A DNA stretch of 64,000 nt from Thiobacillus sp. 0-1251 (GTDB lineage Bacteria > Pseudomonadota > Gammaproteobacteria > Burkholderiales > Thiobacillaceae), in assembly GCA_001899305.1 (NCBI GenBank), contig MKWL01000001.1:124001-188000 (forward strand), in the 5' to 3' direction. The notes under the pieces were generated by a model, which had not been told where the DNA came from, did no database searches, and saw only the letters and a program-made list of their open reading frames with translations. Both the position numbers and the translations under genes were made by a program. Positions 1 through 64,000 of the stretch are shown here, piece by piece. Numbering within the stretch: the first letter of the stretch is position 1; each line of letters opens with the position of its first letter.

Positions 1-1150
1 GTTTGGGCAGGACGGTGTCCAGCGAGGCCGGCGCCGGCAGGCGAGGCGGCTCGATGTGGAACAGCCTGGTCAGGAAACGGGCGGCGAAACCCATCAGGCC
101 CTCCGGCAAACCCACCACTACGGAAAACAGCATCAGCGCGAAAATCGCCTTGCGCCAGTCCTCGGTGTTCTCCACGATCAGGCTGCCCACCATCAGAATG
201 CCCATGGCCGCAACAGGCGCAAGGGCCTGGAACGGGCGGGTGGTCTTTTTCAGCAGGCCTTGTCCGCCTGCCGCCAGGGCGATCAGCAGCCCGATCGCGG
301 AAAAGATCTGGAACAGCCCCCGGTTGGACAGCAGATTGGGTAGCAGGGCGATCAGGGAAGCGCCCACCAGCGCGCCCCACAGGCTCTTGCGCCCGCCCAG
401 CACCACGCCGAGGAGCAGGATCACCATCAGATCCCAACCGAAACTCTGCGGCTGCAGATACTGGAAATTGAAGGCATACAGTCCGCCCGCCAGGCCGCCC
501 AGCCCGGACGCAAGGGCGAAGCCGGCGACCTTGTGGCGGTAGGTCCCGACGCCCATGGCATCGGTGGCGATGGGACTGTCGCGCAGGGCCTCGAAGGCGC
601 GCCCCCATTGCGAAGACAGCAGGTTGCGCATCGCCATCCAGACCAGGGCGAGCAGCAGCAGGCACAGCCAGAAAAAGCCTGACGCATCGAGCGTCATCCC
701 CAGGAAGGGCGGCCGGCTGACCTGCAGACCCTGAGCGCCCAAGGTCAGGCCTTCCCACTCATTCAAGACGGTCGCGCTAAGTGCCGAGAAGCTCAGGGTC
801 GCCAGGGCGAACTGCGGGCCTTCCAGGCGCAGCGCGGGGAAGGCCAGCAAGGTGCCGAAGATGAGCCCCACGACGAGCGCCGCCGCCAGCGCCGCCAGCA
901 TGCCGAAGTCGAAATTGGCCACGCAGAGGCCGGCCGCATACGCGCCCAGGCCGAGAAAAGCGGCCTGGGCGAGGTTCACCTGGCCGAGATAGCCCACCGT
1001 GACGTCGAGACCGATCAACAGGATGCCGTAGATGGCGAGCAGCGTCAGCAAGCCCAGGACATAGCTGTTGTCCACCATCAGGGGAATCGCGGCAAGCAGC
1101 GCCAGGACGGCCAGTTCGGCGCCACGGATCAGAAGCAGGCGTTTCCACAT
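1..1150 (-). CDS. livM: Branched-chain amino acid ABC transporter permease LivM (partial, possibly LivM-LivG fusion)
   Basis: Inner-membrane permease of a high-affinity branched-chain amino acid (or related amide/urea) ABC importer, pairing with LivH. Translation from the ATG at 1150 is open to the window edge (about 383 codons) and shows many hydrophobic segments and the family region VGYLGQVNLAQAAFLGLGAY near residue 53. The usual LivM ending (a 'P-x-GLxG' stretch, here LPEGLMGF) is reached about 30 codons before the edge. The frame then continues as a proline-rich linker (PPRLPAPASLDT) rather than stopping, which suggests fusion to a LivG ATPase outside the window. The start lies 5 bases after the livH stop, so livK-livH-livM form one leftward operon. 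Confidence 0.9.
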   Translation of the reverse strand, partial: MWKRLLLIRGAELAVLALLAAIPLMVDNSYVLGLLTLLAIYGILLIGLDVTVGYLGQVNLAQAAFLGLGAYAAGLCVANFDFGMLAALAAALVVGLIFGTLLAFPALRLEGPQFALATLSFSALSATVLNEWEGLTLGAQGLQVSRPPFLGMTLDASGFFWLCLLLLALVWMAMRNLLSSQWGRAFEALRDSPIATDAMGVGTYRHKVAGFALASGLGGLAGGLYAFNFQYLQPQSFGWDLMVILLLGVVLGGRKSLWGALVGASLIALLPNLLSNRGLFQIFSAIGLLIALAAGGQGLLKKTTRPFQALAPVAAMGILMVGSLIVENTEDWRKAIFALMLFSVVVGLPEGLMGFAARFLTRLFHIEPPRLPAPASLDTVLPK

Positions 1151-1155
1151 ATCCC

Positions 1156-2034
1156 TTACACCTTCCGGATGCTGGCTTTGCCGAACACCCCGTTGGGGCG
1201 CACGGCCAGCGCAAGAATGAGCAGAACCAGACCGGGCGCCTCACGCCAGCCGCTGCCGAGATAGAAACTGGTCAGGCTTTCCAGCGCGCCGAGGAACAGG
1301 CCGACCAGCACGATCCCGAATCCGGAATCGAGCCCCGCCACCACGGCCACCGAGAAGGCCTTGAGGATCAGCACCGAGGCCATGGTCGGTCCCACCGTGG
1401 TGATCGGCGCCACCAGAATGCCCGCCAGCGCCGCGACCAGACCCGACAGGCCGTAGGAGAGCTGGATCGTGCGGGTGGCCGAGATCCCCATCAACTGGGC
1501 GGCATCGCGATCCGCCGACACCGCTTCGAACGCCTTGCCCAGCAAGGTCTTGCGCTTGAACAACTCCACCAGTCCCATGACCGCCAGCACGCCGATGGCT
1601 ACCGACAGTTCCAGCGGGGTGACGTCGATGCCGAAGAAATGCAGGGGATCGGATGAAATCGGGGTGGGGAAGGGCCGGTCGTCCCGGCCCCAGATGTTTT
1701 CGGCTGCCGAGAAACCCAGCAGGCCCAGGATGATGGTGAGCAGGATCCAGCCCTCGCCCTTCTGCTCCAGCGACAGGCGTACCGCCGTCCGCTCGACGAA
1801 CAGGCCCAGCACCGCGCCGAACAGCATGCCTCCCGGGACCACCAGCCAGTAAGGCAGGCCGCTGTCGATGAGGGTCAGGCTGAAGAAGGCGGACAGCATG
1901 ACCAGTTCGCCCTGGCCGAAGTTGATGCTCTTGCTGGTGGCGAAGGTCAACTGGAAGCCGTAGGCGATCAGCGCGTAGACCATGCCCATCAGCGCGCCGC
2001 TCACGGCCAGCTGGACGATCAAAAGGGTATACAT
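1156..2034 (-). CDS. livH: Branched-chain amino acid ABC transporter permease LivH
   Basis: First membrane permease of the Liv importer; it forms the channel with LivM. The 292-residue product is almost entirely hydrophobic, starts MYTLLIVQLAVSGALMGMVY and contains the LivH-type glycine-rich loop GLDSGFGIVLVGLFLGALES near residue 235, which is the coupling region facing the ATPases. Length is typical of LivH. It lies between livK (65-base gap upstream) and livM (5-base gap downstream) on the same strand. The substrate cannot be told from the permease alone; Liv-type systems also carry amides, urea or aromatic compounds. Confidence 0.92.
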   Translation of the reverse strand: MYTLLIVQLAVSGALMGMVYALIAYGFQLTFATSKSINFGQGELVMLSAFFSLTLIDSGLPYWLVVPGGMLFGAVLGLFVERTAVRLSLEQKGEGWILLTIILGLLGFSAAENIWGRDDRPFPTPISSDPLHFFGIDVTPLELSVAIGVLAVMGLVELFKRKTLLGKAFEAVSADRDAAQLMGISATRTIQLSYGLSGLVAALAGILVAPITTVGPTMASVLILKAFSVAVVAGLDSGFGIVLVGLFLGALESLTSFYLGSGWREAPGLVLLILALAVRPNGVFGKASIRKV

Positions 2035-2099
2035 AGCGTGTGTCGTATTGGCTGTCGGCAGCCGGGGAGGGAATGATGCCCCTCCCCTCCTTGTTTATC

Positions 2100-3323
2100 T
2101 TATTTGCCCGCTTCCTTGATCAGGCGCTGGCGATCGGCCTTGTTGGCGAACACCACCCGGCCATCCTGGACCATCCCCATCACCACCTGTGCGCGGCGAA
2201 ATGCCTCGTGGGTCTGCTCGTTGGCCGGATCCCATTTGCCGTAAGGCTGCTTCCAGGTGGCGATCACGCCTTTGACCGGATCGCGAAGATCCTCCAGGGC
2301 ATCCTTGATCTTGTGGGTATCGGTGCTTTGCGCCTGCTTGACGGCGGCGGCGAAGACATAGACGGCGTCATAGCCCTGGGCGGCGGACATCGGCGAAGGA
2401 ATGCGGGATACGCCGTAGGCCTTGTGGTAGCTGTCGATGAAGCTCTTGACCTTGGGTGTGATCGGGTCCTCGATGAAGGTCTGCGGCATCAGGGTGCCAT
2501 TGCCGTTCTTGCCCGCGTTGTCGATGTAGTTGGACATCGACAGGGTCCAGCCGCCGATCAGGGGCTGCTTCATCCGCAGCTTTGCCATGCCGTTGGACAC
2601 GGCTGCCAGTTCCGGCCCGATGCCCCAGATCAGGATGCCCTGGGCGCCGCCGAACTTGGCTTTCAGCAACTGGGCGGTCATGTCCTTGTCGCCGATGTTG
2701 AATTTCTCGGTGGCCACTACCTGCAGCTTGTTGCCCTGCTTCTTGATCTGGTCGAGCAGGTCGTCGCGTCCGGATACCCCGTAGTTGGTCGAATCATGGA
2801 GGATCGCCACCTTGGTGAGCTTGCGGTTGATGGCTTCCTCCACCACCATGGCGGCCTGGATGCCGTCATCGGCGGAGAAGCGGAAGATGGACAGGTCCTT
2901 CACACCGGCCTTGCTCCACTGGGTCATGGAGGCGGAGCCTGCCGCCGGCGTGATGATCTTGGTGATGCCTTTTTCCTGGAAATACTTGTCGCCCGCGAGG
3001 ACGACACCGGTATTCACCGTTCCGATGACACCCGCGAGGTCGCCCATGGAAGACAGTTCCTGGGCAATCAGGGCGCCGCGCTCGTTCTTGCCTTCGTCGT
3101 CCCGCTCGACCACTTCGATCTTCATCTTTTGGCCGCCTACCTGGATGCCGCCGGCGCGGTTGATTTCCTCGATCGCCAGTTTGGCGCCGTCCCGCATGGA
3201 CACACCCATCGGGGCCGAGCCACCGGTATAGGGGCCGGTCAAGGCAATCTTGACCGTGTCCGCAGCGTACGCCTGGAGGCTGAGCAAACCCGTCGTGAGA
3301 ACAGCCAATATCGTTTTTTTCAT
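2100..3323 (-). CDS. livK: Periplasmic branched-chain amino acid-binding protein (LivK-type)
   Basis: Periplasmic substrate-binding protein feeding LivH/LivM, a type I periplasmic-binding fold. The ATG at 3323 was chosen over an upstream in-frame codon at 3431 because it begins a textbook Sec signal peptide (MKKTILAVLTTGLLSLQAYA, cleavage near residue 21) and has a GGAG ribosome-binding site just upstream. The mature protein opens with DTVKIALTGPYTGG and contains GVIGTVNTGVVLAGDKY, both typical of the Peripla_BP_6 family. Length is 407 residues. It is the promoter-proximal gene of the operon, as usual for the most abundant component. Ligand is inferred from the operon only. Confidence 0.9.
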   Translation of the reverse strand: MKKTILAVLTTGLLSLQAYAADTVKIALTGPYTGGSAPMGVSMRDGAKLAIEEINRAGGIQVGGQKMKIEVVERDDEGKNERGALIAQELSSMGDLAGVIGTVNTGVVLAGDKYFQEKGITKIITPAAGSASMTQWSKAGVKDLSIFRFSADDGIQAAMVVEEAINRKLTKVAILHDSTNYGVSGRDDLLDQIKKQGNKLQVVATEKFNIGDKDMTAQLLKAKFGGAQGILIWGIGPELAAVSNGMAKLRMKQPLIGGWTLSMSNYIDNAGKNGNGTLMPQTFIEDPITPKVKSFIDSYHKAYGVSRIPSPMSAAQGYDAVYVFAAAVKQAQSTDTHKIKDALEDLRDPVKGVIATWKQPYGKWDPANEQTHEAFRRAQVVMGMVQDGRVVFANKADRQRLIKEAGK

Positions 3324-3423
3324 GATCACAATCTCCGTCGAAAGTTGAACATACTTGTCAGGCCCCCCGGTCTGCGCCGTGGCTGTGGGAATTATAGGTC
3401 GAACGCAAAGGGAAAACCGGGAT

Positions 3424-4197
3424 TCAGGCATCCAGGCCGATCTCCGCCAGTACCGGCGCGTGATCCGACGGGCGTTCCAGCTTGCGCATGTCGCGGTCGA
3501 TGGTGCTCGACGTGCAGGCGGACGCGAGCGGGGCGGAGAGCAGGATGTGGTCGATGCGCAAGCCGTGATTGCGGCGGAATCCCATCATGCGGTAATCCCA
3601 CCAGGAAAAACTTTTTTCGGGCTGCTCGAACAGGCGGTAGCTGTCCTTGAGACCCAGTTCCAGCAGGGCGCGGAAGCGTGCACGCTCGGGTTCCGATACC
3701 AGCACGCAGTCTTTCCAGACTTCGGGGTCGTGCACGTCACGGTCTTCCGGGGCGACATTGTAGTCGCCGAGCACGGCGAGCCGGGGGTGGCGCACCAGTT
3801 CATCCTTCAGCCAGGCGGCCAGCGCATCGAACCAGGCGAGTTTGTAGGGGTATTTGTCGGAATCGAGGCTTTGGCCGTTGGGGCAGTACACGCACACCAG
3901 GCGGACGCCGTCGACCGTGGCTGCGATCACGCGCTTTTGTTCGTCGTCGAACCCGGGGATGCCGGCCTGCATGTCGACCGGTTCGGTGCGGCTGAGAATG
4001 GCGACGCCGTTGTAGGTCTTTTGTCCGGAAAACACGACGCGATAGCCCGCCGCGGCGAGGTCGGCGACGGGGAAGGCATCGTCGGTGAGTTTGGTTTCCT
4101 GCAGACACACCGCGTCGGGCTGGCGGGTGGCGAGAAAGTCCAGCAGTTGGGGCAGGCGGACCTTGAGGGAGTTGACGTTCCAGGCGGCGATTTTCAT
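3424..4197 (-). CDS. xthA: Exodeoxyribonuclease III
   Basis: Metal-dependent 3'-5' exonuclease and AP endonuclease of base excision repair (EEP fold). The 257-residue product begins MKIAAWNVNSLKVRLPQLL, with the metal-binding Asn-Val-Asn, followed by the catalytic QETK motif (residues 34-37), GDYNVAPEDRD in the middle (metal and phosphate contacts), and the C-terminal SDHAPVLAEI with the catalytic Asp-His pair. Length and motif order match bacterial ExoIII. It is transcribed leftward, 100 bases upstream of livK, and looks independent of it. No clear Shine-Dalgarno sequence precedes the ATG, but the N-terminus is exactly that of the family. Confidence 0.95.
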   Translation of the reverse strand: MKIAAWNVNSLKVRLPQLLDFLATRQPDAVCLQETKLTDDAFPVADLAAAGYRVVFSGQKTYNGVAILSRTEPVDMQAGIPGFDDEQKRVIAATVDGVRLVCVYCPNGQSLDSDKYPYKLAWFDALAAWLKDELVRHPRLAVLGDYNVAPEDRDVHDPEVWKDCVLVSEPERARFRALLELGLKDSYRLFEQPEKSFSWWDYRMMGFRRNHGLRIDHILLSAPLASACTSSTIDRDMRKLERPSDHAPVLAEIGLDA

Positions 4198-4226
4198 ATC
4201 GCCGAGTGTAGCGCATACGATCTTTC

Positions 4227-4283
4227 ATGGGCTTTAGCCCATAGTGGATCGGCGTCCTGTAGGGTAGCCGCCAGGGTGGCGGC
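4227..4283. repeat. Two small inverted repeats downstream of the DUF4124 gene
   Basis: The xthA/DUF4124 intergenic region holds two hairpins. One has arms ATGGGC and GCCCAT around TTTA (4227-4242). The other has arms GCCGCC and GGCGGC around a 5-base loop (4267-4283). They lie just after the leftward DUF4124 gene. Neither has a T tract, so they are more likely mRNA-stabilising or REP-like palindromes than rho-independent terminators. Confidence 0.35.
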
Positions 4284-4302
4284 GCCCTGGACGCAAGAAG
4301 GC

Positions 4303-4848
4303 TCAGGGATGGGGTGCGGCAGGTGCGGGCTGTGACGTCGGTGCGGGTGCCGGTGCGGCGGCGGTCTCCGGCTTGCCGCCCGAAGGCGCCTTGGGATAGC
4401 CCGCGCGATCGAGCGCGGCCTGCCACTGCCCGGCTTCGAAACCGTCGATTCGCTCGCTGCCGACGACGAGCACCGGCACGCTCAGGCGGCCGGTGAGCTT
4501 TTTCAGTTCGGCCTGGGCTTCGGGACTGGCTTGTGGATCCTTGCCGCTGAACGGGACGCCGCGCTGGGTGAGCAGTTGGCGTGCCTGGTCGCAGGGAATG
4601 CCGCAGGCGCTGGCATACAGCGTGACGGGGTATTTCTCGCGTGCAGTCTTGGCGTCGTAGGATTCGCCGATCTCGATGACGTTGCCCTTGAAGGCCTTTT
4701 GCTGGGCGTTTTTGATGCTGGGCGGAGGCGGCTGGTCGCTATATACCGTGCGGCCCTGCGCGTCCTTCCATTGATACAGCTGGGCGGCGCCCGCCGACAA
4801 ACTTGCCGCCGCCAGCCACATCGCCATCAAGATGGATCCTGCTTTCAT
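4303..4848 (-). CDS. Exported DUF4124 protein with glutaredoxin-like domain
   Basis: Probable envelope protein of unknown function. From the ATG at 4848 (preceded by a GGGAG ribosome-binding site) the 181-residue product has a signal peptide (MKAGSILMAMWLAAASLSAG). A DUF4124 region follows (LYQWKDAQGRTVYSDQPPP, residues 24-42), then a glutaredoxin-like domain from about residue 73 (VTLYASACGIPCDQARQLL, later VPVLVVGSERIDGF). The C-terminus is Ala/Pro-rich and low in complexity. The paired cysteines C82 and C86 are separated by three residues, not the two of a normal CxxC redox site. Family members are common in betaproteobacteria; a role in envelope thiol chemistry is inference. Confidence 0.8.
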   Translation of the reverse strand: MKAGSILMAMWLAAASLSAGAAQLYQWKDAQGRTVYSDQPPPPSIKNAQQKAFKGNVIEIGESYDAKTAREKYPVTLYASACGIPCDQARQLLTQRGVPFSGKDPQASPEAQAELKKLTGRLSVPVLVVGSERIDGFEAGQWQAALDRAGYPKAPSGGKPETAAAPAPAPTSQPAPAAPHP

Positions 4849-4979
4849 GCCGTGCTCCCTTAAGACGTAATCAACCGACTTAACGGACATCAGGGCGCCG
4901 AGCTTTACCCGTACATCCAGAAGGGAATCCAAGGGCAGCCGGGGAAACGAAGGCCGCTTGCACGGCTTTCACCCCCCGT

Positions 4980-7052
4980 TCACGCCATGCCGTTATGGCG
5001 CAGCAGGGCGTCGATGGTCGGTTCACGGCCGCGGAAGGCCTTGAACGATTCGAGCGCCGGGCGCGCACCGCCCTGGGCGAGAATCTCGCTCCAGAAGCGA
5101 TGGCCGACCTCGGGATTGAGTACGCCGCCGTAGCCCTCGGCCTCGTCCTCGAACAGCGCATAGGCGTCGGCGGACAGCACCTCCGCCCATTTGTAGCTGT
5201 AATAGCCGGCCGCGTAGCCGCCCGCGAAGATATGCGAGAAGTTGTTGGGGAAACGGTTGTAGGCCGGCGGGATGATGACCGCGACCTGACGGCGGATGTC
5301 GTCGATCAGGTCCTGCGCGGATCGGCTGCCGTTGGGGTCGAAGTCGTCGTGCAGGTGCATGTCGAAGCTGGCGAACTCGATCTGGCGCAGCGTCTGCAGG
5401 CCGGACTGGAAGTTCTTTGCCGCCAACATCTTGTCGAACAACGCGCGCGGCAAAGGCTCGCCGCTGTCGACGTGCGCGGTCATGTGCTTCAGCACGTCCC
5501 ATTCCCAGCAGAAATTTTCCATGAACTGGCTCGGCAGTTCGACCGCGTCCCATTCGACGCCGTTGATGCCGGAGACGCCCAGTTCCTCGATCTGCGTCAA
5601 GAGGTGATGCAGGCCGTGGCCGGTCTCGTGGAACAGCGTGATCACCTCGTCGTGGGTGAAGAGGGCGGGTTTGCCGCCGACTGGCCCGGAAAAATTGCAG
5701 TTGAGGTAGGCCACCGGCGTCTGGATGCCGTCCGCTGTCTTGCGGCGGGTGATGACGTCGTCCATCCAGGCGCCGCCGCGCTTGGAAGCGCGCGCGTAGA
5801 GGTCGAGGTAGAACTGGCCGACGCGCTGGCCGGCATGGTCGGTGAGCGTATAGAACTTCACATCCGGGTGCCACACGGGTGCGCTGTCTTCGCGGATATG
5901 CAGGCCATAGAGCGTTTCGACCAGCTTGAACAGGCCAGCCAGCACGCGCGGTTCGGGGAAGTACTGCTTCACCTCCTGGTCGGAAAAACTATAGCGCGCC
6001 ACACTCAGTTTTTCCGAGACATAGGAAGTGTCCCAGGCTTCGAGCGTGTCGTATCCCAGTTCGTCGCGTGCGAAGGCTTTCAGCTCGTCGAAATCCTTTT
6101 CCGCATAGGGGCGGGCGCGGGCGGCCAGTTCATCGAGGAACTTCAGCACGTCGGCCGGGGTGTCGGCCATCTTGGCGGCCAGCGACACCTGCGCGTAGCT
6201 CGCGAAGCCGAGCAGTTCCGCGGCCTCGCGCCGCAGCCTGAGAATGCTGGCGATGAGCGCGGTGTTGTCGAGCTCGGACTTGCCGAATTCAGAGGCACGG
6301 GTGACATAGGCGCGGTACAGGATCTGCCGCAGTTCGCGGCTGTCGGCGTACTGCATCACCGGCAGGTAGGACGGCATGTGCAGCGTGATCTTCCAGCCGG
6401 GATTTTGGTCAAGCTGGCCGCCGTCCGCTTCGGCGGCGGCCTTCATCATCGCCAGCACGTCCTCGGGGACGCCGGCGAGTTCGGACACCTCGTCGATGAC
6501 GAGGTGGTAGTCATTGGTGGCGTCGAGCAGGTTTTCCTCGAACTTGGCCGACAGCTGCGCCAGCTCTTCCTGCACCTGCATGAAGCGGGCCTTCTTGTCG
6601 GCGGGCAGCTCGGCGCCGCCGAGGCGGAAGTCGCGCAGCTCATTCTCGACGATCTTCTTGCGCGGCGCCGACAGCGCGGCGTAGCCGGGGCTGGCCTTGA
6701 GCGCCTTGAATTTGGCGAACAGCGCCTCGTTCTGCCCCAGTTCGGCGTAATAGACGGTGATTTTCGGCAGGTTGGCGTTGTAGACCTCGCGCAGCTCGGG
6801 CGAGTCCATTACAGAATGCAGGTGCGACACCTGGCCCCAGGCGCGTCCAAGTCTCTCGTTGGCGTCGTCGAGCGGCGCGACGAAGGCGTCCCATTCGGCC
6901 GGAGTGTCGGCCGCCTCTGCGCGCGCCACGGCCGCGCGGGCATCGGCCAGCAGCTGGTCGATGGCGGGCGTGACGTATTCGGGCTTGAATTCGGCGAAGC
7001 GGGGCAGACCGGAAAAATCGAGCAGAGGATTGTTGCCCTTTGGGGTATTCAT
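4980..7052 (-). CDS. prlC: Oligopeptidase A (M3 family metallopeptidase)
   Basis: Cytosolic zinc metallopeptidase that degrades short peptides, including cleaved signal peptides. The 690-residue protein carries the M3 zinc motif HETGH in TLFHETGHGLHHLLTQIEE (about two thirds along), followed by the third zinc-ligand region NGVEWDAVELPSQFMENF. The start at 7052 (MNTPKGNNPLLDFSGLPRF) was preferred over an upstream codon at 7115 because family members begin with this 'NPLL' segment; the ribosome-binding site is weak. It is divergent from the carbonic anhydrase homologue at 7133 with an 80-base gap. A long open frame on the opposite strand is only its shadow. Confidence 0.95.
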   Translation of the reverse strand: MNTPKGNNPLLDFSGLPRFAEFKPEYVTPAIDQLLADARAAVARAEAADTPAEWDAFVAPLDDANERLGRAWGQVSHLHSVMDSPELREVYNANLPKITVYYAELGQNEALFAKFKALKASPGYAALSAPRKKIVENELRDFRLGGAELPADKKARFMQVQEELAQLSAKFEENLLDATNDYHLVIDEVSELAGVPEDVLAMMKAAAEADGGQLDQNPGWKITLHMPSYLPVMQYADSRELRQILYRAYVTRASEFGKSELDNTALIASILRLRREAAELLGFASYAQVSLAAKMADTPADVLKFLDELAARARPYAEKDFDELKAFARDELGYDTLEAWDTSYVSEKLSVARYSFSDQEVKQYFPEPRVLAGLFKLVETLYGLHIREDSAPVWHPDVKFYTLTDHAGQRVGQFYLDLYARASKRGGAWMDDVITRRKTADGIQTPVAYLNCNFSGPVGGKPALFTHDEVITLFHETGHGLHHLLTQIEELGVSGINGVEWDAVELPSQFMENFCWEWDVLKHMTAHVDSGEPLPRALFDKMLAAKNFQSGLQTLRQIEFASFDMHLHDDFDPNGSRSAQDLIDDIRRQVAVIIPPAYNRFPNNFSHIFAGGYAAGYYSYKWAEVLSADAYALFEDEAEGYGGVLNPEVGHRFWSEILAQGGARPALESFKAFRGREPTIDALLRHNGMA

Positions 7053-7132
7053 GGCGATAACCAACAAGGAAGAGAGAGGGGAATTATACTTTCGGGCTGG
7101 ATACCTGATTTTCAAGCCCGGTTTGAAACCCT

Positions 7133-7684
7133 ATGACTGACGATGTTTATGCCGACAGACTGGCGCCGCATCACGGCGTCGCCCCCATGCTTGCCGCCGG
7201 CGCCTGGGTGCATCCGCGCGCCACGGTCATCGGCGAAGTCAGCCTGGGGCGGGACGTATCGGTATGGCCAGGCGCGGTGATCCGCGGCGACGTCAATTCG
7301 ATCGCCATTGGCGAAGCGAGCAACATCCAGGACGGCAGCGTGCTGCACGTGTCGCACAAGACACCGCTCAGCCCGGCAGGCGGGCCGTTGGTCGTCGGCG
7401 CGCACGTGACGGTGGGCCACACGGTGATCCTGCATGCCTGTACCATCGAAGACGAATGTCTGATCGGCATGGGTTCGATCATTCTCGACCGAGCAGTGAT
7501 CCAGAAGCACGTGCTGCTGGGCGCCGGCTCGCTGGTGCCGGAAGGCAAGGTGCTGGAATCGGGCCATCTCTATCTTGGCCGCCCCGCCAAGCTGGTGCGC
7601 CGGCTCAGCGACGAAGAAATTGCCTATTTCGCCTATTCCGCGCAGCACTATGTGGCGCTGGCGCGGTCGTACCAAGACGTTTAA
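7133..7684 (+). CDS. Gamma-carbonic anhydrase family protein (YrdA-like)
   Basis: Left-handed beta-helix hexapeptide protein related to gamma carbonic anhydrases (YrdA/CaiE/PaaY group). The 183 residues show the repeated hexapeptide pattern, for example VWPGAVIRGDVNSIAIGEAS, NIQDGSVLHVS and VGHTVILHACTIEDECLIGM. The histidines of VLHVS, VGHTV and LHACT match the three metal ligands of the family. Divergent from prlC and followed 15 bases later by a TlpA-type thioredoxin and a lipoprotein, so probably the first gene of a short rightward operon. Whether it hydrates CO2 cannot be decided from sequence; many YrdA proteins have no measured activity. Confidence 0.9.
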   Translation: MTDDVYADRLAPHHGVAPMLAAGAWVHPRATVIGEVSLGRDVSVWPGAVIRGDVNSIAIGEASNIQDGSVLHVSHKTPLSPAGGPLVVGAHVTVGHTVILHACTIEDECLIGMGSIILDRAVIQKHVLLGAGSLVPEGKVLESGHLYLGRPAKLVRRLSDEEIAYFAYSAQHYVALARSYQDV

Positions 7685-7699
7685 TTTCCGGGAATTCGT

Positions 7700-8194
7700 A
7701 TGAAACTCGCCAAACCCCTTCTCATCGTCGTGGCTGTGCTCGCCATTGCGGGCGCGCTGGCCTATGCCCTGATCGACAAGCCTACAGCGCCTGCATCCAC
7801 CTTCACCACGCTGGAAGGCAAGCCCATTACGCTCAACGACCTGCGTGGCAAGATCGTGCTGGTCAACTTCTGGGCGACGTCCTGCCCGGGTTGCGTCAAG
7901 GAAATGCCGGACCTGATCGAAACCTACAACCAATACAAGGGGCGCGGCTTCGAAGTCGTCGCGGTGGCGATGAGCTACGATCCGCCGAACTACGTCGCCA
8001 ATTTCGCGAAGACGCGCCAGCTGCCGTTCCCGGTGGCGCTCGACGTCAACGGCGAGCACGCCCGCGCATTCGGCAACGTGCAGCTCACGCCCACCAGCTT
8101 CATCATCGACAAGGACGGCCACATCCTGGAACAGAAACTGGGCGACCTCGATTTCGCCAAGCTGAAAGCCCTGCTCGACAAGGAACTGACGTGA
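7700..8194 (+). CDS. TlpA/ResA-family membrane-anchored thioredoxin-like protein
   Basis: Membrane-tethered thiol-disulfide oxidoreductase facing the periplasm. An N-terminal hydrophobic anchor (residues 6-24) is followed by an AhpC/TSA-Redoxin thioredoxin fold. The active site is CPGC (C62 and C65) in LVNFWATSCPGCVKEMPD, and the cis-proline loop is QLTPTSFIID. The residue before the first cysteine is Ser instead of the common Trp. Homologues act in cytochrome c maturation or general disulfide reduction. Its TGA overlaps the GTG of the small lipoprotein downstream, implying translational coupling. A second, distinct TlpA homologue lies at 12374-12910. Confidence 0.88.
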   Translation: MKLAKPLLIVVAVLAIAGALAYALIDKPTAPASTFTTLEGKPITLNDLRGKIVLVNFWATSCPGCVKEMPDLIETYNQYKGRGFEVVAVAMSYDPPNYVANFAKTRQLPFPVALDVNGEHARAFGNVQLTPTSFIIDKDGHILEQKLGDLDFAKLKALLDKELT

Positions 8195-8436
8195 TCAGGA
8201 CATTCGTCGCGGCCGGCCTGCTGCTGATCCTGGCCGCGTGCGACACGCTGCCCGCCCAGTCCCACGCCCAAGGGAGCAGGAAACCGGCGCCGGTCGGGCC
8301 GCCCCCGCCGCCGATGCCCGATGGCCCTCTCGTCTGCCCAACCGACGTCAAGCTTTGCCCGGACGGGCGTTACGTCCACCGCAGCCCGGACAAGGAATGC
8401 GAGTTCGATACCTGCCCCGGCGATCTTTCCCACTAA
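8191..8436 (+). CDS. Small proline-rich lipoprotein
   Basis: An 81-residue protein starting with GTG at 8191, overlapping the stop of the thioredoxin gene (GTGA). It has a clear lipoprotein signal: MIRTFVAAGLLLILAAC with lipobox LAAC and lipidated Cys17. The mature part is short, with a proline run (PPPPPMP) followed by a four-cysteine segment: C at residues 49, 55, 69 and 75 of PLVCPTDVKLCPDGRYV and KECEFDTC. The 'CPxDxKxCPDG' pattern recurs in small bacterial proteins of unknown function. Four cysteines in an exported lipoprotein coupled to a thioredoxin suggest two disulfides and perhaps a redox partner, but this is inference. Confidence 0.7.
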   Translation: MIRTFVAAGLLLILAACDTLPAQSHAQGSRKPAPVGPPPPPMPDGPLVCPTDVKLCPDGRYVHRSPDKECEFDTCPGDLSH

Positions 8437-8457
8437 GTTTTCTGGATTGTTTATTTC

Positions 8458-10122
<1,665 letters not shown>

Positions 10123-10130
10123 GCCAGCGC

Positions 10131-11486
10131 GTGGAGCGCCCCAGCCCGCCTGACCGTCTGCGCCGCCTGCCGTTCGCGGCAGGGGTGCTGGTGGCCTGCG
10201 CGGTCTGGCTGCTGCTGCAGACGTTTGTCTGGCTGGATCAGGATCGGCGCCATCAGGCCGAACGCGCGGTGCTGCAGGCCGAGGCCGCCACCGTGCGCTC
10301 ACGCCTCGAGTCGGAACTGAACGCCACGCTGTCGCTGAGCCTCGGTCTGTCGACCTTCGTGCTCGCCAAGCCCGATTTTTCGCAGGCCGATCTGGCGCAG
10401 GTCGCGGCTTCGCTGATCCGCCTGCAGCCGGCGATCCGCAGCGTGGCGCTGGCGCCCGACAACGTGATTCGCTACATCTATCCGCTGGCGGGCAATCAAA
10501 AGGCGCTGGGCCTCCGCTACCTGGAAACGCCCGCCCAGCGCGACGCGGTGCTGCGCCTGATGCGGGAGCAGCGCCCGGTGACGGCAGGACCGATCGAGCT
10601 GGCACAAGGGGGGCTCGGCATCATCAACCGCATTCCCGTCATCTTTACCCGGCCTGACGGTTCGCCCCATTACTGGGGGCTGGCCTCGGTGGCGATCAAC
10701 CCGCTTCCCATCTTCGAACGGGCCGGCATCCGGTCCGATACGCGCGACAACGTGCGTTATGCCTTGCGCGGCAAGGATGGCCTGGGCGCGCAAGGCGAGG
10801 TTTTCCTGGGAGACGCCACCCTGTTTGACAACCCCGATGCGGTGTTGATGGAGGTCGTCATCCCGGGCGGGAGCTGGCAACTGGCGGCGTGCCCGCTTGC
10901 CCCGGCGGATGAACATGGGCTGTGGGTGCAGGCCTTGCTGGGGGTGCTCGCAGCCGTGGCAGGCGCGCTCATGGCCTACTCGCTGTCGGCCCATCAGCGT
11001 ATTCGCAGCATGGCGCTGCATGACCATCTCACCGGCCTGGCCAACCGCCGCCAGTTCAAGCTGCGGGGACAGGACCTGTTTGCGCTGGCCCGACGCAGCG
11101 GCTGCCAGCTGACCCTGCTGAATATCGATATCGACGATTTCAAGTCCATCAACGACACCTACGGGCATGCCGCCGGCGATGCCGTGCTGGTCTATGTCGC
11201 CAACACGCTGCGTACGTGCTGCCGGGAATCCGACCTGCTGGCGCGGGTGGGCGGCGACGAGTTTGTGGTGCTGCTACCGGACACCCCGGCGGGACCGCCG
11301 CTGGATGCGCTGTTGGATCGCCTGCATGCGGCGATTGATGTCATGGTGCCCGGCGCCGCGGTTCCCATCAGGCTGCACATCAGCATCGGCGTGGCGACAT
11401 GCAGCGATGCCACGCCCACGCTGGATGCCCTGATGCATGAGGCGGACGAGGCAATGTATCGCGCCAAAGAAAAGGCGGCTGGTTGA
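10131..11486 (+). CDS. Membrane CHASE-domain diguanylate cyclase
   Basis: Predicted inner-membrane receptor that makes cyclic di-GMP. The 451-residue protein starts with GTG at 10131. TM1 is about residues 15-33, followed by a periplasmic CHASE-type sensor (TLSLSLGLSTFVLAKPDFSQ ... RSVALAPDNVIRYIYPLAGN). TM2 is about residues 263-285 and a GGDEF domain completes the protein (HDHLTGLANRRQF, DIDDFKSINDTYGH, RVGGDEFVVLLP). The catalytic GGDEF signature is intact. The usual RxxD inhibitory site is not obvious before it. Very close to ettA, so possibly co-transcribed, but the pairing need not be functional. The ligand of the sensor is unknown. Confidence 0.9.
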   Translation: MERPSPPDRLRRLPFAAGVLVACAVWLLLQTFVWLDQDRRHQAERAVLQAEAATVRSRLESELNATLSLSLGLSTFVLAKPDFSQADLAQVAASLIRLQPAIRSVALAPDNVIRYIYPLAGNQKALGLRYLETPAQRDAVLRLMREQRPVTAGPIELAQGGLGIINRIPVIFTRPDGSPHYWGLASVAINPLPIFERAGIRSDTRDNVRYALRGKDGLGAQGEVFLGDATLFDNPDAVLMEVVIPGGSWQLAACPLAPADEHGLWVQALLGVLAAVAGALMAYSLSAHQRIRSMALHDHLTGLANRRQFKLRGQDLFALARRSGCQLTLLNIDIDDFKSINDTYGHAAGDAVLVYVANTLRTCCRESDLLARVGGDEFVVLLPDTPAGPPLDALLDRLHAAIDVMVPGAAVPIRLHISIGVATCSDATPTLDALMHEADEAMYRAKEKAAG

Positions 11487-11558
11487 GTGTGCGCACACGC
11501 CTGAAAGGAGGCATGATGCGCAACGGCCCGCCCGATCCACTTCCGGTTTTCTCATCTT

Positions 11559-12005
11559 ATGATTCTCGACACGCTTGCCCATGCCGAACGTTATCGCGCG
11601 CTCCATCCACTGTTTGAACGTGCCTTCGATTTCCTGCGCGATACTGACCTGATGGCGCTCGCCCCCGGCAAGCACGACGTACAAGGCGAGCAGATTTTCG
11701 CCATCGTCGAGGCATGCGAGGGGCGCACGCGGGCGGAGGCGAAGCTGGAGTGCCATCGGCGCTACATCGACATCCAGCTGGTGCTGGCAGGCGTCGACGA
11801 GATGGGCTGGAAACCGGTGGCCGAATGCCTGGACCCTCAGACGGAATACGACGCAGCGCGTGACATCCGCTTCTTTAACGACACGCCGTCCAGCTGGATC
11901 GCCACGCCGCCGGGGGCGTTCTGCCTGTTTTTCCCCGAGGACGCGCATGCGCCGCTGGTTGGTACGGGCATGATCCGCAAGGTGGTGGTGAAGATCGCGG
12001 TCTAG
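11559..12005 (+). CDS. YhcH/YjgK/YiaL family protein
   Basis: Small cupin-like protein (148 residues) of the DUF386 family. E. coli relatives (YhcH, YjgK, YiaL) occur in sialic acid and sugar acid loci; TabA/YjgK affects biofilm dispersal. Family features are the metal-binding stretch LECHRRYIDIQLVLAGVDEM (residues 67-86) and the C-terminal FCLFFPEDAHAPLVGTG, whose His and Glu are typical ligands. Nothing nearby indicates a sugar catabolic locus, so a specific substrate is not inferable. It is preceded by a 72-base gap that contains the 12-base palindrome GTGTGCGCACAC (11487-11498). Confidence 0.85.
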   Translation: MILDTLAHAERYRALHPLFERAFDFLRDTDLMALAPGKHDVQGEQIFAIVEACEGRTRAEAKLECHRRYIDIQLVLAGVDEMGWKPVAECLDPQTEYDAARDIRFFNDTPSSWIATPPGAFCLFFPEDAHAPLVGTGMIRKVVVKIAV

Positions 12006-12044
12006 CTATGGGTATTTCCATAAAACGTGACATGTTTTTCACCA

Positions 12045-12139
12045 CCGTTCGGGCTGAGCTTGTCGAAGCCTGTCCTGAGCTTGCCGAAGTGGCCCCGTGC
12101 CCACTCGGAAATGCCCTTCGACAAGCTCAGGGCGAACGG
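12045..12139. repeat. REP-like imperfect palindrome in the yhcH/slyX intergenic region
   Basis: Two 26-base arms, 12045-12070 and 12114-12139, are near-perfect reverse complements built on the core CTGAGCTTGTCGAAG and its complement CTTCGACAAGCTCAG. A third, degenerate direct copy of the core (CCTGAGCTTGCCGAAG) sits at 12074-12089 in the loop. Units with this core are familiar as dispersed extragenic repeats in many high-GC proteobacteria. It lies between convergent genes and could fold as a transcript-end hairpin. Confidence 0.7.
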
Positions 12140-12173
12140 AATTTCGTCATGCGCAATGGAAACCCCAATAATT

Positions 12174-12377
12174 CTAGTAGTGCGGCGGGATCTCGTCGCG
12201 CGGCGTGCGCGTCTCGTCGGGCCGGCTGTCCTTCATCCTTTCGTTCAGCAGGCGCAGCTGCTGCTGCAAGGAGTCGATCTGGTCCTGCTGGCGGACCACG
12301 ATCTGGTTCAGTGTCTCGAGCAGGTCTTCGGCAAAAGCGAGCTTGGTTTCGAGTTCGGTGAGGCGCGCGTCACTCAT
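12174..12377 (-). CDS. slyX: SlyX family protein
   Basis: A 67-residue, largely coiled-coil protein of the SlyX family (function not settled; named from E. coli, where it lies near slyD). The sequence begins MSDARLTELETKLAFAEDLL, continues with heptads rich in Leu/Gln (QQDQIDSLQQQLRLLNERM) and ends in the family signature DEIPPHY. Its ATG at 12377 overlaps the TGA of the upstream TlpA-like gene (ATGA), showing coupling. The frame is open further upstream, but those codons are a shadow of the TlpA gene. Confidence 0.88.
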   Translation of the reverse strand: MSDARLTELETKLAFAEDLLETLNQIVVRQQDQIDSLQQQLRLLNERMKDSRPDETRTPRDEIPPHY

Positions 12378-12910
12378 GGCTGTTTGGTCCGGGGAAGCAA
12401 GGGCACGACGAGTTTTTCCAGCCGGGGGTAATGCAGCTGTCCGGCGACCTTGTGACGGATATGGCCGTCGGCATCGAGGATGAACGAGGTCGGCACGGTC
12501 GAGACGTTGCCAAACGCCGCGGCCACCGAGGCATTGGTCGGCGCGGCCCGGAACGTATAGCCCTTGTCCTTCATCCAGGCGTCGATTTTCTCCGGCGGGT
12601 CGTCGACGCTGATCGACACGACGTCGAATCCGCGGCTGCGGTAATCCTGCCAGAAGGCGTCGATCACCGGCTTTTCCTTGCGGCAGTAGGGACACCATGT
12701 CGCCCAGAAGTTCACCAGCACGACTTTCCCTTTTAGTGCGTCGCTGGTCAGCGCGCTGCCGTCGGTCAAGGTGACCTGCCAGGGCGGGACGGCATGGTTT
12801 TCATCGCTGACCTCGGCCGGCGGCCGAAACCACAGCCAGGCGACCAAACCCAGTAAAATCAGGGTCAGCGGACTCGGTGTCCATTTTTTTACGAAGGCGC
12901 GTCTATCCAT
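12374..12910 (-). CDS. TlpA-family thiol:disulfide interchange protein
   Basis: Periplasm-facing thioredoxin-like oxidoreductase with a single N-terminal membrane anchor (residues 15-29). The 178-residue protein has the active site WCPYC (C73 and C76) in VVLVNFWATWCPYCRKEKP and the cis-proline loop STVPTSFILD. The family includes ResA, CcmG and TlpA, used in cytochrome c maturation and Cu-centre assembly. Coupled to slyX downstream. Upstream it is back to back with hemJ: the two ATG codons share the tetranucleotide CATG at 12908-12911, so its promoter must lie inside hemJ. Confidence 0.9.
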   Translation of the reverse strand: MDRRAFVKKWTPSPLTLILLGLVAWLWFRPPAEVSDENHAVPPWQVTLTDGSALTSDALKGKVVLVNFWATWCPYCRKEKPVIDAFWQDYRSRGFDVVSISVDDPPEKIDAWMKDKGYTFRAAPTNASVAAAFGNVSTVPTSFILDADGHIRHKVAGQLHYPRLEKLVVPLLPRTKQP

Positions 12911-13322
12911 GTTGTGGCTGAAATCGTTTCATATCGTGATGGTGGTCAGCTGGTTCGCCGGCCTGTTCTACCTGCCGCGCATCTTCGTCAACCTCGCGAT
13001 GGAAACCCACGAAGCCGCCTACGACCGCCTGCTGTTGATGGCGCGCAAATTGTATCGGTTCGTTACCCCCATCATGTGGCTGACCCTCGCCACCGGTATC
13101 GGGCTGTGGCTGGCGTATTTCCCGTTCAGCATGAACTGGATGTGGGCCAAGCTTACGCTGGTCGCCGGTCTGGTCGGTTATCACCATGTCTGCAAGGGCC
13201 TGCTGCGTGCATTCGAAGCCAGACAGAACGTCAAGTCGCACATATGGTTCCGCTGGTTCAACGAAATCCCCGTGATCGTGCTGCTGGTCGTGGTATTGCT
13301 GGTGGTGCTGAAACCGTTTTAA
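12909..13322 (+). CDS. hemJ: Protoporphyrinogen oxidase HemJ (CopD/UPF0093 family)
   Basis: Small membrane protein oxidising protoporphyrinogen IX to protoporphyrin IX in heme synthesis. The 137-residue product has four hydrophobic helices. It starts MLWLKSFHIVMVVSWFAGLF followed by YLPRIFVNLAME, matching the UPF0093/HemJ pattern including the conserved His near residue 8 and the Arg after YLP. A conserved Lys-Leu pair occurs in the third helix (WAKLTLVAGLVGYHH). Length fits HemJ (about 140). The ATG at 12909 overlaps the divergent tlpA-like start. Heme supply and a cytochrome-maturation thioredoxin as divergent neighbours make biological sense, but co-regulation is inference. Confidence 0.85.
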   Translation: MLWLKSFHIVMVVSWFAGLFYLPRIFVNLAMETHEAAYDRLLLMARKLYRFVTPIMWLTLATGIGLWLAYFPFSMNWMWAKLTLVAGLVGYHHVCKGLLRAFEARQNVKSHIWFRWFNEIPVIVLLVVVLLVVLKPF

Positions 13323-13341
13323 GCATTCTTGAAAGGTTTTT

Positions 13342-14586
13342 TTGAAGCCCGAACCCCGCCGTAAACCTGCGCCGCATCCCGTCCGCCCCGAGCGTGAGGC
13401 CCTGCCGCCCGCCAGCCATTTCGCCACCTGCCCGCGCGGGCTGGAGGAATTGCTGATCGCCGAACTGAACGCCGCCGGTGCACAGGTCGTGCGCCAGCTG
13501 CCCGCCGGCGTGCTGTTCATGGCCGACGCCGCCGCCGAAATGCGCGCCAATCTCACCTCGCGCATCGCCACCCGCATCCTGCGCAAGGTCGGCTATACCC
13601 GTTATCGCAAGGAAGAGCACATCTACCGCGCTGCACTCGACCTGCCATGGCCGGAGTGGTTCGACGTCAGCAAGACCATCGCGGTCAAGGTCGGCGCGCA
13701 GAACGCGCCCTTGAAGAGCCTCAACTTCATCACGTTGAAGATCAAGGACGCCATCTGCGACCGCTTCCGCGAGGAAACGCGCGAGCGTCCCAGCGTCGAC
13801 ACCGAGGCGCCCGACGTGCCGGTATATGCCTTCTTCACCCCGGACGCGGTGACCTTCTACCTCGACACCAGCGGCGAGCCGCTGTTCAAGCGCGGCTTCA
13901 AGCGCGAGGCGAGCGCGGCGTCGATCAAGGAAAACCTCGCCGCCGGCCTCTTGCTGCTGTCCGGCTGGGAGCCCGGCACACCGCTGCTCGACCCGATGTG
14001 CGGCGCCGGCACCATCCTGCTCGAAGCGGCCGACATGGCGCTGAACCGCGCGCCGGGGCGCAGCCGCCATTTCGCCTTCGAACACTACCGGGATTTCGAT
14101 GCCGCGCTGTGGCAGCGCATCAAGGCGGAAGCGAAGGCCAAGGAAAAGCCGCTCACGCATCTGCCCATCTTCGGCGCCGACCAGGACCGCTGGGTGCTCG
14201 ACAAGGCGCGCAACAACCTCGCCGCCGCCGGCTATGCGGATACCATCGAACTCAAGGTTTCCGATGTGCTCGACCTCAAGCCGCCGACGCCGGTCGGCAC
14301 CATCGTCACCAACCCGCCCTACGGCGAGCGCATCGGCGACGTCGAGGACCTCGCCGACTGGTATCCGCTGCTGGGCGACTGGCTGAAGCAGAACTTTGCC
14401 GGCTGGGAGGCGTGGATCATCTCGGGCGATCCCCTGCTGCCGAAGGCGATTGGGTTAAAGGCGAGCCGCCGCATCCCGCTGTTCAACGGGCAGATCGAGA
14501 CGCGGTTTTTGCAGTACAAGCTGATTGCGGGGTCGATGAAGGTGAAGAAATCGGATGTTGGGGTGGCTGGCGACAATGGAGTCTGA
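13342..14586 (+). CDS. rlmL: 23S rRNA (guanine-N2)-methyltransferase, THUMP domain (RlmL/Trm14-like)
   Basis: SAM-dependent RNA methyltransferase modifying a guanine in 23S rRNA. The 414-residue protein begins at a TTG (13342) with GAAAGG 5 bases upstream. A basic N-terminal tail is followed by a ferredoxin-like and THUMP region (FATCPRGLEELLIAELNAAG, ATRILRKVGYTRYRKEEHIY). The Rossmann methyltransferase domain has motif I LLDPMCGAGTILLEAADMAL near residue 215 and motif IV IVTNPPYGERIG near residue 322. It corresponds to the RlmL half of E. coli RlmKL; there is no RlmK half, as in most betaproteobacteria. The next ATG is far downstream at 13519, inside THUMP. Confidence 0.92.
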   Translation: MKPEPRRKPAPHPVRPEREALPPASHFATCPRGLEELLIAELNAAGAQVVRQLPAGVLFMADAAAEMRANLTSRIATRILRKVGYTRYRKEEHIYRAALDLPWPEWFDVSKTIAVKVGAQNAPLKSLNFITLKIKDAICDRFREETRERPSVDTEAPDVPVYAFFTPDAVTFYLDTSGEPLFKRGFKREASAASIKENLAAGLLLLSGWEPGTPLLDPMCGAGTILLEAADMALNRAPGRSRHFAFEHYRDFDAALWQRIKAEAKAKEKPLTHLPIFGADQDRWVLDKARNNLAAAGYADTIELKVSDVLDLKPPTPVGTIVTNPPYGERIGDVEDLADWYPLLGDWLKQNFAGWEAWIISGDPLLPKAIGLKASRRIPLFNGQIETRFLQYKLIAGSMKVKKSDVGVAGDNGV

Positions 14587-14617
14587 CTGTATTTCTACGA
14601 ACAAGGAAAGTACGGTC

Positions 14618-15331
14618 GTGGAGCAATCAGACCAGTCGCTGGCCGAGGGAGCGATACCCAATAGGTATGTCGCATTCTGCGATGTCCTTGGCTTCTCCCA
14701 TGCGGTAGAGAACCACTTCGAAGCCACAATTCGTCTGTACAAGGAGTTCCAAAAACGGATATCTGATTGGCCGTTCCCCGAGAAGGCAAATATCTCGGTC
14801 TACTCCGACTCAATTCTCATTGTTTGCGATGAATTGCCACCGCTCCTCTATGCAGTGCAAAGCCTGTGGTTCGCTACTCTCGCTCAGAACTGGCTCATCA
14901 GAGGTGGAATCGCTTATGGAAAATACTGGGAGGACCGGAGCAATGGAAACCTCTTCGTCGTCAGCGATGCCTTGGTTAGAGCGGTACGCCTCGAATCGAC
15001 AGTAAAGGTGCCCGGTGTCGTCTTGTCCTCAGAGGTTGAAGTACCACTAGCGGCATGGGTAGCGCGGTTTCGCGATGGACCGTTCTCAGCGCCACTCTTG
15101 CACTTCGATGGACTCAACGTGGTGAACCCATTTAATCCATATTGGTTTGCCTCGGCAAGGATGCGCGTTGTTCAACTACGCGATCAATTTCCCCAACATT
15201 CAGCCAAGTATGAATGGTTCTTAAAGATGTCAGACCAGGTTGCAGCTCACGAGCCCTTGGTGCCAGATTCAGTCATCAAAGAATTGCTTGCCAGGGGCAT
15301 CATTGAAAACATTCGCGAGAAAAGAGAATGA
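14618..15331 (+). CDS. Orphan class III nucleotidyl cyclase-like protein
   Basis: About 237 residues, with all motif positions of a class III (adenylate/guanylate/pyrimidine) cyclase domain. These are YVAFCDVLGFSHAVE with metal-type Asp22, NISVYSDSILIV with Asp64 in the position of the second metal Asp, WLIRGGIAYG (Arg95 and Gly-rich turn) and SDALVRAVRLES, equivalent to the 'NxAxRLE' helix. I chose the GTG at 14618 because AAGGAAAG lies 7 bases upstream; in-frame ATGs at 14555 and 14576 overlap rlmL and lack such a site. Base composition is visibly AT-richer than its neighbours, suggesting transfer. PycC enzymes of Pycsar phage defence share this fold, but no effector gene adjoins. Product nucleotide unknown. 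Confidence 0.7.
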   Translation: MEQSDQSLAEGAIPNRYVAFCDVLGFSHAVENHFEATIRLYKEFQKRISDWPFPEKANISVYSDSILIVCDELPPLLYAVQSLWFATLAQNWLIRGGIAYGKYWEDRSNGNLFVVSDALVRAVRLESTVKVPGVVLSSEVEVPLAAWVARFRDGPFSAPLLHFDGLNVVNPFNPYWFASARMRVVQLRDQFPQHSAKYEWFLKMSDQVAAHEPLVPDSVIKELLARGIIENIREKRE

Positions 15332-15345
15332 ACGAAAATAAAAAA

Positions 15346-15372
15346 GGGGTGCCAAGCACCCCGTTTTCTTTT
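15346..15372. terminator. Bidirectional rho-independent terminator
   Basis: Stem arms GGGGTGC (15346-15352) and GCACCCC (15356-15362) around a CAA loop. It is followed on the plus strand by GTTTTCTTTT; on the minus strand the run of A at 15339-15345 gives a T tract. It sits between the converging cyclase-like gene and pilU and can serve both. Confidence 0.9.
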
Positions 15373-15386
15373 CCATTCCCAACCGC

Positions 15387-16514
15387 TTACACGATATCGA
15401 GGTGATCCAGCCCCGCCATCATGTCGCGGCCCTTGGCTTCCTGGCCGTGCAGCTTGATCTGCAGGCGCAGGTCGTTGAGGCTGTCGGCATTGCGTAGCGC
15501 ATCCTCGTAGGAAATCATCCCGGCTTCGTAGAGGTCGAACAGCGCCTGGTCGAAGGTCTGCATGCCGAGCTCGCGCGACTTCGCCATGATTTCCTTGATC
15601 TCGTGGACGTGGCCTTTGAAGATCAGGTCGGCGATCAGCGGCGAGTTGAGCAGGATCTCGACCGCGGCGACGCGGCCGTTGCTGCCCTTGCGCGGGATCA
15701 GGCGCTGCGAGATGAAGGACTTCAGGTTCAGCGACAAATCCATCAGCAGCTGGTCGCGCTTTTCCTCGGGGAAGAAGTTGATGATGCGGTCGAGCGCCTG
15801 GTTGGCGCTGTTGGCGTGCAGCGTCGACAGGCACAGGTGGCCGGTCTCGGCGAAGGCGATCGCGTATTCCATGGTGTCGCGGTCGCGGATTTCGCCGATC
15901 AGGATGACGTCGGGCGCCTGGCGCAGGGTGTTCTTCAGCGCGGAGAACCAGTTGTCGGTGTCGATGCCGACCTCGCGCTGGGTGATGATGGATTTCTTGT
16001 GCTCGTGCACGTATTCGATCGGGTCCTCGACCGTGATGATGTGGTCGGCGGCGTTTTCGTTGCGGTAGCCCACCATCGCAGCCAGCGAGGTCGATTTACC
16101 GGTGCCGGTACCGCCGACGAAGATCACCAGCCCCCGCTTGATCATGGCGACGTCGCGCAGGATGGGCGGCAGGTTCAGCTCCTCCATCTTCGGGATCTTG
16201 GTGTTGATGGTCCGCATCACCACGCCGACGCGGCCCTGCTGCACGAAGACGTTGACGCGAAAGCGGCCGATCTCGGGCGGGCTGATCGCGAAGTTGGATT
16301 CGTTGGTGGCCTCGAAATCCTTCCATTGCCGCTCGTTCATGATCGAGCGCGCCAGTTCGCTGGTATGCGCGGGCGTCAGGCTCTGGTTCGACACCGGCGT
16401 GATCTTGCCGTCGACCTTGATGGCCGGCGGGAAACCGGCGGTGATGAAAAGGTCGGAGGCGTTCTTCGCCAGCATCAGGCGCAGCAGGTCGTGGATGGTT
16501 TTTTCGGCATTCAT
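15387..16514 (-). CDS. pilU: Type IV pilus retraction ATPase PilU
   Basis: Hexameric cytoplasmic ATPase that assists PilT in pilus retraction. The 375-residue protein begins MNAEKTIHDLLRLMLAKNAS at 16514, 28 bases after the pilT stop; an upstream in-frame codon at 16580 lies inside pilT and was rejected. Walker A is GGTGTGKST, the Asp box is DHIITVEDPIEYVHEHKKS, Walker B is DVILIGEIRDRDTMEYAI and a His box follows (AETGHLCLSTLHANSA). The PilU-specific C-terminal extension after the ATPase core is present (LKLHGQEAKGRD-like). Forms a leftward pilT-pilU operon ended by the terminator at 15346-15372. Confidence 0.95.
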   Translation of the reverse strand: MNAEKTIHDLLRLMLAKNASDLFITAGFPPAIKVDGKITPVSNQSLTPAHTSELARSIMNERQWKDFEATNESNFAISPPEIGRFRVNVFVQQGRVGVVMRTINTKIPKMEELNLPPILRDVAMIKRGLVIFVGGTGTGKSTSLAAMVGYRNENAADHIITVEDPIEYVHEHKKSIITQREVGIDTDNWFSALKNTLRQAPDVILIGEIRDRDTMEYAIAFAETGHLCLSTLHANSANQALDRIINFFPEEKRDQLLMDLSLNLKSFISQRLIPRKGSNGRVAAVEILLNSPLIADLIFKGHVHEIKEIMAKSRELGMQTFDQALFDLYEAGMISYEDALRNADSLNDLRLQIKLHGQEAKGRDMMAGLDHLDIV

Positions 16515-16542
16515 TGGGTCAATCCTTGATTCGGGCCGGGTC

Positions 16543-17586
16543 TCAGCCCATGAAGGCGTCTTTGTTCTGCGCGGCGGCACGCGCCACGCCCGGGGCGACC
16601 ACGTTCCGCCGGACCAGGTCCTGCAGGCACTGGTCGAGCGTCTGCATGCCCAGGTTGCCGCCGGTCTGGATCGACGAGTACATCTGCGCCACCTTGTTCT
16701 CGCGGATCAGGTTGCGGATGGCCGGTGTGCCGATCATGATCTCGTGCGCGGCGACGCGGCCGTTGCCGTCCTTGGTCTTCAGCAGCGTCTGCGAGATCAC
16801 GGCGCGCAGCGATTCGGACAGCATCGAACGCACCATTTCCTTCTCTGCCGCGGGGAACACGTCGACCACGCGGTCGATGGTCTTGGCGGCGGACGACGTA
16901 TGCAGCGTGCCGAACACCAGGTGGCCGGTTTCGGCGGCGGTTAGCGCGAGGCGAATGGTTTCCAGGTCGCGCAATTCGCCGACCAGGATGACGTCCGGGT
17001 CTTCCCGCAGCGCCGAGCGCAGGGCGTTGTTGAACGATAGCGTATGCGGACCGACCTCGCGCTGGTTGATCAGGCATTTCTTGCTCTGGTGCACGAATTC
17101 GATCGGGTCCTCGACGGTGAGGATGTGCGCGTACTGGTTCTCGTTGACGTAGTCCATCATCGCCGCCAGCGTGGTCGACTTGCCCGAGCCGGTCGGGCCG
17201 GTCACCAGCACGATGCCGCGCGGCTGGTCGGAGATTTCCTTGAAGATGGGCGGGGCGTTGAGCTCCTCCAGCGTCAGCACTTTCGACGGAATCGTCCGGA
17301 ACACCGCGCCGGCGCCATACTGCTGGTTGAAGGCGTTGACCCGGAAGCGCGCCAGCGAAGGAATCTCGAACGAGAAGTCGATTTCCAGCGTTTCCTCGTA
17401 CACCTTGCGCTGGCTGTCGTTCATGATGTCGTACACCATGCGGTGCACGTCCTTGTGGTCCATCGGCGGCAGGTTGATGCGGCGGATGTCGCCGTTGACG
17501 CGGATCATCGGCGGCAGGCTTGCGGAGAGGTGTAAGTCGGACGCCTTGTTCTTGACGGCAAAAGCCAGCAGTTCGGAAATATCCAC
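16543..17586 (-). CDS. pilT: Type IV pilus twitching motility ATPase PilT
   Basis: Main retraction motor of type IV pili, powering twitching and DNA uptake. The 347-residue protein starts MDISELLAFAVKNKASDLHL. It has Walker A GPTGSGKST (residues 130-138), Asp box HILTVEDPIEFVHQSKK, Walker B DVILVGELRDLETIRLAL, the PilT AIRNLIRE motif essential for retraction (here PAIRNLIRENK) and a His box AETGHLVFGTLHTSSA. Length is typical. It is the first gene of the leftward pilT-pilU pair and is divergent from yggS with a 49-base gap, a conserved arrangement in beta- and gammaproteobacteria. Confidence 0.97.
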   Translation of the reverse strand: MDISELLAFAVKNKASDLHLSASLPPMIRVNGDIRRINLPPMDHKDVHRMVYDIMNDSQRKVYEETLEIDFSFEIPSLARFRVNAFNQQYGAGAVFRTIPSKVLTLEELNAPPIFKEISDQPRGIVLVTGPTGSGKSTTLAAMMDYVNENQYAHILTVEDPIEFVHQSKKCLINQREVGPHTLSFNNALRSALREDPDVILVGELRDLETIRLALTAAETGHLVFGTLHTSSAAKTIDRVVDVFPAAEKEMVRSMLSESLRAVISQTLLKTKDGNGRVAAHEIMIGTPAIRNLIRENKVAQMYSSIQTGGNLGMQTLDQCLQDLVRRNVVAPGVARAAAQNKDAFMG

Positions 17587-17635
17587 GCGTGCCTCGTTCA
17601 GTGTTGGATGGGGGTTTTGTCAGATAATAAACGCT

Positions 17636-18379
17636 ATGGATAACGGTCTGGAAACGCGCAAACTTGAGCCCGGCACGCTGCCGGGCAGCAGCCTGGCAGG
17701 TGCTCGCTTGCAGGCTGTGCAGGCGCGTCTCGCGCAGGCTGCGGCCGAAGCCGGGCGCAGTGCGGCGGAGATAGGCCTGCTGGCCGTCAGCAAGACCTTC
17801 GGCGCGGCGGCGGTGCGCGATCTGGCCGCCTGTGGCCAGCGCGAATTCGGCGAGAATTATGTGCAGGAAGCACTGGAAAAGCAGGCGGCCCTGCGCGATC
17901 TGCCGCTGGTGTGGCATTTCATCGGGCCGATCCAGAGCAACAAGACGCGGGCGATCGCCGAGAATTTCAGTTGGGTGCACAGCGTCGACCGGCTGAAAAT
18001 TGCCGAGCGCCTGTCTGCGCAGCGTCCGGCCGGCTTGCCGCCGCTGCAGGTCTGCATCGAGGTGAATGTCAGCGGCGAGGCCAGCAAGGGCGGCGTGGCA
18101 CCGGCCGAACTGCCCGCGCTGGCGGCGGCCGTGGCGGTGCTCCCCGGCCTGCGCTTGCGCGGCCTCATGGCGATCCCCGCGCCGACCGTGGACACAGCGA
18201 CGCAGCGTGCCGCATTCCGGCAGGTACGTGAACTGTTTGACGATCTGAACATGCGCGACCATGCGCTCGATACCCTGTCGATGGGCATGTCGGGCGATCT
18301 GGAAGCGGCGATTCTGGAGGGCGCGACCATCGTTCGGGTCGGAACCGCTCTCTTTGGTGAAAGGAATTACCTCGGATGA
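17636..18379 (+). CDS. yggS: Pyridoxal phosphate homeostasis protein (YggS/PLPBP)
   Basis: PLP-binding protein of the PROSC family that buffers cellular PLP; it has the alanine racemase-like barrel without known catalysis. The 247-residue product shows the PLP-lysine motif [20 protein letters not shown] (Lys near residue 47), the family signature [25 protein letters not shown], and the phosphate-binding end [20 protein letters not shown] with [11 protein letters not shown]. Divergent from pilT. The TGA is overlapped by a possible 56-codon ORF leading to proC. Confidence 0.96.
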
Positions 18380-18546
18380 TTCATAAATTGACGCGCGCCC
18401 TCGCTGGTCTTTTGTTTCGTATGGAAACTTTGCTCAGTCGAGCGTATGAATCACTACGCCACTCCTTCCCCAAATTCCCCTACAAAACAAAATCCTGCGC
18501 GATCATCGCGCGAATTCATGAAACACCCGAGGTGAAACATGCATAA
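18376..18546 (+). CDS. Possible small translation-coupled ORF between yggS and proC
   Basis: A 56-codon open frame starts with an ATG that overlaps the yggS stop (ATGA) and ends with TAA a few bases past the proC ATG, so it fills the otherwise empty yggS-proC gap exactly. The predicted peptide is basic, begins [20 protein letters not shown] and ends HETPEVKHA; there is no recognisable domain. Codons are less GC-rich at third positions than in neighbouring genes, which argues for chance. The overlap geometry at both ends argues for coupling. Low confidence. Confidence 0.25.
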
Positions 18547-19354
18547 AGTGAGTTTTATTGGTGGCGGCAACATGGCGGCCGCCATCATCGGCGGTTTGAT
18601 CGCCAGCGGCACCCAGCCCACCGACATCGAGGTGGTGGAAATCAATGCCGACGCCCGGGCACAGCTGTCCGCGCGCTTCGGCGTCGTGACCCATACGGAC
18701 CTGTCGCAGGCGCGGCTGCATGGCCTGATCGTGCTGGCGGTCAAGCCGCAGACCCTGCCGGACGTGGCGGCCTCCCTGGCGTCCCGGCTCGCAGGCCATC
18801 TGGTGATCTCGATCGTCGCCGGGATTCGCGTGGCTGACCTTGCGCGCTGGCTGGGCGGGCATGGCCGTATCGTCCGCACCATGCCCAATACGCCGGCGCT
18901 GGTCCAGGCAGGGGTGACCGGCCTGTATGCGCCGCCGGACGTCGACCAGGACGCGCGCTCGCAGGCCGAAGCGGTCTTGCGAGCCGTGGGCGGCGTGGTG
19001 TGGGTCGAGGACGAGTCCTGGCTGGATGCCGTGACGGCGGTATCGGGCAGCGGCCCCGCCTATGTGTTCTATTTCATCGAGTCGCTGGAGGCTGCCGCCG
19101 TGGCGCAGGGCCTGCCGGCCGCCACGGCGCGCCAGCTGGCGCTGCAGACCTTTTTCGGCGCGGCCAAGCTGGCGCTCGAATCGGGCGAGGAGCCGGCCGT
19201 CCTGCGCCAGCGGGTCACGTCCAAGGGCGGCACCACGGAACGCGGCCTCGCGGCCCTGGAGGCGGCCGCGGTGAAGCGCGGCATTGGCCAGGCGGTGGAG
19301 GCGGCCAGCCTGCGCAGCGCCGAACTGGGCGATGAACTGGGGCGACTCGCATGA
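18539..19354 (+). CDS. proC: Pyrroline-5-carboxylate reductase
   Basis: Catalyses the last step of proline synthesis, NAD(P)H-dependent reduction of 1-pyrroline-5-carboxylate. The 271-residue protein starts [20 protein letters not shown], a Rossmann GxGxMA motif. It carries IVLAVKPQ (NADP site) and the family signature in the C-terminal dimer domain ([20 protein letters not shown], and [16 protein letters not shown]). A GAGGTG ribosome-binding site precedes the ATG. Stop overlaps the yggT start (ATGA). Confidence 0.97.
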
Positions 19355-19926
19355 TTGCAGGTGCGTTGACCTTCCTGATCCAGACGCTGGGCAACCTGTT
19401 CGTGATTGCCGTATTGCTGCGTTTCATGATGCAGCTGTACCGGGTGCCGTTTCGTAATCCCTTCTCGCAATTCATCGTTGCCGTCACCGATTTTGCGGTC
19501 AAGCCCCTGCGCCGGGTGGTGCCGGGCCTGTATGGCCTGGACTGGGCGTGCCTGCTGCTCGCCTGGCTGGTCGAACTGGTGGTGGTGATAGCGAGCTACT
19601 GGCTGGATGGCTTTCCATTCGCGCTGGCGGGAGGCAAAGTGTGGCCGGTCATGCTCGGTCTGGCGGCGATACGGCTGGTCAGCCTGACGGTGTACATGAT
19701 CATCGGCCTGACCCTGGTGCGCGCGGTGCTGTCCTGGGTGAATGCGAATACCCCGCTGATGCCGGTGGTCTATGAGTTGACTGAACCGTTTCTGCGTCCC
19801 CTGCGCCGCATCGTTCCGATGGTCGGCCAGGTCGACCTGACGCCGCTGGTGCTGTTCATCCTGTGCCAACTGGTCCTGATGGTGCCGGTATTGGCGATCG
19901 AACGGGCCTTGCTTGGCGCACTCTGA
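19351..19926 (+). CDS. yggT: YggT family membrane protein
   Basis: Integral membrane protein (191 residues) with two YGGT repeats, each of two helices: one around FLIQTLGNLFVIAVLLRFMM with YRVPFRNPFSQFIVAVTDF, the other around LTLVRAVLSWVNANTPLMP with YELTEPFLRPLRRIVP. The 'NP-F--x3-T-P-xRRxxP' pattern in both halves is the family mark. E. coli YggT has been linked to osmotic and ion tolerance; chloroplast homologues (CCB3) act in cytochrome b6 assembly. Coupled to proC. Function here is not determinable beyond family. Confidence 0.92.
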   Translation: MIAGALTFLIQTLGNLFVIAVLLRFMMQLYRVPFRNPFSQFIVAVTDFAVKPLRRVVPGLYGLDWACLLLAWLVELVVVIASYWLDGFPFALAGGKVWPVMLGLAAIRLVSLTVYMIIGLTLVRAVLSWVNANTPLMPVVYELTEPFLRPLRRIVPMVGQVDLTPLVLFILCQLVLMVPVLAIERALLGAL

Positions 19927-19932
19927 TTCAGA

Positions 19933-20021
19933 TTCACAACCAACCGTGACTTTGTCGATTTCACCTCGCCGTGCTATTTGCACTGTCTTCGGCTCATCTT
20001 CGCGTCACAGTTGGTTGTGAA
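19933..20021. repeat. 18-base inverted repeat spanning the yggT-yggU gap
   Basis: Left arm TTCACAACCAACCGTGAC (19933-19950) and right arm GTCACAGTTGGTTGTGAA (20004-20021) are reverse complements at 17 of 18 positions, separated by 53 bases. The loop contains a smaller hairpin (GTGC TATTT GCAC). No T tract follows, so this is not a simple terminator. The right arm covers the probable GTG start of yggU. Confidence 0.8.
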
Positions 20022-20328
20022 CCCGAATAAACCGCCGGTCTGGGCGCACCGCAATGGTGCGGACTGGCTGCTGGAGTTGCACGTGCAGCCAGGCGCGAAG
20101 GTGACCGCCGCCGTCGGCGAGCATGGCGGCCGCCTGAAACTAAAGATTGCCGCCCCGCCGGTCGATAACAAAGCGAATGCGCATCTGTTGGCCTGGCTGG
20201 CCGCGCGACTGGGGCTGCCGAAATCCGCGGTGCGCCTGGTTCGGGGCGAAACTTCGCGGCAGAAGACCGTGGTGGTGTGTGGCGCCGACGCACCCTGGCG
20301 TGATATCGAGACAAGCAGTCGAACATGA
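20017..20328 (+). CDS. yggU: DUF167/YggU family protein
   Basis: Small conserved protein of unknown function, about 103 residues from the GTG at 20017. Family hallmarks are LELHVQPGAKVTAAVGEHGG, LKLKIAAPPVDNKANAHLLA, and SAVRLVRGETSRQKTVVV. The DUF167 fold is a small alpha/beta domain often encoded next to yggT and proC. The frame extends upstream to a TTG at 19978, which would add 13 residues. Neither start has a good ribosome-binding site. The GTG lies within the right arm of the inverted repeat, so initiation may be structure-dependent. Stop overlaps the next ATG (ATGA). Confidence 0.85.
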   Translation: MNPNKPPVWAHRNGADWLLELHVQPGAKVTAAVGEHGGRLKLKIAAPPVDNKANAHLLAWLAARLGLPKSAVRLVRGETSRQKTVVVCGADAPWRDIETSSRT

Positions 20329-22229
20329 GTATCCATCTGGAACAGGAAGTCGCCGAGTACAGCGAGCGGCGGTTGCGGCTGGCGACGGCGATCACCGACT
20401 ACGCCGACTGGCTCGACCGCCAGCACGGCATCGATGCCGAACGCACCCTGCGCCTGGCCGACACCGCAGCAGGCCTGCGCCAGGACAAGCTGGTGGTGGC
20501 CTTCGTGGCCGAGTTTTCGCGCGGCAAGACCGAGCTCATCAATGCCCTGTTCTTTGCCAACCACGGCCAGCGCCTGCTGCCGTCCGACGCCGGGCGCACC
20601 ACCATGTGCCCGACTGAACTGTTCTCGAATCCGGAAGAGGTGCCGAGCCTCTGCCTGCTGCCGATCGAAACGCGCCGCCGCGGCGAATCGCTGGCGCGCC
20701 TCAAGCACATGCCGATCGAGTGGTGCCGGGTCTTGCTCGATCCTGCCGATCCGCGCCAGTTGCAGGAAAGCCTGAAAAAACTGACTGAAACCAAATCGAT
20801 GCCGGCGGTGGATGCCATCGAAATGGGCCTATGGAACGGCGAGGACGCCAGCGAGCGCCACCTGCTGCGCGCCGACGGTACCGTGGAGGTGCCGGCCTGG
20901 CGCTACGCCATGGTCAATTACCCCCACCCGCTGCTACAGGCCGGGCTGACGATCCTGGACACCCCGGGACTCAACGCGCTGGGCGCCGAACCCGAGCTCA
21001 CCCTGTCAGTGATCCCCAATGCGCATGCGGTGATGTACCTGCTGGCCACCGATACCGGGGTGACGCGCTCGGATCTCGAAATCTGGCAGAAACATGTCCA
21101 CCGCCATTCCAACTACCACGTGGCGGTCCTTAACAAGATCGACATGCTGTGGGACGAACTCAAGAGCGATGCCGAAGTGCAGGCGACCATCGAACGCCAG
21201 GCCGAGGAAACCGCGCGCGTACTGAAGCTGCCGCGTAGCCGTGTGTTCACCGTGTCGGCGCAGAAAGCGCTGGCGGCCACGATTCGAGGAGATGTGGCGC
21301 TGCGCGTGCGTTCCGGTATCGAATCGCTGGAGTATCTGCTGGCGCATCAGGTGATCCCGGCGCGACGTGACATGCTCTACCATGCGGTCAGCCGCGAAGT
21401 GGCGGCGCTGCTCGACGAGAGCCGGACCGATCTGGCCGCGCGACTCAAACGCAGCAGCGACGAACTGATCCAGCTGACCCAGTTGTCGGGCAAGAACCGC
21501 GAACTGATCGAACAGACGCGTGCCAGCCTGCAACAGGAAAAGGACAGTTACGACGCCACCGCCGACCAGTTCCGCGCGACCCGGAAAATGGTGCAGGGAC
21601 AGGGCGAACATCTGCTGTCGAACCTGTCTGAAGATACGCTGGACACGATCCTGAAAGCGGCCCGCGACGCCATGGAAAACAGCTGGACCACGCGCGGACT
21701 GACCAGCGGCATCCGCCACCTGAGCGAAGAGATGGGCGGCCGCTTCCAGCAGGCGACCCGTCTGGCGGACAACATGCTCGATGCGCTCGATCAGGCCTAT
21801 ATGCGGTTTCACCGCAAGCACAATCTGCCGAAGATGCAGGTTCCGCGGCTCGATCTGGGCGCCTATCGCAACCGGCTGGACGCGCTGACCCGCGAGACGG
21901 ACGCTTTCTGTAAGGATCCCGCCAACCTGATGCTGGAAAAACGTTTCATGATCCGGCGTTTTTATGCCGGCCTGGCCGAGGAGGCGCGCAAGGCATTCAA
22001 GCTCGCGCGGCTGGAGGCGGAGCGCTGGCTGCGTATCGCGCTCGATCCCATCATGACGCGCATCCGCGAGCACAAGCAGTATCTCGACACGCGGCTGGCC
22101 AGCCTGCAGCGCATCCTGGAAAACATGGGCACGCTGCACAGCCGCATGGCGCAGATCAAGCAGGAGATCAGCACGCTGCGCCACGACAAGCTCGAACTCG
22201 CCCGCATGGCCGAGCAGCTCGCGGCTTAG
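20325..22229 (+). CDS. Dynamin-like GTPase family protein
   Basis: Large GTPase of the bacterial dynamin superfamily, 634 residues. G1 is VAEFSRGKTELINALF (residues 61-76), G3 LDTPGLNALG, and G4 NKIDML. A long helical stalk follows (SDELIQLTQLSGKNRELIEQ, then repeated charged heptads) and the C-terminus is coiled coil. The N-terminal region is also helical, as expected for a dynamin bundle. A conserved YAGLAEEARKAFKLARLEAE stretch lies near residue 550. No clear transmembrane helix is seen, so membrane contact would be peripheral. Coupled to yggU (ATGA). Bacterial dynamins remodel or fuse membranes; some act in phage tolerance. The specific role here is unknown. Confidence 0.8.
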   Translation: MSIHLEQEVAEYSERRLRLATAITDYADWLDRQHGIDAERTLRLADTAAGLRQDKLVVAFVAEFSRGKTELINALFFANHGQRLLPSDAGRTTMCPTELFSNPEEVPSLCLLPIETRRRGESLARLKHMPIEWCRVLLDPADPRQLQESLKKLTETKSMPAVDAIEMGLWNGEDASERHLLRADGTVEVPAWRYAMVNYPHPLLQAGLTILDTPGLNALGAEPELTLSVIPNAHAVMYLLATDTGVTRSDLEIWQKHVHRHSNYHVAVLNKIDMLWDELKSDAEVQATIERQAEETARVLKLPRSRVFTVSAQKALAATIRGDVALRVRSGIESLEYLLAHQVIPARRDMLYHAVSREVAALLDESRTDLAARLKRSSDELIQLTQLSGKNRELIEQTRASLQQEKDSYDATADQFRATRKMVQGQGEHLLSNLSEDTLDTILKAARDAMENSWTTRGLTSGIRHLSEEMGGRFQQATRLADNMLDALDQAYMRFHRKHNLPKMQVPRLDLGAYRNRLDALTRETDAFCKDPANLMLEKRFMIRRFYAGLAEEARKAFKLARLEAERWLRIALDPIMTRIREHKQYLDTRLASLQRILENMGTLHSRMAQIKQEISTLRHDKLELARMAEQLAA

Positions 22230-22246
22230 GGTTCCGCCAGACTCGA

Positions 22247-23971
22247 CTAGCCGTTCAGGCGTTCCAGCAGCACCGAGGTCTTGTCCGGGTCAGTGTTCTT
22301 CAGCAATCGCTGCGTGGCCGAAGTCAATTCGTCCAGGTGGGATTTCAGCACCTGCTGCTTGACCTGCAGCAGGCTGGCGGGCTGCATCGAAAACGTCCGC
22401 AGCCCCAGCCCCAGCAGCAAGCGCGTCAGCAGCGGATCCCCCGCCATTTCCCCGCATACCGAAACCGGTTTGCCGGCCTTGTCGCCGGCCCGGATAGTCA
22501 GCTGGATGAGGTTGAGCACCGCGGGATGCAGCGGATCGTACAGATGCGCGACGCTGTCGTCGGCGCGGTCGATCGCCAGCGTGTACTGGATCAGGTCATT
22601 GGTGCCGATCGACAGGAAGTCGAGCTGCTCGGCGAAGAAGTTGGCCGAAAGCGCGGCGGCGGGGACTTCGATCATGCCCCCGAGCAGGATGCCTTCGTCG
22701 AATTTCAGCCCGTCCTTGCGCAGCGAGGCCTTGGCCTCGTCGATGCGTTGCAGGGTCTGCCGCAACTCCATGAAACTTGCCAGCATGGGAATGAGGATGC
22801 GTACCTGGCCATGGACCGATGCCCGCAGGATCGCGCGCAACTGGGCATGGAACAGGCCGGGTTCGGCCAGGCACAGGCGGATCGCACGCAGGCCCAGTGC
22901 CGGGTTGTCGGCCACGGTGTGGCCCCACGGCGCCTGCTTGTCGGCGCCCAGGTCGAGCGTGCGGATGGTGACCGGCTTGCCGTCCAGCGCTTCGGCCACC
23001 GCCTTGTAGGATTCGTATTGTTCTTCCTCGCTCGGCAGGTCGCTGCGGTTGAGGAAGAGGAATTCGCTGCGGAACAGGCCGATGCCGTGCGCACCCGCGG
23101 CCTTCACCGCGTCGATGTCGGAGAGCAACTCGATGTTGGCCATCAGTTCGACCGGCGTGCCGTCCAGGGTGGCCGATTTGCTGGTCTTCAGCCGCTTGAG
23201 CTTGTCGGTATCGATGCGCCATTGATTCTGCCGCAGCCGGTATTCGGCCAGCACCGACTCGTCCGGATTGACGATCACCACGCCGTCGCGGCCATCGACG
23301 ATCAGCAGGTCGTGGTCGCGGATCAGGCCGCGCCCATTGTGCAGCGCCATCACCGACGGCATGCCCATGCTGCGCGCCAGGATCGCCGTATGCGACGTGG
23401 TGCCGCCGAGATCGGTGATGAAGGCGGCGAAATGCACGTTCTTGAAGATGACCATGTCGGCCGGCGACAGCTCGTGCGCGACCAGGATGCGTTCGCTGTC
23501 GAAGTCGACGTCCAGCGGCAGGTGGCTGGGGTGGCCCATCAATGCCTTCAGCACGCGTTGAACCACCTGCACCACGTCTTCCTGGCGGCTGCGCAGATAG
23601 GCGTCGTCGATTTCCTCGAAGCGTGCCACCAGCGCTTCCATCTGCTGCGCCAGCGCCCATTCGGCGTTGCACTGGGTTTCGCGGATCAGGTGCTTGGGCG
23701 CCTCGGCGATCATCGAGTCGCCGAGGAACATCAGGTGCATGTCGAGAAACGCGGACAGCTCGGCCGGCGCATTGGGCGGAATGTGGCTGCGCAGGACTTC
23801 CAGTTCGGCACGGGTGGCGAGGATGGCCTCGTCGAAGCGCGCCAGCTCGTCCTTGATGTATTTGCGGTCGAGCATGTACTGCGGCACTTCGATGCGCGCA
23901 TTGGAGGTGAGGTGGGCATAGCCGATGGCGATGCCGCCGGAGACGCCGATGCCGTGCAGCGAGAAGCTCAC
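22247..23971 (-). CDS. ptsI: PTS enzyme I (phosphoenolpyruvate-protein phosphotransferase)
   Basis: Transfers phosphate from phosphoenolpyruvate to HPr. The 574-residue protein has the phosphohistidine motif GGTTSHTAILARSMGMPSVM with His194, PEP-binding IGLFRSEFLFLNR, and the active-site loop KPVSVCGEMAGD with the catalytic Cys. Length and motif order are standard. In many betaproteobacteria EI-HPr-EIIA(Man) form a regulatory, transport-independent PTS; the absence of any sugar permease nearby fits that. Start overlaps the ptsH stop (ATGA). Confidence 0.97.
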   Translation of the reverse strand: MSFSLHGIGVSGGIAIGYAHLTSNARIEVPQYMLDRKYIKDELARFDEAILATRAELEVLRSHIPPNAPAELSAFLDMHLMFLGDSMIAEAPKHLIRETQCNAEWALAQQMEALVARFEEIDDAYLRSRQEDVVQVVQRVLKALMGHPSHLPLDVDFDSERILVAHELSPADMVIFKNVHFAAFITDLGGTTSHTAILARSMGMPSVMALHNGRGLIRDHDLLIVDGRDGVVIVNPDESVLAEYRLRQNQWRIDTDKLKRLKTSKSATLDGTPVELMANIELLSDIDAVKAAGAHGIGLFRSEFLFLNRSDLPSEEEQYESYKAVAEALDGKPVTIRTLDLGADKQAPWGHTVADNPALGLRAIRLCLAEPGLFHAQLRAILRASVHGQVRILIPMLASFMELRQTLQRIDEAKASLRKDGLKFDEGILLGGMIEVPAAALSANFFAEQLDFLSIGTNDLIQYTLAIDRADDSVAHLYDPLHPAVLNLIQLTIRAGDKAGKPVSVCGEMAGDPLLTRLLLGLGLRTFSMQPASLLQVKQQVLKSHLDELTSATQRLLKNTDPDKTSVLLERLNG

Positions 23972-24237
23972 AGTTCTTCTCCGAAGCCGCTGGAAATCAG
24001 GCCCGCCAGCGCATCGATGGCTTCCGCCTCGTCGTCGCCGTCGGTTTCCAGGGTGATGGTGCTGCCCTTGGCGGCGGCCAGCATCATCACGCCCATGATG
24101 CTCTTGGCATTGACCCGACGGCCGTTGCGCGACATGAATACACTGCTCTTGAAGCTGGAGGCCAGCTGGGTCAGCCGGGCCGATGGGCGCGCGTGCAGCC
24201 CCAGCTTGTTGACGATTTCAACGTCCCGTTGCTGCAT
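23968..24237 (-). CDS. ptsH: Phosphocarrier protein HPr
   Basis: Small phosphocarrier (89 residues) between enzyme I and EIIA. The active-site His15 is in NKLGLHARPSARLTQL, and the regulatory Ser46 is in VNAKSIMGVMML, the target of HPr kinase in organisms that have it (hprK is not in this window). The gene begins inside the end of the EIIA gene (20-base overlap) and its stop overlaps ptsI, so the three are tightly coupled. Confidence 0.97.
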   Translation of the reverse strand: MQQRDVEIVNKLGLHARPSARLTQLASSFKSSVFMSRNGRRVNAKSIMGVMMLAAAKGSTITLETDGDDEAEAIDALAGLISSGFGEEL

Positions 24238-24634
24238 GGCACATGGTCTCGGAAATATGGTTGATGCTGTTGCGGCCGCCTTCGACGATGCGCTCGATGA
24301 GCTGCGGCAATGCCAGGGTGTCGCGGTAGTTCAGCGCCTTCAGAAGCATCGGCAGGTTGACACCGGAAACGCCTTCGATATGGGCGGGTTCGAGCAGGCG
24401 GCACAGCGTATTGCTGGGCGTGGCGCCGTACACGTCGGTCAGCACCAGGATGCCGTCGCCCTCGTCCAGTTCGGCCAGGCGGGACTGCAACGCCTTCTGC
24501 CGCTCGTCCGGATCGGCATGGCCGATGAAATCCAGCGTGGCGAGGCCGCGCGGACGCTGCCCCAGCACGTGGGTGGCACATTCGACCAGGCTGTCGGCGA
24601 GCGAGCCATGGGCGACGATGAGAATGCCTATCAT
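24218..24634 (-). CDS. PTS mannose/fructose-type EIIA component
   Basis: EIIA domain of the mannose family, 138 residues, beginning MIGILIVAHGSLADSLVECA with the phosphorylated His9. Also seen is the family stretch GILVLTDVYGATPSNTLC, followed by INHI-containing C-terminal helices. No cognate EIIB/C/D genes follow, so the protein is probably a regulatory acceptor of phosphate from HPr, as described for incomplete PTS systems in betaproteobacteria. It lies between apbE (29-base gap upstream) and ptsH. Confidence 0.92.
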   Translation of the reverse strand: MIGILIVAHGSLADSLVECATHVLGQRPRGLATLDFIGHADPDERQKALQSRLAELDEGDGILVLTDVYGATPSNTLCRLLEPAHIEGVSGVNLPMLLKALNYRDTLALPQLIERIVEGGRNSINHISETMCHAATGR

Positions 24635-24663
24635 GGGGTGGATGTCAGGCCAAAAACGACATT

Positions 24664-25701
24664 CTAGCGAAGCCGGGCTTTCATTGCTGGCGAGACATGG
24701 ATTTGCCCGGCGGCGTCCACCGCCAGATAGTGGGCGATACCCAGCCGGGACGCGTTGTCGGCCAGCCGGGCGGCGCCGTCGATGAAGAGCGGTTTGGACA
24801 GCGCGTCCGAACGTGTCCCGGCATGATCGCCCGACACCAGGATCGTGACCGATTGCATGCCGGATGCCGGCCAGCCGGTGCGCGGATCGATCAGGTGGCA
24901 GTAGCGATGCCCACCGGCCTCGAAATAGCGCTGGTAATCGCCCGAGGTGCCGATTGCGTCGCCGTCGTGCAGATCCAGCGTGGCCAGCGTGCCGGGCTTG
25001 CGCGGGTGCTGGATGCCGACGCGCCATGGACGGTCGCCATGCTGTCCCAGCGCGATGACATTGCCGCCGATGTTCACCAGTGCGTTTTTGATGCCGTGGG
25101 ATGTCAGGATGCGAACGGCCTCATCCAGTGCGTAGCCTTTGGCGTAGCCGCCGAGATCCAGCTGGATGGCCGGATTGTCGCTCCAGACCTGGTTGTGTTC
25201 GATATGCAGGTCTTCCATGCGCGGTGCTGCCTTCACCCAGCGTGCAATGGCGGCGGCATCCGGTACGTTCCCCTGCGGCGTGTCGGCATGGAATCCCCAC
25301 AATGCAATCAGGTTGCCGATGGTTGGGTTGAACAGGTCGTTCGACCGGGCCGAAATCGTTTGGGCGTCACGCAGCATGGCGGCGAGCTCGGGGGAGACGG
25401 GAATGCGCGCCCCTTTGGCCAGTCCGGCGTTGAGCCGCGACAGTTCGCTCGGTTGCCAGGCATGCAATTGGTGATGCAGTGCATCGAAACGCGCCAGTAC
25501 GGCGGCGATCGCCTGTTGGGCCTGCGTTTCCGGTGCGTCGTAGACACTGACTTCGACCAAGGTGCCGAATACGTAGGATTGCTGCTGAACCAGTGGCGGC
25601 GAACTGCAGGCGGCCAGGGCGAGGGGCATGAGCAGCAGCCACAGAATGAGCCGTGCGATGTCTCCATTCATGGCGCTGGCGTTCGACGTGGCAGGGTTCA
25701 C
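24664..25701 (-). CDS. apbE: FAD:protein FMN transferase (ApbE lipoprotein)
   Basis: Periplasmic Mg-dependent flavin transferase that attaches FMN to Thr of target proteins such as RnfG/NqrC-type subunits. It is predicted to be a lipoprotein (LLLMPLALAACSSPP with lipobox). ApbE features are FGTLVEVSVYDAP, VNIGGNVIALGQHGDRPWRV for flavin binding, IDPRTGWPASGMQSVTILV and the metal-binding DALSKPLF. The GTG at 25701 overlaps the upstream stop (GTGA) and was chosen; an ATG at 25671 is possible. It lies, with a GNAT gene, between gshB and the PTS genes, an insertion into an otherwise conserved operon. No target flavoprotein is nearby. Confidence 0.92.
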   Translation of the reverse strand: MNPATSNASAMNGDIARLILWLLLMPLALAACSSPPLVQQQSYVFGTLVEVSVYDAPETQAQQAIAAVLARFDALHHQLHAWQPSELSRLNAGLAKGARIPVSPELAAMLRDAQTISARSNDLFNPTIGNLIALWGFHADTPQGNVPDAAAIARWVKAAPRMEDLHIEHNQVWSDNPAIQLDLGGYAKGYALDEAVRILTSHGIKNALVNIGGNVIALGQHGDRPWRVGIQHPRKPGTLATLDLHDGDAIGTSGDYQRYFEAGGHRYCHLIDPRTGWPASGMQSVTILVSGDHAGTRSDALSKPLFIDGAARLADNASRLGIAHYLAVDAAGQIHVSPAMKARLR

Positions 25702-26177
25702 AACAGCATTCTCAGCTTGCGGCCACCGGCAACGGAAAACCCCTCACGCTCATAAAACGCCAGGGTTCTATCGAATTGCGGGAGCGGCGGGGTGGTGACT
25801 TCCAGCCGTTTCCATCCTCGCGCCGTGCCGTATGCCCTGGCTTCGGAAACCAGCCGCATTCCCAGACTGCGGGTGCGGTATGCCGGGCGAACGTACAGTT
25901 CCGGGATCGTGCCGAAAGCGCCTTCGGCATACAGCGCGTGGCATTCGCAGAGCGCCACGAAGCCGACCGGATCGCTGTGGGCAGGCCGGGCCACAAAGAC
26001 GACATAGGTCCCGTTGGCCAGGTATGCCTCCAGTCTTGCGGTCGTTTCCTGGAGATTGAAGTTGAAAGCGCGGGTGTCGATCGCGTTCATGATTTCCGCG
26101 AGCAATTCGCCGACCAGGACGGCAATCGCGGGGGCATCCTTCGTATGGGCCTGCTGAATCAGGATGTCGGCGGTCAT
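25698..26177 (-). CDS. GNAT family N-acetyltransferase
   Basis: Acetyl-CoA-dependent acetyltransferase of unknown substrate, 159 residues. Motif A is IPELYVRPAYRTRSLGMRLV, with the R/Q-x-x-G-x-G/A-like acetyl-CoA loop (here RTRSLG), followed by the beta5 region LEVTTPPLPQFDRTLAFYER and the end GFSVAGGRKLRM. The start at 26177 overlaps the gshB stop (ATGA). The longer frame upstream is gshB read in another frame. Placement directly after glutathione synthesis genes and before apbE suggests co-transcription but does not define a substrate. Confidence 0.85.
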   Translation of the reverse strand: MTADILIQQAHTKDAPAIAVLVGELLAEIMNAIDTRAFNFNLQETTARLEAYLANGTYVVFVARPAHSDPVGFVALCECHALYAEGAFGTIPELYVRPAYRTRSLGMRLVSEARAYGTARGWKRLEVTTPPLPQFDRTLAFYEREGFSVAGGRKLRMLL

Positions 26178-27130
26178 CCCGGCGACTGTTCGGCGAGCCG
26201 GGTGTGCTCGACCGCGGCGATGAATTGTGCGGCAACGTCGTGCCCGGTCTGCGCGGCGATTTCCTGGAAACCGGTCGGACTGGTGACGTTGATTTCGGTG
26301 AGGCAGTCGCCGATCACGTCGAGCCCGGCGAGGAAGATGCCGTGGTGTTTCGCCCACGGCGCGATGGTTTCGGCGATCTCGCGGTCGCGCATGGACAGGG
26401 GTTGCGCACGGGCCGTGCCGCCGGCGGCGAGGTTGCCGCGCGTTTCGCCCGCCAGGGGAATGCGCGCCAGCGCCCAGGGCACCACCTCGCCGTCGATCAG
26501 GAGGATGCGTTTGTCGCCGTCCTTGATTTCCGGCAGGTAGCGTTGCGCCATGATGGCGCGGCGGCCGCGCTGCGTCAGCGTTTCGAGGATGGCGTTGCGA
26601 TTGAGGTCGGATTGCGTCAGGCGGAAGATGCCACTGCCGCCCATTTCGGTGAGGGGCTTGACGATGATGTCCTGGTGCTCGGCGAGGAAACGCCCGATAT
26701 TTGCGGCATCGGCGGCAACCAGGGTGGGGGCGACGAATTGAGGAAAATTGAGGATCGCCAGTTTCTCGTTGAAATCGCGCAGGGCGGCCGGCCGGTTCAA
26801 TACGTGCGCGCCATTGGCTTCGGCGATGCCCAGCAGATGGGTGGCCAGCAGATAATCGGTGTCCACCGGCGGGTCGGTGCGCATCACCACAGTGTCGAAA
26901 TCCTTCAGGGCGCGAACATCGCTTTGCGTGACGCGGTACCAGTCGTCGTCGGCGCGTATTTCAAGCGCGACGCAGGCCGTACAGGCGATGCCGCTTGCGA
27001 TGTGCAATTGGCTGGCCTCGGCGGCGAACACGGCATGGCCGCGCGCCACGGCGGCGCGCATCATGGCCACCGAACTGTCCTTGTAGGGCTTGAGGCCGGC
27101 CAGGGGATCGACGATGAACAGCAGTTTCAT
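26174..27130 (-). CDS. gshB: Glutathione synthetase
   Basis: ATP-grasp ligase adding glycine to gamma-glutamylcysteine, the second step of glutathione synthesis. The 318-residue protein begins MKLLFIVDPLAGLKPYKDSS, with the family's VMRTDPPVDTDYL, ATP-grasp segments IIVKPLTEMGGSGIFRL and ILLIDGEVVPWALARIP, and the glycine-rich ETRGNLAAGGTA. The C-terminus has GLDVIGDCLTEINVTSPTGF. Start overlaps the gshA stop by 4 bases. Confidence 0.97.
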   Translation of the reverse strand: MKLLFIVDPLAGLKPYKDSSVAMMRAAVARGHAVFAAEASQLHIASGIACTACVALEIRADDDWYRVTQSDVRALKDFDTVVMRTDPPVDTDYLLATHLLGIAEANGAHVLNRPAALRDFNEKLAILNFPQFVAPTLVAADAANIGRFLAEHQDIIVKPLTEMGGSGIFRLTQSDLNRNAILETLTQRGRRAIMAQRYLPEIKDGDKRILLIDGEVVPWALARIPLAGETRGNLAAGGTARAQPLSMRDREIAETIAPWAKHHGIFLAGLDVIGDCLTEINVTSPTGFQEIAAQTGHDVAAQFIAAVEHTRLAEQSPG

Positions 27131-28434
27131 GCAGCGGCAACCGCGTTTTCGGTGTTCTCGGCCTCGTTGAGCGCTTCGTCGAGCTCGATGCTGGCGGCCA
27201 GCATCGCCAGCCGCGCAATCACCCCATAGGCATAGAAGCGGTTGGGCGCGGCGTCGGGGTTGGCGCTGCGGTCGGGCGTCAGGCAGGTGTCGTCGAACGC
27301 CAGGGGCACGAAATGCATGCCGGGGCTGTTGAGGTTCTCGTCCGACCCGCGCCCGGTGTGCACGCGGTAGAAGCCGCCGACGACGAAATGGTCGAGCATG
27401 TAGACCACCGGTTCGGCGACCGCGCCGTTGATGCTTTCGAAGGTATAGACCCCTTCCTGGATCAATACCTCGCTGAAGGCGAGCCCTTCCTTGCCGACCG
27501 CCATCTTGTTGCGCTGCTTGCGGTTGAGTTCGCGCACGTCGTCCGGCGATTTCACCGTCATGATCCCCATGCCATAGGTGCCGGCGTCGGCCTTGACGAT
27601 GACGAAGGGCGGCTGGTCGATGCGGTACTCGTCGTATTTGAGCTGGATCTTGTCCAGCATCTCGCCCACTTTCTCGGCCAGGCATTCTTCGCCCTGGCGC
27701 GCCTGGAAGTCGATCTTGCCGCAGTGGTTGAAATAGGGGTCGATCAGCCAGGGGTCGATGCCGACCAGCCGGGAGAATTCGCTGGCGACGTGCTGGTAGG
27801 CCGCGAAATGGCTCGACTTGCGGCGGGTCGCCCAGCCGGCGTGCAGCGGCGGCATGATGGTCTGCTCGATGCCCTTGAGGATATCGGGCACGCCCGCCGA
27901 AAGGTCGTTGTTGAGCAGCACTGCGCAGGGGTCGAAGCCCTCCAGCCCGACGCGGTCGCCCTTGCGGACGAGCGGCTCCAGCGTGAGACGCCCGCCGGCT
28001 GGCAGTTCCAGCGTGGTCGGCTGGGTGATCTCGGGAATCAGGGTGCCGATGCGCACGATCAGACCGGTCTGGCGCAGGATGTGCGCGAGCACCGCGACGT
28101 TCTGCAGGTAGAAGGTATTGCGCGTGTGGTTCTCCGGGATCAGCAGCAGGCGCTGGGCGTCGGGACAGATCTTTTCCACCGCGCCCATTGCCGCGTGGAT
28201 GGACAGCGACATGAACGACGGGTTGAGGTTGTTGAAGCCGCCCGGAAACAGATTGGTGTCGACCGGTGCCAGCTTGAAGCCCGCGTTGCGGATGTCAACC
28301 GAGGTATAGAACGGCGCCGACTGTTCCTTCCATTGCTGGCGAAACCAGTGCTCGATGGTCGGCTGGGCATCGAGCAGGCGTTTTTCCAACTCCAGCAGCG
28401 GGCCGGTGAGTGCAGTGGTGAGGTAAGGAACCAT
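27127..28434 (-). CDS. gshA: Glutamate-cysteine ligase (betaproteobacterial GshA type)
   Basis: First, rate-limiting enzyme of glutathione synthesis. The 435-residue protein belongs to the proteobacterial GshA family distinct from the E. coli type: FYTSVDIRNAGFKLAPVDTN, LFPGGFNNLNPSF, PENHTRNTFYLQNV, and VKADAGTYGMGIMTVK, which looks like an ATP-grasp glycine loop. First gene of a leftward operon gshA-gshB-GNAT-apbE-EIIA-ptsH-ptsI, and divergent from trmL with a 43-base gap. Its pairing with PTS genes is a betaproteobacterial hallmark. Confidence 0.93.
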   Translation of the reverse strand: MVPYLTTALTGPLLELEKRLLDAQPTIEHWFRQQWKEQSAPFYTSVDIRNAGFKLAPVDTNLFPGGFNNLNPSFMSLSIHAAMGAVEKICPDAQRLLLIPENHTRNTFYLQNVAVLAHILRQTGLIVRIGTLIPEITQPTTLELPAGGRLTLEPLVRKGDRVGLEGFDPCAVLLNNDLSAGVPDILKGIEQTIMPPLHAGWATRRKSSHFAAYQHVASEFSRLVGIDPWLIDPYFNHCGKIDFQARQGEECLAEKVGEMLDKIQLKYDEYRIDQPPFVIVKADAGTYGMGIMTVKSPDDVRELNRKQRNKMAVGKEGLAFSEVLIQEGVYTFESINGAVAEPVVYMLDHFVVGGFYRVHTGRGSDENLNSPGMHFVPLAFDDTCLTPDRSANPDAAPNRFYAYGVIARLAMLAASIELDEALNEAENTENAVAAA

Positions 28435-28477
28435 AGAATAGGGCTTTCGAAGAAGGTTTTATTTTAGGCCAAGCCGG

Positions 28478-28942
28478 ATGTTTGACATCGTTTTGTTTCA
28501 GCCCGAGATTCCGCCCAACACCGGCAACCTCATCCGCCTTGCGGCCAACACCGGTTGCCGCCTGCACCTGGTCGAGCCGCTGGGCTTCGATCTGTCCGAC
28601 AAGCAGGTGGCGCGGGCCGGGCTGGATTACCACGACATGGCCTGCGTGACCGTGCATGCCGGGTGGGAAGCGGTGCAGGCGGCCTTGCCCGGCCGGCGCT
28701 GGTTTGCGCTCACCACCAAGGGCAGCGCACGCTATGCCGATATCGCCTTTCGGCCGGACGACGTGCTGCTGTTCGGCCCGGAGTCGCGCGGCCTGCCTCC
28801 GGATATCCTGGGACAGTTCGACGCGGGCCATCGCCTGCGCCTGCCGATGCTGCCCGGTTCGCGCAGCATGAACCTGTCCAATGCCGTCAGCGTGGTCGTG
28901 TTCGAGGCCTGGCGCCAAAACGGCTTTACGGGCGGCGCCTAA
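28478..28942 (+). CDS. trmL: tRNA (cytidine/uridine-34-2'-O)-methyltransferase TrmL
   Basis: SPOUT methyltransferase modifying the wobble base of tRNA-Leu species. The 154-residue protein has the three SPOUT motifs: IPPNTGNLIRLAANTGCRLH, LLFGPESRGLPPDIL and LPMLPGSRSMNLSNAVSVVV, with the C-terminal knot helix VFEAWRQNG. It is a standalone gene divergent from gshA. No ribosome-binding site is evident before the ATG. Confidence 0.96.
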   Translation: MFDIVLFQPEIPPNTGNLIRLAANTGCRLHLVEPLGFDLSDKQVARAGLDYHDMACVTVHAGWEAVQAALPGRRWFALTTKGSARYADIAFRPDDVLLFGPESRGLPPDILGQFDAGHRLRLPMLPGSRSMNLSNAVSVVVFEAWRQNGFTGGA

Positions 28943-29068
28943 GCCCGCAGCACGTAAGGCTGCATCCTCTCGCACACCTTGGACATCACCTGTCTCGATT
29001 GACTCCCCGGGCGTCCCATGGTTCGGGTCTTGCCTGCCTGCGCATGAATTCCAGATAGGTCGCGGCGC

Positions 29069-29095
29069 TAAAGTTTACGTGGGGGAAGACGATAT
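29069..29095 (+). promoter_or_regulatory. Sigma-28 (FliA)-type promoter
   Basis: TAAAGTTT at 29069-29076 equals the sigma-28 -35 consensus. After exactly 11 bases comes GACGATAT (29088-29095), matching 6 of 8 positions of the -10 consensus GCCGATAA. It lies about 87 bases upstream of a chemoreceptor gene, the usual kind of FliA target, within a 239-base gap after trmL. Confidence 0.7.
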
Positions 29096-29098
29096 TAA

Positions 29099-29112
29099 AG
29101 ATAACGTTATCT
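29099..29112. promoter_or_regulatory. 14-base perfect palindrome in the chemoreceptor leader
   Basis: AGATAACGTTATCT is a perfect palindrome just downstream of the sigma-28 -10 box, covering the expected transcription start. It could be an operator for an unidentified regulator or a chance AT-rich palindrome. A related GGATAACG occurs further down the leader. Confidence 0.4.
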
Positions 29113-29181
29113 ATATATGTCATTTATCTTGAATGGTCCGCCGGATAACGTATCGAGAAATAACAGATAGTTGAGGAAGGT

Positions 29182-30894
29182 ATGCGCGTCAATTTGCCCA
29201 TTACGAATCGTGAATATGAATTGAGCGACGGCGTGTCGCTGGTCTCCAGGACCGATTTGAAGGGGCGAATCATCTACGCAAACCTCGCCTTCATCGAGGC
29301 AAGCGGCTTTAGCGAAGCCGAATTGCTCGGGAAACCCCATAATCTTGTCCGCCACACGGACATGCCGGAAGAAGCGTTTTCGGATCTCTGGGCTACCGTG
29401 AAAGCCGGCTTGCCCTGGAGCGGCGTGGTGAAGAACCGACGCAAGAATGGGGATTTCTACTGGGTGTTCGCCAACGTGACGCCGGTGCATGAAAACGGCG
29501 CGACGAACGGTTATCTGTCGGTTCGAACCAAGCTGTCGCGGGCACAGATAGCTGAAGCCGAGCACCTTTATCGCCAATTCAAGGAGGGCCGGGCGGATCA
29601 TATGGCGATCCGGCATGGCATGGTCGTCCGTACAGGGCTGCTTGGCCGGTTGATGTCTTTCCGGCGTATTCCGGTCAATCAGCGCATTGCGTTGAGCACC
29701 GGGATCGGCGCGGCCTTGATGCTGGGGGTCGGCTTGTTCGGCGGGTGGGAAACCCGCGACCTGGCCAAGGCGGCCGGCGTGCAGAGTGCGTTACCTGCAT
29801 TGATGGTGACGGCAGGCGGAATCGGTGCGCTCCTGACGCTGTCGTTCGGTTATTTCATCTCGCGCACGATCCTGCGTCCGCTGGACCGTGCGTTGGGCGT
29901 CGCACACGCGATCGCAGGCGGCGATCTGTCGCTTCAGTTCGAGGTGTCAGCCTGGGACGAGACCGGCCAGCTGATGCGTGCGCTGACCCAGATGAAGGCC
30001 AACATGGTCGGCGCGGTGTCCGATATCGGCTTGAACGTCGAGAGCATCAGGATTGCGGCCAGCGAGATCGCTTCCGGCAACGCAGACCTGTCTGGGCGTA
30101 CCGAATCGCAGGCATCGAGCCTTGAGGAAACCGCCAGTTCCATGGAAGAGCTCACCAGCACGGTGAAGCAGAATGCCGAACATGCGCGCCATGCCAACCA
30201 GCTGGTCGGCTCGACTGCCGAGATTGCTGCCAAGGGCGGGGCGATGGTTGGACAGGTGGTCGACACCATGGCCTCGATCAGTGCCAGTTCGAAGAAAATT
30301 GCCGATATCATCGGCGTGATCGACGGTATCGCCTTCCAGACCAATATCCTGGCGCTGAACGCCGCCGTGGAGGCGGCGCGCGCCGGGGAACAGGGGCGCG
30401 GTTTCGCCGTGGTCGCGGGCGAAGTCAGGAGCCTGGCGCAGCGTTCCGCCGGCGCCGCCCGCGAGATCAAGTCGCTCATTGGCGATTCGGTGGAAAAGGT
30501 CGATCTGGGCAGCAAACTGGTGGGCGAAGCGGGCGGGGCCATGGAGGACATCGTCACTTCGGTGGAACTGGTGGCCGAACTCATGAGCGGGATTGCCACG
30601 GCAAGCCAGCAGCAGAGCGCCGGCATCGAGCAGGTCAATCAGGCAGTCGGGCAGATGGACGAAATGACCCAGCAGAATGCTGCGCTGGTGGAGCAGGCCG
30701 CAGCGGCGGCAGAGAGCCTGCATGAGCGGGCGGACAAACTTGCCCAGGCTGTGAGCATGTTCCGCCTGCAGCGTGGTGGAACGTCAGTCCGACCCGAGCG
30801 TGCCACGCGGCCGGTTTTGCACATGTCGGCCCGAACGACCCGGATGCCGGACGCCTCCAGGGCCATACCGGAAAAGCGGGCGGCCGCGCGCTAG
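29182..30894 (+). CDS. PAS-domain methyl-accepting chemotaxis protein (Aer-like)
   Basis: Membrane chemoreceptor with a cytoplasmic PAS sensor, probably for redox or oxygen (Aer family). The 570-residue protein has an N-terminal PAS ([55 protein letters not shown]). Two close transmembrane segments lie at about residues 172-190 and 207-228 with only a short periplasmic loop. HAMP follows, then the MCP signalling domain with its conserved tip ([40 protein letters not shown]). The WVFANVTP and NLVRHTDMP segments match Aer FAD-binding PAS. A CheW/CheR-binding pentapeptide is not seen at the C-terminus. Expression from the sigma-28 promoter upstream is likely. Confidence 0.92.
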
Positions 30895-30900
30895 CCAAGG

Positions 30901-30928
30901 CCGCCTGCCGATCAGATGCAGGCGGTTT
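30901..30928 (+). terminator. Likely terminator hairpin between convergent genes
   Basis: Arms CCGCCTGC (30901-30908) and GCAGGCGG (30918-30925) with a 9-base loop, followed by only TTTGG on the plus strand. It lies 6 bases after the chemoreceptor stop; the stop codon of the convergent GGDEF-EAL gene is inside the loop. The weak T tract lowers confidence. Confidence 0.5.
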
Positions 30929-33900
30929 GGTCAATAATCGTGGCGCCCTGCCCGCTGCGAGCCTGCAGCCAGGCGATCAGTTCGTTCAAAGGAAGAGGCC
31001 GGCTCAGGTGGTAGCCCTGGGCTTGCTCGCATCCCATGCTGGCCAGCAGGGCCAGGGCTTCCGCATCCTCCACGCCTTCCGCGATGACGCGCAGTCCCAG
31101 GCTGTGGGCCAGGGCGACAGTGGACCGCACGATGATCGCGTCCTGGGTGTTGCCGTTCATGCCCATGACGAATGAACGGTCGATCTTCAGGGCGCTGAGC
31201 GGGAGGCGCCTCAGATAGGCCAGGGAGGAATAGCCTGTGCCGAAATCGTCGACGGCGATGTTCACGCCCATGGCCGCGATTTCCTGCAGCAACGCGACCG
31301 AACTGTCCGGGTCGTGCATCAGGGCGGTCTCGGTCAGTTCCAGCTCGACTTCCTGTTCTGGGATGCCATGCCGGGTGATGGCATCCGCAAGCCGGGTCAC
31401 GTAGTGGGCATCCATCAGGTTGCGTACGGAAAGATTGATGGCCACGGGTTGCGTATACCCCAGGTCGTGCAGGCGCCGTTTGTCCGCCAGCGCCAGGTCC
31501 ATGATGGCGGTCGTAAAGGGGTGGATGACGTCGTTCATTTCCACCAGATGGATGAAGGCGCCGGGATACAGCAGACCGCGACGGGGGTTCTGCCAGCGCA
31601 CCAGCGCCTCGAAACCGGTGACCTGTCCGCTCGCAATGTCCAGCTTGGGTTGGTAGTGAAGCACCAATTCCCCGCCTTGGACCGCCTGCACCAGTTCGCT
31701 GGCGAGGGCGAGACGGTCCGGGCTGTAATTGTCGAAACTGCGGTCGTAGACCACGACACCGGCCGTCAGCGTCTTCGCCTGATACATGGCCACATCCGCC
31801 GCCCGCAACAGCGCATGGCTACTCTCGCCGTGTTCCGGGTGGTACGCCACGCCCACGCTGACGCCAACCTGCAAGGCCATGCCATCCACCATAAAAGGCC
31901 TGCGCAGCACCGTCGTCACATGTTTAGCCAGCGTGACGGCATCGGTTTTGTCATGCAGTCCCGTGAGCAGCACGGCGAATTCATCTCCACCCAGGCGACA
32001 AACCAGGGCATGCGTGCCAGACAGAGCGTCTTGCAGCCGCGGGCCGATATGCGTCAGCAGGTGATCGCCAACGTGGTGGCCCAGGGTGTCATTGATTTCC
32101 TTGAAGTGGTCCAGATCCAGCAGCAGGAGTGCGGTCAGCCCGTCGGGAGCCTGCTCGATCCGGGCTGCGAATTCCTCATGCAGGACCGAGCGATTGGGCA
32201 AAGCGGTGAGACTGTCGTGTTTGGCCTGGAAACCCAGGCTGACGACATGGCGCGAATTGGCGATGGCCAAGGCGACGGTATTGCTGAAGGCGTTCAAGGT
32301 TTCCAGTTCCACATCGCTGAAGGTCCGCTGCTCACGGTATGCCAGATTGATGCAGCCCAGTGCCTGCTCGTGATAAATCATGGGAATGATGAGTGCCGAG
32401 TTCAGATTCGCCGCTATCAAAACATTCTTCAGATCAGTCGGAACACGGTCGTCGTGGGAAAGATCGTTGCTGGCCAGCAAGCGCTTTTGAGTCACCGCCT
32501 GGCCACTGTGGCTTCCCGCTACGGGCAGATTGACGATCAGCCGCAATATCCGCTCCTCGAAACCGCGATGGGCCACCAGGTCCAACCGGGCGGCATCCGC
32601 AGACAGCAGATAGATCGCGATACTCGGCGCATGGCTCAGGCCGAGCAGGGCCTCCATGGTTTCCTGGAGGATCGCATCCAGTTTCAGGGAGGCGTGCAGG
32701 CGATTGGATAACTGGTTGATGAGACGCAGATGTTCGTTGCGTTCGATCAGCGCCTGGCGCGACAGCATCAATTCGGCCTCGGCTTTCTTGCGTTCGCTGA
32801 TGTCGCGCACGGTCGCCAGGATGTGCGGTTCGTCCCCGATCGTGACGATGTTCAGGGTCACTTCCGCATCGAAGGGCGTGCCATCGTAACGTTGGTGGCG
32901 CCATTCGAAGAACTGGGTTTCACCGTCGAAGGCCGCCGTGATTTTCTCCTGCGCCTTGGTCTTGGACAGGCGGCCATCCGACTGGAACTCGGGGGAATAC
33001 CGATAAGGCGTGGTGCCGACGATCTGCTCGCGAGTGCAGCCGAACATCTCCAGCGTGGCCGGATTGCAATCCACGAAGTATTCCCCCTTCATCAGGAAGA
33101 TGCTGTCGCCCGCACGTTCGAACAGAGTGCGATAGCGCGCCTGGCTGTCGCGCAGACTGGCCTGGGTCTGTTTTTGCGCAGACAGATCCGCTGCGACTCC
33201 CAGGAAACCTTCGATTTTTCCATCCGGGCCATGCAAGGGGGTGACCGACAGCCGCACCGGAATACGGCTTCCATCCCTGCGCAGATAGGTCCACTCGCGC
33301 TCCTCGGATTGGCCGCGCCTGGCCTTGGCGACAAAGGCATCAAACCCGGGCTGGATCGGTTCGCCCAGTTCCTGGGTGAGCGCTGCCGCATGCTGACGTA
33401 TTTCGTCTGTGTCATGGAAGAGGGCCGGCGTCTGCTTGCCGATCACCTCGTCCGCGGCATACCCGAGCATGCGCTGGGCTGCCGCATTGAAGCTGACAAT
33501 GATGCCGGCGGTATCGGTGGAGATGATGCTGTAATCGGCACTGTCCAAGACGGCCTGTTGCCAGGCGGAAAGATGTGCGACGGCTGCGTCGGACTCGATC
33601 TGGCGTGCCAGTGAGCGCCGATAGATCCATGTGCCGCCCAGCAGGAAGACGATGAGTAGCAGGCTGGCCAACAGCAGCCGCTGCAGCCAGTTGTATACGA
33701 TGGCATGCCAGGGAATCAGCGAGCCGGCCAGCAGGCCATACTCGTCTATGCGTTCGTAGACGAGATAATGGCGTCCCTGATTACGTGGAAGATTGATACT
33801 CATCGCGCCGCGTTCGCGCTTGGCTGCGGCAAGCTGGCGAAGGGTTTCCGGCGAGACCGGCTGGCCATATGTACGTTGGATCGTGGCGCGTGGTTCGCCC

Positions 33901-34574
33901 GTGGGCAGCGGATAGAAATATTGCAGGTAATGGTCGTCGCGCAGCAGCCCCATCTGGATCTCGGGCGGCAGGGTCGTGTGCGCCCACAAGGTGGTACCGC
34001 CCTCGATCGAATACCCGGCCGTCATGACTGCCACCAGCCGGCCCTGCGAATCGAGAATGGGCACCCGCACCGGGTTTACCCAGAGATTCAAGGCTTTCAT
34101 GTAGTACGGCCGGCCGAGCTGGATATGGCCGGAACGGATACAGGCGATGAAACTGTCGCGGGTTTCGGGTTGGTTCAGCAGGTTGGGCAAGGGTTTGCCA
34201 TCCGGGACGCCACTGACCAGTACGAGTTGTCCATCGGGCCTGGCCAGCCCCAACCCGGCCATGCCCGGGTCGATCGATTTCATGCGCTCGATGAGTTCGC
34301 GCCCGCGAGAGGGTGATTGCAAAGCGCCCTGGGCGATGAGTTCGCTACCCAGGCCGCGCAGGACCAGTTCATAGTTTTTCAACGTGGTGCGCGTGTTCTG
34401 CACCAGGATGCTGTTGAAATAACGCAATTGCGCCTCGATATCCCGTTTCGCATCGAACCAATGCCGGGTAACGGCGATGAAATAAGCCAGCACGAAGAAC
34501 CCGATCAAGGCATAGAACAGGCCGCGCAGAGGTCTGGGGTCGTTCTTGGATAGCGGTTTGACGGAGCTGCTCAT
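30912..34574 (-). CDS. Multi-sensor GGDEF-EAL protein (PAS-PAS-GAF)
   Basis: Large inner-membrane cyclic di-GMP enzyme, 1220 residues. TM1 is about residues 18-38, followed by a periplasmic Cache-like sensor to about 285 and TM2 about 288-312. Two PAS domains follow (SIISTDTAGIIVSFNAAAQR, and DSIFLMKGEYFVDCNPATLE with its PAC segment), then a GAF domain (residues about 640-780, LNSALIIPMIYHEQALGCIN). The GGDEF domain has an intact signature (RLGGDEFAVLL). The EAL domain has all key motifs intact (GFEALVRWQNP, AINLSVRNL, ELTETALM, VDDFGTGYSSLAYL, AEGVEDAEAL). Both activities are therefore possible. A standalone gene with a 194-base upstream gap; signal unknown. Confidence 0.93.
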   Translation of the reverse strand: MSSSVKPLSKNDPRPLRGLFYALIGFFVLAYFIAVTRHWFDAKRDIEAQLRYFNSILVQNTRTTLKNYELVLRGLGSELIAQGALQSPSRGRELIERMKSIDPGMAGLGLARPDGQLVLVSGVPDGKPLPNLLNQPETRDSFIACIRSGHIQLGRPYYMKALNLWVNPVRVPILDSQGRLVAVMTAGYSIEGGTTLWAHTTLPPEIQMGLLRDDHYLQYFYPLPTGEPRATIQRTYGQPVSPETLRQLAAAKRERGAMSINLPRNQGRHYLVYERIDEYGLLAGSLIPWHAIVYNWLQRLLLASLLLIVFLLGGTWIYRRSLARQIESDAAVAHLSAWQQAVLDSADYSIISTDTAGIIVSFNAAAQRMLGYAADEVIGKQTPALFHDTDEIRQHAAALTQELGEPIQPGFDAFVAKARRGQSEEREWTYLRRDGSRIPVRLSVTPLHGPDGKIEGFLGVAADLSAQKQTQASLRDSQARYRTLFERAGDSIFLMKGEYFVDCNPATLEMFGCTREQIVGTTPYRYSPEFQSDGRLSKTKAQEKITAAFDGETQFFEWRHQRYDGTPFDAEVTLNIVTIGDEPHILATVRDISERKKAEAELMLSRQALIERNEHLRLINQLSNRLHASLKLDAILQETMEALLGLSHAPSIAIYLLSADAARLDLVAHRGFEERILRLIVNLPVAGSHSGQAVTQKRLLASNDLSHDDRVPTDLKNVLIAANLNSALIIPMIYHEQALGCINLAYREQRTFSDVELETLNAFSNTVALAIANSRHVVSLGFQAKHDSLTALPNRSVLHEEFAARIEQAPDGLTALLLLDLDHFKEINDTLGHHVGDHLLTHIGPRLQDALSGTHALVCRLGGDEFAVLLTGLHDKTDAVTLAKHVTTVLRRPFMVDGMALQVGVSVGVAYHPEHGESSHALLRAADVAMYQAKTLTAGVVVYDRSFDNYSPDRLALASELVQAVQGGELVLHYQPKLDIASGQVTGFEALVRWQNPRRGLLYPGAFIHLVEMNDVIHPFTTAIMDLALADKRRLHDLGYTQPVAINLSVRNLMDAHYVTRLADAITRHGIPEQEVELELTETALMHDPDSSVALLQEIAAMGVNIAVDDFGTGYSSLAYLRRLPLSALKIDRSFVMGMNGNTQDAIIVRSTVALAHSLGLRVIAEGVEDAEALALLASMGCEQAQGYHLSRPLPLNELIAWLQARSGQGATIIDQTACI

Positions 34575-34768
34575 GCTGATGGAGGCCTAGGGGGCGAATC
34601 CTTTGTTCGTTGTATTGTGAGGCAGCCTGTCCGACGTGTAACGGACATTGTTAAATGGACTGTAGCCGGGCGCCTGCACTACGACAAGCGCCGTTTTAAG
34701 GTGGGCGTCGGGTCGATTCTGCCTGCGATATAGGCGAGGTGACTTTCGAAGGGCGTGAGGCCGGCGCT

Positions 34769-35755
34769 TTAAAACTCGGTCTTGATTTCCCGGTTCAGCA
34801 GGGTGTCGACCGCATGAGCGGCAGGCATACCATCGAACAATACCTGGTAGACAGTATGGGCGACCGGCATGTCTACGCCGAGTTCGTCGGCCAGTGCGGC
34901 GACTTCGCGTGCGGTGGTGACGCCTTCGGCCACATGGCCAAGTTCGCGGAGGATGGCATCGAGCGGGAGGCCGCGGGCAAGCCGCAGGCCGACTTGGCGG
35001 TTGCGCGACAGATCGCCGGTTGTGGTGAGAATCAGATCGCCGAGGCCCGACAAGCCCATGAAGGTTTCGAAGTGGCCGCCGAGCTTGACGCCGAGGCGGG
35101 TCATTTCGGCGAGGCCGCGGGTGATCAGTGCGGCGCGGGCGTTGTGGCCAAGCTGCAGGCCATCGCAGATGCCGGCGGCAATCGCCATGACATTTTTCAG
35201 CGCGCCGCCGAGTTCGACGCCGATGACATCGTCATGCGCATAGATGCGCAGGCGCTGGCCCGACAGGCTCTCCGCCAGATGTTGTGCCAGGGCGGTGTCG
35301 TGGCAGGCCAGCGTAAGTGCGGTGGGATAGCCCTGCGCAACTTCCTGGGCAAAGCTGGGGCCCGACAGCACGCCGGTTTGAGCGTGCGTGGGGAGCAGCT
35401 CGGCGACGAGTTGATGAGGCAATTTCCGGCTGCCGGGCTCGAAGCCTTTGCTGACCCAGATCAGCGGCGGCAGACTGGTACGGGTGGCCAGGGCGGCCAG
35501 GGTCGGGCGCAGGCCGCCGCTGGGAACGGCAAGGACGATGAGGTCAGCCGCCTCGACGGCGGAGCCGAGATCGGGATTGAAGTGCAGCGCGTCCGGTAAT
35601 CGGCAGTCAGCCAGATAGCGTGCATTGACGCGGGTCGTACGCATGGCGTCGAGTTCGGCCGCATTGCGTCCCCACAGGGTGACGATATGGTGGGGGGCCC
35701 AGCTGGCTGCCAGCGCGGTGCCCCATGCGCCGGCACCCAGTACCGACAGCTTCAT
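34769..35755 (-). CDS. gpsA: Glycerol-3-phosphate dehydrogenase [NAD(P)+]
   Basis: Reduces dihydroxyacetone phosphate to sn-glycerol-3-phosphate for phospholipid synthesis. The 328-residue cytosolic enzyme begins MKLSVLGAGAWGTALAASWA (Rossmann GxGxWG), then LPPLIWVSKGFEP, GPSFAQEVAQG, and the catalytic Lys in ELGGALKNVMAIAAGICDGL near residue 185. It ends with the family's typical short tail. The start overlaps the stop of the SH3 protein gene upstream (ATGA). Part of the rhodanese-grxC-trxC-secB-SH3-gpsA leftward cluster. Confidence 0.97.
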   Translation of the reverse strand: MKLSVLGAGAWGTALAASWAPHHIVTLWGRNAAELDAMRTTRVNARYLADCRLPDALHFNPDLGSAVEAADLIVLAVPSGGLRPTLAALATRTSLPPLIWVSKGFEPGSRKLPHQLVAELLPTHAQTGVLSGPSFAQEVAQGYPTALTLACHDTALAQHLAESLSGQRLRIYAHDDVIGVELGGALKNVMAIAAGICDGLQLGHNARAALITRGLAEMTRLGVKLGGHFETFMGLSGLGDLILTTTGDLSRNRQVGLRLARGLPLDAILRELGHVAEGVTTAREVAALADELGVDMPVAHTVYQVLFDGMPAAHAVDTLLNREIKTEF

Positions 35756-36213
35756 TGCCCCCAGACCTCTTGCATCAATATCCAGCCGGTCAGGCCGTCG
35801 GCATGTTTGACCGGCAGCCAGCCGGTGGCGTCGGGTTTGCCGGTGACGTCGAGCAGCACGCCGCGTGCGGCACGAAACACAGGGGCGGCATCGGCCCGCG
35901 GCTGTTGCCGGACGGTGCCGGTTTCAGTCTTGACGATCACGCTCCGGGGACCGTCGAGGGCCGATTTCTCGATCCATGCCAGACGGCCGGTGTAGTCGCG
36001 TACCTTGACCCAGGCCGCGGTGTCGACGACGACTTCGAGCGGCAGGCCGCTCCCCGCAACAGCCAGCTTGCCGGCTGCGGTCGAGGGGGCGTCGTACAGC
36101 ACGGCGGCATGTCCGGTGCTGCGGTATTCCAGTGCGCTGGCCGGATCCGCCAGTGCAAACAGCAGGCTGCCTGCGAGCAACAGGCCGGCGCGAAACCGTC
36201 GCACGGTCAGCAC
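35752..36213 (-). CDS. Exported bacterial SH3-domain protein
   Basis: A 153-residue protein with an N-terminal signal peptide (MLTVRRFRAGLLLAGSLLFA, cleavage after ASA near residue 28) and two SH3b-like repeats: TGHAAVLYDAPSTAAGKLAV with VKVRDYTGRLAWIEKSAL, and GTVRQQPRADAAPVFRAARG with WLPVKHADGLTGWILMQEVW. Paired bacterial SH3 domains usually bind peptidoglycan or envelope partners. The gene sits 7 bases after secB and is coupled to gpsA. Similar 'SH3 domain protein' genes occur at this position in other betaproteobacteria. Specific function unknown. Confidence 0.85.
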   Translation of the reverse strand: MLTVRRFRAGLLLAGSLLFALADPASALEYRSTGHAAVLYDAPSTAAGKLAVAGSGLPLEVVVDTAAWVKVRDYTGRLAWIEKSALDGPRSVIVKTETGTVRQQPRADAAPVFRAARGVLLDVTGKPDATGWLPVKHADGLTGWILMQEVWGQ

Positions 36214-36220
36214 GTCCGCT

Positions 36221-36676
36221 TCAATGGGTTTGCGCCGGCGCGGCCTGCTGCTGCGCCTGCTGTTGCTGCAGGAACAGGGCTTCGAAGTTGACCGGATTGA
36301 GCAGCAGCGGCGGGAAGCCGGCGCGGATCACCACGTCGGACACGGTCTCGCGCAGATAGGGGAAGACGATGTTGGGGCAGCCGATGCCCAGGACCATGGG
36401 CAACTGGTCCTGCGGCACGTGTTCGATGCGGAAGATGCCGGCCTGGGTGCATTCGACCAGGAACATGGTCTTGTCGCCGGTCTTGGCGGTGACGGTGACG
36501 GTGATGCTGGCGTGGTACAGGTCTTCGCCGAGTGCGCGGCTTTCGGTCGACATGTTGACGTCGATCTGCGGGGCTTCGCGCTCCAGGTAGATGGCAGGTG
36601 CGTTGGGCACTTCCACCGACAGATCCTTGACGTAGAGCTTTTCGATGTTGAATACGGGTTGTTGCGCGTCGGCCAT
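36221..36676 (-). CDS. secB: Protein-export chaperone SecB
   Basis: Tetrameric cytosolic chaperone that keeps preproteins unfolded and delivers them to SecA. The 151-residue protein starts MADAQQPVFNIEKLYVKDLS, then PNAPAIYLEREAPQIDVNMS, FLVECTQAGIFRIEHVPQDQ, LGIGCPNIVFPYLRETVSDV and GFPPLLLNPVNFEALFLQQQ, all hallmark SecB segments, and ends in a Gln/Ala-rich tail. A GGGAG ribosome-binding site precedes the ATG. A terminator for trxC lies just upstream in the leader, so secB probably has its own promoter or depends on read-through. Confidence 0.98.
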   Translation of the reverse strand: MADAQQPVFNIEKLYVKDLSVEVPNAPAIYLEREAPQIDVNMSTESRALGEDLYHASITVTVTAKTGDKTMFLVECTQAGIFRIEHVPQDQLPMVLGIGCPNIVFPYLRETVSDVVIRAGFPPLLLNPVNFEALFLQQQQAQQQAAPAQTH

Positions 36677-36693
36677 GATGTCTCCCTGAATAA

Positions 36694-36715
36694 GAAAACC
36701 GGAGCCTGCGCTCCG
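36694..36715 (-). terminator. Rho-independent terminator downstream of trxC
   Basis: On the minus strand the stem arms are CCGGAGC and GCTCCGG with a 4-base loop (36698-36715), followed by TTTTCTT. It lies about 80 bases after the trxC stop and just before the secB ribosome-binding site, separating the two transcripts. Confidence 0.8.
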
Positions 36716-36792
36716 GGGATGGGCCTATTTTACACGGGCTTTAAGTCGCCTCCATGAATCTGCCGCGCGATGACGGGACCTGCTTCGCAACC

Positions 36793-37221
36793 TTATTGGA
36801 CGCCTTGCGACGCCAGCCAGCGTTTCAGCGCATGGGCTTCCATCGCACCCGAGATGCGCGCGGCCTCGACGCCATTCCGGAACAGGATCAGGCTGGGGAT
36901 GCCTTTGATGTGGTGGCGCATCGACACCTGCGGATGGGCTTCGGTATCGACCTTGGCGAAGCGCACACGCGTGCCCATCTCGGCGGCCACCTGCTGGAAC
37001 ACCGGCGCCATCATCTTGCAGGGGCCGCACCAGCCGGCCCAGAAATCGACCAGCACCGGCAGTCCGGCCTTGGCGATGAAGCGGTCGAACGTGTCGGCGG
37101 TGAGATCCACGGGTTTACTCGGCAGCAAGGGCGTGCCGCATTGGCCGCATTTGGGCCCATTGGACAGCCGATCGTCCGGCACGCGGTTGATGGCGAGGCA
37201 GTGGGGGCAGGCAAGTTCCAT
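36793..37221 (-). CDS. trxC: Thioredoxin 2 (TrxC, zinc-finger thioredoxin)
   Basis: Cytosolic disulfide reductase with an N-terminal zinc ribbon. The 142-residue protein has two CxxC zinc motifs (CPHC at residues 5-8 and CGQC near residue 26) and the catalytic WCGPC in LVDFWAGWCGPCKMMAPVFQ. The cis-proline loop is HIKGIPSLILF. The zinc ribbon separates it from TrxA. Its start is preceded by a perfect 12-bp hairpin whose 3' arm contains the AAGG ribosome-binding site. In E. coli trxC is oxidative-stress induced; here the leader suggests post-transcriptional control. Confidence 0.95.
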   Translation of the reverse strand: MELACPHCLAINRVPDDRLSNGPKCGQCGTPLLPSKPVDLTADTFDRFIAKAGLPVLVDFWAGWCGPCKMMAPVFQQVAAEMGTRVRFAKVDTEAHPQVSMRHHIKGIPSLILFRNGVEAARISGAMEAHALKRWLASQGVQ

Positions 37222-37228
37222 CGGGATT

Positions 37229-37257
37229 CCTTGAAGCGAATGATCTTCGCTTCAAGG
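37229..37257 (-). promoter_or_regulatory. Hairpin sequestering the trxC ribosome-binding site
   Basis: Perfect 12-bp inverted repeat: arms CCTTGAAGCGAA and TTCGCTTCAAGG with a 5-base loop, in the trxC leader. Read on the minus strand, the 3' arm ends in AAGG, which with the next two A forms the Shine-Dalgarno sequence 7 bases before the ATG at 37221. The ribosome-binding core is thus base-paired. No T tract follows, so it is not a terminator. Could also act as a DNA operator. Confidence 0.7.
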
Positions 37258-37304
37258 TGGGGCGCGATGCCGGAAATTCAAGCGTGTTCCGGCAGGTGGC
37301 GCAA

Positions 37305-37568
37305 TCAGGCGCGGTTCAGCAGCGGCACCAGTTCGCCCGCGGCGTCGAGTGCGGACGTGTCATCGAAGCCGCCGACGTGGGTGTCGCCGATGAAGACCTG
37401 CGGGACGGTACGACGGCCGCCGGTGCGCGTCATCATTTCCTCCTGCTTGGTCGGGTCGAGATCGATGCGGATCTTTTCGATTTCGGTGACGCCGCGGCTC
37501 TTCAGCAGCCGCTCTGCGGCGACGCAGTATGGACAGACGGCGGTGCAATACATGACGACTTTGGCCAT
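37305..37568 (-). CDS. grxC: Glutaredoxin 3
   Basis: Glutathione-dependent dithiol oxidoreductase, 87 residues. It starts MAKVVMYCTAVCPYCVAAER with the CPYC active site (residues 12-15), the GSH-binding GGRRTVPQVFIGDTHVGGFD with its cis-proline, and the C-terminal helix. The ATG at 37568 was chosen over an upstream in-frame start at 37622 because the beta strand begins at AKVVMY. It lies 20 bases after the rhodanese gene and upstream of trxC. Confidence 0.96.
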   Translation of the reverse strand: MAKVVMYCTAVCPYCVAAERLLKSRGVTEIEKIRIDLDPTKQEEMMTRTGGRRTVPQVFIGDTHVGGFDDTSALDAAGELVPLLNRA

Positions 37569-37588
37569 GGGGCCTCCTTGTTCGGGGA

Positions 37589-38002
37589 TTACTTGGCGAC
37601 AGGCAGGTTGGCGCGTTCCCACGCCAGGATGCCGCCCGCCTGGTTGTACACGGTCTCGAAACCGGCCTTTTTCAGCAGGTTGCAGGCGCGCGCCGAGCGC
37701 TGGCCGCTACGGCAGGTGACGAGGATGGGTTTGGCCTTGAATTTCTCGAGTTCCTGGAGACGGCCGGACAGCTGGCCGAGCGGAATGTGCTTGGCCCTGG
37801 GAATGTGGCCGGTGGCAAATTCCTTGTCCTCGCGCACGTCGAGGATCAGCGCGTCGTCGTTGAAAAGGCGGGTGGCTTTCAGCGTGTCGGCTTCCTCGAT
37901 GCCGGAGAGCTTGCCGCCGATGAAGGACCACACCAGCATGGCGCCGGATACGCCGGCCACGGCCACCAGCATCCAGTTCTGCTGCAGGAATTGAATGTCC
38001 AT
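37589..38002 (-). CDS. Membrane-anchored rhodanese-like sulfurtransferase
   Basis: Single-domain rhodanese with an N-terminal membrane anchor (VAVAGVSGAMLVWSFIGG, residues 13-30). The catalytic Cys97 is in the active-site loop VTCRSGQRSA; upstream signatures are LILDVREDKEFATGHIPRAK and HIPLGQL. The 137-residue protein could carry persulfide sulfur. It precedes grxC, a conserved pairing in betaproteobacteria, and follows a DUF2892 gene by 9 bases. In E. coli YgaP a rhodanese and a DUF2892-like membrane part are fused; here they are separate neighbours. Confidence 0.92.
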   Translation of the reverse strand: MDIQFLQQNWMLVAVAGVSGAMLVWSFIGGKLSGIEEADTLKATRLFNDDALILDVREDKEFATGHIPRAKHIPLGQLSGRLQELEKFKAKPILVTCRSGQRSARACNLLKKAGFETVYNQAGGILAWERANLPVAK

Positions 38003-38011
38003 GCCCCCTCC

Positions 38012-38230
38012 TTACAGCCCGCAGCCCGGTTTGACGCCCGCCTTCTTCAGCATGATGTCCATCGGGCAGAAACGGGTGATGCCGGACTGGAACAGGTTGA
38101 AGCCGACGAAGGCGGTGAACCACAGCCACGACAGGTGGGTCATGTCGACGCTGCCGGAAAAGTGGGCCAACGCCAGCGACAGCATGATGAAAAATCCAGC
38201 GATGATACGGACCATACGTTCAACGGTCAT
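38012..38230 (-). CDS. DUF2892 small membrane protein (YgaP-like)
   Basis: A 72-residue protein with two hydrophobic helices (IAGFFIMLSLALAHFSG and SWLWFTAFVGFNLFQSGIT) and a short cysteine-bearing tail (RFCPMDIMLKKAGVKPGCGL). The 'FCPMxxxLKKxGVKxGC' ending is the DUF2892 signature. Such proteins accompany rhodaneses and sulfur-related transporters. It overlaps the RND pump gene by 4 bases (ATGA) and lies 9 bases before the rhodanese, so the three are co-transcribed. Confidence 0.88.
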   Translation of the reverse strand: MTVERMVRIIAGFFIMLSLALAHFSGSVDMTHLSWLWFTAFVGFNLFQSGITRFCPMDIMLKKAGVKPGCGL

Positions 38231-41200
38231 GATGAAACTCCTGCTTTCGGTGAAGAATGTTTACGGTAGTTGGCAGCGTAATACAGCACGGGAATCACCA
38301 CCAGCGTCAGCAAGGTGGAGACGAAAATGCCGAAAATCAAGGATACCGCCAGTCCGGAGAAAATCGGATCGTCGAGTATGAAGAAAGCGCCCAGCATGGC
38401 GGCCAGCCCGGTCAGCACGATGGGCTTGGCCCGGGTGGCCCCGGCCTGGATCACTGCTTCCTGGAAATCCATGCCCGCGGCCGCCTGCTCGTTGATGAAA
38501 TCGACCAGCAGGATCGAGTTGCGCACGATGATGCCGGCCAGAGCAATCATCCCGATCATCGACGTGGCGGTGAACTGCGCGCCGAGCAGGGCATGGCCCG
38601 GCATCACGCCGATGATCGTGAGCGGGATCGGCGCCATGATGACGAGCGGGGTCAGGTAGCTCTTGAACTGCGCGACGACCAGGATATAGATCAGTATCAG
38701 CCCGACCGCATAGGCGAGTCCCATGTCGCGGAAGGTCTCATAGGTGACCTGCCACTCGCCGTCCCATTTCAGGCTGAATCCGGTGTAGGGATCGGCGGGC
38801 TGGTGTATGAAGTACTCCGACAGCGTGCCGCCCTGCGCCAGCGGTTTGTCTTTCAGTGCGCCGCGCATTTCGAATAGGCCATACAGCGGCGAATCCAGCT
38901 TGCCGCCGGTGTCGCCGACCACGAAGACCACGGGCAACAGGTCCTTGTGGTAGATGGTTTTTTCGCGTGCGCTCGGCATCACTTCGATCAGCTCCGACAG
39001 GGGCACCAGGTTGCCGTCGTTGCCGCGCACCGTCAGTTTCAGTAAATCGTCGAGCCCGCTCTGACGTTCAGGCGGCAGGGTGATGCGTACCGGAATTTCG
39101 TACTTGGCGCCGCTGCCGTGGATGGGCGTGACATTCTCGCCCGACAGCCCCATCTTCATCGCTGCGACGATGTCCTTCTGTGCCACGCCGGCAACCGCGG
39201 CCTTGTTTTGCAGCACGCGCAGCACGAAGCGCTGGGCATCGTCTTCGACCGTGTCGTCGATGGCGACGATGCCCTTGGTTTTTTCGAAGACGCCACGTAC
39301 CTGCTTGGCGACCTGGATCTGCGCGTCGTAATCGGGGCCGTATATTTCGGCCACGATCGGTGACATGACCGGCGGCCCGGGCGGCACCTCGACCACTTTG
39401 ACGTCGGCACCGTGCTTCCTGGCGATCGCTTCGACCACCGGACGGATCGCCTGTGCAATTTCGTGGCTCTTGCGGTCGCGGTCGTGTTTGTCGAGCAGGT
39501 TGACCTGCAAATCCCCAACCTCGGGGCCTGAGCGCAGGTAATATTGCCGCACCAGGCCGTTGAAATTGATCGGTGCAGCGGTGCCGGCATAGGCCTGATA
39601 GTCGGTGACTTCAGGGACTTGCGCAACCGCAGTGCCCATTTCGCTCAGCACCTGGGCAGTCTTTTCCAGGGGCGTGCCAACCGGCATGTCGACGATGATC
39701 TGGAATTCGGACTTGTTGTCGAACGGCAGCATTTTCAGGATGACGAGCTTGACCATCGGCAAGGCGACCGACAGCAGAATGGCGACGCCGATCCCCAGCC
39801 ACAGCTTGCGACGCGCACCCTTGCCCTCGCTGCCGCGCAGGAAAGGCGTGAGGCGGGCGCGGAACAGGGCGAGCAACTTGTTGTCGCTTGCCGCGTGTGC
39901 GCCGTGCGCTTCTTGCTTGATCAGTTTCAGCGCCAGCCAGGGCGTGACGATGAAGGCGATGGCGAGAGAGATCACCATGCCGATCGAGGCGTTGATCGGA
40001 ATCGGGCTCATGTACGGGCCCATCAGACCGCTGACGAAAGCCATGGGTAGCAAGGCTGCGATCACGGTGAGGGTGGCGAGGATGGTCGGCCCGCCCACTT
40101 CGTCGACTGCGCGCGGAATGATCGCTTCGAGGCCGTCGTGGTCCAGATTCATGCGACGGTGAATGTTTTCCACCACCACGATGGCGTCATCGACCAGGAT
40201 GCCGATCGAGAATATGAGTGCGAACAGCGACACCCGGTTGAGCGTGAATCCCCAGGCCCATGAGGCGAACAGCGTGGCCGCGAGCGTCAGCAGCACTGCG
40301 GCACCGACGATCAATGCTTCGCGCTTGCCGATGGCGAACAGCACCAGCAAGACGACCGAGGCCGTCGCGAAAATCAGCTTCTGGATCAGCTTCTTGGCCT
40401 TGTCGTCGGCGGTGGCGCCGTAGTTGCGGGTGACGCTGACCTCGACACCTTCTGGCAAGACGCTGTTTTGCAGGCTGTTGACGCGTGCGATGACCTTTCT
40501 GGCCACGTCGACTGCGTTCTCGCCGGGCTTCTTGGAAATCGCCAGCGTGACCGCCGGGTAGGTCTGGCCATTGTCGGCCTTGTTTTTTCCGCCGGCGCCA
40601 GGGCCATGCCAGACGTAGCGGGTGGGCTGGTCGGGGCCGGCCGTCACGCTCGCCACATCGCTGATGTAGACCGGGCGGCCCTGTGCAACGCCGACGACAA
40701 GTTGACGGACGTCGTCGGCGCCGGTGAGGAAGGTTCCGGTCTGGACGAGAATTTCCTGGTTGTTCGAGACCAGCGTGCCGGAGGGTTGGGCTGCGTTGGA
40801 GACCTGCAGCGCGTCGCGGATGTCCTTGGGCGTAATGCCGAATGCGGCCATGCGATCGGGATCCATCATTACCCGCACGGCGCGGCCGGGGCCGCCGATG
40901 GTCGTGACTTCGCGGGTGCCGGAAATGCGCTTGAGTTCGATTTCGGCCGCGTGGGCGGCCTGCTCCAGTTCGTAGGCGCCGCGGTTCGGGTCGCGCGTCC
41001 ATAGGGTGACGGTGACGATCGGCACGTCGTCGATGCCGAGCGGTTTGATGATGGGCTCGCCGACGCCAAGCTCGGGCGAGACCCAGTCACGATTGGCCTG
41101 GATGGTGTCGTACAGCCGCACCAGTGCCTGGGTGCGGTCCTGGCCGACCAGATACTGCACGGTCAGAATCGCCATGCCGGGCTTGGAGACCGAGTAGATG

Positions 41201-41445
41201 TGCTCGATCCCGGCGATCTGCGACAGCACCTGTTCGGCGGGCGTTGCCACCAGGGCTTCGACGTCCTTGGCCGACGCGCCGGGGAAGGGGATGAACACGT
41301 TGGCCATGGTCACGTTGATCTGCGGCTCTTCCTCGCGCGGCGTGACCAGAATGGCAATCAGGCCCAGCAGGGCCGCGATCAATGCGATCAGCGGCGTGAG
41401 CTGGGACGTGAGGAAGAAACGGGCGATGCGTCCGGAGAGTCCCAT
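38227..41445 (-). CDS. RND-family efflux permease (AcrB/HAE-like)
   Basis: Proton-driven inner-membrane efflux pump, 1072 residues, in the AcrB/MdtB superfamily. It starts MGLSGRIARFFLTSQLTPLI with TM1, then two large periplasmic loops. The TM4 proton-relay pair is GILVDDAIVVVENIHRRM, containing the two adjacent Asp residues, and the C-terminal repeat has GIIVRNSILLVDFINEQAAA. The DD in TM4 places it with hydrophobic/amphiphilic exporters rather than metal pumps. Substrate unknown. Pairing with a DUF2892 protein and rhodanese, not an outer membrane factor, suggests a sulfur-linked or electrophile substrate; this is inference. Coupled to DUF2892 downstream. Confidence 0.92.
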   Translation of the reverse strand: MGLSGRIARFFLTSQLTPLIALIAALLGLIAILVTPREEEPQINVTMANVFIPFPGASAKDVEALVATPAEQVLSQIAGIEHIYSVSKPGMAILTVQYLVGQDRTQALVRLYDTIQANRDWVSPELGVGEPIIKPLGIDDVPIVTVTLWTRDPNRGAYELEQAAHAAEIELKRISGTREVTTIGGPGRAVRVMMDPDRMAAFGITPKDIRDALQVSNAAQPSGTLVSNNQEILVQTGTFLTGADDVRQLVVGVAQGRPVYISDVASVTAGPDQPTRYVWHGPGAGGKNKADNGQTYPAVTLAISKKPGENAVDVARKVIARVNSLQNSVLPEGVEVSVTRNYGATADDKAKKLIQKLIFATASVVLLVLFAIGKREALIVGAAVLLTLAATLFASWAWGFTLNRVSLFALIFSIGILVDDAIVVVENIHRRMNLDHDGLEAIIPRAVDEVGGPTILATLTVIAALLPMAFVSGLMGPYMSPIPINASIGMVISLAIAFIVTPWLALKLIKQEAHGAHAASDNKLLALFRARLTPFLRGSEGKGARRKLWLGIGVAILLSVALPMVKLVILKMLPFDNKSEFQIIVDMPVGTPLEKTAQVLSEMGTAVAQVPEVTDYQAYAGTAAPINFNGLVRQYYLRSGPEVGDLQVNLLDKHDRDRKSHEIAQAIRPVVEAIARKHGADVKVVEVPPGPPVMSPIVAEIYGPDYDAQIQVAKQVRGVFEKTKGIVAIDDTVEDDAQRFVLRVLQNKAAVAGVAQKDIVAAMKMGLSGENVTPIHGSGAKYEIPVRITLPPERQSGLDDLLKLTVRGNDGNLVPLSELIEVMPSAREKTIYHKDLLPVVFVVGDTGGKLDSPLYGLFEMRGALKDKPLAQGGTLSEYFIHQPADPYTGFSLKWDGEWQVTYETFRDMGLAYAVGLILIYILVVAQFKSYLTPLVIMAPIPLTIIGVMPGHALLGAQFTATSMIGMIALAGIIVRNSILLVDFINEQAAAGMDFQEAVIQAGATRAKPIVLTGLAAMLGAFFILDDPIFSGLAVSLIFGIFVSTLLTLVVIPVLYYAANYRKHSSPKAGVSS

Positions 41446-41457
41446 GCGTCTGTCCGT

Positions 41458-42498
41458 TTACTTGGCTGGCTGGTTGGCGGCGCTTTTGGCGTAGATGCCC
41501 GCCTTGACCGGCTCGAGCGCAATGACGTCGCCCGGGTTCAGCCCGGCCAGCACTTCCACCTGCCCGCGTGCGTTCGGCGTACCCAGCCGGACCTGCCGCA
41601 GGCTTACCTTGCCCTGATTGACGACATAGACCGCGGTGATTTCAGAACGCCGGACGACGGCGCTGAGCGGGATGGTGAGCTTGCGCGCGCTGGCCATGGA
41701 GAAATGCGCGCGCGCGAACATCCCGGGAATGACGCCTTCCACGTCGGCAGGCAGGTCGATGCGTACCTTGACTGTGTGGGTGGCCACGTCGGCGGACGGC
41801 AGCACGGTGATGCCGGTGGCGGCAATCCATTTGTTGAGCGAGGGAATCTCGACTGCGACGCGCGGTGCAGCCTTGACCTCGGCGAGCTTGTATTGCGGGA
41901 TGTTGGCAATGACCCGCATGTCCTTGGGGTCGAAGCCGGTCATCAGCGGTTTGCCGGGCGTAACGGTTTCGCCGACTTCGACATGGCGGGCGGCCACAAT
42001 TCCGGAAAACGGCGCGGTGATCACGGTGTAGCCACTGACCGCTGCGGTTTGTCCCGCGCCGGCGCGGGCAGCACGGGCGGCTGCCTCGGCTGAGCGGTAC
42101 TCGGCCGTGGCGCGATCTAGCGCGGCCTGACTGATGAATTTCTGCTGGAACAGTTGCTGCTGGCGTTCGTAATTGGCGCGTGCATTCTCCAGCGTGGCGG
42201 TAGCCTGGGCCACTTGTGCCTGGCTGCCCGTCGCGGCCGAGGACAACTCCTGGGCAGACAGCCGTACGATCACCGATCCTGCCTTGACGTAATCTCCCGC
42301 ATCGAAATTGACCGCGGCCACGCGTCCCGATACCTGGGCCGCGACGGTGGACTGCTTGACGGCCTCGACGGTGGCTTCGGTGCTGTAGCCTGTATCCGTC
42401 ATCTGGTAATTCACCGTGGTGGTGGTAAATGGCAGGGCAGCCCAGGCGGGTTGCGAAACGAGTACGGCACAGGCCAGCAGGCAGGCAAACTTAGACAC
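41458..42498 (-). CDS. RND efflux periplasmic adaptor (membrane fusion protein)
   Basis: Periplasmic adaptor for the RND pump, 346 residues. The GTG at 42498 has GGGAG 8 bases upstream and begins a good signal peptide (VSKFACLLACAVLVSQPAWA). The alternative ATG at 42525 has no ribosome-binding site and falls on the expected transcription start. Domains: lipoyl half (VEAVKQSTVAAQVSGRVAAV), a helical hairpin (residues about 80-130), the second lipoyl half (YTVITAPFSGIVAARHVEVG), a beta-barrel and a membrane-proximal domain. It is the first gene of the operon adaptor-RND-DUF2892-rhodanese-grxC. Confidence 0.9.
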   Translation of the reverse strand: MSKFACLLACAVLVSQPAWAALPFTTTTVNYQMTDTGYSTEATVEAVKQSTVAAQVSGRVAAVNFDAGDYVKAGSVIVRLSAQELSSAATGSQAQVAQATATLENARANYERQQQLFQQKFISQAALDRATAEYRSAEAAARAARAGAGQTAAVSGYTVITAPFSGIVAARHVEVGETVTPGKPLMTGFDPKDMRVIANIPQYKLAEVKAAPRVAVEIPSLNKWIAATGITVLPSADVATHTVKVRIDLPADVEGVIPGMFARAHFSMASARKLTIPLSAVVRRSEITAVYVVNQGKVSLRQVRLGTPNARGQVEVLAGLNPGDVIALEPVKAGIYAKSAANQPAK

Positions 42499-42526
42499 TG
42501 ACGCATCTCCCGAAAAATCGTCCATT

Positions 42527-42555
42527 AGTATAATCTAATATATTATTTAATTCAA
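42527..42555 (-). promoter_or_regulatory. Promoter of the RND-DUF2892 operon with an ArsR-like motif
   Basis: On the minus strand -35 TTGAAT (42550-42555), a 17-base spacer and -10 TATACT (42527-42532). The spacer and -10 are AT-rich and include a near-palindrome with arms ATTAG and CTAAT. Read on the plus strand the motif TATAATCTAA (42529-42538) recurs as TATAATCTTA upstream of the arsR gene (51828-51837), making both candidate targets of the same regulator. Confidence 0.65.
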
Positions 42556-42701
42556 TAACTTGTGATGGACGTGGTGACTCGTTCTGGCTCGTCATGCGCG
42601 CTCGCTCAGTGAGGTTTCCCCTCTGTCGCCCCGGCAGCGAGGGGGCTGTACGGAATATAAGCTTAGCCCGTCTCACCTCGTGGCATGCAGATCCGATTCG
42701 C

Positions 42702-43187
42702 TCAGGCACTACGCTTCTTCTTGCGGCCGCCGGCCGGAGATGAAATGTCGTGCACGAGGTGCAAGGGGGCCACGAGTGGGGGCATGGAGCTCCCCGTGAT
42801 ATCTGACAGGCGATAAAAATCCAGGGTGGCCAAGAAGCTTTTGCGTGCCTCGATCAGAATGGATTTCAGCGCGCATGCCGGCAGCATCGGGCAATTCTGG
42901 TGCTCGGCGCTGAAGCATTCCGCGATGTCCATGTTGTCTTCGGTGTCCCGTACCAGATCGCCTACGTTGATCATGTCTGGTGATCTGGCGAGCCGCATGC
43001 CACCCCCCTTCCCACGCACCGTCACGATGTAGCCGCATTGCGCCAGGCGGTGCACCACCTTCATCAGGTGCGTGGAGGGGATGTCGTACTCCTGCGCAAT
43101 GTCGGCAATGGTCGCCAAGCCGTTTGGGTGACGAGCCAGATAAATCATCACACGCAAGGAAAAGTCCGTGAATTTGGTCAGCCGCAT
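42702..43187 (-). CDS. nsrR: Nitric oxide-sensing Rrf2 repressor NsrR
   Basis: Iron-sulfur transcriptional repressor that loses DNA binding on reaction with NO. The 161-residue protein from the ATG at 43187 (GGAG site upstream) closely follows NsrR: MRLTKFTDFSLRVMIYLA, a winged helix with STHLMKVVHRLAQCGYIVTV, then RGKGGGMRLARSPDMINVGD. Three cluster cysteines C91, C99 and C105 lie in ECFSAEHQNCPMLPAC, and the tail helix is KSFLATLDFYRLSDI. A basic C-terminal tail (GGRKKKRSA) is extra. It is divergent from the ncgABC-nirK cluster, as in ammonia oxidisers, and a matching operator is seen there. Confidence 0.93.
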   Translation of the reverse strand: MRLTKFTDFSLRVMIYLARHPNGLATIADIAQEYDIPSTHLMKVVHRLAQCGYIVTVRGKGGGMRLARSPDMINVGDLVRDTEDNMDIAECFSAEHQNCPMLPACALKSILIEARKSFLATLDFYRLSDITGSSMPPLVAPLHLVHDISSPAGGRKKKRSA

Positions 43188-43241
43188 GGCATCTCCTTCG
43201 GTCTGCGTTATGCCATGTGGCGTTGTGCTGGATGCTCCGAT

Positions 43242-43256
43242 TGACACGTCATTATA
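43242..43256 (-). promoter_or_regulatory. Probable nsrR promoter -10 box
   Basis: A perfect TATAAT (43251-43256 on the minus strand) lies about 64 bases upstream of the nsrR ATG. No good -35 is visible. A small inverted repeat TGACACGTCA (43242-43251) abuts it and may be an operator half-site or coincidence. Confidence 0.45.
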
Positions 43257-43330
43257 TCTGGCCGCGTCTGGCCGTGCGCCCGGCCTCGGATTGGCACTTT
43301 ATAACCATTAGGAAATTGAAGCCCGGGTCC

Positions 43331-43359
43331 TTGTCATATGACATTCATTAAGATATATT
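43331..43359 (+). promoter_or_regulatory. ncgABC-nirK promoter
   Basis: -35 TTGTCA (43331-43336), 17-base spacer, -10 TATATT (43354-43359); each hexamer matches the sigma-70 consensus at 5 of 6 positions. The -10 is covered by the NsrR palindrome. The ncgA ribosome-binding site GGGAGG follows at 43376-43381. Confidence 0.75.
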
Positions 43360-43372
43360 TCATATATATCTT
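43350..43372. promoter_or_regulatory. NsrR operator
   Basis: Perfect-geometry 11-1-11 inverted repeat: left arm AAGATATATTT (43350-43360), one central base, right arm ATATATATCTT (43362-43372). This fits the published NsrR site form (AAGATGYATTT, one base, then its complement). It overlaps the -10 box and start region of the ncgA promoter, the position expected for a repressor, and the divergent gene encodes NsrR. Confidence 0.8.
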
Positions 43373-43385
43373 AAAGGGAGGCCAT

Positions 43386-44441
43386 ATGAAAAAAGGATTT
43401 CACCGTCGAATCAGCATCACCCGCGGCGCGGCCCTGTTGTGTCTGGGGGTGGCTTTGGGTCATCCCATGCCCGGGTATGCCGACAAGCGCACGTTCGAGA
43501 TGACGATCGAGGACACCAAGATCACGCTGGTCGACAAGCAGCAATTCCACACATTCGCCTTCAATGGTCAGGTGCCGGGCCCCTTGATTCATGTCAAGGA
43601 AGGCGACGAGCTCACCGTCAACGTCAACAATCTGACCACGTTGCCGCACACGATTCACTGGCACGGCATGTTGCAAAAAGGAACCTGGCGCATGGATGGC
43701 GTGCCGGACACCACCCAGTCTGCGATCAAGCCTGGCGACACCTTTACCTACAAGTTCATTGCCGAGCCGTCCGGCACCATGTGGTACCACTGCCATGTCA
43801 ACGTCAATGAGCACGCGGCGATGCGCGGCATGTGGGGCCCCTTTATCGTCGATCCTAAAACGCCCAAGCCGATCGAGAAGAAGGTGACGAAGGACTACAT
43901 CCTGATGTTGTCCGACTGGGCGTCGAAATGGGCTTTCAAGCCGGGTTACGGCGGCGTCCCCGGGGATGTGTGGGATTACTTCACGCTCAACGGCAAGGCG
44001 TTTCCCGATTCGCAACCGCTACGAGTGAACAAGGGCGACGTGGTGCGGATCCGCCTGATTGGTGCGGGCGAGCTGACCCACTCCATCCATATACACGGCC
44101 ACGTCTTCCAGGTGGCCTTCAAGGATGGCCGTCCACTGCCCATGCCCTACGAAGCGGACACCATCATGGTCGGCCCGGGCGAACGCTACGACCTCATCCT
44201 GACCGCCGACAACCCGGGTCGCTGGATGGTGCATGACCACGTCGACTCCCACACGATGAACGGCGACAAGCCGATGGGCGGCCTGATGACGGTCATCGAA
44301 TACAACGAAATCAACCGCAACGACCCGTTCTACGCCTGGAAGGACAAGGCGTTCGTGCCAGATTTCTACTACGAGGAGTCCCTGAAAAAGCCGTACGGCA
44401 TGTACGACGCGCCGGCCTTCAAGGGCCAGGCCATTCAATAA
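43386..44441 (+). CDS. ncgA: Two-domain multicopper oxidase NcgA
   Basis: Periplasmic two-domain blue copper oxidase, 351 residues, with signal peptide to about residue 32 (AALLCLGVALGHPMPGYA). Copper motifs in domain 1 are PHTIHWHG (H88, H91, H93) and MWYHCHVNVNEHAAM with type 1 ligands C136, H143 and M146. Domain 2 has ELTHSIHIHGHVF and WMVHDHVDSHTMN. This matches the NcgA component of the Nitrosomonas nirK cluster, a laccase-like oxidase whose substrate is uncertain. The start at 43386 has GGGAGG upstream; the longer frame from 43338 would cover the NsrR site. First gene of ncgA-ncgB-ncgC-nirK. Confidence 0.88.
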   Translation: MKKGFHRRISITRGAALLCLGVALGHPMPGYADKRTFEMTIEDTKITLVDKQQFHTFAFNGQVPGPLIHVKEGDELTVNVNNLTTLPHTIHWHGMLQKGTWRMDGVPDTTQSAIKPGDTFTYKFIAEPSGTMWYHCHVNVNEHAAMRGMWGPFIVDPKTPKPIEKKVTKDYILMLSDWASKWAFKPGYGGVPGDVWDYFTLNGKAFPDSQPLRVNKGDVVRIRLIGAGELTHSIHIHGHVFQVAFKDGRPLPMPYEADTIMVGPGERYDLILTADNPGRWMVHDHVDSHTMNGDKPMGGLMTVIEYNEINRNDPFYAWKDKAFVPDFYYEESLKKPYGMYDAPAFKGQAIQ

Positions 44442-44456
44442 GCGAAAGGATCGATG

Positions 44457-45149
44457 ATGAAGTTATCTCTTCTGGCCGCATTGGCCATGGGGCTGGTCGC
44501 AGCTCCGGCATTCGCGGCAGACAGTGTCGGGGCTGGCATCCTGAAATCGCAATGCATCAGTTGCCACGCCATTGTAAAACCGGACAACGCCAGTCTCGAC
44601 CGCCTGTGGGAGCGGAAGGGGCCGGACCTGTACTACGCAGGCAGCAAGTTCAACCGGCCCTGGCTGGAAAAATGGCTGCAGAACCCGGTACGCATCCGGC
44701 CTGCGGGTGAGTTCTACACCAAGCATATCAAGGGCAGCGACAAGGAGGACGTCGTGGATGAATCCACCCTGACGCCGCATGTAAAGCTGTCGAAAGCGGA
44801 TGCGGAGGCGGTGGCCGATGCGCTCATGGCGCTGACCGGCCCGGCGGACCTGGTGACCAAGGGCGCGTTCAAGGGCGACAAGGTGAGCATGTCCATGGGG
44901 GCGATGTTCTTCAACAAGCTCCGCGGCTGCGCCGCCTGCCATCAGGCCAAGCCTGGAACCGGCGGTTCCTCGGGGCCTGAGCTCTACACCGCAGGCGAGC
45001 GTCTGCAGCCCGATTACATCTACAGCTACATCAAGAACCCGCAGGCGGTCGATCCGCACATCTGGATGCCCACGCTCAACCTGGCCGAACCGGATCTGCA
45101 ACGACTGACGGGTTACATCCTGCAACTCAGCGCATCGGAGGGGAAATGA
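44457..45149 (+). CDS. ncgB: Diheme cytochrome c NcgB
   Basis: Periplasmic c-type cytochrome with two heme sites, CISCH (near residue 34) and CAACH (near residue 160). Signal peptide is MKLSLLAALAMGLVAAPAFA. AAAGGA lies 6 bases before the second of two tandem ATGs (44457; the other is 44454). Possible distal Met ligands lie in the second half (HIWMPTLNLAE). It follows ncgA by 15 bases and overlaps ncgC (ATGA). By analogy with the Nitrosomonas cluster it should relay electrons to NirK or to the NcgA oxidase. Confidence 0.88.
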   Translation: MKLSLLAALAMGLVAAPAFAADSVGAGILKSQCISCHAIVKPDNASLDRLWERKGPDLYYAGSKFNRPWLEKWLQNPVRIRPAGEFYTKHIKGSDKEDVVDESTLTPHVKLSKADAEAVADALMALTGPADLVTKGAFKGDKVSMSMGAMFFNKLRGCAACHQAKPGTGGSSGPELYTAGERLQPDYIYSYIKNPQAVDPHIWMPTLNLAEPDLQRLTGYILQLSASEGK

Positions 45150-45544
45150 AAATGAATTTCGGTCCGCGCATGCCCGCATTCCTGCAGGCAGGGCTCCTCG
45201 TGGCCACCTGTTTCGTGTCCGGCGGCCCTGCCTCGGCAGATGAGCCGTACACGCAGCGTGCGCTACGGAACTACAACACCTACTGCGTTCAGTGCCACGG
45301 CATCAACCGCAATGGCAGAGGAATCAACAGTCGCGATATGTCGGTCCAGCCACGGGATCACAGCGACGCGAAGGGGATGGGCGACATTCCCAACGAGGAA
45401 ATATTTCACGTCATCAAGGACGGCGGGCTGGCAGTGAACAAGTCGGTCCTCATGCCGGCCTGGGGCAACGTCATGAATGACGAGGAAATCAAGGAGTTGG
45501 TGGCGTATCTACGCTTTGTCTGCAACTGTGGTTCGGGTAAATAA
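45146..45544 (+). CDS. ncgC: Monoheme cytochrome c NcgC
   Basis: Small periplasmic cytochrome c, 132 residues, with signal peptide (FLQAGLLVATCFVSGGPASA) and one heme motif CVQCH in RNYNTYCVQCHGINRNGRG. The distal Met is probably in VLMPAWGNVMNDEEIKELV, a cytochrome_CBB3-type ending. Tail FVCNCGSGK adds two cysteines of unclear role. Overlaps ncgB by 4 bases and is followed 14 bases later by nirK. Likely an electron donor in the nitrite reduction chain. Confidence 0.88.
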   Translation: MKMNFGPRMPAFLQAGLLVATCFVSGGPASADEPYTQRALRNYNTYCVQCHGINRNGRGINSRDMSVQPRDHSDAKGMGDIPNEEIFHVIKDGGLAVNKSVLMPAWGNVMNDEEIKELVAYLRFVCNCGSGK

Positions 45545-45558
45545 CAAGGAGCTTCAAA

Positions 45559-46494
45559 ATGAAACAAAACAAGATGCTGGGGATGGCGCTGGCAGGCGTG
45601 ACGGCATTGTCGATGCTGTCATTCCAGGCCGAGGCGAAAACGGTGCAAGTCACGCTGCACGCAACGGAAGTGGATTTGCCGATCGATAACAAGGGGACGA
45701 TGTACCGAACCTGGACCTTCGACGGCAAGGTGCCGGGCCCAGTGGTTCGGGTTACCGAAGGCGACACGGTCGAGTTCACGCTGATCAACGACAAGACCAA
45801 CAAGAATTCACACTCCATGGATTTCCATGCGGCGCGACTGGATGTGGTGAAGGACTTCGGGTCCATCAAGCCGGGCGAGGAGAAGCACTACACTTTTACC
45901 GCCAATTATCCAGGCGTGTTCTTCTACCACTGCGGCTCCGATCCGATGATCCAGCACATCGCACGCGGCATGTTCGGGACAATCATCGTCGATCCGAAGG
46001 ATGCCCATGCCATGCCGAAGGCGGATCGCGAATACGTGCTGATCCAGTCCGAGCTCTATCCGAACCCGGACGCCAAGGAAGACATGATGCAGAACAAGTG
46101 GAGCAACGTCATGTTCAACGGCGGCATCTTCAAGTATGACCCGGTGCACGATCCGGCAGCGACCCGTTGGTTGCAGGCCAAGCCGGGCGAGCGTGTGCGC
46201 GTCTACTTCGTCAACGCGGGTCCCAACGAGTTTTCATCCTTCCATCCGATCGCGGGCATCTGGGATGCGGTCTACCCCAGCGGCAACCCGAAGAACGTGG
46301 AGCATGGCCTGCAAAGTTTTGTCGTGGGACCGGGCGACGCAGCGACATTCGACCTGATCTCGCCCAAGGAAGGCGCCAATGCGATTGTGACCCACTCGCT
46401 GAAGGCTGCTCTCACGGGGGCCATCGCAGTGATCATGTTCAGCAATGATGCCGATCCCAACATGGGCCACGGCGAGCAGATCCTCGTTCGCTGA
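45559..46494 (+). CDS. nirK: Copper-containing nitrite reductase NirK
   Basis: Periplasmic copper enzyme reducing nitrite to NO. The 311-residue protein has a signal peptide (MLGMALAGVTALSMLSFQAEA) and all catalytic residues. Type 1 Cu ligands are H85, C125, H133 and M138 (HSMDFH, FFYHCGSDPMIQHIARGM). Type 2 Cu ligands are H90, H124 and H279 (VTHSLKAALTGA). The catalytic pair is D88 and H229 (SSFHPIAGIWDAV). The C-x7-H spacing of the type 1 loop is one shorter than in Alcaligenes/Achromobacter NirK and resembles the ammonia-oxidiser type. Last gene of the NsrR-controlled cluster, followed by a strong hairpin. No NO reductase gene is seen nearby. Confidence 0.93.
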   Translation: MKQNKMLGMALAGVTALSMLSFQAEAKTVQVTLHATEVDLPIDNKGTMYRTWTFDGKVPGPVVRVTEGDTVEFTLINDKTNKNSHSMDFHAARLDVVKDFGSIKPGEEKHYTFTANYPGVFFYHCGSDPMIQHIARGMFGTIIVDPKDAHAMPKADREYVLIQSELYPNPDAKEDMMQNKWSNVMFNGGIFKYDPVHDPAATRWLQAKPGERVRVYFVNAGPNEFSSFHPIAGIWDAVYPSGNPKNVEHGLQSFVVGPGDAATFDLISPKEGANAIVTHSLKAALTGAIAVIMFSNDADPNMGHGEQILVR

Positions 46495-46511
46495 TTGCAA
46501 GAAAGTGATGG

Positions 46512-46546
46512 GCGTCGAGCACCCAGCTGAGATGGGTGCTCGACGC
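46512..46546 (+). terminator. Strong hairpin after nirK
   Basis: Perfect 13-bp stem: arms GCGTCGAGCACCC (46512-46524) and GGGTGCTCGACGC (46534-46546), 9-base loop, 17 bases after the nirK stop. There is no T tract, so it may stabilise the nirK mRNA end or act as a rho-assisted end; it marks the boundary to the copper genes. Confidence 0.6.
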
Positions 46547-46571
46547 TCACTCAACATATGGAGACCCTCCC

Positions 46572-46865
46572 ATGAATATCAAACGACAGTCGAACCCCGT
46601 CGTACGCGTGCTGGCGAATGTATCGTTCCTTGCCGTACTCGCCGGCGTCGCGCCGGGATACGCCGCTCAAGTGGCAAGCCAGGATGGAGGCGTGCCTGCA
46701 ACACATACCAGGATGTCCAGCAACGACCGGCCGGATTCGCTCGCACCGCACAATGCCGAGGACAACTGGACATGCCCCATGCATCCCGAGATTCATCGCC
46801 ACGAACCCGGAAAGTGCCCCGTGTGCAAGATGAAACTGGTCAAGGCCAAGCCGAAGAACGTCTAG
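46572..46865 (+). CDS. Small exported heavy-metal-binding domain protein
   Basis: A 97-residue periplasmic protein with signal peptide (VRVLANVSFLAVLAGVAPGYA) and one heavy-metal-binding domain: WTCPMHPEIHRHEPGKCPVC then KMKLVKAKPK. The CPMHP and CPxCxM pattern is the module found at the N-terminus of many CusB proteins; the next gene's product carries its own copy. It probably binds Cu(I)/Cu(II) or a related soft metal. It may replace the chaperone CusF, which is absent. It lies between nirK and the cusB-like gene, 57 bases before the latter. Confidence 0.8.
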   Translation: MNIKRQSNPVVRVLANVSFLAVLAGVAPGYAAQVASQDGGVPATHTRMSSNDRPDSLAPHNAEDNWTCPMHPEIHRHEPGKCPVCKMKLVKAKPKNV

Positions 46866-46922
46866 CCGCTGCGATCTGGATGGTCTTTTGATTCGCGTCA
46901 GTAACAGGCTGGATATCCTCCC

Positions 46923-48239
46923 ATGACCTCGTCGTTTGTTCGTACGTTGTATTACGGTGTGCTGCTGGCCGTTCCTGTCTGCATGGCAGGCGTCGCGTAT
47001 TTTGCAGAACGGCTTCCGGGCGTGAGGTCGGATAGCATCGTGCAGTCCGCGCAGGCTTCGGATCGCCTTGAGCCGCTGGATGGAACGGCGGGCATCCGGA
47101 AAATGTGGGTCTGCCCCATGCACCCCAATATTCTCCAGGACCACCCCGGGTCTTGCCCGATATGCGGAATGGATCTGGTGGAGACGGGCGCTGCACATGA
47201 TCATCGCACAGCGGGCATACAGGTCGACACGGCGTTGCAGCAGCGCATGGGCATGCGGTTGGCGGATGTGACGACGCACCGTATGAGCCGGGCGGTGCAT
47301 ACCTACGGCAACGTCGGAATCGACGAGACTTCCCTTTACAGCATCAGCCCCAAGATCGACGGCTGGATTCGCAAACTGCATGTCAGCGCACCGGGACAGC
47401 GGGTCACCGCAGGGCAGATCCTGTATGAGATCTATTCGCCCGAACTGGTGCAGCGCCAGCGCGAATATATCGAGCTGCTGCAGCGGCGGGATCAGCTGCT
47501 GGAAAACATGACGGATTATTCCGGCCAGAATGCCCAAATGGCCGCCAGCTTGGCACGCGAACGCATCCGTACGCGGGATAAGTTCGCCTATGCCGATGTC
47601 AGCGACGCCACGCTCGCCGCCATCGAGTCCACCCGCCGCACGATTGACCGTGTACCGGTGTATGCCGCCCGATCCGGCTTTGTCACCCAGATCGGCGTGC
47701 GGGAGGGGGACTACGTGACGCCGATGACCAAGCTGTTGACCGTGGCCGATGTCGCCACGGTCTGGATCGACATTGTCCTGTACCCCGACCAGCTCGAATG
47801 GGTCAGGGAGGGCGACGACGTGACCGTGACGTTTCCTCATTCCGGGCGACCGCCGCTGACCGGGCATCTCGCGTTCGCCTTGCCTACGGTGGATGGCGCG
47901 ACGCGCACCGCCCGGGCACGCCTGACGGTGAAGAACACGGATCGCCAGCTTCGGCCGGGCGCATTCGTGGATGTCGTCATTGCCACGCATCCGCGAACGG
48001 CGCTCGCGGTACCGCGTTCGGCCGTGATTCGTACCGGCCGGGGCGACCGGGTCATGCTGGCGCGGGAAGGCGGGCATTTCATGCCGGTTCCCGTGGAAAC
48101 AGGCATCGAGAGCGGCGACCTCGTCGAGATCACCGACGGATTGCAGGAGGGCGCGCGGGTCGCCGTGAGCGGGCAGTTTCTGCTGGATGCGGCGGCCTCC
48201 TTGAATGATTCCATGCAGCGCATGCAGAACAGCCGCTGA
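46923..48239 (+). CDS. cusB: CusB-like heavy metal RND adaptor
   Basis: Periplasmic adaptor of a copper/silver-type efflux system, 438 residues. An N-terminal membrane segment (residues 8-24) is followed by a heavy-metal-binding domain (MWVCPMHPNILQDHPGSCPI then CGMDLVETG, about residues 61-90). The adaptor core follows: lipoyl region ISPKIDGWIRKLHVSAPGQR, helical hairpin with YIELLQRRDQLLENM, and barrel GFVTQIGVREGDYVTPMTKL. C-terminal regions match CusB. The stop is 2 bases before cusA. No outer membrane component gene (cusC) is in the cluster. Confidence 0.88.
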   Translation: MTSSFVRTLYYGVLLAVPVCMAGVAYFAERLPGVRSDSIVQSAQASDRLEPLDGTAGIRKMWVCPMHPNILQDHPGSCPICGMDLVETGAAHDHRTAGIQVDTALQQRMGMRLADVTTHRMSRAVHTYGNVGIDETSLYSISPKIDGWIRKLHVSAPGQRVTAGQILYEIYSPELVQRQREYIELLQRRDQLLENMTDYSGQNAQMAASLARERIRTRDKFAYADVSDATLAAIESTRRTIDRVPVYAARSGFVTQIGVREGDYVTPMTKLLTVADVATVWIDIVLYPDQLEWVREGDDVTVTFPHSGRPPLTGHLAFALPTVDGATRTARARLTVKNTDRQLRPGAFVDVVIATHPRTALAVPRSAVIRTGRGDRVMLAREGGHFMPVPVETGIESGDLVEITDGLQEGARVAVSGQFLLDAAASLNDSMQRMQNSR

Positions 48240-48241
48240 GC

Positions 48242-51200
48242 ATGATCCGGCGAATCATCGAGTGGTCGCTCGCCAACCGATTGTTGGTGCTGCTGGCCAC
48301 GCTGCTGCTGGCGGCCTGGGGCGTATATTCCGCGCAGACTATTGCGCTGGATGCGATACCGGACCTGTCCGATACCCAGGTCATCGTCAAGACGGCGTAT
48401 CCCGGCCAGTCGCCACAGCTCGTTGAAGATTCGGTGACCTATCCGCTGACGTCGAGCCTGTTGTCGGTGCCGGGCGCCACGGCCGTGCGCGGTTTTTCCA
48501 TGTTCGGCGAGTCCTATGTCTACGTCATTTTCAAGGACGGCGTCGATCCGTACTGGGCACGTTCCCGCGTGCTGGAATATCTGAGCCAGGCGGCGTCACG
48601 GCTGCCGGCGGGGGTGACGCCCACACTGGGACCCGATGCATCCGGCACAGGCTGGATATTCGAATACGCGCTGGTGGATCGCCACCATCGCTACGATGCG
48701 GACCAGTTGCGGGCAGTCCAGGATTTCTACCTGAAATACGAGTTGCAGGGCCTGCCCGGCGTGGCCGAGGTGGCCAGTGTCGGCGGCATGGTGCGCCAGT
48801 TCCAGATCGAGGTGGATCCGAACCGCCTGGCCGCCTACGGGATTTCGCTGGAACAGGTCAGCCATGCGGTGCGCGACAGCAATCTCTCGGGCGGCGGGTC
48901 GGTCATGGAGATGGCGCGCGCCGAATACATGATCCGCGCCAATGGCTATCTGAAGACGCTGGACGATTTCCGCACAATCCCTTTGGGCACGGATGCCGAG
49001 GGTGTCCCCATTCGGCTGCAGGATGTGGCACATGTCCAGACGGGACCGGAAGCGCGGCGAGGGGTAGCCGACCTCGACGGCGAAGGCGACGTCACCGGCG
49101 GTATCGTGGTCATGCGTTATGGCAATAATGCGCTGGAAACCGCAACACGCGTCAAGGCCCGTCTCAAGGAACTGCAGGCGGGCCTGCCGCCCGGTGTCGA
49201 GCTGGTGATCACGTATGACCGCTCCGGTCTCATCACGCGCGCCATCGACAATCTGCGCAGCAAACTGGTGGAAGAGACCTTGATGGTGGCGCTGGTCTGT
49301 CTGCTGTTCCTGTTCCACCTGCGCTCGTCCCTGGTTGCCGCGCTCACCCTGCCGGTCGGCATCCTCGCGGCGTTCATTGTGATGAAGCAGCAGGGCGTGA
49401 GCGCCAACATCATGTCTCTAGGCGGCATCGCCATCGCCATCGGCGCCATGGTGGATGCGGCCATCGTGATGATCGAGAACATGCACAAGCACCTTGAGCG
49501 GGCCGGACCCGGCAGCGACTATTGGGCGGTTGCGCGCGCCAGTTCGGTCGAAGTCGGCCCCGCGCTCTTCTTCTCGCTGCTCATCATCACGGTGTCCTTC
49601 CTGCCGGTTTTTGCGCTCTCGGGCCAGGAAGGGAAACTGTTCGCGCCGCTTGCCTACACCAAGACTTATGCCATGGCGGCGAGCGCAGCGCTGGCCGTCA
49701 CGCTGACGCCGGTGCTGATGGGCTATTTCATTCGCGGCCGTATCGTCCATGAGCGCAGCAATCCGCTCAACCGCATGCTGCAGGCGCTTTATCGGCCGGC
49801 ACTGCTGGCGTCGCTGAATCACCCCAAACGGGTGCTGCTGCTGGCCGTCCTGCTGCTGGCCAGCGCGGCATGGCCCGTATCCCGTCTGGGTAGCGAGTTC
49901 ATGCCGCCGCTGTACGAGGGTGATCTGCTGTATATGCCGACCACGCTGCCGGGCGTGTCCGTCGACGAGGCCGCCAATATTCTGCAGATTACCGATCGGC
50001 TGATCCGCCAGATGCCGGAAGTGGCGCGCGTGTTCGGCAAGGCTGGCCGCGCCGACAGCGCAACCGACCCTGCGCCGCTGTCCATGCTGGAAACCACCAT
50101 CTTGCTTAAACCAAGAAATGAATGGCCGCCGGGTGAGACAGTAGAGGAACTGATCCAGAAGCTTGACCGTGCCGTACAGTTGCCCGGTCTGACCAATTCC
50201 TGGGGCTATCCGATTCGTACCCGCATCGACATGTTGTCCACCGGCATCCGCACAGCGGTCGGCATCAAGATCACCGGCCCCGATTTGGCCGGGATCGCCG
50301 CGCTGGCGGAAACGCTCGAAGCCACGCTGAAGAACGTCCCCGGAACGCGCGCCGTATTCGGCGAACGCGTCACCGGTGGGCGGTATCTGGATATCGATAT
50401 CGACCGCGCACAGGCTGCGCGCTACGGCGTAACCGTTGCGGCGATTCAGCGCCTGATCCAAAGCGCCATCGGCGGTGAGAACATCGGTACGGTTGTGGAC
50501 GGGCGCGAACGGTTTTCCATCAACCTGCGCTATCCGCGCGCTTTGCGTGACTCGATGGAGACGCTTGCCGAAAGCCGGATTGCCACCCCGTCCGGAATCC
50601 AGGTGCCGCTCGGGACAGTCGCCCGCCTGCGCATCGCCGACGGGCCGGCCGAAATCAAGAGCGAAAACGGACGCCTGACCGGCTACGTCTATCTCGACAT
50701 CGAAGGCCGGGACTTGGGCGGCTACGTCGAAGCGGCCCGGCAGGTGGTCGACACCCAGGTCAAGCTGCCGCCTGGCTACGCCATCGCCTGGTCCGGCCAG
50801 TACGCGAATCTGCAGCATGCCAGGCAAAAAATGCTGTGGCTGATTCCGCTCACCGTGCTGCTGGTTCTGCTGCTGCTCTACCTGCACTTCCGCGAGCCAG
50901 GCAAGGTGGTATTGGTCGCCGTCTGCCTGCCGTTTTCCCTGGTGGGCGGATTCTGGCTGGTCTACTGGCTAGGCTACAACTTGTCGGTGGCGGTGGGCGT
51001 CGGCTTCATCGCGTTGGCGGGCGTGGCGGCGGAGTTCGGTGTCGTGATGTTGCTCTATATCGACAAGGCCGTCGAGGAATCCCGGCAGTTGGGCTGCCAG
51101 TCGGTTGATCGCGTCGTGCTCCGGCAGGCGGTCGTCCAGGGCGCGCTCATGCGTGTGCGGCCCAAGATGATGACAGTGGCGGTGATCGTGGCGGGCCTGC

Positions 51201-51367
51201 TGCCCGTCATGTTCAGCGATGGTGCCGGCTCCGAAGCGATGAAGCGGATTGCCGCGCCGTTGGTGGGTGGCATGCTGACGGCACCGCTGCTGTCGCTTTT
51301 CGTCATCCCGGCGCTGTACTGGAGTTGGCAGGGGCGTGGCGCGCATTCTCAAACTGGAAATGATTGA
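48242..51367 (+). CDS. cusA: CusA/CzcA-family heavy metal efflux RND permease
   Basis: Inner-membrane proton-driven metal pump, 1041 residues, HME-RND family. It starts MIRRIIEWSLANRLLVLLAT. Features: TM4 motif GAMVDAAIVMIENMHKHLER, typical of CusA/CzcA with a single Asp replacing the DD of drug pumps; porter-domain VPGATAVRGFSMFGESYVYV; and the conserved GIRTAVGIKITGPDLAGIAA. The C-terminal half has GVAAEFGVVMLLYIDKAVEE and MRVRPKMMTVAVIVAGLLPV. The Met-rich and GIRT features favour Cu(I)/Ag(I). Directly follows cusB. Converges on arsR. Confidence 0.92.
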   Translation: MIRRIIEWSLANRLLVLLATLLLAAWGVYSAQTIALDAIPDLSDTQVIVKTAYPGQSPQLVEDSVTYPLTSSLLSVPGATAVRGFSMFGESYVYVIFKDGVDPYWARSRVLEYLSQAASRLPAGVTPTLGPDASGTGWIFEYALVDRHHRYDADQLRAVQDFYLKYELQGLPGVAEVASVGGMVRQFQIEVDPNRLAAYGISLEQVSHAVRDSNLSGGGSVMEMARAEYMIRANGYLKTLDDFRTIPLGTDAEGVPIRLQDVAHVQTGPEARRGVADLDGEGDVTGGIVVMRYGNNALETATRVKARLKELQAGLPPGVELVITYDRSGLITRAIDNLRSKLVEETLMVALVCLLFLFHLRSSLVAALTLPVGILAAFIVMKQQGVSANIMSLGGIAIAIGAMVDAAIVMIENMHKHLERAGPGSDYWAVARASSVEVGPALFFSLLIITVSFLPVFALSGQEGKLFAPLAYTKTYAMAASAALAVTLTPVLMGYFIRGRIVHERSNPLNRMLQALYRPALLASLNHPKRVLLLAVLLLASAAWPVSRLGSEFMPPLYEGDLLYMPTTLPGVSVDEAANILQITDRLIRQMPEVARVFGKAGRADSATDPAPLSMLETTILLKPRNEWPPGETVEELIQKLDRAVQLPGLTNSWGYPIRTRIDMLSTGIRTAVGIKITGPDLAGIAALAETLEATLKNVPGTRAVFGERVTGGRYLDIDIDRAQAARYGVTVAAIQRLIQSAIGGENIGTVVDGRERFSINLRYPRALRDSMETLAESRIATPSGIQVPLGTVARLRIADGPAEIKSENGRLTGYVYLDIEGRDLGGYVEAARQVVDTQVKLPPGYAIAWSGQYANLQHARQKMLWLIPLTVLLVLLLLYLHFREPGKVVLVAVCLPFSLVGGFWLVYWLGYNLSVAVGVGFIALAGVAAEFGVVMLLYIDKAVEESRQLGCQSVDRVVLRQAVVQGALMRVRPKMMTVAVIVAGLLPVMFSDGAGSEAMKRIAAPLVGGMLTAPLLSLFVIPALYWSWQGRGAHSQTGND

Positions 51368-51433
51368 GTGGCATTCGAAACACAAGGCCCGGCACGCCTG
51401 TGCGTGGCCAGGCCCTGGGTACGGCGGCTTGAC

Positions 51434-51757
51434 TTACTTGGTGAAACCGCAGAAGACGTCGCGCATCATGCCCAGAAGCTTCAGGGTGCGGGTGTCGCCC
51501 ACGCGATAAAACACGCGATTGGCATCCTTGCGGGTGCGCAGCACGCCTTTGTCGCGCAGGATGGCGAGGTGCTGCGAGATATTGCTTTGCGACGTGCCGA
51601 CATGGTCGACGATGTCCTGGACACTGACTTCCTTGTCGCCCAGTACGCAAAGAATTTTCAGGCGCAGAGGATGTGACATGGCTTTCATCGCACGCGAGGC
51701 TTGCTCGATGTGCTCATCCTTGTCCATGAGGTCCACTTGATCCCAGTCAGCTGCCAT
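51434..51757 (-). CDS. ArsR-family regulator, BigR/SqrR-like dithiol type
   Basis: Winged-helix repressor of 107 residues. The second of two nearby ATGs (51757) was chosen because GAGGA lies 6 bases upstream; the first (51763) is too close to it. Helix-turn-helix is VGTSQSNISQHLAILRDKGV, wing TRKDANRVFYRV. Cys37 sits in LRLKILCVLGDKEVS and Cys103 in GMMRDVFCGF. This is the two-cysteine layout of BigR/SqrR/YgaV persulfide sensors rather than the ELCVC metal site of ArsR/SmtB. The sensed signal is inference. It is convergent with cusA and divergent from gpmI. A TATAATCT motif in its promoter recurs at the RND operon promoter. Confidence 0.85.
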   Translation of the reverse strand: MAADWDQVDLMDKDEHIEQASRAMKAMSHPLRLKILCVLGDKEVSVQDIVDHVGTSQSNISQHLAILRDKGVLRTRKDANRVFYRVGDTRTLKLLGMMRDVFCGFTK

Positions 51758-51825
51758 ATTCATTCCTCAGTCCTACGGGTCCCGTAACGGCGCGGCTAAC
51801 TCCGTCAAAATACGGCCGTGCGTTA

Positions 51826-51880
51826 CTTATAATCTTACTTATTGGATTGCGTATAGATTAGCAATCACGCATATATTAAA
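51826..51880. promoter_or_regulatory. AT-rich arsR/gpmI divergent promoter region with TATAATCT motif
   Basis: The 163-base gap between the arsR-type gene and gpmI is strikingly AT-rich from about 51820. It contains TATAATCTTA (51828-51837), matching the TATAATCTAA of the RND operon promoter, and a near relative GTATAGATTAGCAAT, whose complement reads CTAATCTATAC. These look like operator half-sites for autoregulation. No ribosome-binding site precedes gpmI. Confidence 0.5.
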
Positions 51881-51920
51881 ATATTTCCACGAAAACGAGT
51901 CAGGTTATATAAATTTTTTC

Positions 51921-53462
51921 ATGAAAACCGTGCCGGTTCTCCTCATCATCCTCGACGGTTTTGGTTGCCGCAAAGAAAGCGCGGACAACGCGATTGCCCA
52001 GGCCGCCAAGCCCAATTGGGACCGGCTATGGAAGAATAATCCCCATACCCTTATCCATGCATCGGAATCCGAAGTAGGGCTGCCCAAAGGGCAAATGGGC
52101 AACTCCGAGGTGGGGCATCTGAACATCGGCGCGGGGCGGGTGGTGTATCAGGAGTTCACCCGTATCGACCGCGCCATCGAATCGGGCTATTTCTACACCA
52201 ATCCGGCCCTGCTGAACGCCGTGCATCTGGCACGCGACAATGGCAGGACGCTGCATGTGCTGGGCCTGCTGTCGGATGGCGGTGTGCACAGCCACGAGTC
52301 GCATTTTCATGCCCTGCTCGATCTGGCGGCGCGTGAAGGACTGCACAAGGTCTGTCTGCACGTATTCCTGGATGGTCGTGACACGCCGCCGAAAAGTGCC
52401 GAAATCTATTTGCGCCGCCTCAACGAGAAAATCGGGCAGACCGGCGTCGGCCACATCGCATCCATGATCGGCCGTTATTACGCGATGGACCGCGACCGGC
52501 GCTGGCAGCGGGTCAAATCCGCCTACGATCTCCTGACCCAGGGGCGCGCCGAGTTCATGGCGGAGAATGCGCTGGCCGGATTGGAAGCCGCCTACGCGCG
52601 CGGCGAAACCGACGAATTCGTCAAGGCCACGGCCATCCTGCCACCCGACGGCAAACCGGTGAAGATGGAGGACGGCGATTCGGTCATTTTTCTCAATTTC
52701 CGTTCCGACCGCGCGCGCCAGTTGTCGCGGCCCTTCATCGAGCCCGATTTCAGCGAGTTCGAGCGCGAAGTCACGCCCCGGCTGGCGACCTACTGCACGC
52801 TGACCGGCTACAGCGACGATTTCCAGGTGTCGGTCGCCTTTCCGCCCGAACGGATCAAGAATGGCCTGGGCGAATACGCCGCCAACCTCGGCTTGCGCCA
52901 GTTGCGCATCGCCGAAACGGAGAAATATCCGCACGTCACCTTTTTCTTCAACGGCGGCGAAGAGATATCCTTTCCCGGCGAAGATCGCGTGCTGGTGCCG
53001 TCCCCCGACGTGGCAACCTATGACCTCAAGCCCGAGATGAGTGCCTTCGAGGTAACCGACAAGCTGGTCGCCGCGATCGGCAGCCAGCAATACGATCTCA
53101 TCGTCTGCAATTTTGCCAATCCCGACATGGTGGGCCACACCGGCGACCTGCAGGCGGCGATCAAGGCGATCGAGACGGTCGACACCTGTCTGGGCCGGGT
53201 GGTGGACGCGCAACAGGCGCGGGGCGGGGAAGTGCTGATCACTGCCGACCACGGCAACGCCGAATTGATGCGCGACGCCGCAACTGGCCAGCCGCATACC
53301 GCGCATACCATGAACCTGGTACCGCTGATCTATGTTGGGCGACGCCATGCCACGCTGGCGGAAACCGGCGCGCTCGAGGATGTCAGCCCGACCCTGCTGA
53401 AGATGATGGGCGTGTCGCAACCGCCCGAAATGACCGGCGAGGCCCTGGTGCAGTTTGAGTAA
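51921..53462 (+). CDS. gpmI: 2,3-bisphosphoglycerate-independent phosphoglycerate mutase
   Basis: Mn-dependent enzyme interconverting 3- and 2-phosphoglycerate in glycolysis/gluconeogenesis. The 513-residue protein starts MKTVPVLLIILDGFGCRKES, with the metal Asp in LDGFG and catalytic Ser in PKGQMGNSEVGHLNIGAGRV near residue 60. Further motifs are HVFLDGRDTPPKSAEIYLRR and the C-terminal metal site ITADHGNAELMRD. Length is typical. No Shine-Dalgarno sequence precedes the ATG; the upstream region is AT-rich. First gene of the rightward gpmI-envC-ctpA series. Confidence 0.97.
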   Translation: MKTVPVLLIILDGFGCRKESADNAIAQAAKPNWDRLWKNNPHTLIHASESEVGLPKGQMGNSEVGHLNIGAGRVVYQEFTRIDRAIESGYFYTNPALLNAVHLARDNGRTLHVLGLLSDGGVHSHESHFHALLDLAAREGLHKVCLHVFLDGRDTPPKSAEIYLRRLNEKIGQTGVGHIASMIGRYYAMDRDRRWQRVKSAYDLLTQGRAEFMAENALAGLEAAYARGETDEFVKATAILPPDGKPVKMEDGDSVIFLNFRSDRARQLSRPFIEPDFSEFEREVTPRLATYCTLTGYSDDFQVSVAFPPERIKNGLGEYAANLGLRQLRIAETEKYPHVTFFFNGGEEISFPGEDRVLVPSPDVATYDLKPEMSAFEVTDKLVAAIGSQQYDLIVCNFANPDMVGHTGDLQAAIKAIETVDTCLGRVVDAQQARGGEVLITADHGNAELMRDAATGQPHTAHTMNLVPLIYVGRRHATLAETGALEDVSPTLLKMMGVSQPPEMTGEALVQFE

Positions 53463-53491
53463 GCCCGCCCGCTTCGGGTAAGCTCGCCAGG

Positions 53492-54739
53492 GTGAACTTC
53501 AAACAACTCTTCGTCCTGCTGGTGCTGTCCGGACCGCTGTGCGCCAGCGCCAACCAGGCCGACCGCAAGCAGTCTGAACTCGACGCCCTCAAACAGCGCC
53601 TGCAAACCCTGCAGCAGGATTTTCGCGACACGCAGACGCATCGCCAGGAAGCGGCCGACGAGCTGCGCCAGTCCGAACAGGCGATCAGCAACGCCGTACG
53701 TCAGCTACGGCAGCTGGATGGCGAGCGCCAGCGGACGCAGAGCGACCTGCAGTCGCTGACACAACAGGTCGACGCAACCTCGGCGCGTATTCGCACACAG
53801 CAGGCCCATCTGGCGCAGACGCTCAAGGGCGCTTACCAGCGCGGGCAGGGCGATGCGCTCAAGCTCATCCTGAATGGTGCGGACCCCAACCAGACCGCAC
53901 GCGATTTGCGCTATCTGGCCCACCTCTCGCGTGCGCAGCAGGCCATGATCGACACGCTGCGTGCCGACTTGGCGCAACTGTCCGCCTTGCAGCGGCAAGC
54001 CTCGCAGAAGACAAACGACCTGGCGCAATTGCAGGCCGCGCACGAAGCCGAGCAGCAAAAGCTGCTGGCCGACAAGCATGCCCGCGAGCAGGTGCTGCAG
54101 AAACTCTCCGTGCAAATCCAGCAACAGCGGCGCGAGATTTCCACCTTGAAGCGCAATGAACGCAGCCTGACCCAGCTGGTCGAGCGCCTCAACCGGGTGA
54201 TGGCGGAGCAGGCTGCGCGAGAGGCTGAACGCGCGCGCGCCGCCCGGCAGACGAAGCAGCGGGAGGCAGAGCGCGGCTCAACCGGCCAGCAGCGCCGTCC
54301 CGTGGCGGTCAATACCGATACGCCGGTGGCTTTTCGGTCGAGCCAGCCGTTCTCTCGGCTGAAAGGTTTGTTGCATTTACCGGTTGCCGGGGAACTGATG
54401 AACCGCTTTGGTGCTCCGAGAGAAGGCGGCGGGTTGAGCTGGAAAGGCTTGTTCATCCGGGCCGCCCAAGGTACGGCGGTGAAGGCGATCGCAGCCGGAC
54501 AGGTGGTGTTCGCCGAGTGGCTGCGCGGCTTCGGAAACCTCATTATTGTTGACCATGGTGACGGCTATATGAGCCTGTACAGCAATAATGAAAGTCTGTA
54601 TAAGCAGGTGGGCGACCGGGTTCAGCCCGGCGATGCGATCGCTGCGGTTGGCAACAGCGGTGGCCAACCCGACACGGGCCTGTATTTTGAAATGCGGCAT
54701 CAGAGCCGTCCTGTAAACCCCCTGGACTGGGTGAAGTGA
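53492..54739 (+). CDS. envC: Murein hydrolase activator EnvC
   Basis: Periplasmic coiled-coil activator of septal amidases at cell division, 415 residues from a GTG at 53492. Signal peptide (LFVLLVLSGPLCASA), then long coiled coils from about residue 22 to 250 (e.g. ELDALKQRLQTLQQDFRDTQ), an Ala/Arg linker, and a C-terminal LytM domain (LMNRFGAPREGGGLSWKGLF, IIVDHGDGYMSLYSNN, LYFEMRHQSRPVNPLDWV). The zinc-ligand positions of active M23 enzymes are replaced (WKGLF and YFEMR instead of HxxxD and HxH), as in E. coli EnvC, so it should be non-catalytic. Followed by ctpA after one base. Confidence 0.93.
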   Translation: MNFKQLFVLLVLSGPLCASANQADRKQSELDALKQRLQTLQQDFRDTQTHRQEAADELRQSEQAISNAVRQLRQLDGERQRTQSDLQSLTQQVDATSARIRTQQAHLAQTLKGAYQRGQGDALKLILNGADPNQTARDLRYLAHLSRAQQAMIDTLRADLAQLSALQRQASQKTNDLAQLQAAHEAEQQKLLADKHAREQVLQKLSVQIQQQRREISTLKRNERSLTQLVERLNRVMAEQAAREAERARAARQTKQREAERGSTGQQRRPVAVNTDTPVAFRSSQPFSRLKGLLHLPVAGELMNRFGAPREGGGLSWKGLFIRAAQGTAVKAIAAGQVVFAEWLRGFGNLIIVDHGDGYMSLYSNNESLYKQVGDRVQPGDAIAAVGNSGGQPDTGLYFEMRHQSRPVNPLDWVK

Positions 54740-54740
54740 G

Positions 54741-56153
54741 ATGACACAAAAGGCAAAACTCGTACTGGTCGGTCTGGCTGGCATACTGGCTGGCGCCGCA
54801 TTGACACTCAATCTGCCGGCGATCGCCGACAAGGATGCGGAGACTGCGCTGCCGATCGAGGAGTTGCGTGCCTTCACCGATGTATTTGCCCGTATCAAGA
54901 GCGATTATGTCGAACCGGTCGACGACAAGAAGCTGATCTCTTCGGCGATCAACGGCATGTTGAGCGGGTTGGACCCGCATTCGGCCTACCTCGATGCTGA
55001 AGGCTTCAAGGATCTGCAGGTGGGTACCCAAGGCGAATTCGGCGGCCTGGGCATCGAAGTCGGGATGGAAGACGGCTTCGTCAAGGTCGTGTCGCCGATC
55101 GAGGATACGCCCGCCTTCAAGGCCGGGGTCAAGCCAGGCGACCTGATCATCAAGCTCGACGATACGCCGGTGAAAGGCATGACGTTGAACGACGCGGTGA
55201 AACGCATGCGCGGGAAGCCCGGATCGCCGATCAAGCTCACCATCGTTCGCAAGGGCGTCGACAAACCCATCGTGCTGACCCTGACCCGCGCGGTCATCAA
55301 GATCCGCAGCGTCAAATCCAAATTGCTGGAAAACGGGTACGGTTACGTGCGCGTGACGCAATTCCAGGAACATACTGGCGAACTGCTGGCCGAGGCCCTG
55401 GACAAGCTCTACAAGGACAACAAGACGCCGCTCAAGGGCCTGATCCTGGATCTGCGCAACGACCCGGGTGGTCTGCTGAATGGCGCGGTGGCGGTGGCGG
55501 CGGCTTTCGTCAAGCCGGACAGCCTGGTGGTGTACACGGACGGGCGTACGGAGGATGCGAAGATGCGGTTGACCGCCAGCCCGGAAAATTACCTGCGCCC
55601 GATGCAGCTTGATTATCTGAAAGGTTTGCCGGAGGGCGTCAAGCAGGTGCCGATGGTGGTGCTCGTGAACGGCGGCTCGGCCTCGGCCTCCGAAATCGTG
55701 GCGGGTGCGCTGCAGGATGACAAGCGTGCCGTCATCATGGGAACCCGAACCTTCGGCAAGGGATCGGTGCAGACCATCCTGCCGATCGGCAACGGCACGG
55801 CGATCAAACTCACCACGGCGCGCTACTTTACGCCGAGCGGACGCTCCATCCAGGCCAAGGGCATCGAGCCGGATATCGTGGTGGAAGACCCGACCATGCC
55901 GTCCGATGATCAAGGTCTGGGCATTCGCGAGGCGGATCTCGAGCACCACCTGAGCAATCCCAATGGCGGGGATTCGACGCCCAGCAAACCGAGCGAAGCC
56001 ATCAAGGCCGCGCCGGCTGACCGCGCCGCCCCGGGCGGCGTCGAGAAAAAGCCGACGACGCTGGAACCGGGCGAGATCGTGTCGAAGAACGATTTCCAGG
56101 TGAACCAGGCGCTGAACTTGCTTAAAGGGCTGCAGATCCTGCAGGGGCGTTGA
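54741..56153 (+). CDS. ctpA: Carboxyl-terminal processing protease (S41 family)
   Basis: Exported serine protease cutting C-termini of envelope proteins, 470 residues. An N-terminal signal/anchor (LVLVGLAGILAGAALTLNL) is followed by the S41 N-domain, a PDZ domain (residues about 98-180, GLGIEVGMEDGFVKVVSPIE) and the catalytic Ser315/Lys340 dyad (VNGGSASASEIVAGALQDDK and GTRTFGKGSVQT). An Ala/Pro-rich tail follows. It directly follows envC, a conserved arrangement; CtpA proteases control murein hydrolases, so the pairing fits cell-wall maintenance. Confidence 0.95.
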   Translation: MTQKAKLVLVGLAGILAGAALTLNLPAIADKDAETALPIEELRAFTDVFARIKSDYVEPVDDKKLISSAINGMLSGLDPHSAYLDAEGFKDLQVGTQGEFGGLGIEVGMEDGFVKVVSPIEDTPAFKAGVKPGDLIIKLDDTPVKGMTLNDAVKRMRGKPGSPIKLTIVRKGVDKPIVLTLTRAVIKIRSVKSKLLENGYGYVRVTQFQEHTGELLAEALDKLYKDNKTPLKGLILDLRNDPGGLLNGAVAVAAAFVKPDSLVVYTDGRTEDAKMRLTASPENYLRPMQLDYLKGLPEGVKQVPMVVLVNGGSASASEIVAGALQDDKRAVIMGTRTFGKGSVQTILPIGNGTAIKLTTARYFTPSGRSIQAKGIEPDIVVEDPTMPSDDQGLGIREADLEHHLSNPNGGDSTPSKPSEAIKAAPADRAAPGGVEKKPTTLEPGEIVSKNDFQVNQALNLLKGLQILQGR

Positions 56154-56180
56154 GCGGCTGTGCGGTGTGGCCCGCAGGGG

Positions 56181-56208
56181 TTCCACAGCACAAACGGCGC
56201 GGTATACT
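56181..56208 (+). promoter_or_regulatory. Possible promoter for the 56.2 kb genes
   Basis: -35 TTCCAC (56181-56186), 16-base spacer, -10 TATACT (56203-56208), upstream of the hypothetical gene at 56237. The -10 matches 5 of 6; the -35 is weak. Confidence 0.4.
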
Positions 56209-56236
56209 GAGTTGACCTAGCCTGCCGGGAGGCGCC

Positions 56237-56632
56237 ATGCGTCCGTGCGACCTCGAGAAAAACCGCGAAATCGTCTTTCATGCCTTGCCTGCCGGCCAGG
56301 CCGAGCGCGCCTTGGCGCTTTTGGCTGGTCTGGAGGGGCTGGACGTGGCCATCGGCGCAGACGTCTATCGTCTGCAGGTGCGGTATCACATCTGCGAGTA
56401 CACGCTGGAAGGGCTGGAGACTGCGCTGGCGAGCCAGGGGTTCCATCTCGACAACAGCCTCCTCTGCAAGCTCAGGCGTGCACTGGCGTATTACTGCGAG
56501 AGCGTGCAGCGACGCAATGTCGCAGCCAACGAGCCGGACATCAAATCCCAGCAGGCATTCATGAAAGTCTACGAGCGCCACCTGCATGGCGATCGTGACG
56601 AAACGCCGGAAGAGTGGCGGAGCTATAAATAG
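56237..56632 (+). CDS. Conserved hypothetical protein
   Basis: I do not recognise a named family. The 131-residue protein has no signal peptide or membrane helix. It has an N-terminal region resembling a ferredoxin-like alpha/beta domain (EIVFHALPAGQAERALALLA, DVAIGADVYRLQVRYHICEY, then TLEGLETALASQGFHLDN). A basic helical C-terminal part follows (LLCKLRRALAYYCESVQRRN), ending HLHGDRDETPEEWRSYK. The N-terminal pattern of a strand, a helix over a 'G-V' turn, and a second helix recalls heavy-metal-associated or ACT-like folds, but the metal cysteines are missing. It precedes moeB by 3 bases and probably shares its transcript. Confidence 0.7.
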   Translation: MRPCDLEKNREIVFHALPAGQAERALALLAGLEGLDVAIGADVYRLQVRYHICEYTLEGLETALASQGFHLDNSLLCKLRRALAYYCESVQRRNVAANEPDIKSQQAFMKVYERHLHGDRDETPEEWRSYK

Positions 56633-56635
56633 CCC

Positions 56636-57406
56636 ATGGAGTTGAACGACACACTGCTGCTGCGCTACAGCAGACACATCCTGCTGCCCGATGTCGGTGT
56701 GGACGGGCAGGCACGTATATCAGGCGCATCGGTGTTGATCATCGGTGCCGGCGGGCTGGGTTGCCCGGTCGCACTTTATCTGGGGGCGTCGGGCGTCGGA
56801 CGCTTGTGGCTGGCGGACGGCGATACGGTCGACCTGACCAATCTGCAGCGGCAGATTGGCCATGCCACGGCAGCCATCGGCGAGAACAAGGCCGATTCGC
56901 TCGCGCGCAGCGTACGCGCCATCAATCCTGAGATCGAGGTGCAATCCATTCGGGAAGCGCTGAGCGGCGAAGCGCTGCATGAAGCGGTGGCGGCGGTCGA
57001 TCTGGTCGTCGATGCGTCAGACAACTTCGCTACCCGGCATGCGGTCAACCGGGCCTGCGTTCAGTTGGGCAAACCGCTGGTGTCGGGGGCTGCGATCGGT
57101 TTTTCGGGGCAACTGGCGGTGTTCGATACCCGCCGTGCCCGCACACCCTGCTATCACTGCCTGTTTCCGGATCAGGCCGGCGAACCGGAGATGCGCTGCG
57201 CCGAGGCGGGGGTGTTTTCTCCTCTGGTCGGCGTCATCGGCGCAATGCAGGCGATGGAAGCCCTGAAATATCTGGCTCAGGTGGGAGAGTTGCTGATCGG
57301 CCGGCTGCTGCTATGGGACGGCCTGCGGGCCGAGGCTCGCGTGATGAACGTGCCGTACGATCCGGCCTGCCCGGTTTGCTCGCAGGCCGCGCGTCAGGCG
57401 GGGTGA
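56636..57406 (+). CDS. moeB: MoeB/ThiF/HesA-family adenylyltransferase
   Basis: E1-like enzyme that adenylates the C-terminal glycine of a ubiquitin-like sulfur carrier (MoaD or ThiS), 256 residues. It has YSRHILLPDVGVDGQARISG, the ATP site VLIIGAGGLGCPVALYLGAS, DTVDLTNLQRQIGH with the catalytic Asp, VDLVVDASDNFATRHAVNRA, and the zinc CxxC pair TPCYHCLFP and PACPVCSQAA. Which carrier it serves (molybdopterin, thiamine or other) cannot be told here. Overlaps the convergent slmA by 13 bases. Confidence 0.92.
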   Translation: MELNDTLLLRYSRHILLPDVGVDGQARISGASVLIIGAGGLGCPVALYLGASGVGRLWLADGDTVDLTNLQRQIGHATAAIGENKADSLARSVRAINPEIEVQSIREALSGEALHEAVAAVDLVVDASDNFATRHAVNRACVQLGKPLVSGAAIGFSGQLAVFDTRRARTPCYHCLFPDQAGEPEMRCAEAGVFSPLVGVIGAMQAMEALKYLAQVGELLIGRLLLWDGLRAEARVMNVPYDPACPVCSQAARQAG

Positions 57407-57978
57407 ACGTCGAGCAAACGCGCCATCAGCAGCTCGATATCGCCGCCGGGCGGGCGGCTGAATCCGCTCTTGGCGAACTGATGCCAGCGTCCTACCACCA
57501 TGCATTGCAGCAGATTGGCTAGCGGCCCGCTCAGTTCGGACTGCTTGTCGCCGCAAAAGCGCAGGCATTGCCGCAACTGGGCTTCGATTCGGTCGTGTAG
57601 TTGATTGATGCGTTTTTGCAGGCGCTCGTTTTCATGCACCAGTGCATCGCCGATCAGCACACGCGTCATCCCTGGATTCTTCGCCGCAAAATTCAACAGC
57701 ATGCTGAGGATGGCTTCGATCTGAGCGGACGGCGAGGGCGTGTCGGCGGTGATGCGCGCAATCAGGCCAAACAGGGTCTGTTCGATGAACTCGATCAGAC
57801 CCTCGAACATTTGCGCCTTGCTGGAAAAGTGCCGGTATAGCGCGGCTTCGGATACCCCGATGCGGGCTGCCAACGCCGCCGTGGTGATTTTCTCAGGCTG
57901 CGGTTCCTGCAGCATCGCGGCGAGTGTTTGCAGAATCTGCAACCGGCGCTCGCCGGGTTTTCTGGCTTCCCCTTGCAT
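57394..57978 (-). CDS. slmA: Nucleoid occlusion factor SlmA (TetR family)
   Basis: TetR-like DNA-binding protein that blocks FtsZ assembly over the nucleoid. From the ATG at 57978 the 194-residue protein has the helix-turn-helix ITTAALAARIGVSEAALYRH, followed by the SlmA marks FSSKAQMFEGLIEFIEQTLF, MLLNFAAKNPGMTRVLIGDA and LVHENERLQKRINQLHDRIE. It ends LLMARLLDVHPA. GGGGGGTG precedes the start. Converges on moeB. Confidence 0.92.
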   Translation of the reverse strand: MQGEARKPGERRLQILQTLAAMLQEPQPEKITTAALAARIGVSEAALYRHFSSKAQMFEGLIEFIEQTLFGLIARITADTPSPSAQIEAILSMLLNFAAKNPGMTRVLIGDALVHENERLQKRINQLHDRIEAQLRQCLRFCGDKQSELSGPLANLLQCMVVGRWHQFAKSGFSRPPGGDIELLMARLLDVHPA

Positions 57979-58030
57979 CTGACACCCCCCAGTTTTTATT
58001 AGGAGGTGATTATCGCTGATGTTGGGTAAT

Positions 58031-58107
<77 letters not shown>

Positions 58108-58117
58108 GAAAACGTAG

Positions 58118-58140
58118 CTGCCCCGCGATGGGCGGGGCAG
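58118..58140 (-). terminator. Terminator downstream of rpoD
   Basis: A 9-bp stem, CTGCCCCGC and GCGGGGCAG with a 5-base loop, lies 5 bases after the rpoD stop and before the tRNA. On the minus strand it is followed by CTACGTTTTC, a modest T tract. Confidence 0.65.
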
Positions 58141-58145
58141 GAGAC

Positions 58146-60065
<1,920 letters not shown>

Positions 60066-60136
60066 AGGTTATTCTCCGCTCAGGTTCCGCCCCCGCGCAT
60101 CGCACGCGGACAGAAAAAATCGTTCAAAAACCGGCA

Positions 60137-60164
60137 ATTATACCGCAAGCCGGCACTTTGTCTT
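60137..60164 (-). promoter_or_regulatory. rpoD promoter
   Basis: On the minus strand -35 AAGACA (60159-60164), 16-base spacer, -10 TATAAT (60137-60142), 71 bases upstream of the rpoD GTG. It lies in the 114-base dnaG-rpoD gap and would allow rpoD expression independent of the upstream operon. Confidence 0.7.
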
Positions 60165-60179
60165 GCCGTTTCTGGCAAG

Positions 60180-61874
60180 CTAGGAACGTGCCAGTTCAGT
60201 CAATTCCTGGCGCTCGCTGGCGCTCAAACTGCCGAGCGGGCGCATGGCCAGTTCCTGCTGCCTTCGCCTGCGCCAATCGTCGCGTAACTGTTTGACGGCG
60301 CCATCGAACTCCGCGTTCCAGTCCCAGGTGTCGTCTTTGTCGAGCAAATCGGTCATTAGCTCATCGATCAAGGGCTCCAGCACGCTGCCTTTGGCCGTTT
60401 CGCTGAGGGTCTGCGGCTTGAGCGGGCCAACCTCGCGCAGCCAGGCCATCAGTTCGCCGGTAGGACCGCTTAGCGGGTCGTTTACATCGAGCCAGCAGGG
60501 TTCGACCTCGGCCACCCGCTGTGGATTCATCAGCAGGGTACGGGCCAGGCTGCGCACTCGCGATGGCGCCGGGCGGCGCTGCGGACGCGGGAGAGGTCGG
60601 CGCGCTGCGATGGGTTTGAGCCCGAGACGGCTGAGTTCGTCAGCCTGGAGGTGCGCAAGTTCCGCAATCTGCCGTTGGATCAAGCTGGCCAGCACGGGTG
60701 CCGCGATTTTTTCCAGCAGCGGCTTGGCATCCTTGATCAGCGCAGCCCGGCCCTCCTGGCTGTCGAGCTTGCGGCCGCGTGCCAGTTCGCGGACGAGGAA
60801 GGCTGAAAGCGGCACGGTATCGGTGTCCAGCAGTTGCAGGAACGCGTCATGGCCGTGGGTGCGGATGTAGCTGTCGGGATCTTCGCCTTCCGGAAGGAAA
60901 AGGAAGCTGACTTCCTTGCCGTCCTGCAACGCTTCCAGCGTGTTTTCCAGCGCCCGCCAAGCGGCCTTGCGGCCGGCATTGTCCCCGTCGAAGGCGAAGA
61001 TCAGGCGATCGGTGTGGCGTAGCAGGGTGCGCGCATGGACCGGCGTGGTCGCGGTGCCCAGCGCCGCCACGGAAAATTCCACGCCGTGCTGCGCCAGTGC
61101 CACCACGTCCATGTAGCCTTCGACGACGATGGCACGTCCGGCCGCCTTGATTGCGGCGCGTGCCTCGAACAGGCCGTATAGCTCGGAGCCCTTGTGAAAC
61201 ACGGGGGTTTCCGGCGAATTGAGGTATTTCGGTTCGCCCTGGTCGAGCACACGTCCGCCGAAGCCGATGATCTGGCCCTTGATGTTGCGGATGGGGAACA
61301 TGATGCGGTCGCGGAAGCGGTCGTAGCGACCGCGGTCGCCGTCGATGACGAGGCCCGATGCGGCGAGCGCGTCGGCCGCGTAGTCGGCGTAGACCTGCTT
61401 CAGCGGCGAGCCGTCGGGGGCGTAGCCGATGCCGTAGCGGGCGGCGATGGCGCCGGTCAAGCCGCGTTTTTTCAGATAGTCGATCGCGCGCGGCGTCTGC
61501 TTGAGCTGCTTCTTGTAGAACTGCGCGGCCTGTTCGAGCGCGTCCCACAGCGCGGGAGGCGGTTTGGGGCGATCGGGTTCGCCGGATTCGGGGACGGGCA
61601 GGCCAACGTCCTGGGCCAGCGCCGCCACCGCATCGGGAAAACTCATGTGCTCGTATTCCATCAGGAAACCGAGCGCGGTGCCGTGCGCGCCGCAGCCGAA
61701 ACAGTGGTAGAACTGCTTGGTCGGGCTGACGGTGAAGGAGGGGGTTTTTTCGCTGTGGAAAGGACAGCAGGCCTGGTAATTCTGCCCGGCTTTCTTCAGC
61801 GGCACGCGGCGGTCGATGACATCGACGACGTCGACGCGGGCGAGCAGGGTGTCGATGAAATCGCGCGGAATCAT
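60180..61874 (-). CDS. dnaG: DNA primase
   Basis: Makes RNA primers for replication. The 564-residue protein has the N-terminal CHC2 zinc site (ACCPFHSEKTPSFTVSPTKQ then FYHCFGCGAHG), the primase core (YGIGYAPDG, FRDRIMFPIRNIKGQIIGFG) and the Toprim domain (IVVEGYMDVVALAQHGVEFS, and FAFDGDNAGRKAA). The C-terminal helicase-interacting domain is shorter than in E. coli. No Shine-Dalgarno sequence is seen before the ATG at 61874. Confidence 0.97.
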   Translation of the reverse strand: MIPRDFIDTLLARVDVVDVIDRRVPLKKAGQNYQACCPFHSEKTPSFTVSPTKQFYHCFGCGAHGTALGFLMEYEHMSFPDAVAALAQDVGLPVPESGEPDRPKPPPALWDALEQAAQFYKKQLKQTPRAIDYLKKRGLTGAIAARYGIGYAPDGSPLKQVYADYAADALAASGLVIDGDRGRYDRFRDRIMFPIRNIKGQIIGFGGRVLDQGEPKYLNSPETPVFHKGSELYGLFEARAAIKAAGRAIVVEGYMDVVALAQHGVEFSVAALGTATTPVHARTLLRHTDRLIFAFDGDNAGRKAAWRALENTLEALQDGKEVSFLFLPEGEDPDSYIRTHGHDAFLQLLDTDTVPLSAFLVRELARGRKLDSQEGRAALIKDAKPLLEKIAAPVLASLIQRQIAELAHLQADELSRLGLKPIAARRPLPRPQRRPAPSRVRSLARTLLMNPQRVAEVEPCWLDVNDPLSGPTGELMAWLREVGPLKPQTLSETAKGSVLEPLIDELMTDLLDKDDTWDWNAEFDGAVKQLRDDWRRRRQQELAMRPLGSLSASERQELTELARS

Positions 61875-61916
61875 GATGGCCGCATGATAAACCCGAGCGC
61901 GTCGCGCTGGATGAGG

Positions 61917-62363
61917 TTAGCTTACGAGGCGGGCCTTGATCAGCGCGGAGACCTGCCCCATGTCGGCACGGCCAGCAAGGCGGGGTTTCAGCAGCCCCAT
62001 GACCTTGCCCATATCCTTGGCGCTGGACGCGCCGGATTCGGCAATGGCCGTGGCAACGGCGGCTTCGACTTCGGCAGCGGAGAGTTGTTCGGGCAGGTAG
62101 GCCTGCAGCACGACGAGCTCGGCCTGTTCCGCCGCCACCAGGTCGTCACGACCAGCAACCTGGAATTGGCTGATCGAGTCCTTGCGCTGCTTGATGAGTT
62201 TTTCGACGATGCTGCTGACTGCAGCGTCGTCCAGTTCGATGCGCTCGTCGACTTCTCTCTGCTTGATGGCAGCCAACAGGAGACGGATCGTGCCGAGGCG
62301 CGCCATCTCTTTGGCGCGCATGGCGGTTTTCATGTCGTCAGTGATGCGTGCCTTGAGCGACAT
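61917..62363 (-). CDS. GatB/YqeY domain protein
   Basis: A 148-residue helical protein of the YqeY family, related to the C-terminal tRNA-binding domain of GatB. Hallmarks: MSLKARITDDMKTAMRAKEM, LGTIRLLLAAIKQREVDER, AEQAELVVLQAYLPEQLSA, and AKDMGKVMGLLKPRLAGRAD. It sits between rpsU and dnaG, a frequent insertion in betaproteobacterial macromolecular synthesis operons. Function uncertain; a tRNA-related role is inferred from the fold. Confidence 0.93.
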   Translation of the reverse strand: MSLKARITDDMKTAMRAKEMARLGTIRLLLAAIKQREVDERIELDDAAVSSIVEKLIKQRKDSISQFQVAGRDDLVAAEQAELVVLQAYLPEQLSAAEVEAAVATAIAESGASSAKDMGKVMGLLKPRLAGRADMGQVSALIKARLVS

Positions 62364-62371
62364 GCGTGGGA

Positions 62372-62393
62372 GATTCCGCGTCAGCGCGGAATC
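62372..62393 (-). other. Intercistronic hairpin between rpsU and yqeY
   Basis: Perfect 9-bp stem, GATTCCGCG and CGCGGAATC with a 4-base loop, abutting the rpsU stop. No T tract. In E. coli the rpsU-dnaG gap holds a leaky terminator and processing site; this stem could play the same attenuating or stabilising role and also covers the region before the yqeY start. Confidence 0.55.
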
Positions 62394-62604
62394 AATACAT
62401 CTTGGGGGGGAGTTGCTGGCTGCGCAGGCGCTTGCTCTGGCGCTTGACCGCGGCGGCGAGCTTGCGTTTGCGCTCGGCAGTGGGCTTCTCGTAGAACTCG
62501 CGGGCGCGCAGTTCGGTCAACAAGCCGACTTTTTCGATGGAACGCTTGAAACGACGCAAGGCGACGTCGAACGGCTCATTTTCTTTGACTTTGACGTGAG
62601 GCAT
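62392..62604 (-). CDS. rpsU: 30S ribosomal protein bS21
   Basis: Small basic ribosomal protein, 70 residues: starts [40 protein letters not shown], then [20 protein letters not shown] and a basic tail ending KMY. The ATG at 62604 was chosen over an upstream in-frame codon at 62649 because [12 protein letters not shown] is the universal N-terminus. First gene of the macromolecular synthesis operon, divergent from tsaD. Confidence 0.97.
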
Positions 62605-62639
62605 GTGACAGTGGCTTCCGGGAAACGGGAAAAACGAGA

Positions 62640-62668
62640 ATAATAGCAAGCCCTAACGGATTTTTCCA
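62640..62668 (-). promoter_or_regulatory. rpsU operon promoter
   Basis: On the minus strand -35 TGGAAA (62663-62668), 17-base spacer, -10 TATTAT (62640-62645), 36 bases upstream of the rpsU start, within the 81-base gap shared with divergent tsaD. Confidence 0.6.
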
Positions 62669-62685
62669 GTCCCCCTGTTTCCCCT

Positions 62686-63696
62686 ATGTTGGTACTTGGC
62701 ATCGAGTCGTCCTGCGATGAAACCGGTGTTGCGCTATATGACAGCGTGCGCGGCCTACTGGCGCACGCGCTCTATTCACAGATCGCCATGCATAACGACT
62801 ATGGTGGCGTGGTGCCCGAACTGGCGTCGCGAGACCATATCCGGCGGGTTCTTCCCTTGACACGCCAGGTTTTGGCTGAAAGTGGGTGCGCACTGGAAGC
62901 GCTCGACGGCATCGCCTATACGCAAGGACCGGGGCTTGCCGGCGCGCTGCTGGTGGGAGCGGGGATGGCGCGTGCGCTGGCGTTTTCGCTGGATATCCCG
63001 GCAGTCGGCGTGCATCATCTGGAAGGCCATATGCTGTCGCCGTTGATTTCCGATACGCCGCCAGAGTTCCCCTTCGTTGCCCTGCTGGTGTCGGGCGGCC
63101 ATACGCAGTTGATGTTGGTGTTGGGCGTCGGGCGCTACACCCTGTTGGGCGAAACCCTCGACGATGCGGCCGGTGAGGCCTTCGACAAGACCGCACAGCT
63201 ATTGGGCCTGGGTTATCCGGGCGGGCCGGCACTGTCGAAGCTGGCGGCCGCGGGTGATGCCAGCCGCTTTACCCTACCGCGCCCGATGCTCAATTCGGGC
63301 GACTTCGATTTCAGTTTCAGCGGCTTGAAAACCGCGGTGCTGACGCTGGTGCGCAAGCAAGGGCTGGATCAGGCAGCCGACATCGCGGCGGCGTTTCAGG
63401 TGGCGGCGGTGGACGTGCTGGTGAGCAAGAGTCTGGCAGCCTGTGTCCACAGTGGCGTGACGCGGCTGGTGGTTGCCGGCGGCGTGGGCGCCAACACGCA
63501 TCTGCGCGAACGGCTGACGCGCGAGGCGGCGGCACGCGGTATCAGCGTGTTCTATCCGCGGCTGGAGTTCTGCACAGACAACGGCGCGATGATCGCCTAC
63601 GCGGGCGCGCAGCGGTTGGCGACGCATAGGAAGACATCGGACCTGACGTTTGCGGTCAAGCCGCGTTGGGAGTTGGCGACGCTCGATGCCATGTAA
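62686..63696 (+). CDS. tsaD: tRNA N6-adenosine threonylcarbamoyltransferase TsaD
   Basis: Transfers threonylcarbamoyl to A37 of ANN-decoding tRNAs, with TsaB and TsaE. The 336-residue ASKHA-fold protein starts [20 protein letters not shown], with metal-binding [12 protein letters not shown] (HxxxH at about 108-112), [50 protein letters not shown], and [17 protein letters not shown]. Divergent from rpsU as in E. coli. Confidence 0.98.
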
Positions 63697-63699
63697 GCC

Positions 63700-63999
63700 T
63701 TATCTGCGGAACATCGGGTAGGCCTCGCGCAAGGCCTTGAGCCATTTTTCACCGCCTGTGAAATGGGCAATCTGATCCGGGAATAGCAAGAACCCCACCA
63801 GCACGGCCATCAGGCACACCAGGATGACCGTGCTGAAAATGCTTTCCGGACGCAGCACGCCCCAGTAGCGGCTGACCAGGAACAGCGTGTCCTTCTTGTG
63901 TTCCGACATCGACAGCCAGCGGCGCAGCAATTTGACCGCGAGGTAGGCTGCGTAGCCGCCGGCCAGCGAAGCGAACACGATGCGGAAGATGGAGAACAC
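63700..63999 (-). CDS. Hypothetical membrane protein (at window edge)
   Basis: The frame is open from the window edge to a TAA-type stop at 63700. The visible product begins with a GTG at 63999, but the true start may lie outside. The roughly 99 residues show two membrane segments (FRIVFASLAGGYAAYLAVKL and FSTVILVCLMAVLVGFLLF) separated by a polar stretch, and end with WLKALREAYPMFRR. No family recognised. Converges on tsaD with a 3-base gap. Confidence 0.6.
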   Translation of the reverse strand: MFSIFRIVFASLAGGYAAYLAVKLLRRWLSMSEHKKDTLFLVSRYWGVLRPESIFSTVILVCLMAVLVGFLLFPDQIAHFTGGEKWLKALREAYPMFRR

Positions 64000-64000
64000 A

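Follow-up and report, generated by a model that had tools for sequence, protein, structure and literature searches.

In Nitrosomonas europaea (locus L072, NZ_FUWK01000004.1), a divergent nsrR precedes ncgA, ncgB, ncgC and nirK, with an NsrR-type site upstream of ncgA. NsrR control of nirK, norB, dnrN and nnrS has been predicted in proteobacteria, and the available part of the same source cites proof of this control for N. europaea nirK (PMC1274295). Nitrobacter winogradskyi encodes a complete ncgABC-nirK cluster with an NsrR homologue upstream and, like the host described here, gives no amoA match (L081; available part of PMC5080386). It differs in that the NsrR homologue lies on the same strand as ncgA (in the related L082, a TPR-protein gene separates the two) and in that its genome has no NOR match. 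In the Lo'ihi iron mat, Zetaproteobacteria contig 2306 carries nirK beside ncgB/ncgC-like cytochromes and multicopper oxidases in a non-nitrifier, although with two multicopper oxidase genes and, in the available part of that source, no mention of NsrR or a copper-pump gene (PMC3603346). E. coli CusBA offers a further comparison, with a CusA-family pump bearing a Met triad and an adaptor bearing a heavy-metal-binding domain (HMBD).

The window, a 64,000-nucleotide stretch of the genome of Thiobacillus sp. 0-1251, encodes a cluster of the Nitrosomonas type, with ncgA, ncgB, ncgC and nirK on one strand as in N. europaea and identities of 69, 62, 62 and 77% for NcgA, NcgB, NcgC and NirK, respectively. 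Unlike N. europaea, the Thiobacillus host is not an ammonia oxidiser, and hmbd, cusB and cusA follow its nirK, whereas no Nitrosomonas locus with room has them. The features are:

42702..43247, minus strand: nsrR-like Rrf2 repressor (PF02082, 6e-34; likely start ATG 43187)
43331..43359, plus strand: sigma-70-like promoter of ncgA, TTGTCA-N17-TATATT (consensus match only)
43350..43372, no strand assigned: NsrR-type operator AAGATATATTTCATATATATCTT (0 mismatches to the degenerate pattern)
43386..44441, plus strand: ncgA, two-domain multicopper oxidase (Cu-oxidase_3, 5e-39)
44454..45149, plus strand: ncgB, cytochrome c with two CxxCH motifs, at residues 34 and 159 (Pfam and motifs)
45146..45544, plus strand: ncgC, cytochrome c with one CxxCH motif, at residue 47 (Pfam and motif; overlaps the end of ncgB)
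45559..46494, plus strand: nirK, copper nitrite reductase of the ncg-linked type (Cu-oxidase_3, 6e-14; ligand motifs all present)
46509..46549, plus strand: stem-loop between nirK and hmbd (inverted repeat; -40.4 kcal/mol, z -5.9)
46572..46865, plus strand: hmbd, small protein with one HMBD (PF19335, 2e-15; N terminus signal-like by eye)
46923..48239, plus strand: cusB-like periplasmic adaptor with N-terminal HMBD (PF16576, 1.5e-60; PF19335, 1e-14)
48242..51367, plus strand: cusA-like Cu(I)/Ag(I) RND pump (PF00873; 1292 bits to solved CusA)

The five genes from nsrR to nirK (42702-46494) are full-length open reading frames with Pfam support and intact motifs. An earlier note on this DNA had named the same five genes in the Nitrosomonas-type order, with one diheme and one monoheme cytochrome, and open reading frames, Pfam matches and motifs agree with it; its gene content thus stands, but not the extent given to the cluster, since the gene string runs on into hmbd, cusB and cusA. 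ATG 43386 is the more probable start codon of ncgA, ahead of 43338, since the stretch 43350-43372 is taken up by the operator and the -10-like hexamer and is followed by a GGGAGG at 43376-43381. For nsrR, ATG 43187 is a more likely start than GTG 43247.

NirK carries all the motif positions for the type 1 and type 2 copper ligands and the Asp88/His229 pair that had been read from it earlier (His85, Asp88, His90, His124, Cys125, His133, Met138, His229 and His279), with residue roles that we assume from general copper nitrite reductase chemistry. Its best PDB match by sequence is 4kns, which we take to be N. europaea NirK (534 bits; next match 205). Against TIGR02376 it scores 199 bits, short of the cut-off of 296, as does N. 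europaea NirK (198), and counts of nitrite reducers may therefore miss some genomes with this NirK type. A quick tree with 113 rows places it in one clade with other ncg-linked NirK (SH-aLRT 100), which also takes in four NirK whose genomes yielded no NcgA; a first tree that included a misplaced long row (L146_out, then dropped) gave this node a support of 25. NcgA (351 amino acids) is of the two-domain 3g5w type, 3g5w presumably being N. europaea NcgA, and matches that structure best by sequence (567 bits, followed by 436 and, for a laccase, 150). Its candidate type 1 copper and trinuclear-centre residues do not vary across an alignment of 21 sequences that includes the window's own, and it does not belong to the CopA, CueO or three-domain laccase families (best score 167 bits, cut-off 479). 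The phylogenies proposed earlier as a check place NirK and NcgA with the Nitrosomonas type, and not with canonical denitrifier NirK or ordinary laccases; within a quick NcgA tree, the window's type forms a clade separate from Nitrosomonas NcgA. Scores and trees both reject an ordinary denitrifier NirK combined with a CopA laccase.

The regulator retains Asp8 and Cys91, Cys99 and Cys105, aligns over the cysteine region with NsrR 5n07 (which we take to be the Streptomyces coelicolor protein) and is 45% identical to N. europaea NsrR, in keeping with the earlier description of an NsrR-like partner. NCBIfam scores it at 120 bits for RirA and 117 bits for NsrR, both under the cut-off. The NsrR equivalog cut-off (182 bits) also excludes N. 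europaea NsrR (142 bits), and hence that type of protein; the label 'NsrR-like' is used for this reason. The operator, overlooked in the earlier note, overlaps the -10-like hexamer of the ncgA promoter; three promoter-like sites were found in 43180-46960, and shuffles gave a mean of 1.5 (sd 1.4). The operator consensus was assumed beforehand rather than learned from these sequences, and was controlled first with single-base shuffles and second with real windows from the same loci. An NsrR-type site lies upstream of ncgA in 78/99 loci compared with 7/980 of these real windows, and a good site is missing in 21/99. In the 3.66-Mb genome, the pattern with two or fewer mismatches occurs in three places (reversed control, 0): before ncgA, before a quinol NO reductase gene (qNOR) and before a DUF2249 gene. 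The qNOR site adjoins a second, divergent NsrR-like gene, and both the site (17-18 of 22 positions) and the divergent regulator are kept in three Thiobacillus relatives. NsrR may repress the ncg cluster through the predicted operator upstream of ncgA. A search of the 400 bp before ncgA, in the window and in ten Thiobacillus-type relatives, gave no FNR/DNR-like TTGAY-N4-RTCAA box, and FNR/DNR control of the window's ncgA was rejected.

Neither a good NsrR-type site nor nsrR was seen in four Thiobacillus-type loci (L049, L050, L053 and L054, with <1 kb of upstream sequence in L053), and all four genomes have strong NirS-family matches. The genomes of L047 and L051 also have strong NirS-family matches, yet keep both nsrR and site. 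Loss therefore maps to 4/6 NirS-bearing and 0/4 other genomes (own genome included), which are not independent of one another, and weakly suggests a loss of NsrR control in NirS-bearing Thiobacillus.

The cluster is widespread and found in many non-nitrifiers. The NcgA scan yielded 348 relatives confirmed at E <= 1e-3 only, which may include other multicopper oxidases, and 98 distinct loci were compiled from the best 80 of them plus 20 regional loci, less two duplicates, a set that leans to the window's type because the best 80 were kept. The order ncgA-ncgB-ncgC-nirK is found in 90/98 loci, seven being cut by contig ends and one rearranged. In many genomes, part of the first-look candidates were scored in the protein and family searches, and the count of 21/369 is a lower bound. 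The genome tally covers 50 genomes (the window's own plus 49 genomes of the 80 loci), leaving aside 26 loci that were not chosen, four more, L069 and 20 class genomes with NcgA. The idea that this Thiobacillus is an unusual second lineage for the cluster fails, as it had already been reported in Nitrobacter (available part of PMC5080386) and in a Zetaproteobacteria metagenome (available part of PMC3603346). The available parts of three papers on T. thioparus and nirK (PMC8061750, PMC5458468 and PMC5748958) do not mention the cluster, and no literature match joined nirK with NsrR and a blue copper oxidase, with NO oxidation or with a two-domain multicopper oxidase.

This distribution bears on a reading in which, under O2, NirK would oxidise NO to nitrite and pass the electrons through NcgC/NcgB to NcgA, which would reduce O2 to water, so that the module would act as a periplasmic NO:O2 oxidoreductase and dispose of NO with no need for an NO reductase. 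We consider it unlikely. In all 91 distinct loci long enough to tell, nirK adjoins ncgA (the order is kept in 90 and rearranged in one); the loci were found through NcgA, so this shows that nirK is kept with ncgA and not the converse, against which stand the four same-clade NirK whose genomes yielded no NcgA and the ammonia oxidisers with nirK alone listed in the available part of PMC4940428. No amoA-family, NOR or strong NirS-family match was found in 18/50 ncg genomes, including a Leptospirillum MAG, Nitrobacter and Duganella, which fits NO removal of this kind, but many NOR-less genomes are draft MAGs, and other NO sinks (for example, flavohaemoglobin) may be present. In the available part of PMC5080386, N. 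winogradskyi consumes NO and is not shown to make it when nirK is expressed, and possession of nirK is a fitness cost to ncgABC mutants of N. europaea. Against this, NirK keeps ordinary ligands and the Asp/His pair, and thus bears no sequence mark of a reversed reaction, and the Thiobacillus genome has qNOR and NosZ.

That host genome gave no match to amoA or to an HAO-type multihaem cytochrome (PF13447), as the earlier note had expected of a host that is no ammonia oxidiser, and a hidden ammonia oxidiser was rejected on these grounds. The amoA query was positive in 3/5 and PF13447 in 4/5 ammonia-oxidiser genomes, and single gene absences in drafts mean little because amoA was missed in the N. 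europaea draft and a Nitrosomonas MAG. NarG, qNOR and NosZ are present, NirS gave no match, and at least one NirK match was found with 5/9 first-look candidates scored, which makes NirK the only recognised NO-forming nitrite reductase of the genome. From sequence, detoxification and respiration are inseparable in such a setting. The same genes, together with the same kind of site before qNOR, would suit plain denitrification, in which the cluster amounts to a respiratory nitrite reductase of this Thiobacillus plus two cytochromes, NcgA being accessory. This is rather improbable as the whole account: the likely control is of an NO-responsive repressor type with no FNR/DNR-like box, and the cluster is kept in Thiobacillus with strong NirS-family matches and in genomes without a NOR match. 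Among the 50 ncg genomes, 10 have a strong NirS-family match and 19 have no NOR match, so a purely denitrifying role fits poorly.

The copper-transport genes hmbd-cusB-cusA downstream of nirK were also overlooked in the earlier note. Linked cusBA is present in 30/83 loci with room, in one clade plus two distant loci, and ResB continues the string in 13/27 of the cusBA-linked loci with enough sequence. The density of cusA is 30 per 0.42 Mb downstream compared with 3 per 1.21 Mb in the remainder of these loci. Absence from 53/83 loci, among them all Nitrobacter loci with room (that of L081 being too small to judge), implies that cusBA is dispensable for the core function. Literature joining nirK and cusA with multicopper oxidase came to one composting paper, and with ResB to none; within this scope, no printed report of the linkage was found. 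Methionine occupies all three of positions 565, 615 and 664 in 29/31 linked CusA, window included, with two gaps; we take these to be equivalent to the E. coli CusA triad M573/M623/M672, and the window's pump accordingly has the Met triad in the periplasmic cleft of a CusA exporter. A tripartite CusCBA pump would have a channel gene in the operon, and none was found in the unit in any of the 98 loci with one OEP query, which divergent channels can escape and whose only match was the L049 gene that supplied the query, on the opposite strand; no outer-membrane channel was seen among the open reading frames after cusA in the window. Unlike E. coli CusBA, the Thiobacillus genes thus sit behind an NsrR-linked nitrite reductase cluster in a unit without a channel match to this query. 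The stem-loop between nirK and hmbd has no U-tract, is not among the listed plus-strand terminators and has a hairpin counterpart in L044 and in L046, the locus of Thiobacillus thioparus DSM 505 with the equivalent cluster; it is possibly a processing or stabilising hairpin, and transcription of nirK through cusBA stays putative because it separates nirK from hmbd.

Linkage of cusBA in a clade and in two distant loci, the Met triad and a two-domain multicopper oxidase would also accord with a copper-stress unit, in which NcgA is chiefly a cuprous oxidase that guards with HMBD-CusBA against Cu(I), and NirK gains a copper supply. We regard this as very unlikely, given NsrR-type likely control, a cusBA missing downstream in most loci and, for the one channel type looked for, the lack of such a gene in the unit. 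No gene beside the unit was recognised as a copper regulator; an ArsR-family gene downstream, in opposite orientation, is of unassigned metal specificity.

The explanation we prefer, held with middling confidence, is a periplasmic nitrite/NO module, induced by NO and linked to copper transport, that serves detoxification and probably denitrification, in which we infer NO induction, the direction of electron flow and the roles of NcgA and CusBA. Without NO, [Fe-S] NsrR would occupy the operator over the ncgA promoter; NO would destroy its cluster, NsrR would leave, and ncgABC-nirK(-hmbd-cusBA) would be transcribed, with qNOR induced alongside through the same kind of site. NirK would reduce nitrite to NO with electrons from the small c-type cytochromes NcgB and NcgC. 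NcgA, with complete candidate oxidase copper ligands, may draw on the same cytochrome pool or oxidise Cu(I), passing electrons to O2 and keeping the branch balanced when O2 is present, and HMBD-CusBA may handle copper for, or released from, periplasmic copper enzymes. In this Thiobacillus, NO would pass to qNOR and then NosZ, which would give the module two roles, as a defence against nitrosative stress and as the probable nitrite-reducing step in denitrification. More broadly, and doubtful as a whole, ncgABC-nirK could be a widespread NsrR-switched periplasmic NO-handling electron-transfer unit rather than nitrifier equipment, the nitrifier version being one branch, and the unit being accompanied over part of its distribution by HMBD-CusBA and ResB/CcsA cytochrome c maturation genes, in which NirK and an O2-reducing NcgA oxidise NO to nitrite.

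What NcgA acts on and which way ncg-linked NirK runs bear on where NO is produced and lost in nitrifiers, and non-nitrifier hosts (Duganella, Cupriavidus, Herbaspirillum and Thiobacillus) would allow tests free of an ammonia-oxidation background. In the lineages with linked copper-pump and cytochrome c maturation genes, these may be helpers for both types of metal centre of the unit.

The five-gene cluster reported in the earlier note is present with all genes intact: nsrR on the reverse strand, then ncgA (preferred start 43386), ncgB, ncgC and nirK on the forward strand (42702-46494). The NirK copper ligands, together with Asp88 and His229, had been called complete, and His85, Asp88, His90, His124, Cys125, His133, Met138, His229 and His279 are in place (motif positions in the window protein); we take these to correspond to the type 1 and type 2 copper ligands and the catalytic residues of copper nitrite reductases. 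NcgA carries the motifs HTIHWHG, WYHCHVNVNEH, HIHGH and HDHVD, whose residues we assign by assumption to type 1 or trinuclear copper. The motif His and Cys residues do not vary across 21 aligned sequences (window counted), a pattern that fits a predicted trinuclear centre together with a single type 1 copper site in domain 1. NirK and NsrR of the N. europaea locus fall below NCBIfam cut-offs, as do those of the window.

The window (C1:124001-188000) belongs to a 3.66-Mb Thiobacillus genome of 24 contigs, with completeness given as 100%. Best matches to its NcgA include MAG UBA2410 (L044), labelled T. denitrificans (99% identical), T. thioparus DSM 505 (L046; 95%) and a MAG labelled Rhizobium (L045; 99%), in which the genes around ncgA are also 93-99% Thiobacillus-like. 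As the note had supposed, the host is not an ammonia oxidiser by the amo/hao check: the genome gave no match to amoA (no control was positive in a first search, 3/5 ammonia-oxidiser genomes in a second) or to the PF13447 multihaem cytochrome (12 genomes searched; positives were 4/5 ammonia oxidisers and Methylacidiphilum). The norB and nirS check was positive on the norB side, with one quinol NO reductase (qNOR), and negative for the NirS family. One NarG and one NosZ scored above cut-off, and the window's NirK is the sole TIGR02376 match at E ≤ 1e-30 (5/9 first-look candidates scored). Since NarG, qNOR and NosZ are present, with no NirS match and a single TIGR02376 match, the genome on paper encodes a nitrate-to-N2 gene set in which this NirK would be the nitrite step.

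The cluster was framed in the note as a second lineage beside nitrifiers, a view that did not hold. It is known in print, having been placed in Nitrobacter, a Zetaproteobacteria metagenome and N. europaea in the consulted parts of PMC5080386, PMC3603346 and PMC4940428; the consulted part of PMC1274295 makes no mention of a Thiobacillus ncg cluster. NcgA occurs at E ≤ 1e-60 in at least 21 of 369 genomes sampled across the class (own genome counted). A species-genome collection gave 348 stretches at E ≤ 1e-3, possibly including other multicopper oxidases; the best 80 (55-99% identity) were retained, and names in the record titles include Nitrosomonas, Nitrobacter, Duganella, Massilia, Herbaspirillum, Cupriavidus, Sphingopyxis, Phenylobacterium, Rhodanobacter, Methylacidiphilum, Leptospirillum, Nitrospirota, Acidobacteriaceae and Nitrospinota. 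The order A-B-C-nirK is kept in 90 of 98 distinct loci (window left out), seven are cut by a contig end and one (L043) reads nirK-B-C-A. Among 50 ncg genomes (the own genome and 49 others), an amoA/pmoA-family match is present in 5 (above cut-off in 3), a NOR match at E ≤ 1e-8 in 31 and a strong NirS-family match (E < 1e-100) in 10; 18 have none of the three.

The NirK phylogeny proposed in the note set ncg-linked NirK apart: in a quick tree with 113 rows, built after a misplaced row of the first tree had been removed, one clade (SH-aLRT 100) holds 92 ncg-linked NirK and 4 from genomes without detected NcgA, and the remaining 17 NirK-family rows fall outside. A genome (G328) with no NcgA at E ≤ 1e-60 carries, at L154:1471-2331, a NirK of the ncg type that shares 80% identity with that of the window.

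Downstream of nirK the window encodes a heavy-metal-binding domain protein (hmbd), CusB-like and CusA-like proteins. Among the 83 distinct loci whose sequence runs 3 kb or more past nirK, same-strand cusB and cusA follow it in 30 but not in the other 53; cusA density is 30 per 0.42 Mb in that downstream stretch versus 3 per 1.21 Mb in the remainder of these loci. The CusA Met triad is complete in 29/31 linked proteins (window counted); the other two, from truncated L052 and L059, show gaps. In the NcgA tree the window sits in a 31-row clade (SH-aLRT 95) with 29 cusBA-linked members (window counted), one unlinked (L103) and one not judgeable (the Rhizobium-labelled MAG); Nitrosomonas and Nitrobacter branches lie outside, and two loci (L041 and L119) are cusBA-linked yet distant from this clade. 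ResB directly follows cusA in 13 of 27 cusBA-linked loci with at least 1.5 kb beyond cusA, none of them Thiobacillus, and 12 of the 13 have a CcsA-like match somewhere in the locus. Pfam supports ResB in L066 and CcsA-like in L066 and L105.

cusBA-linked clusters outside Thiobacillus: genes for cytochrome c maturation that follow cusA
L066:17514-20608, ResB and CcsA-like
L105:17810-20766, ResB and CcsA-like

A stable hairpin, a near-perfect 20-nt inverted repeat, separates nirK from hmbd (46509-46549) and has counterparts in UBA2410 and T. thioparus; that of L047 is unrelated. Adjoining nsrR, the reverse strand encodes another RND pump with its adaptor (38227-42525). This pair recurs in L044-L047 (RND 92-100%, adaptor 85-99% identical), with weaker homologues in L048 (39% and 31%).

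Upstream of ncgA, AAGATATATTTCATATATATCTT (43350-43372) overlaps a -10-like hexamer that belongs to a promoter-like sequence. Scored against AAGATGYATTT-N-AAATRCATCTT, which we take to be the NsrR-type operator pattern, 78/99 loci match at 16/22 or better upstream of ncgA, against 7/980 control windows taken from other parts of these loci. The candidate site occurs in 49/54 loci with nsrR and 29/45 without. Three places in the Thiobacillus genome have at most two mismatches; the reversed consensus has none.

Candidate NsrR-type sites in the Thiobacillus genome (at most two mismatches)
Site 1 of 3, before ncgA
Site 2 of 3, 47 bases before the qNOR start, adjoined by a second, divergent NsrR-like gene
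Site 3 of 3, 14 bases before a DUF2249 gene

The qNOR site and divergent regulator were found again in three Thiobacillus relatives. These findings are in line with the beta-proteobacterial NsrR regulon that PMC1274295 predicts. Downstream of the third site, L165:92-1486 of the same genome holds, besides the DUF2249 gene, one for a membrane-like protein of 376 aa, NnrS-like in looks by eye only and with no match in Pfam or NCBIfam.

The note's placing of the cluster in a host other than an ammonia oxidiser is supported, with nitrite or NO detoxification a possible role; between nitrite reduction and NO oxidation, sequence favours neither. The ncg-nirK cluster itself is already known, and the window is a member in a sulfur oxidiser. 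Less expected are its spread beyond nitrifiers, its conserved operator-like site and the repeated attachment of copper-pump and cytochrome-maturation genes.
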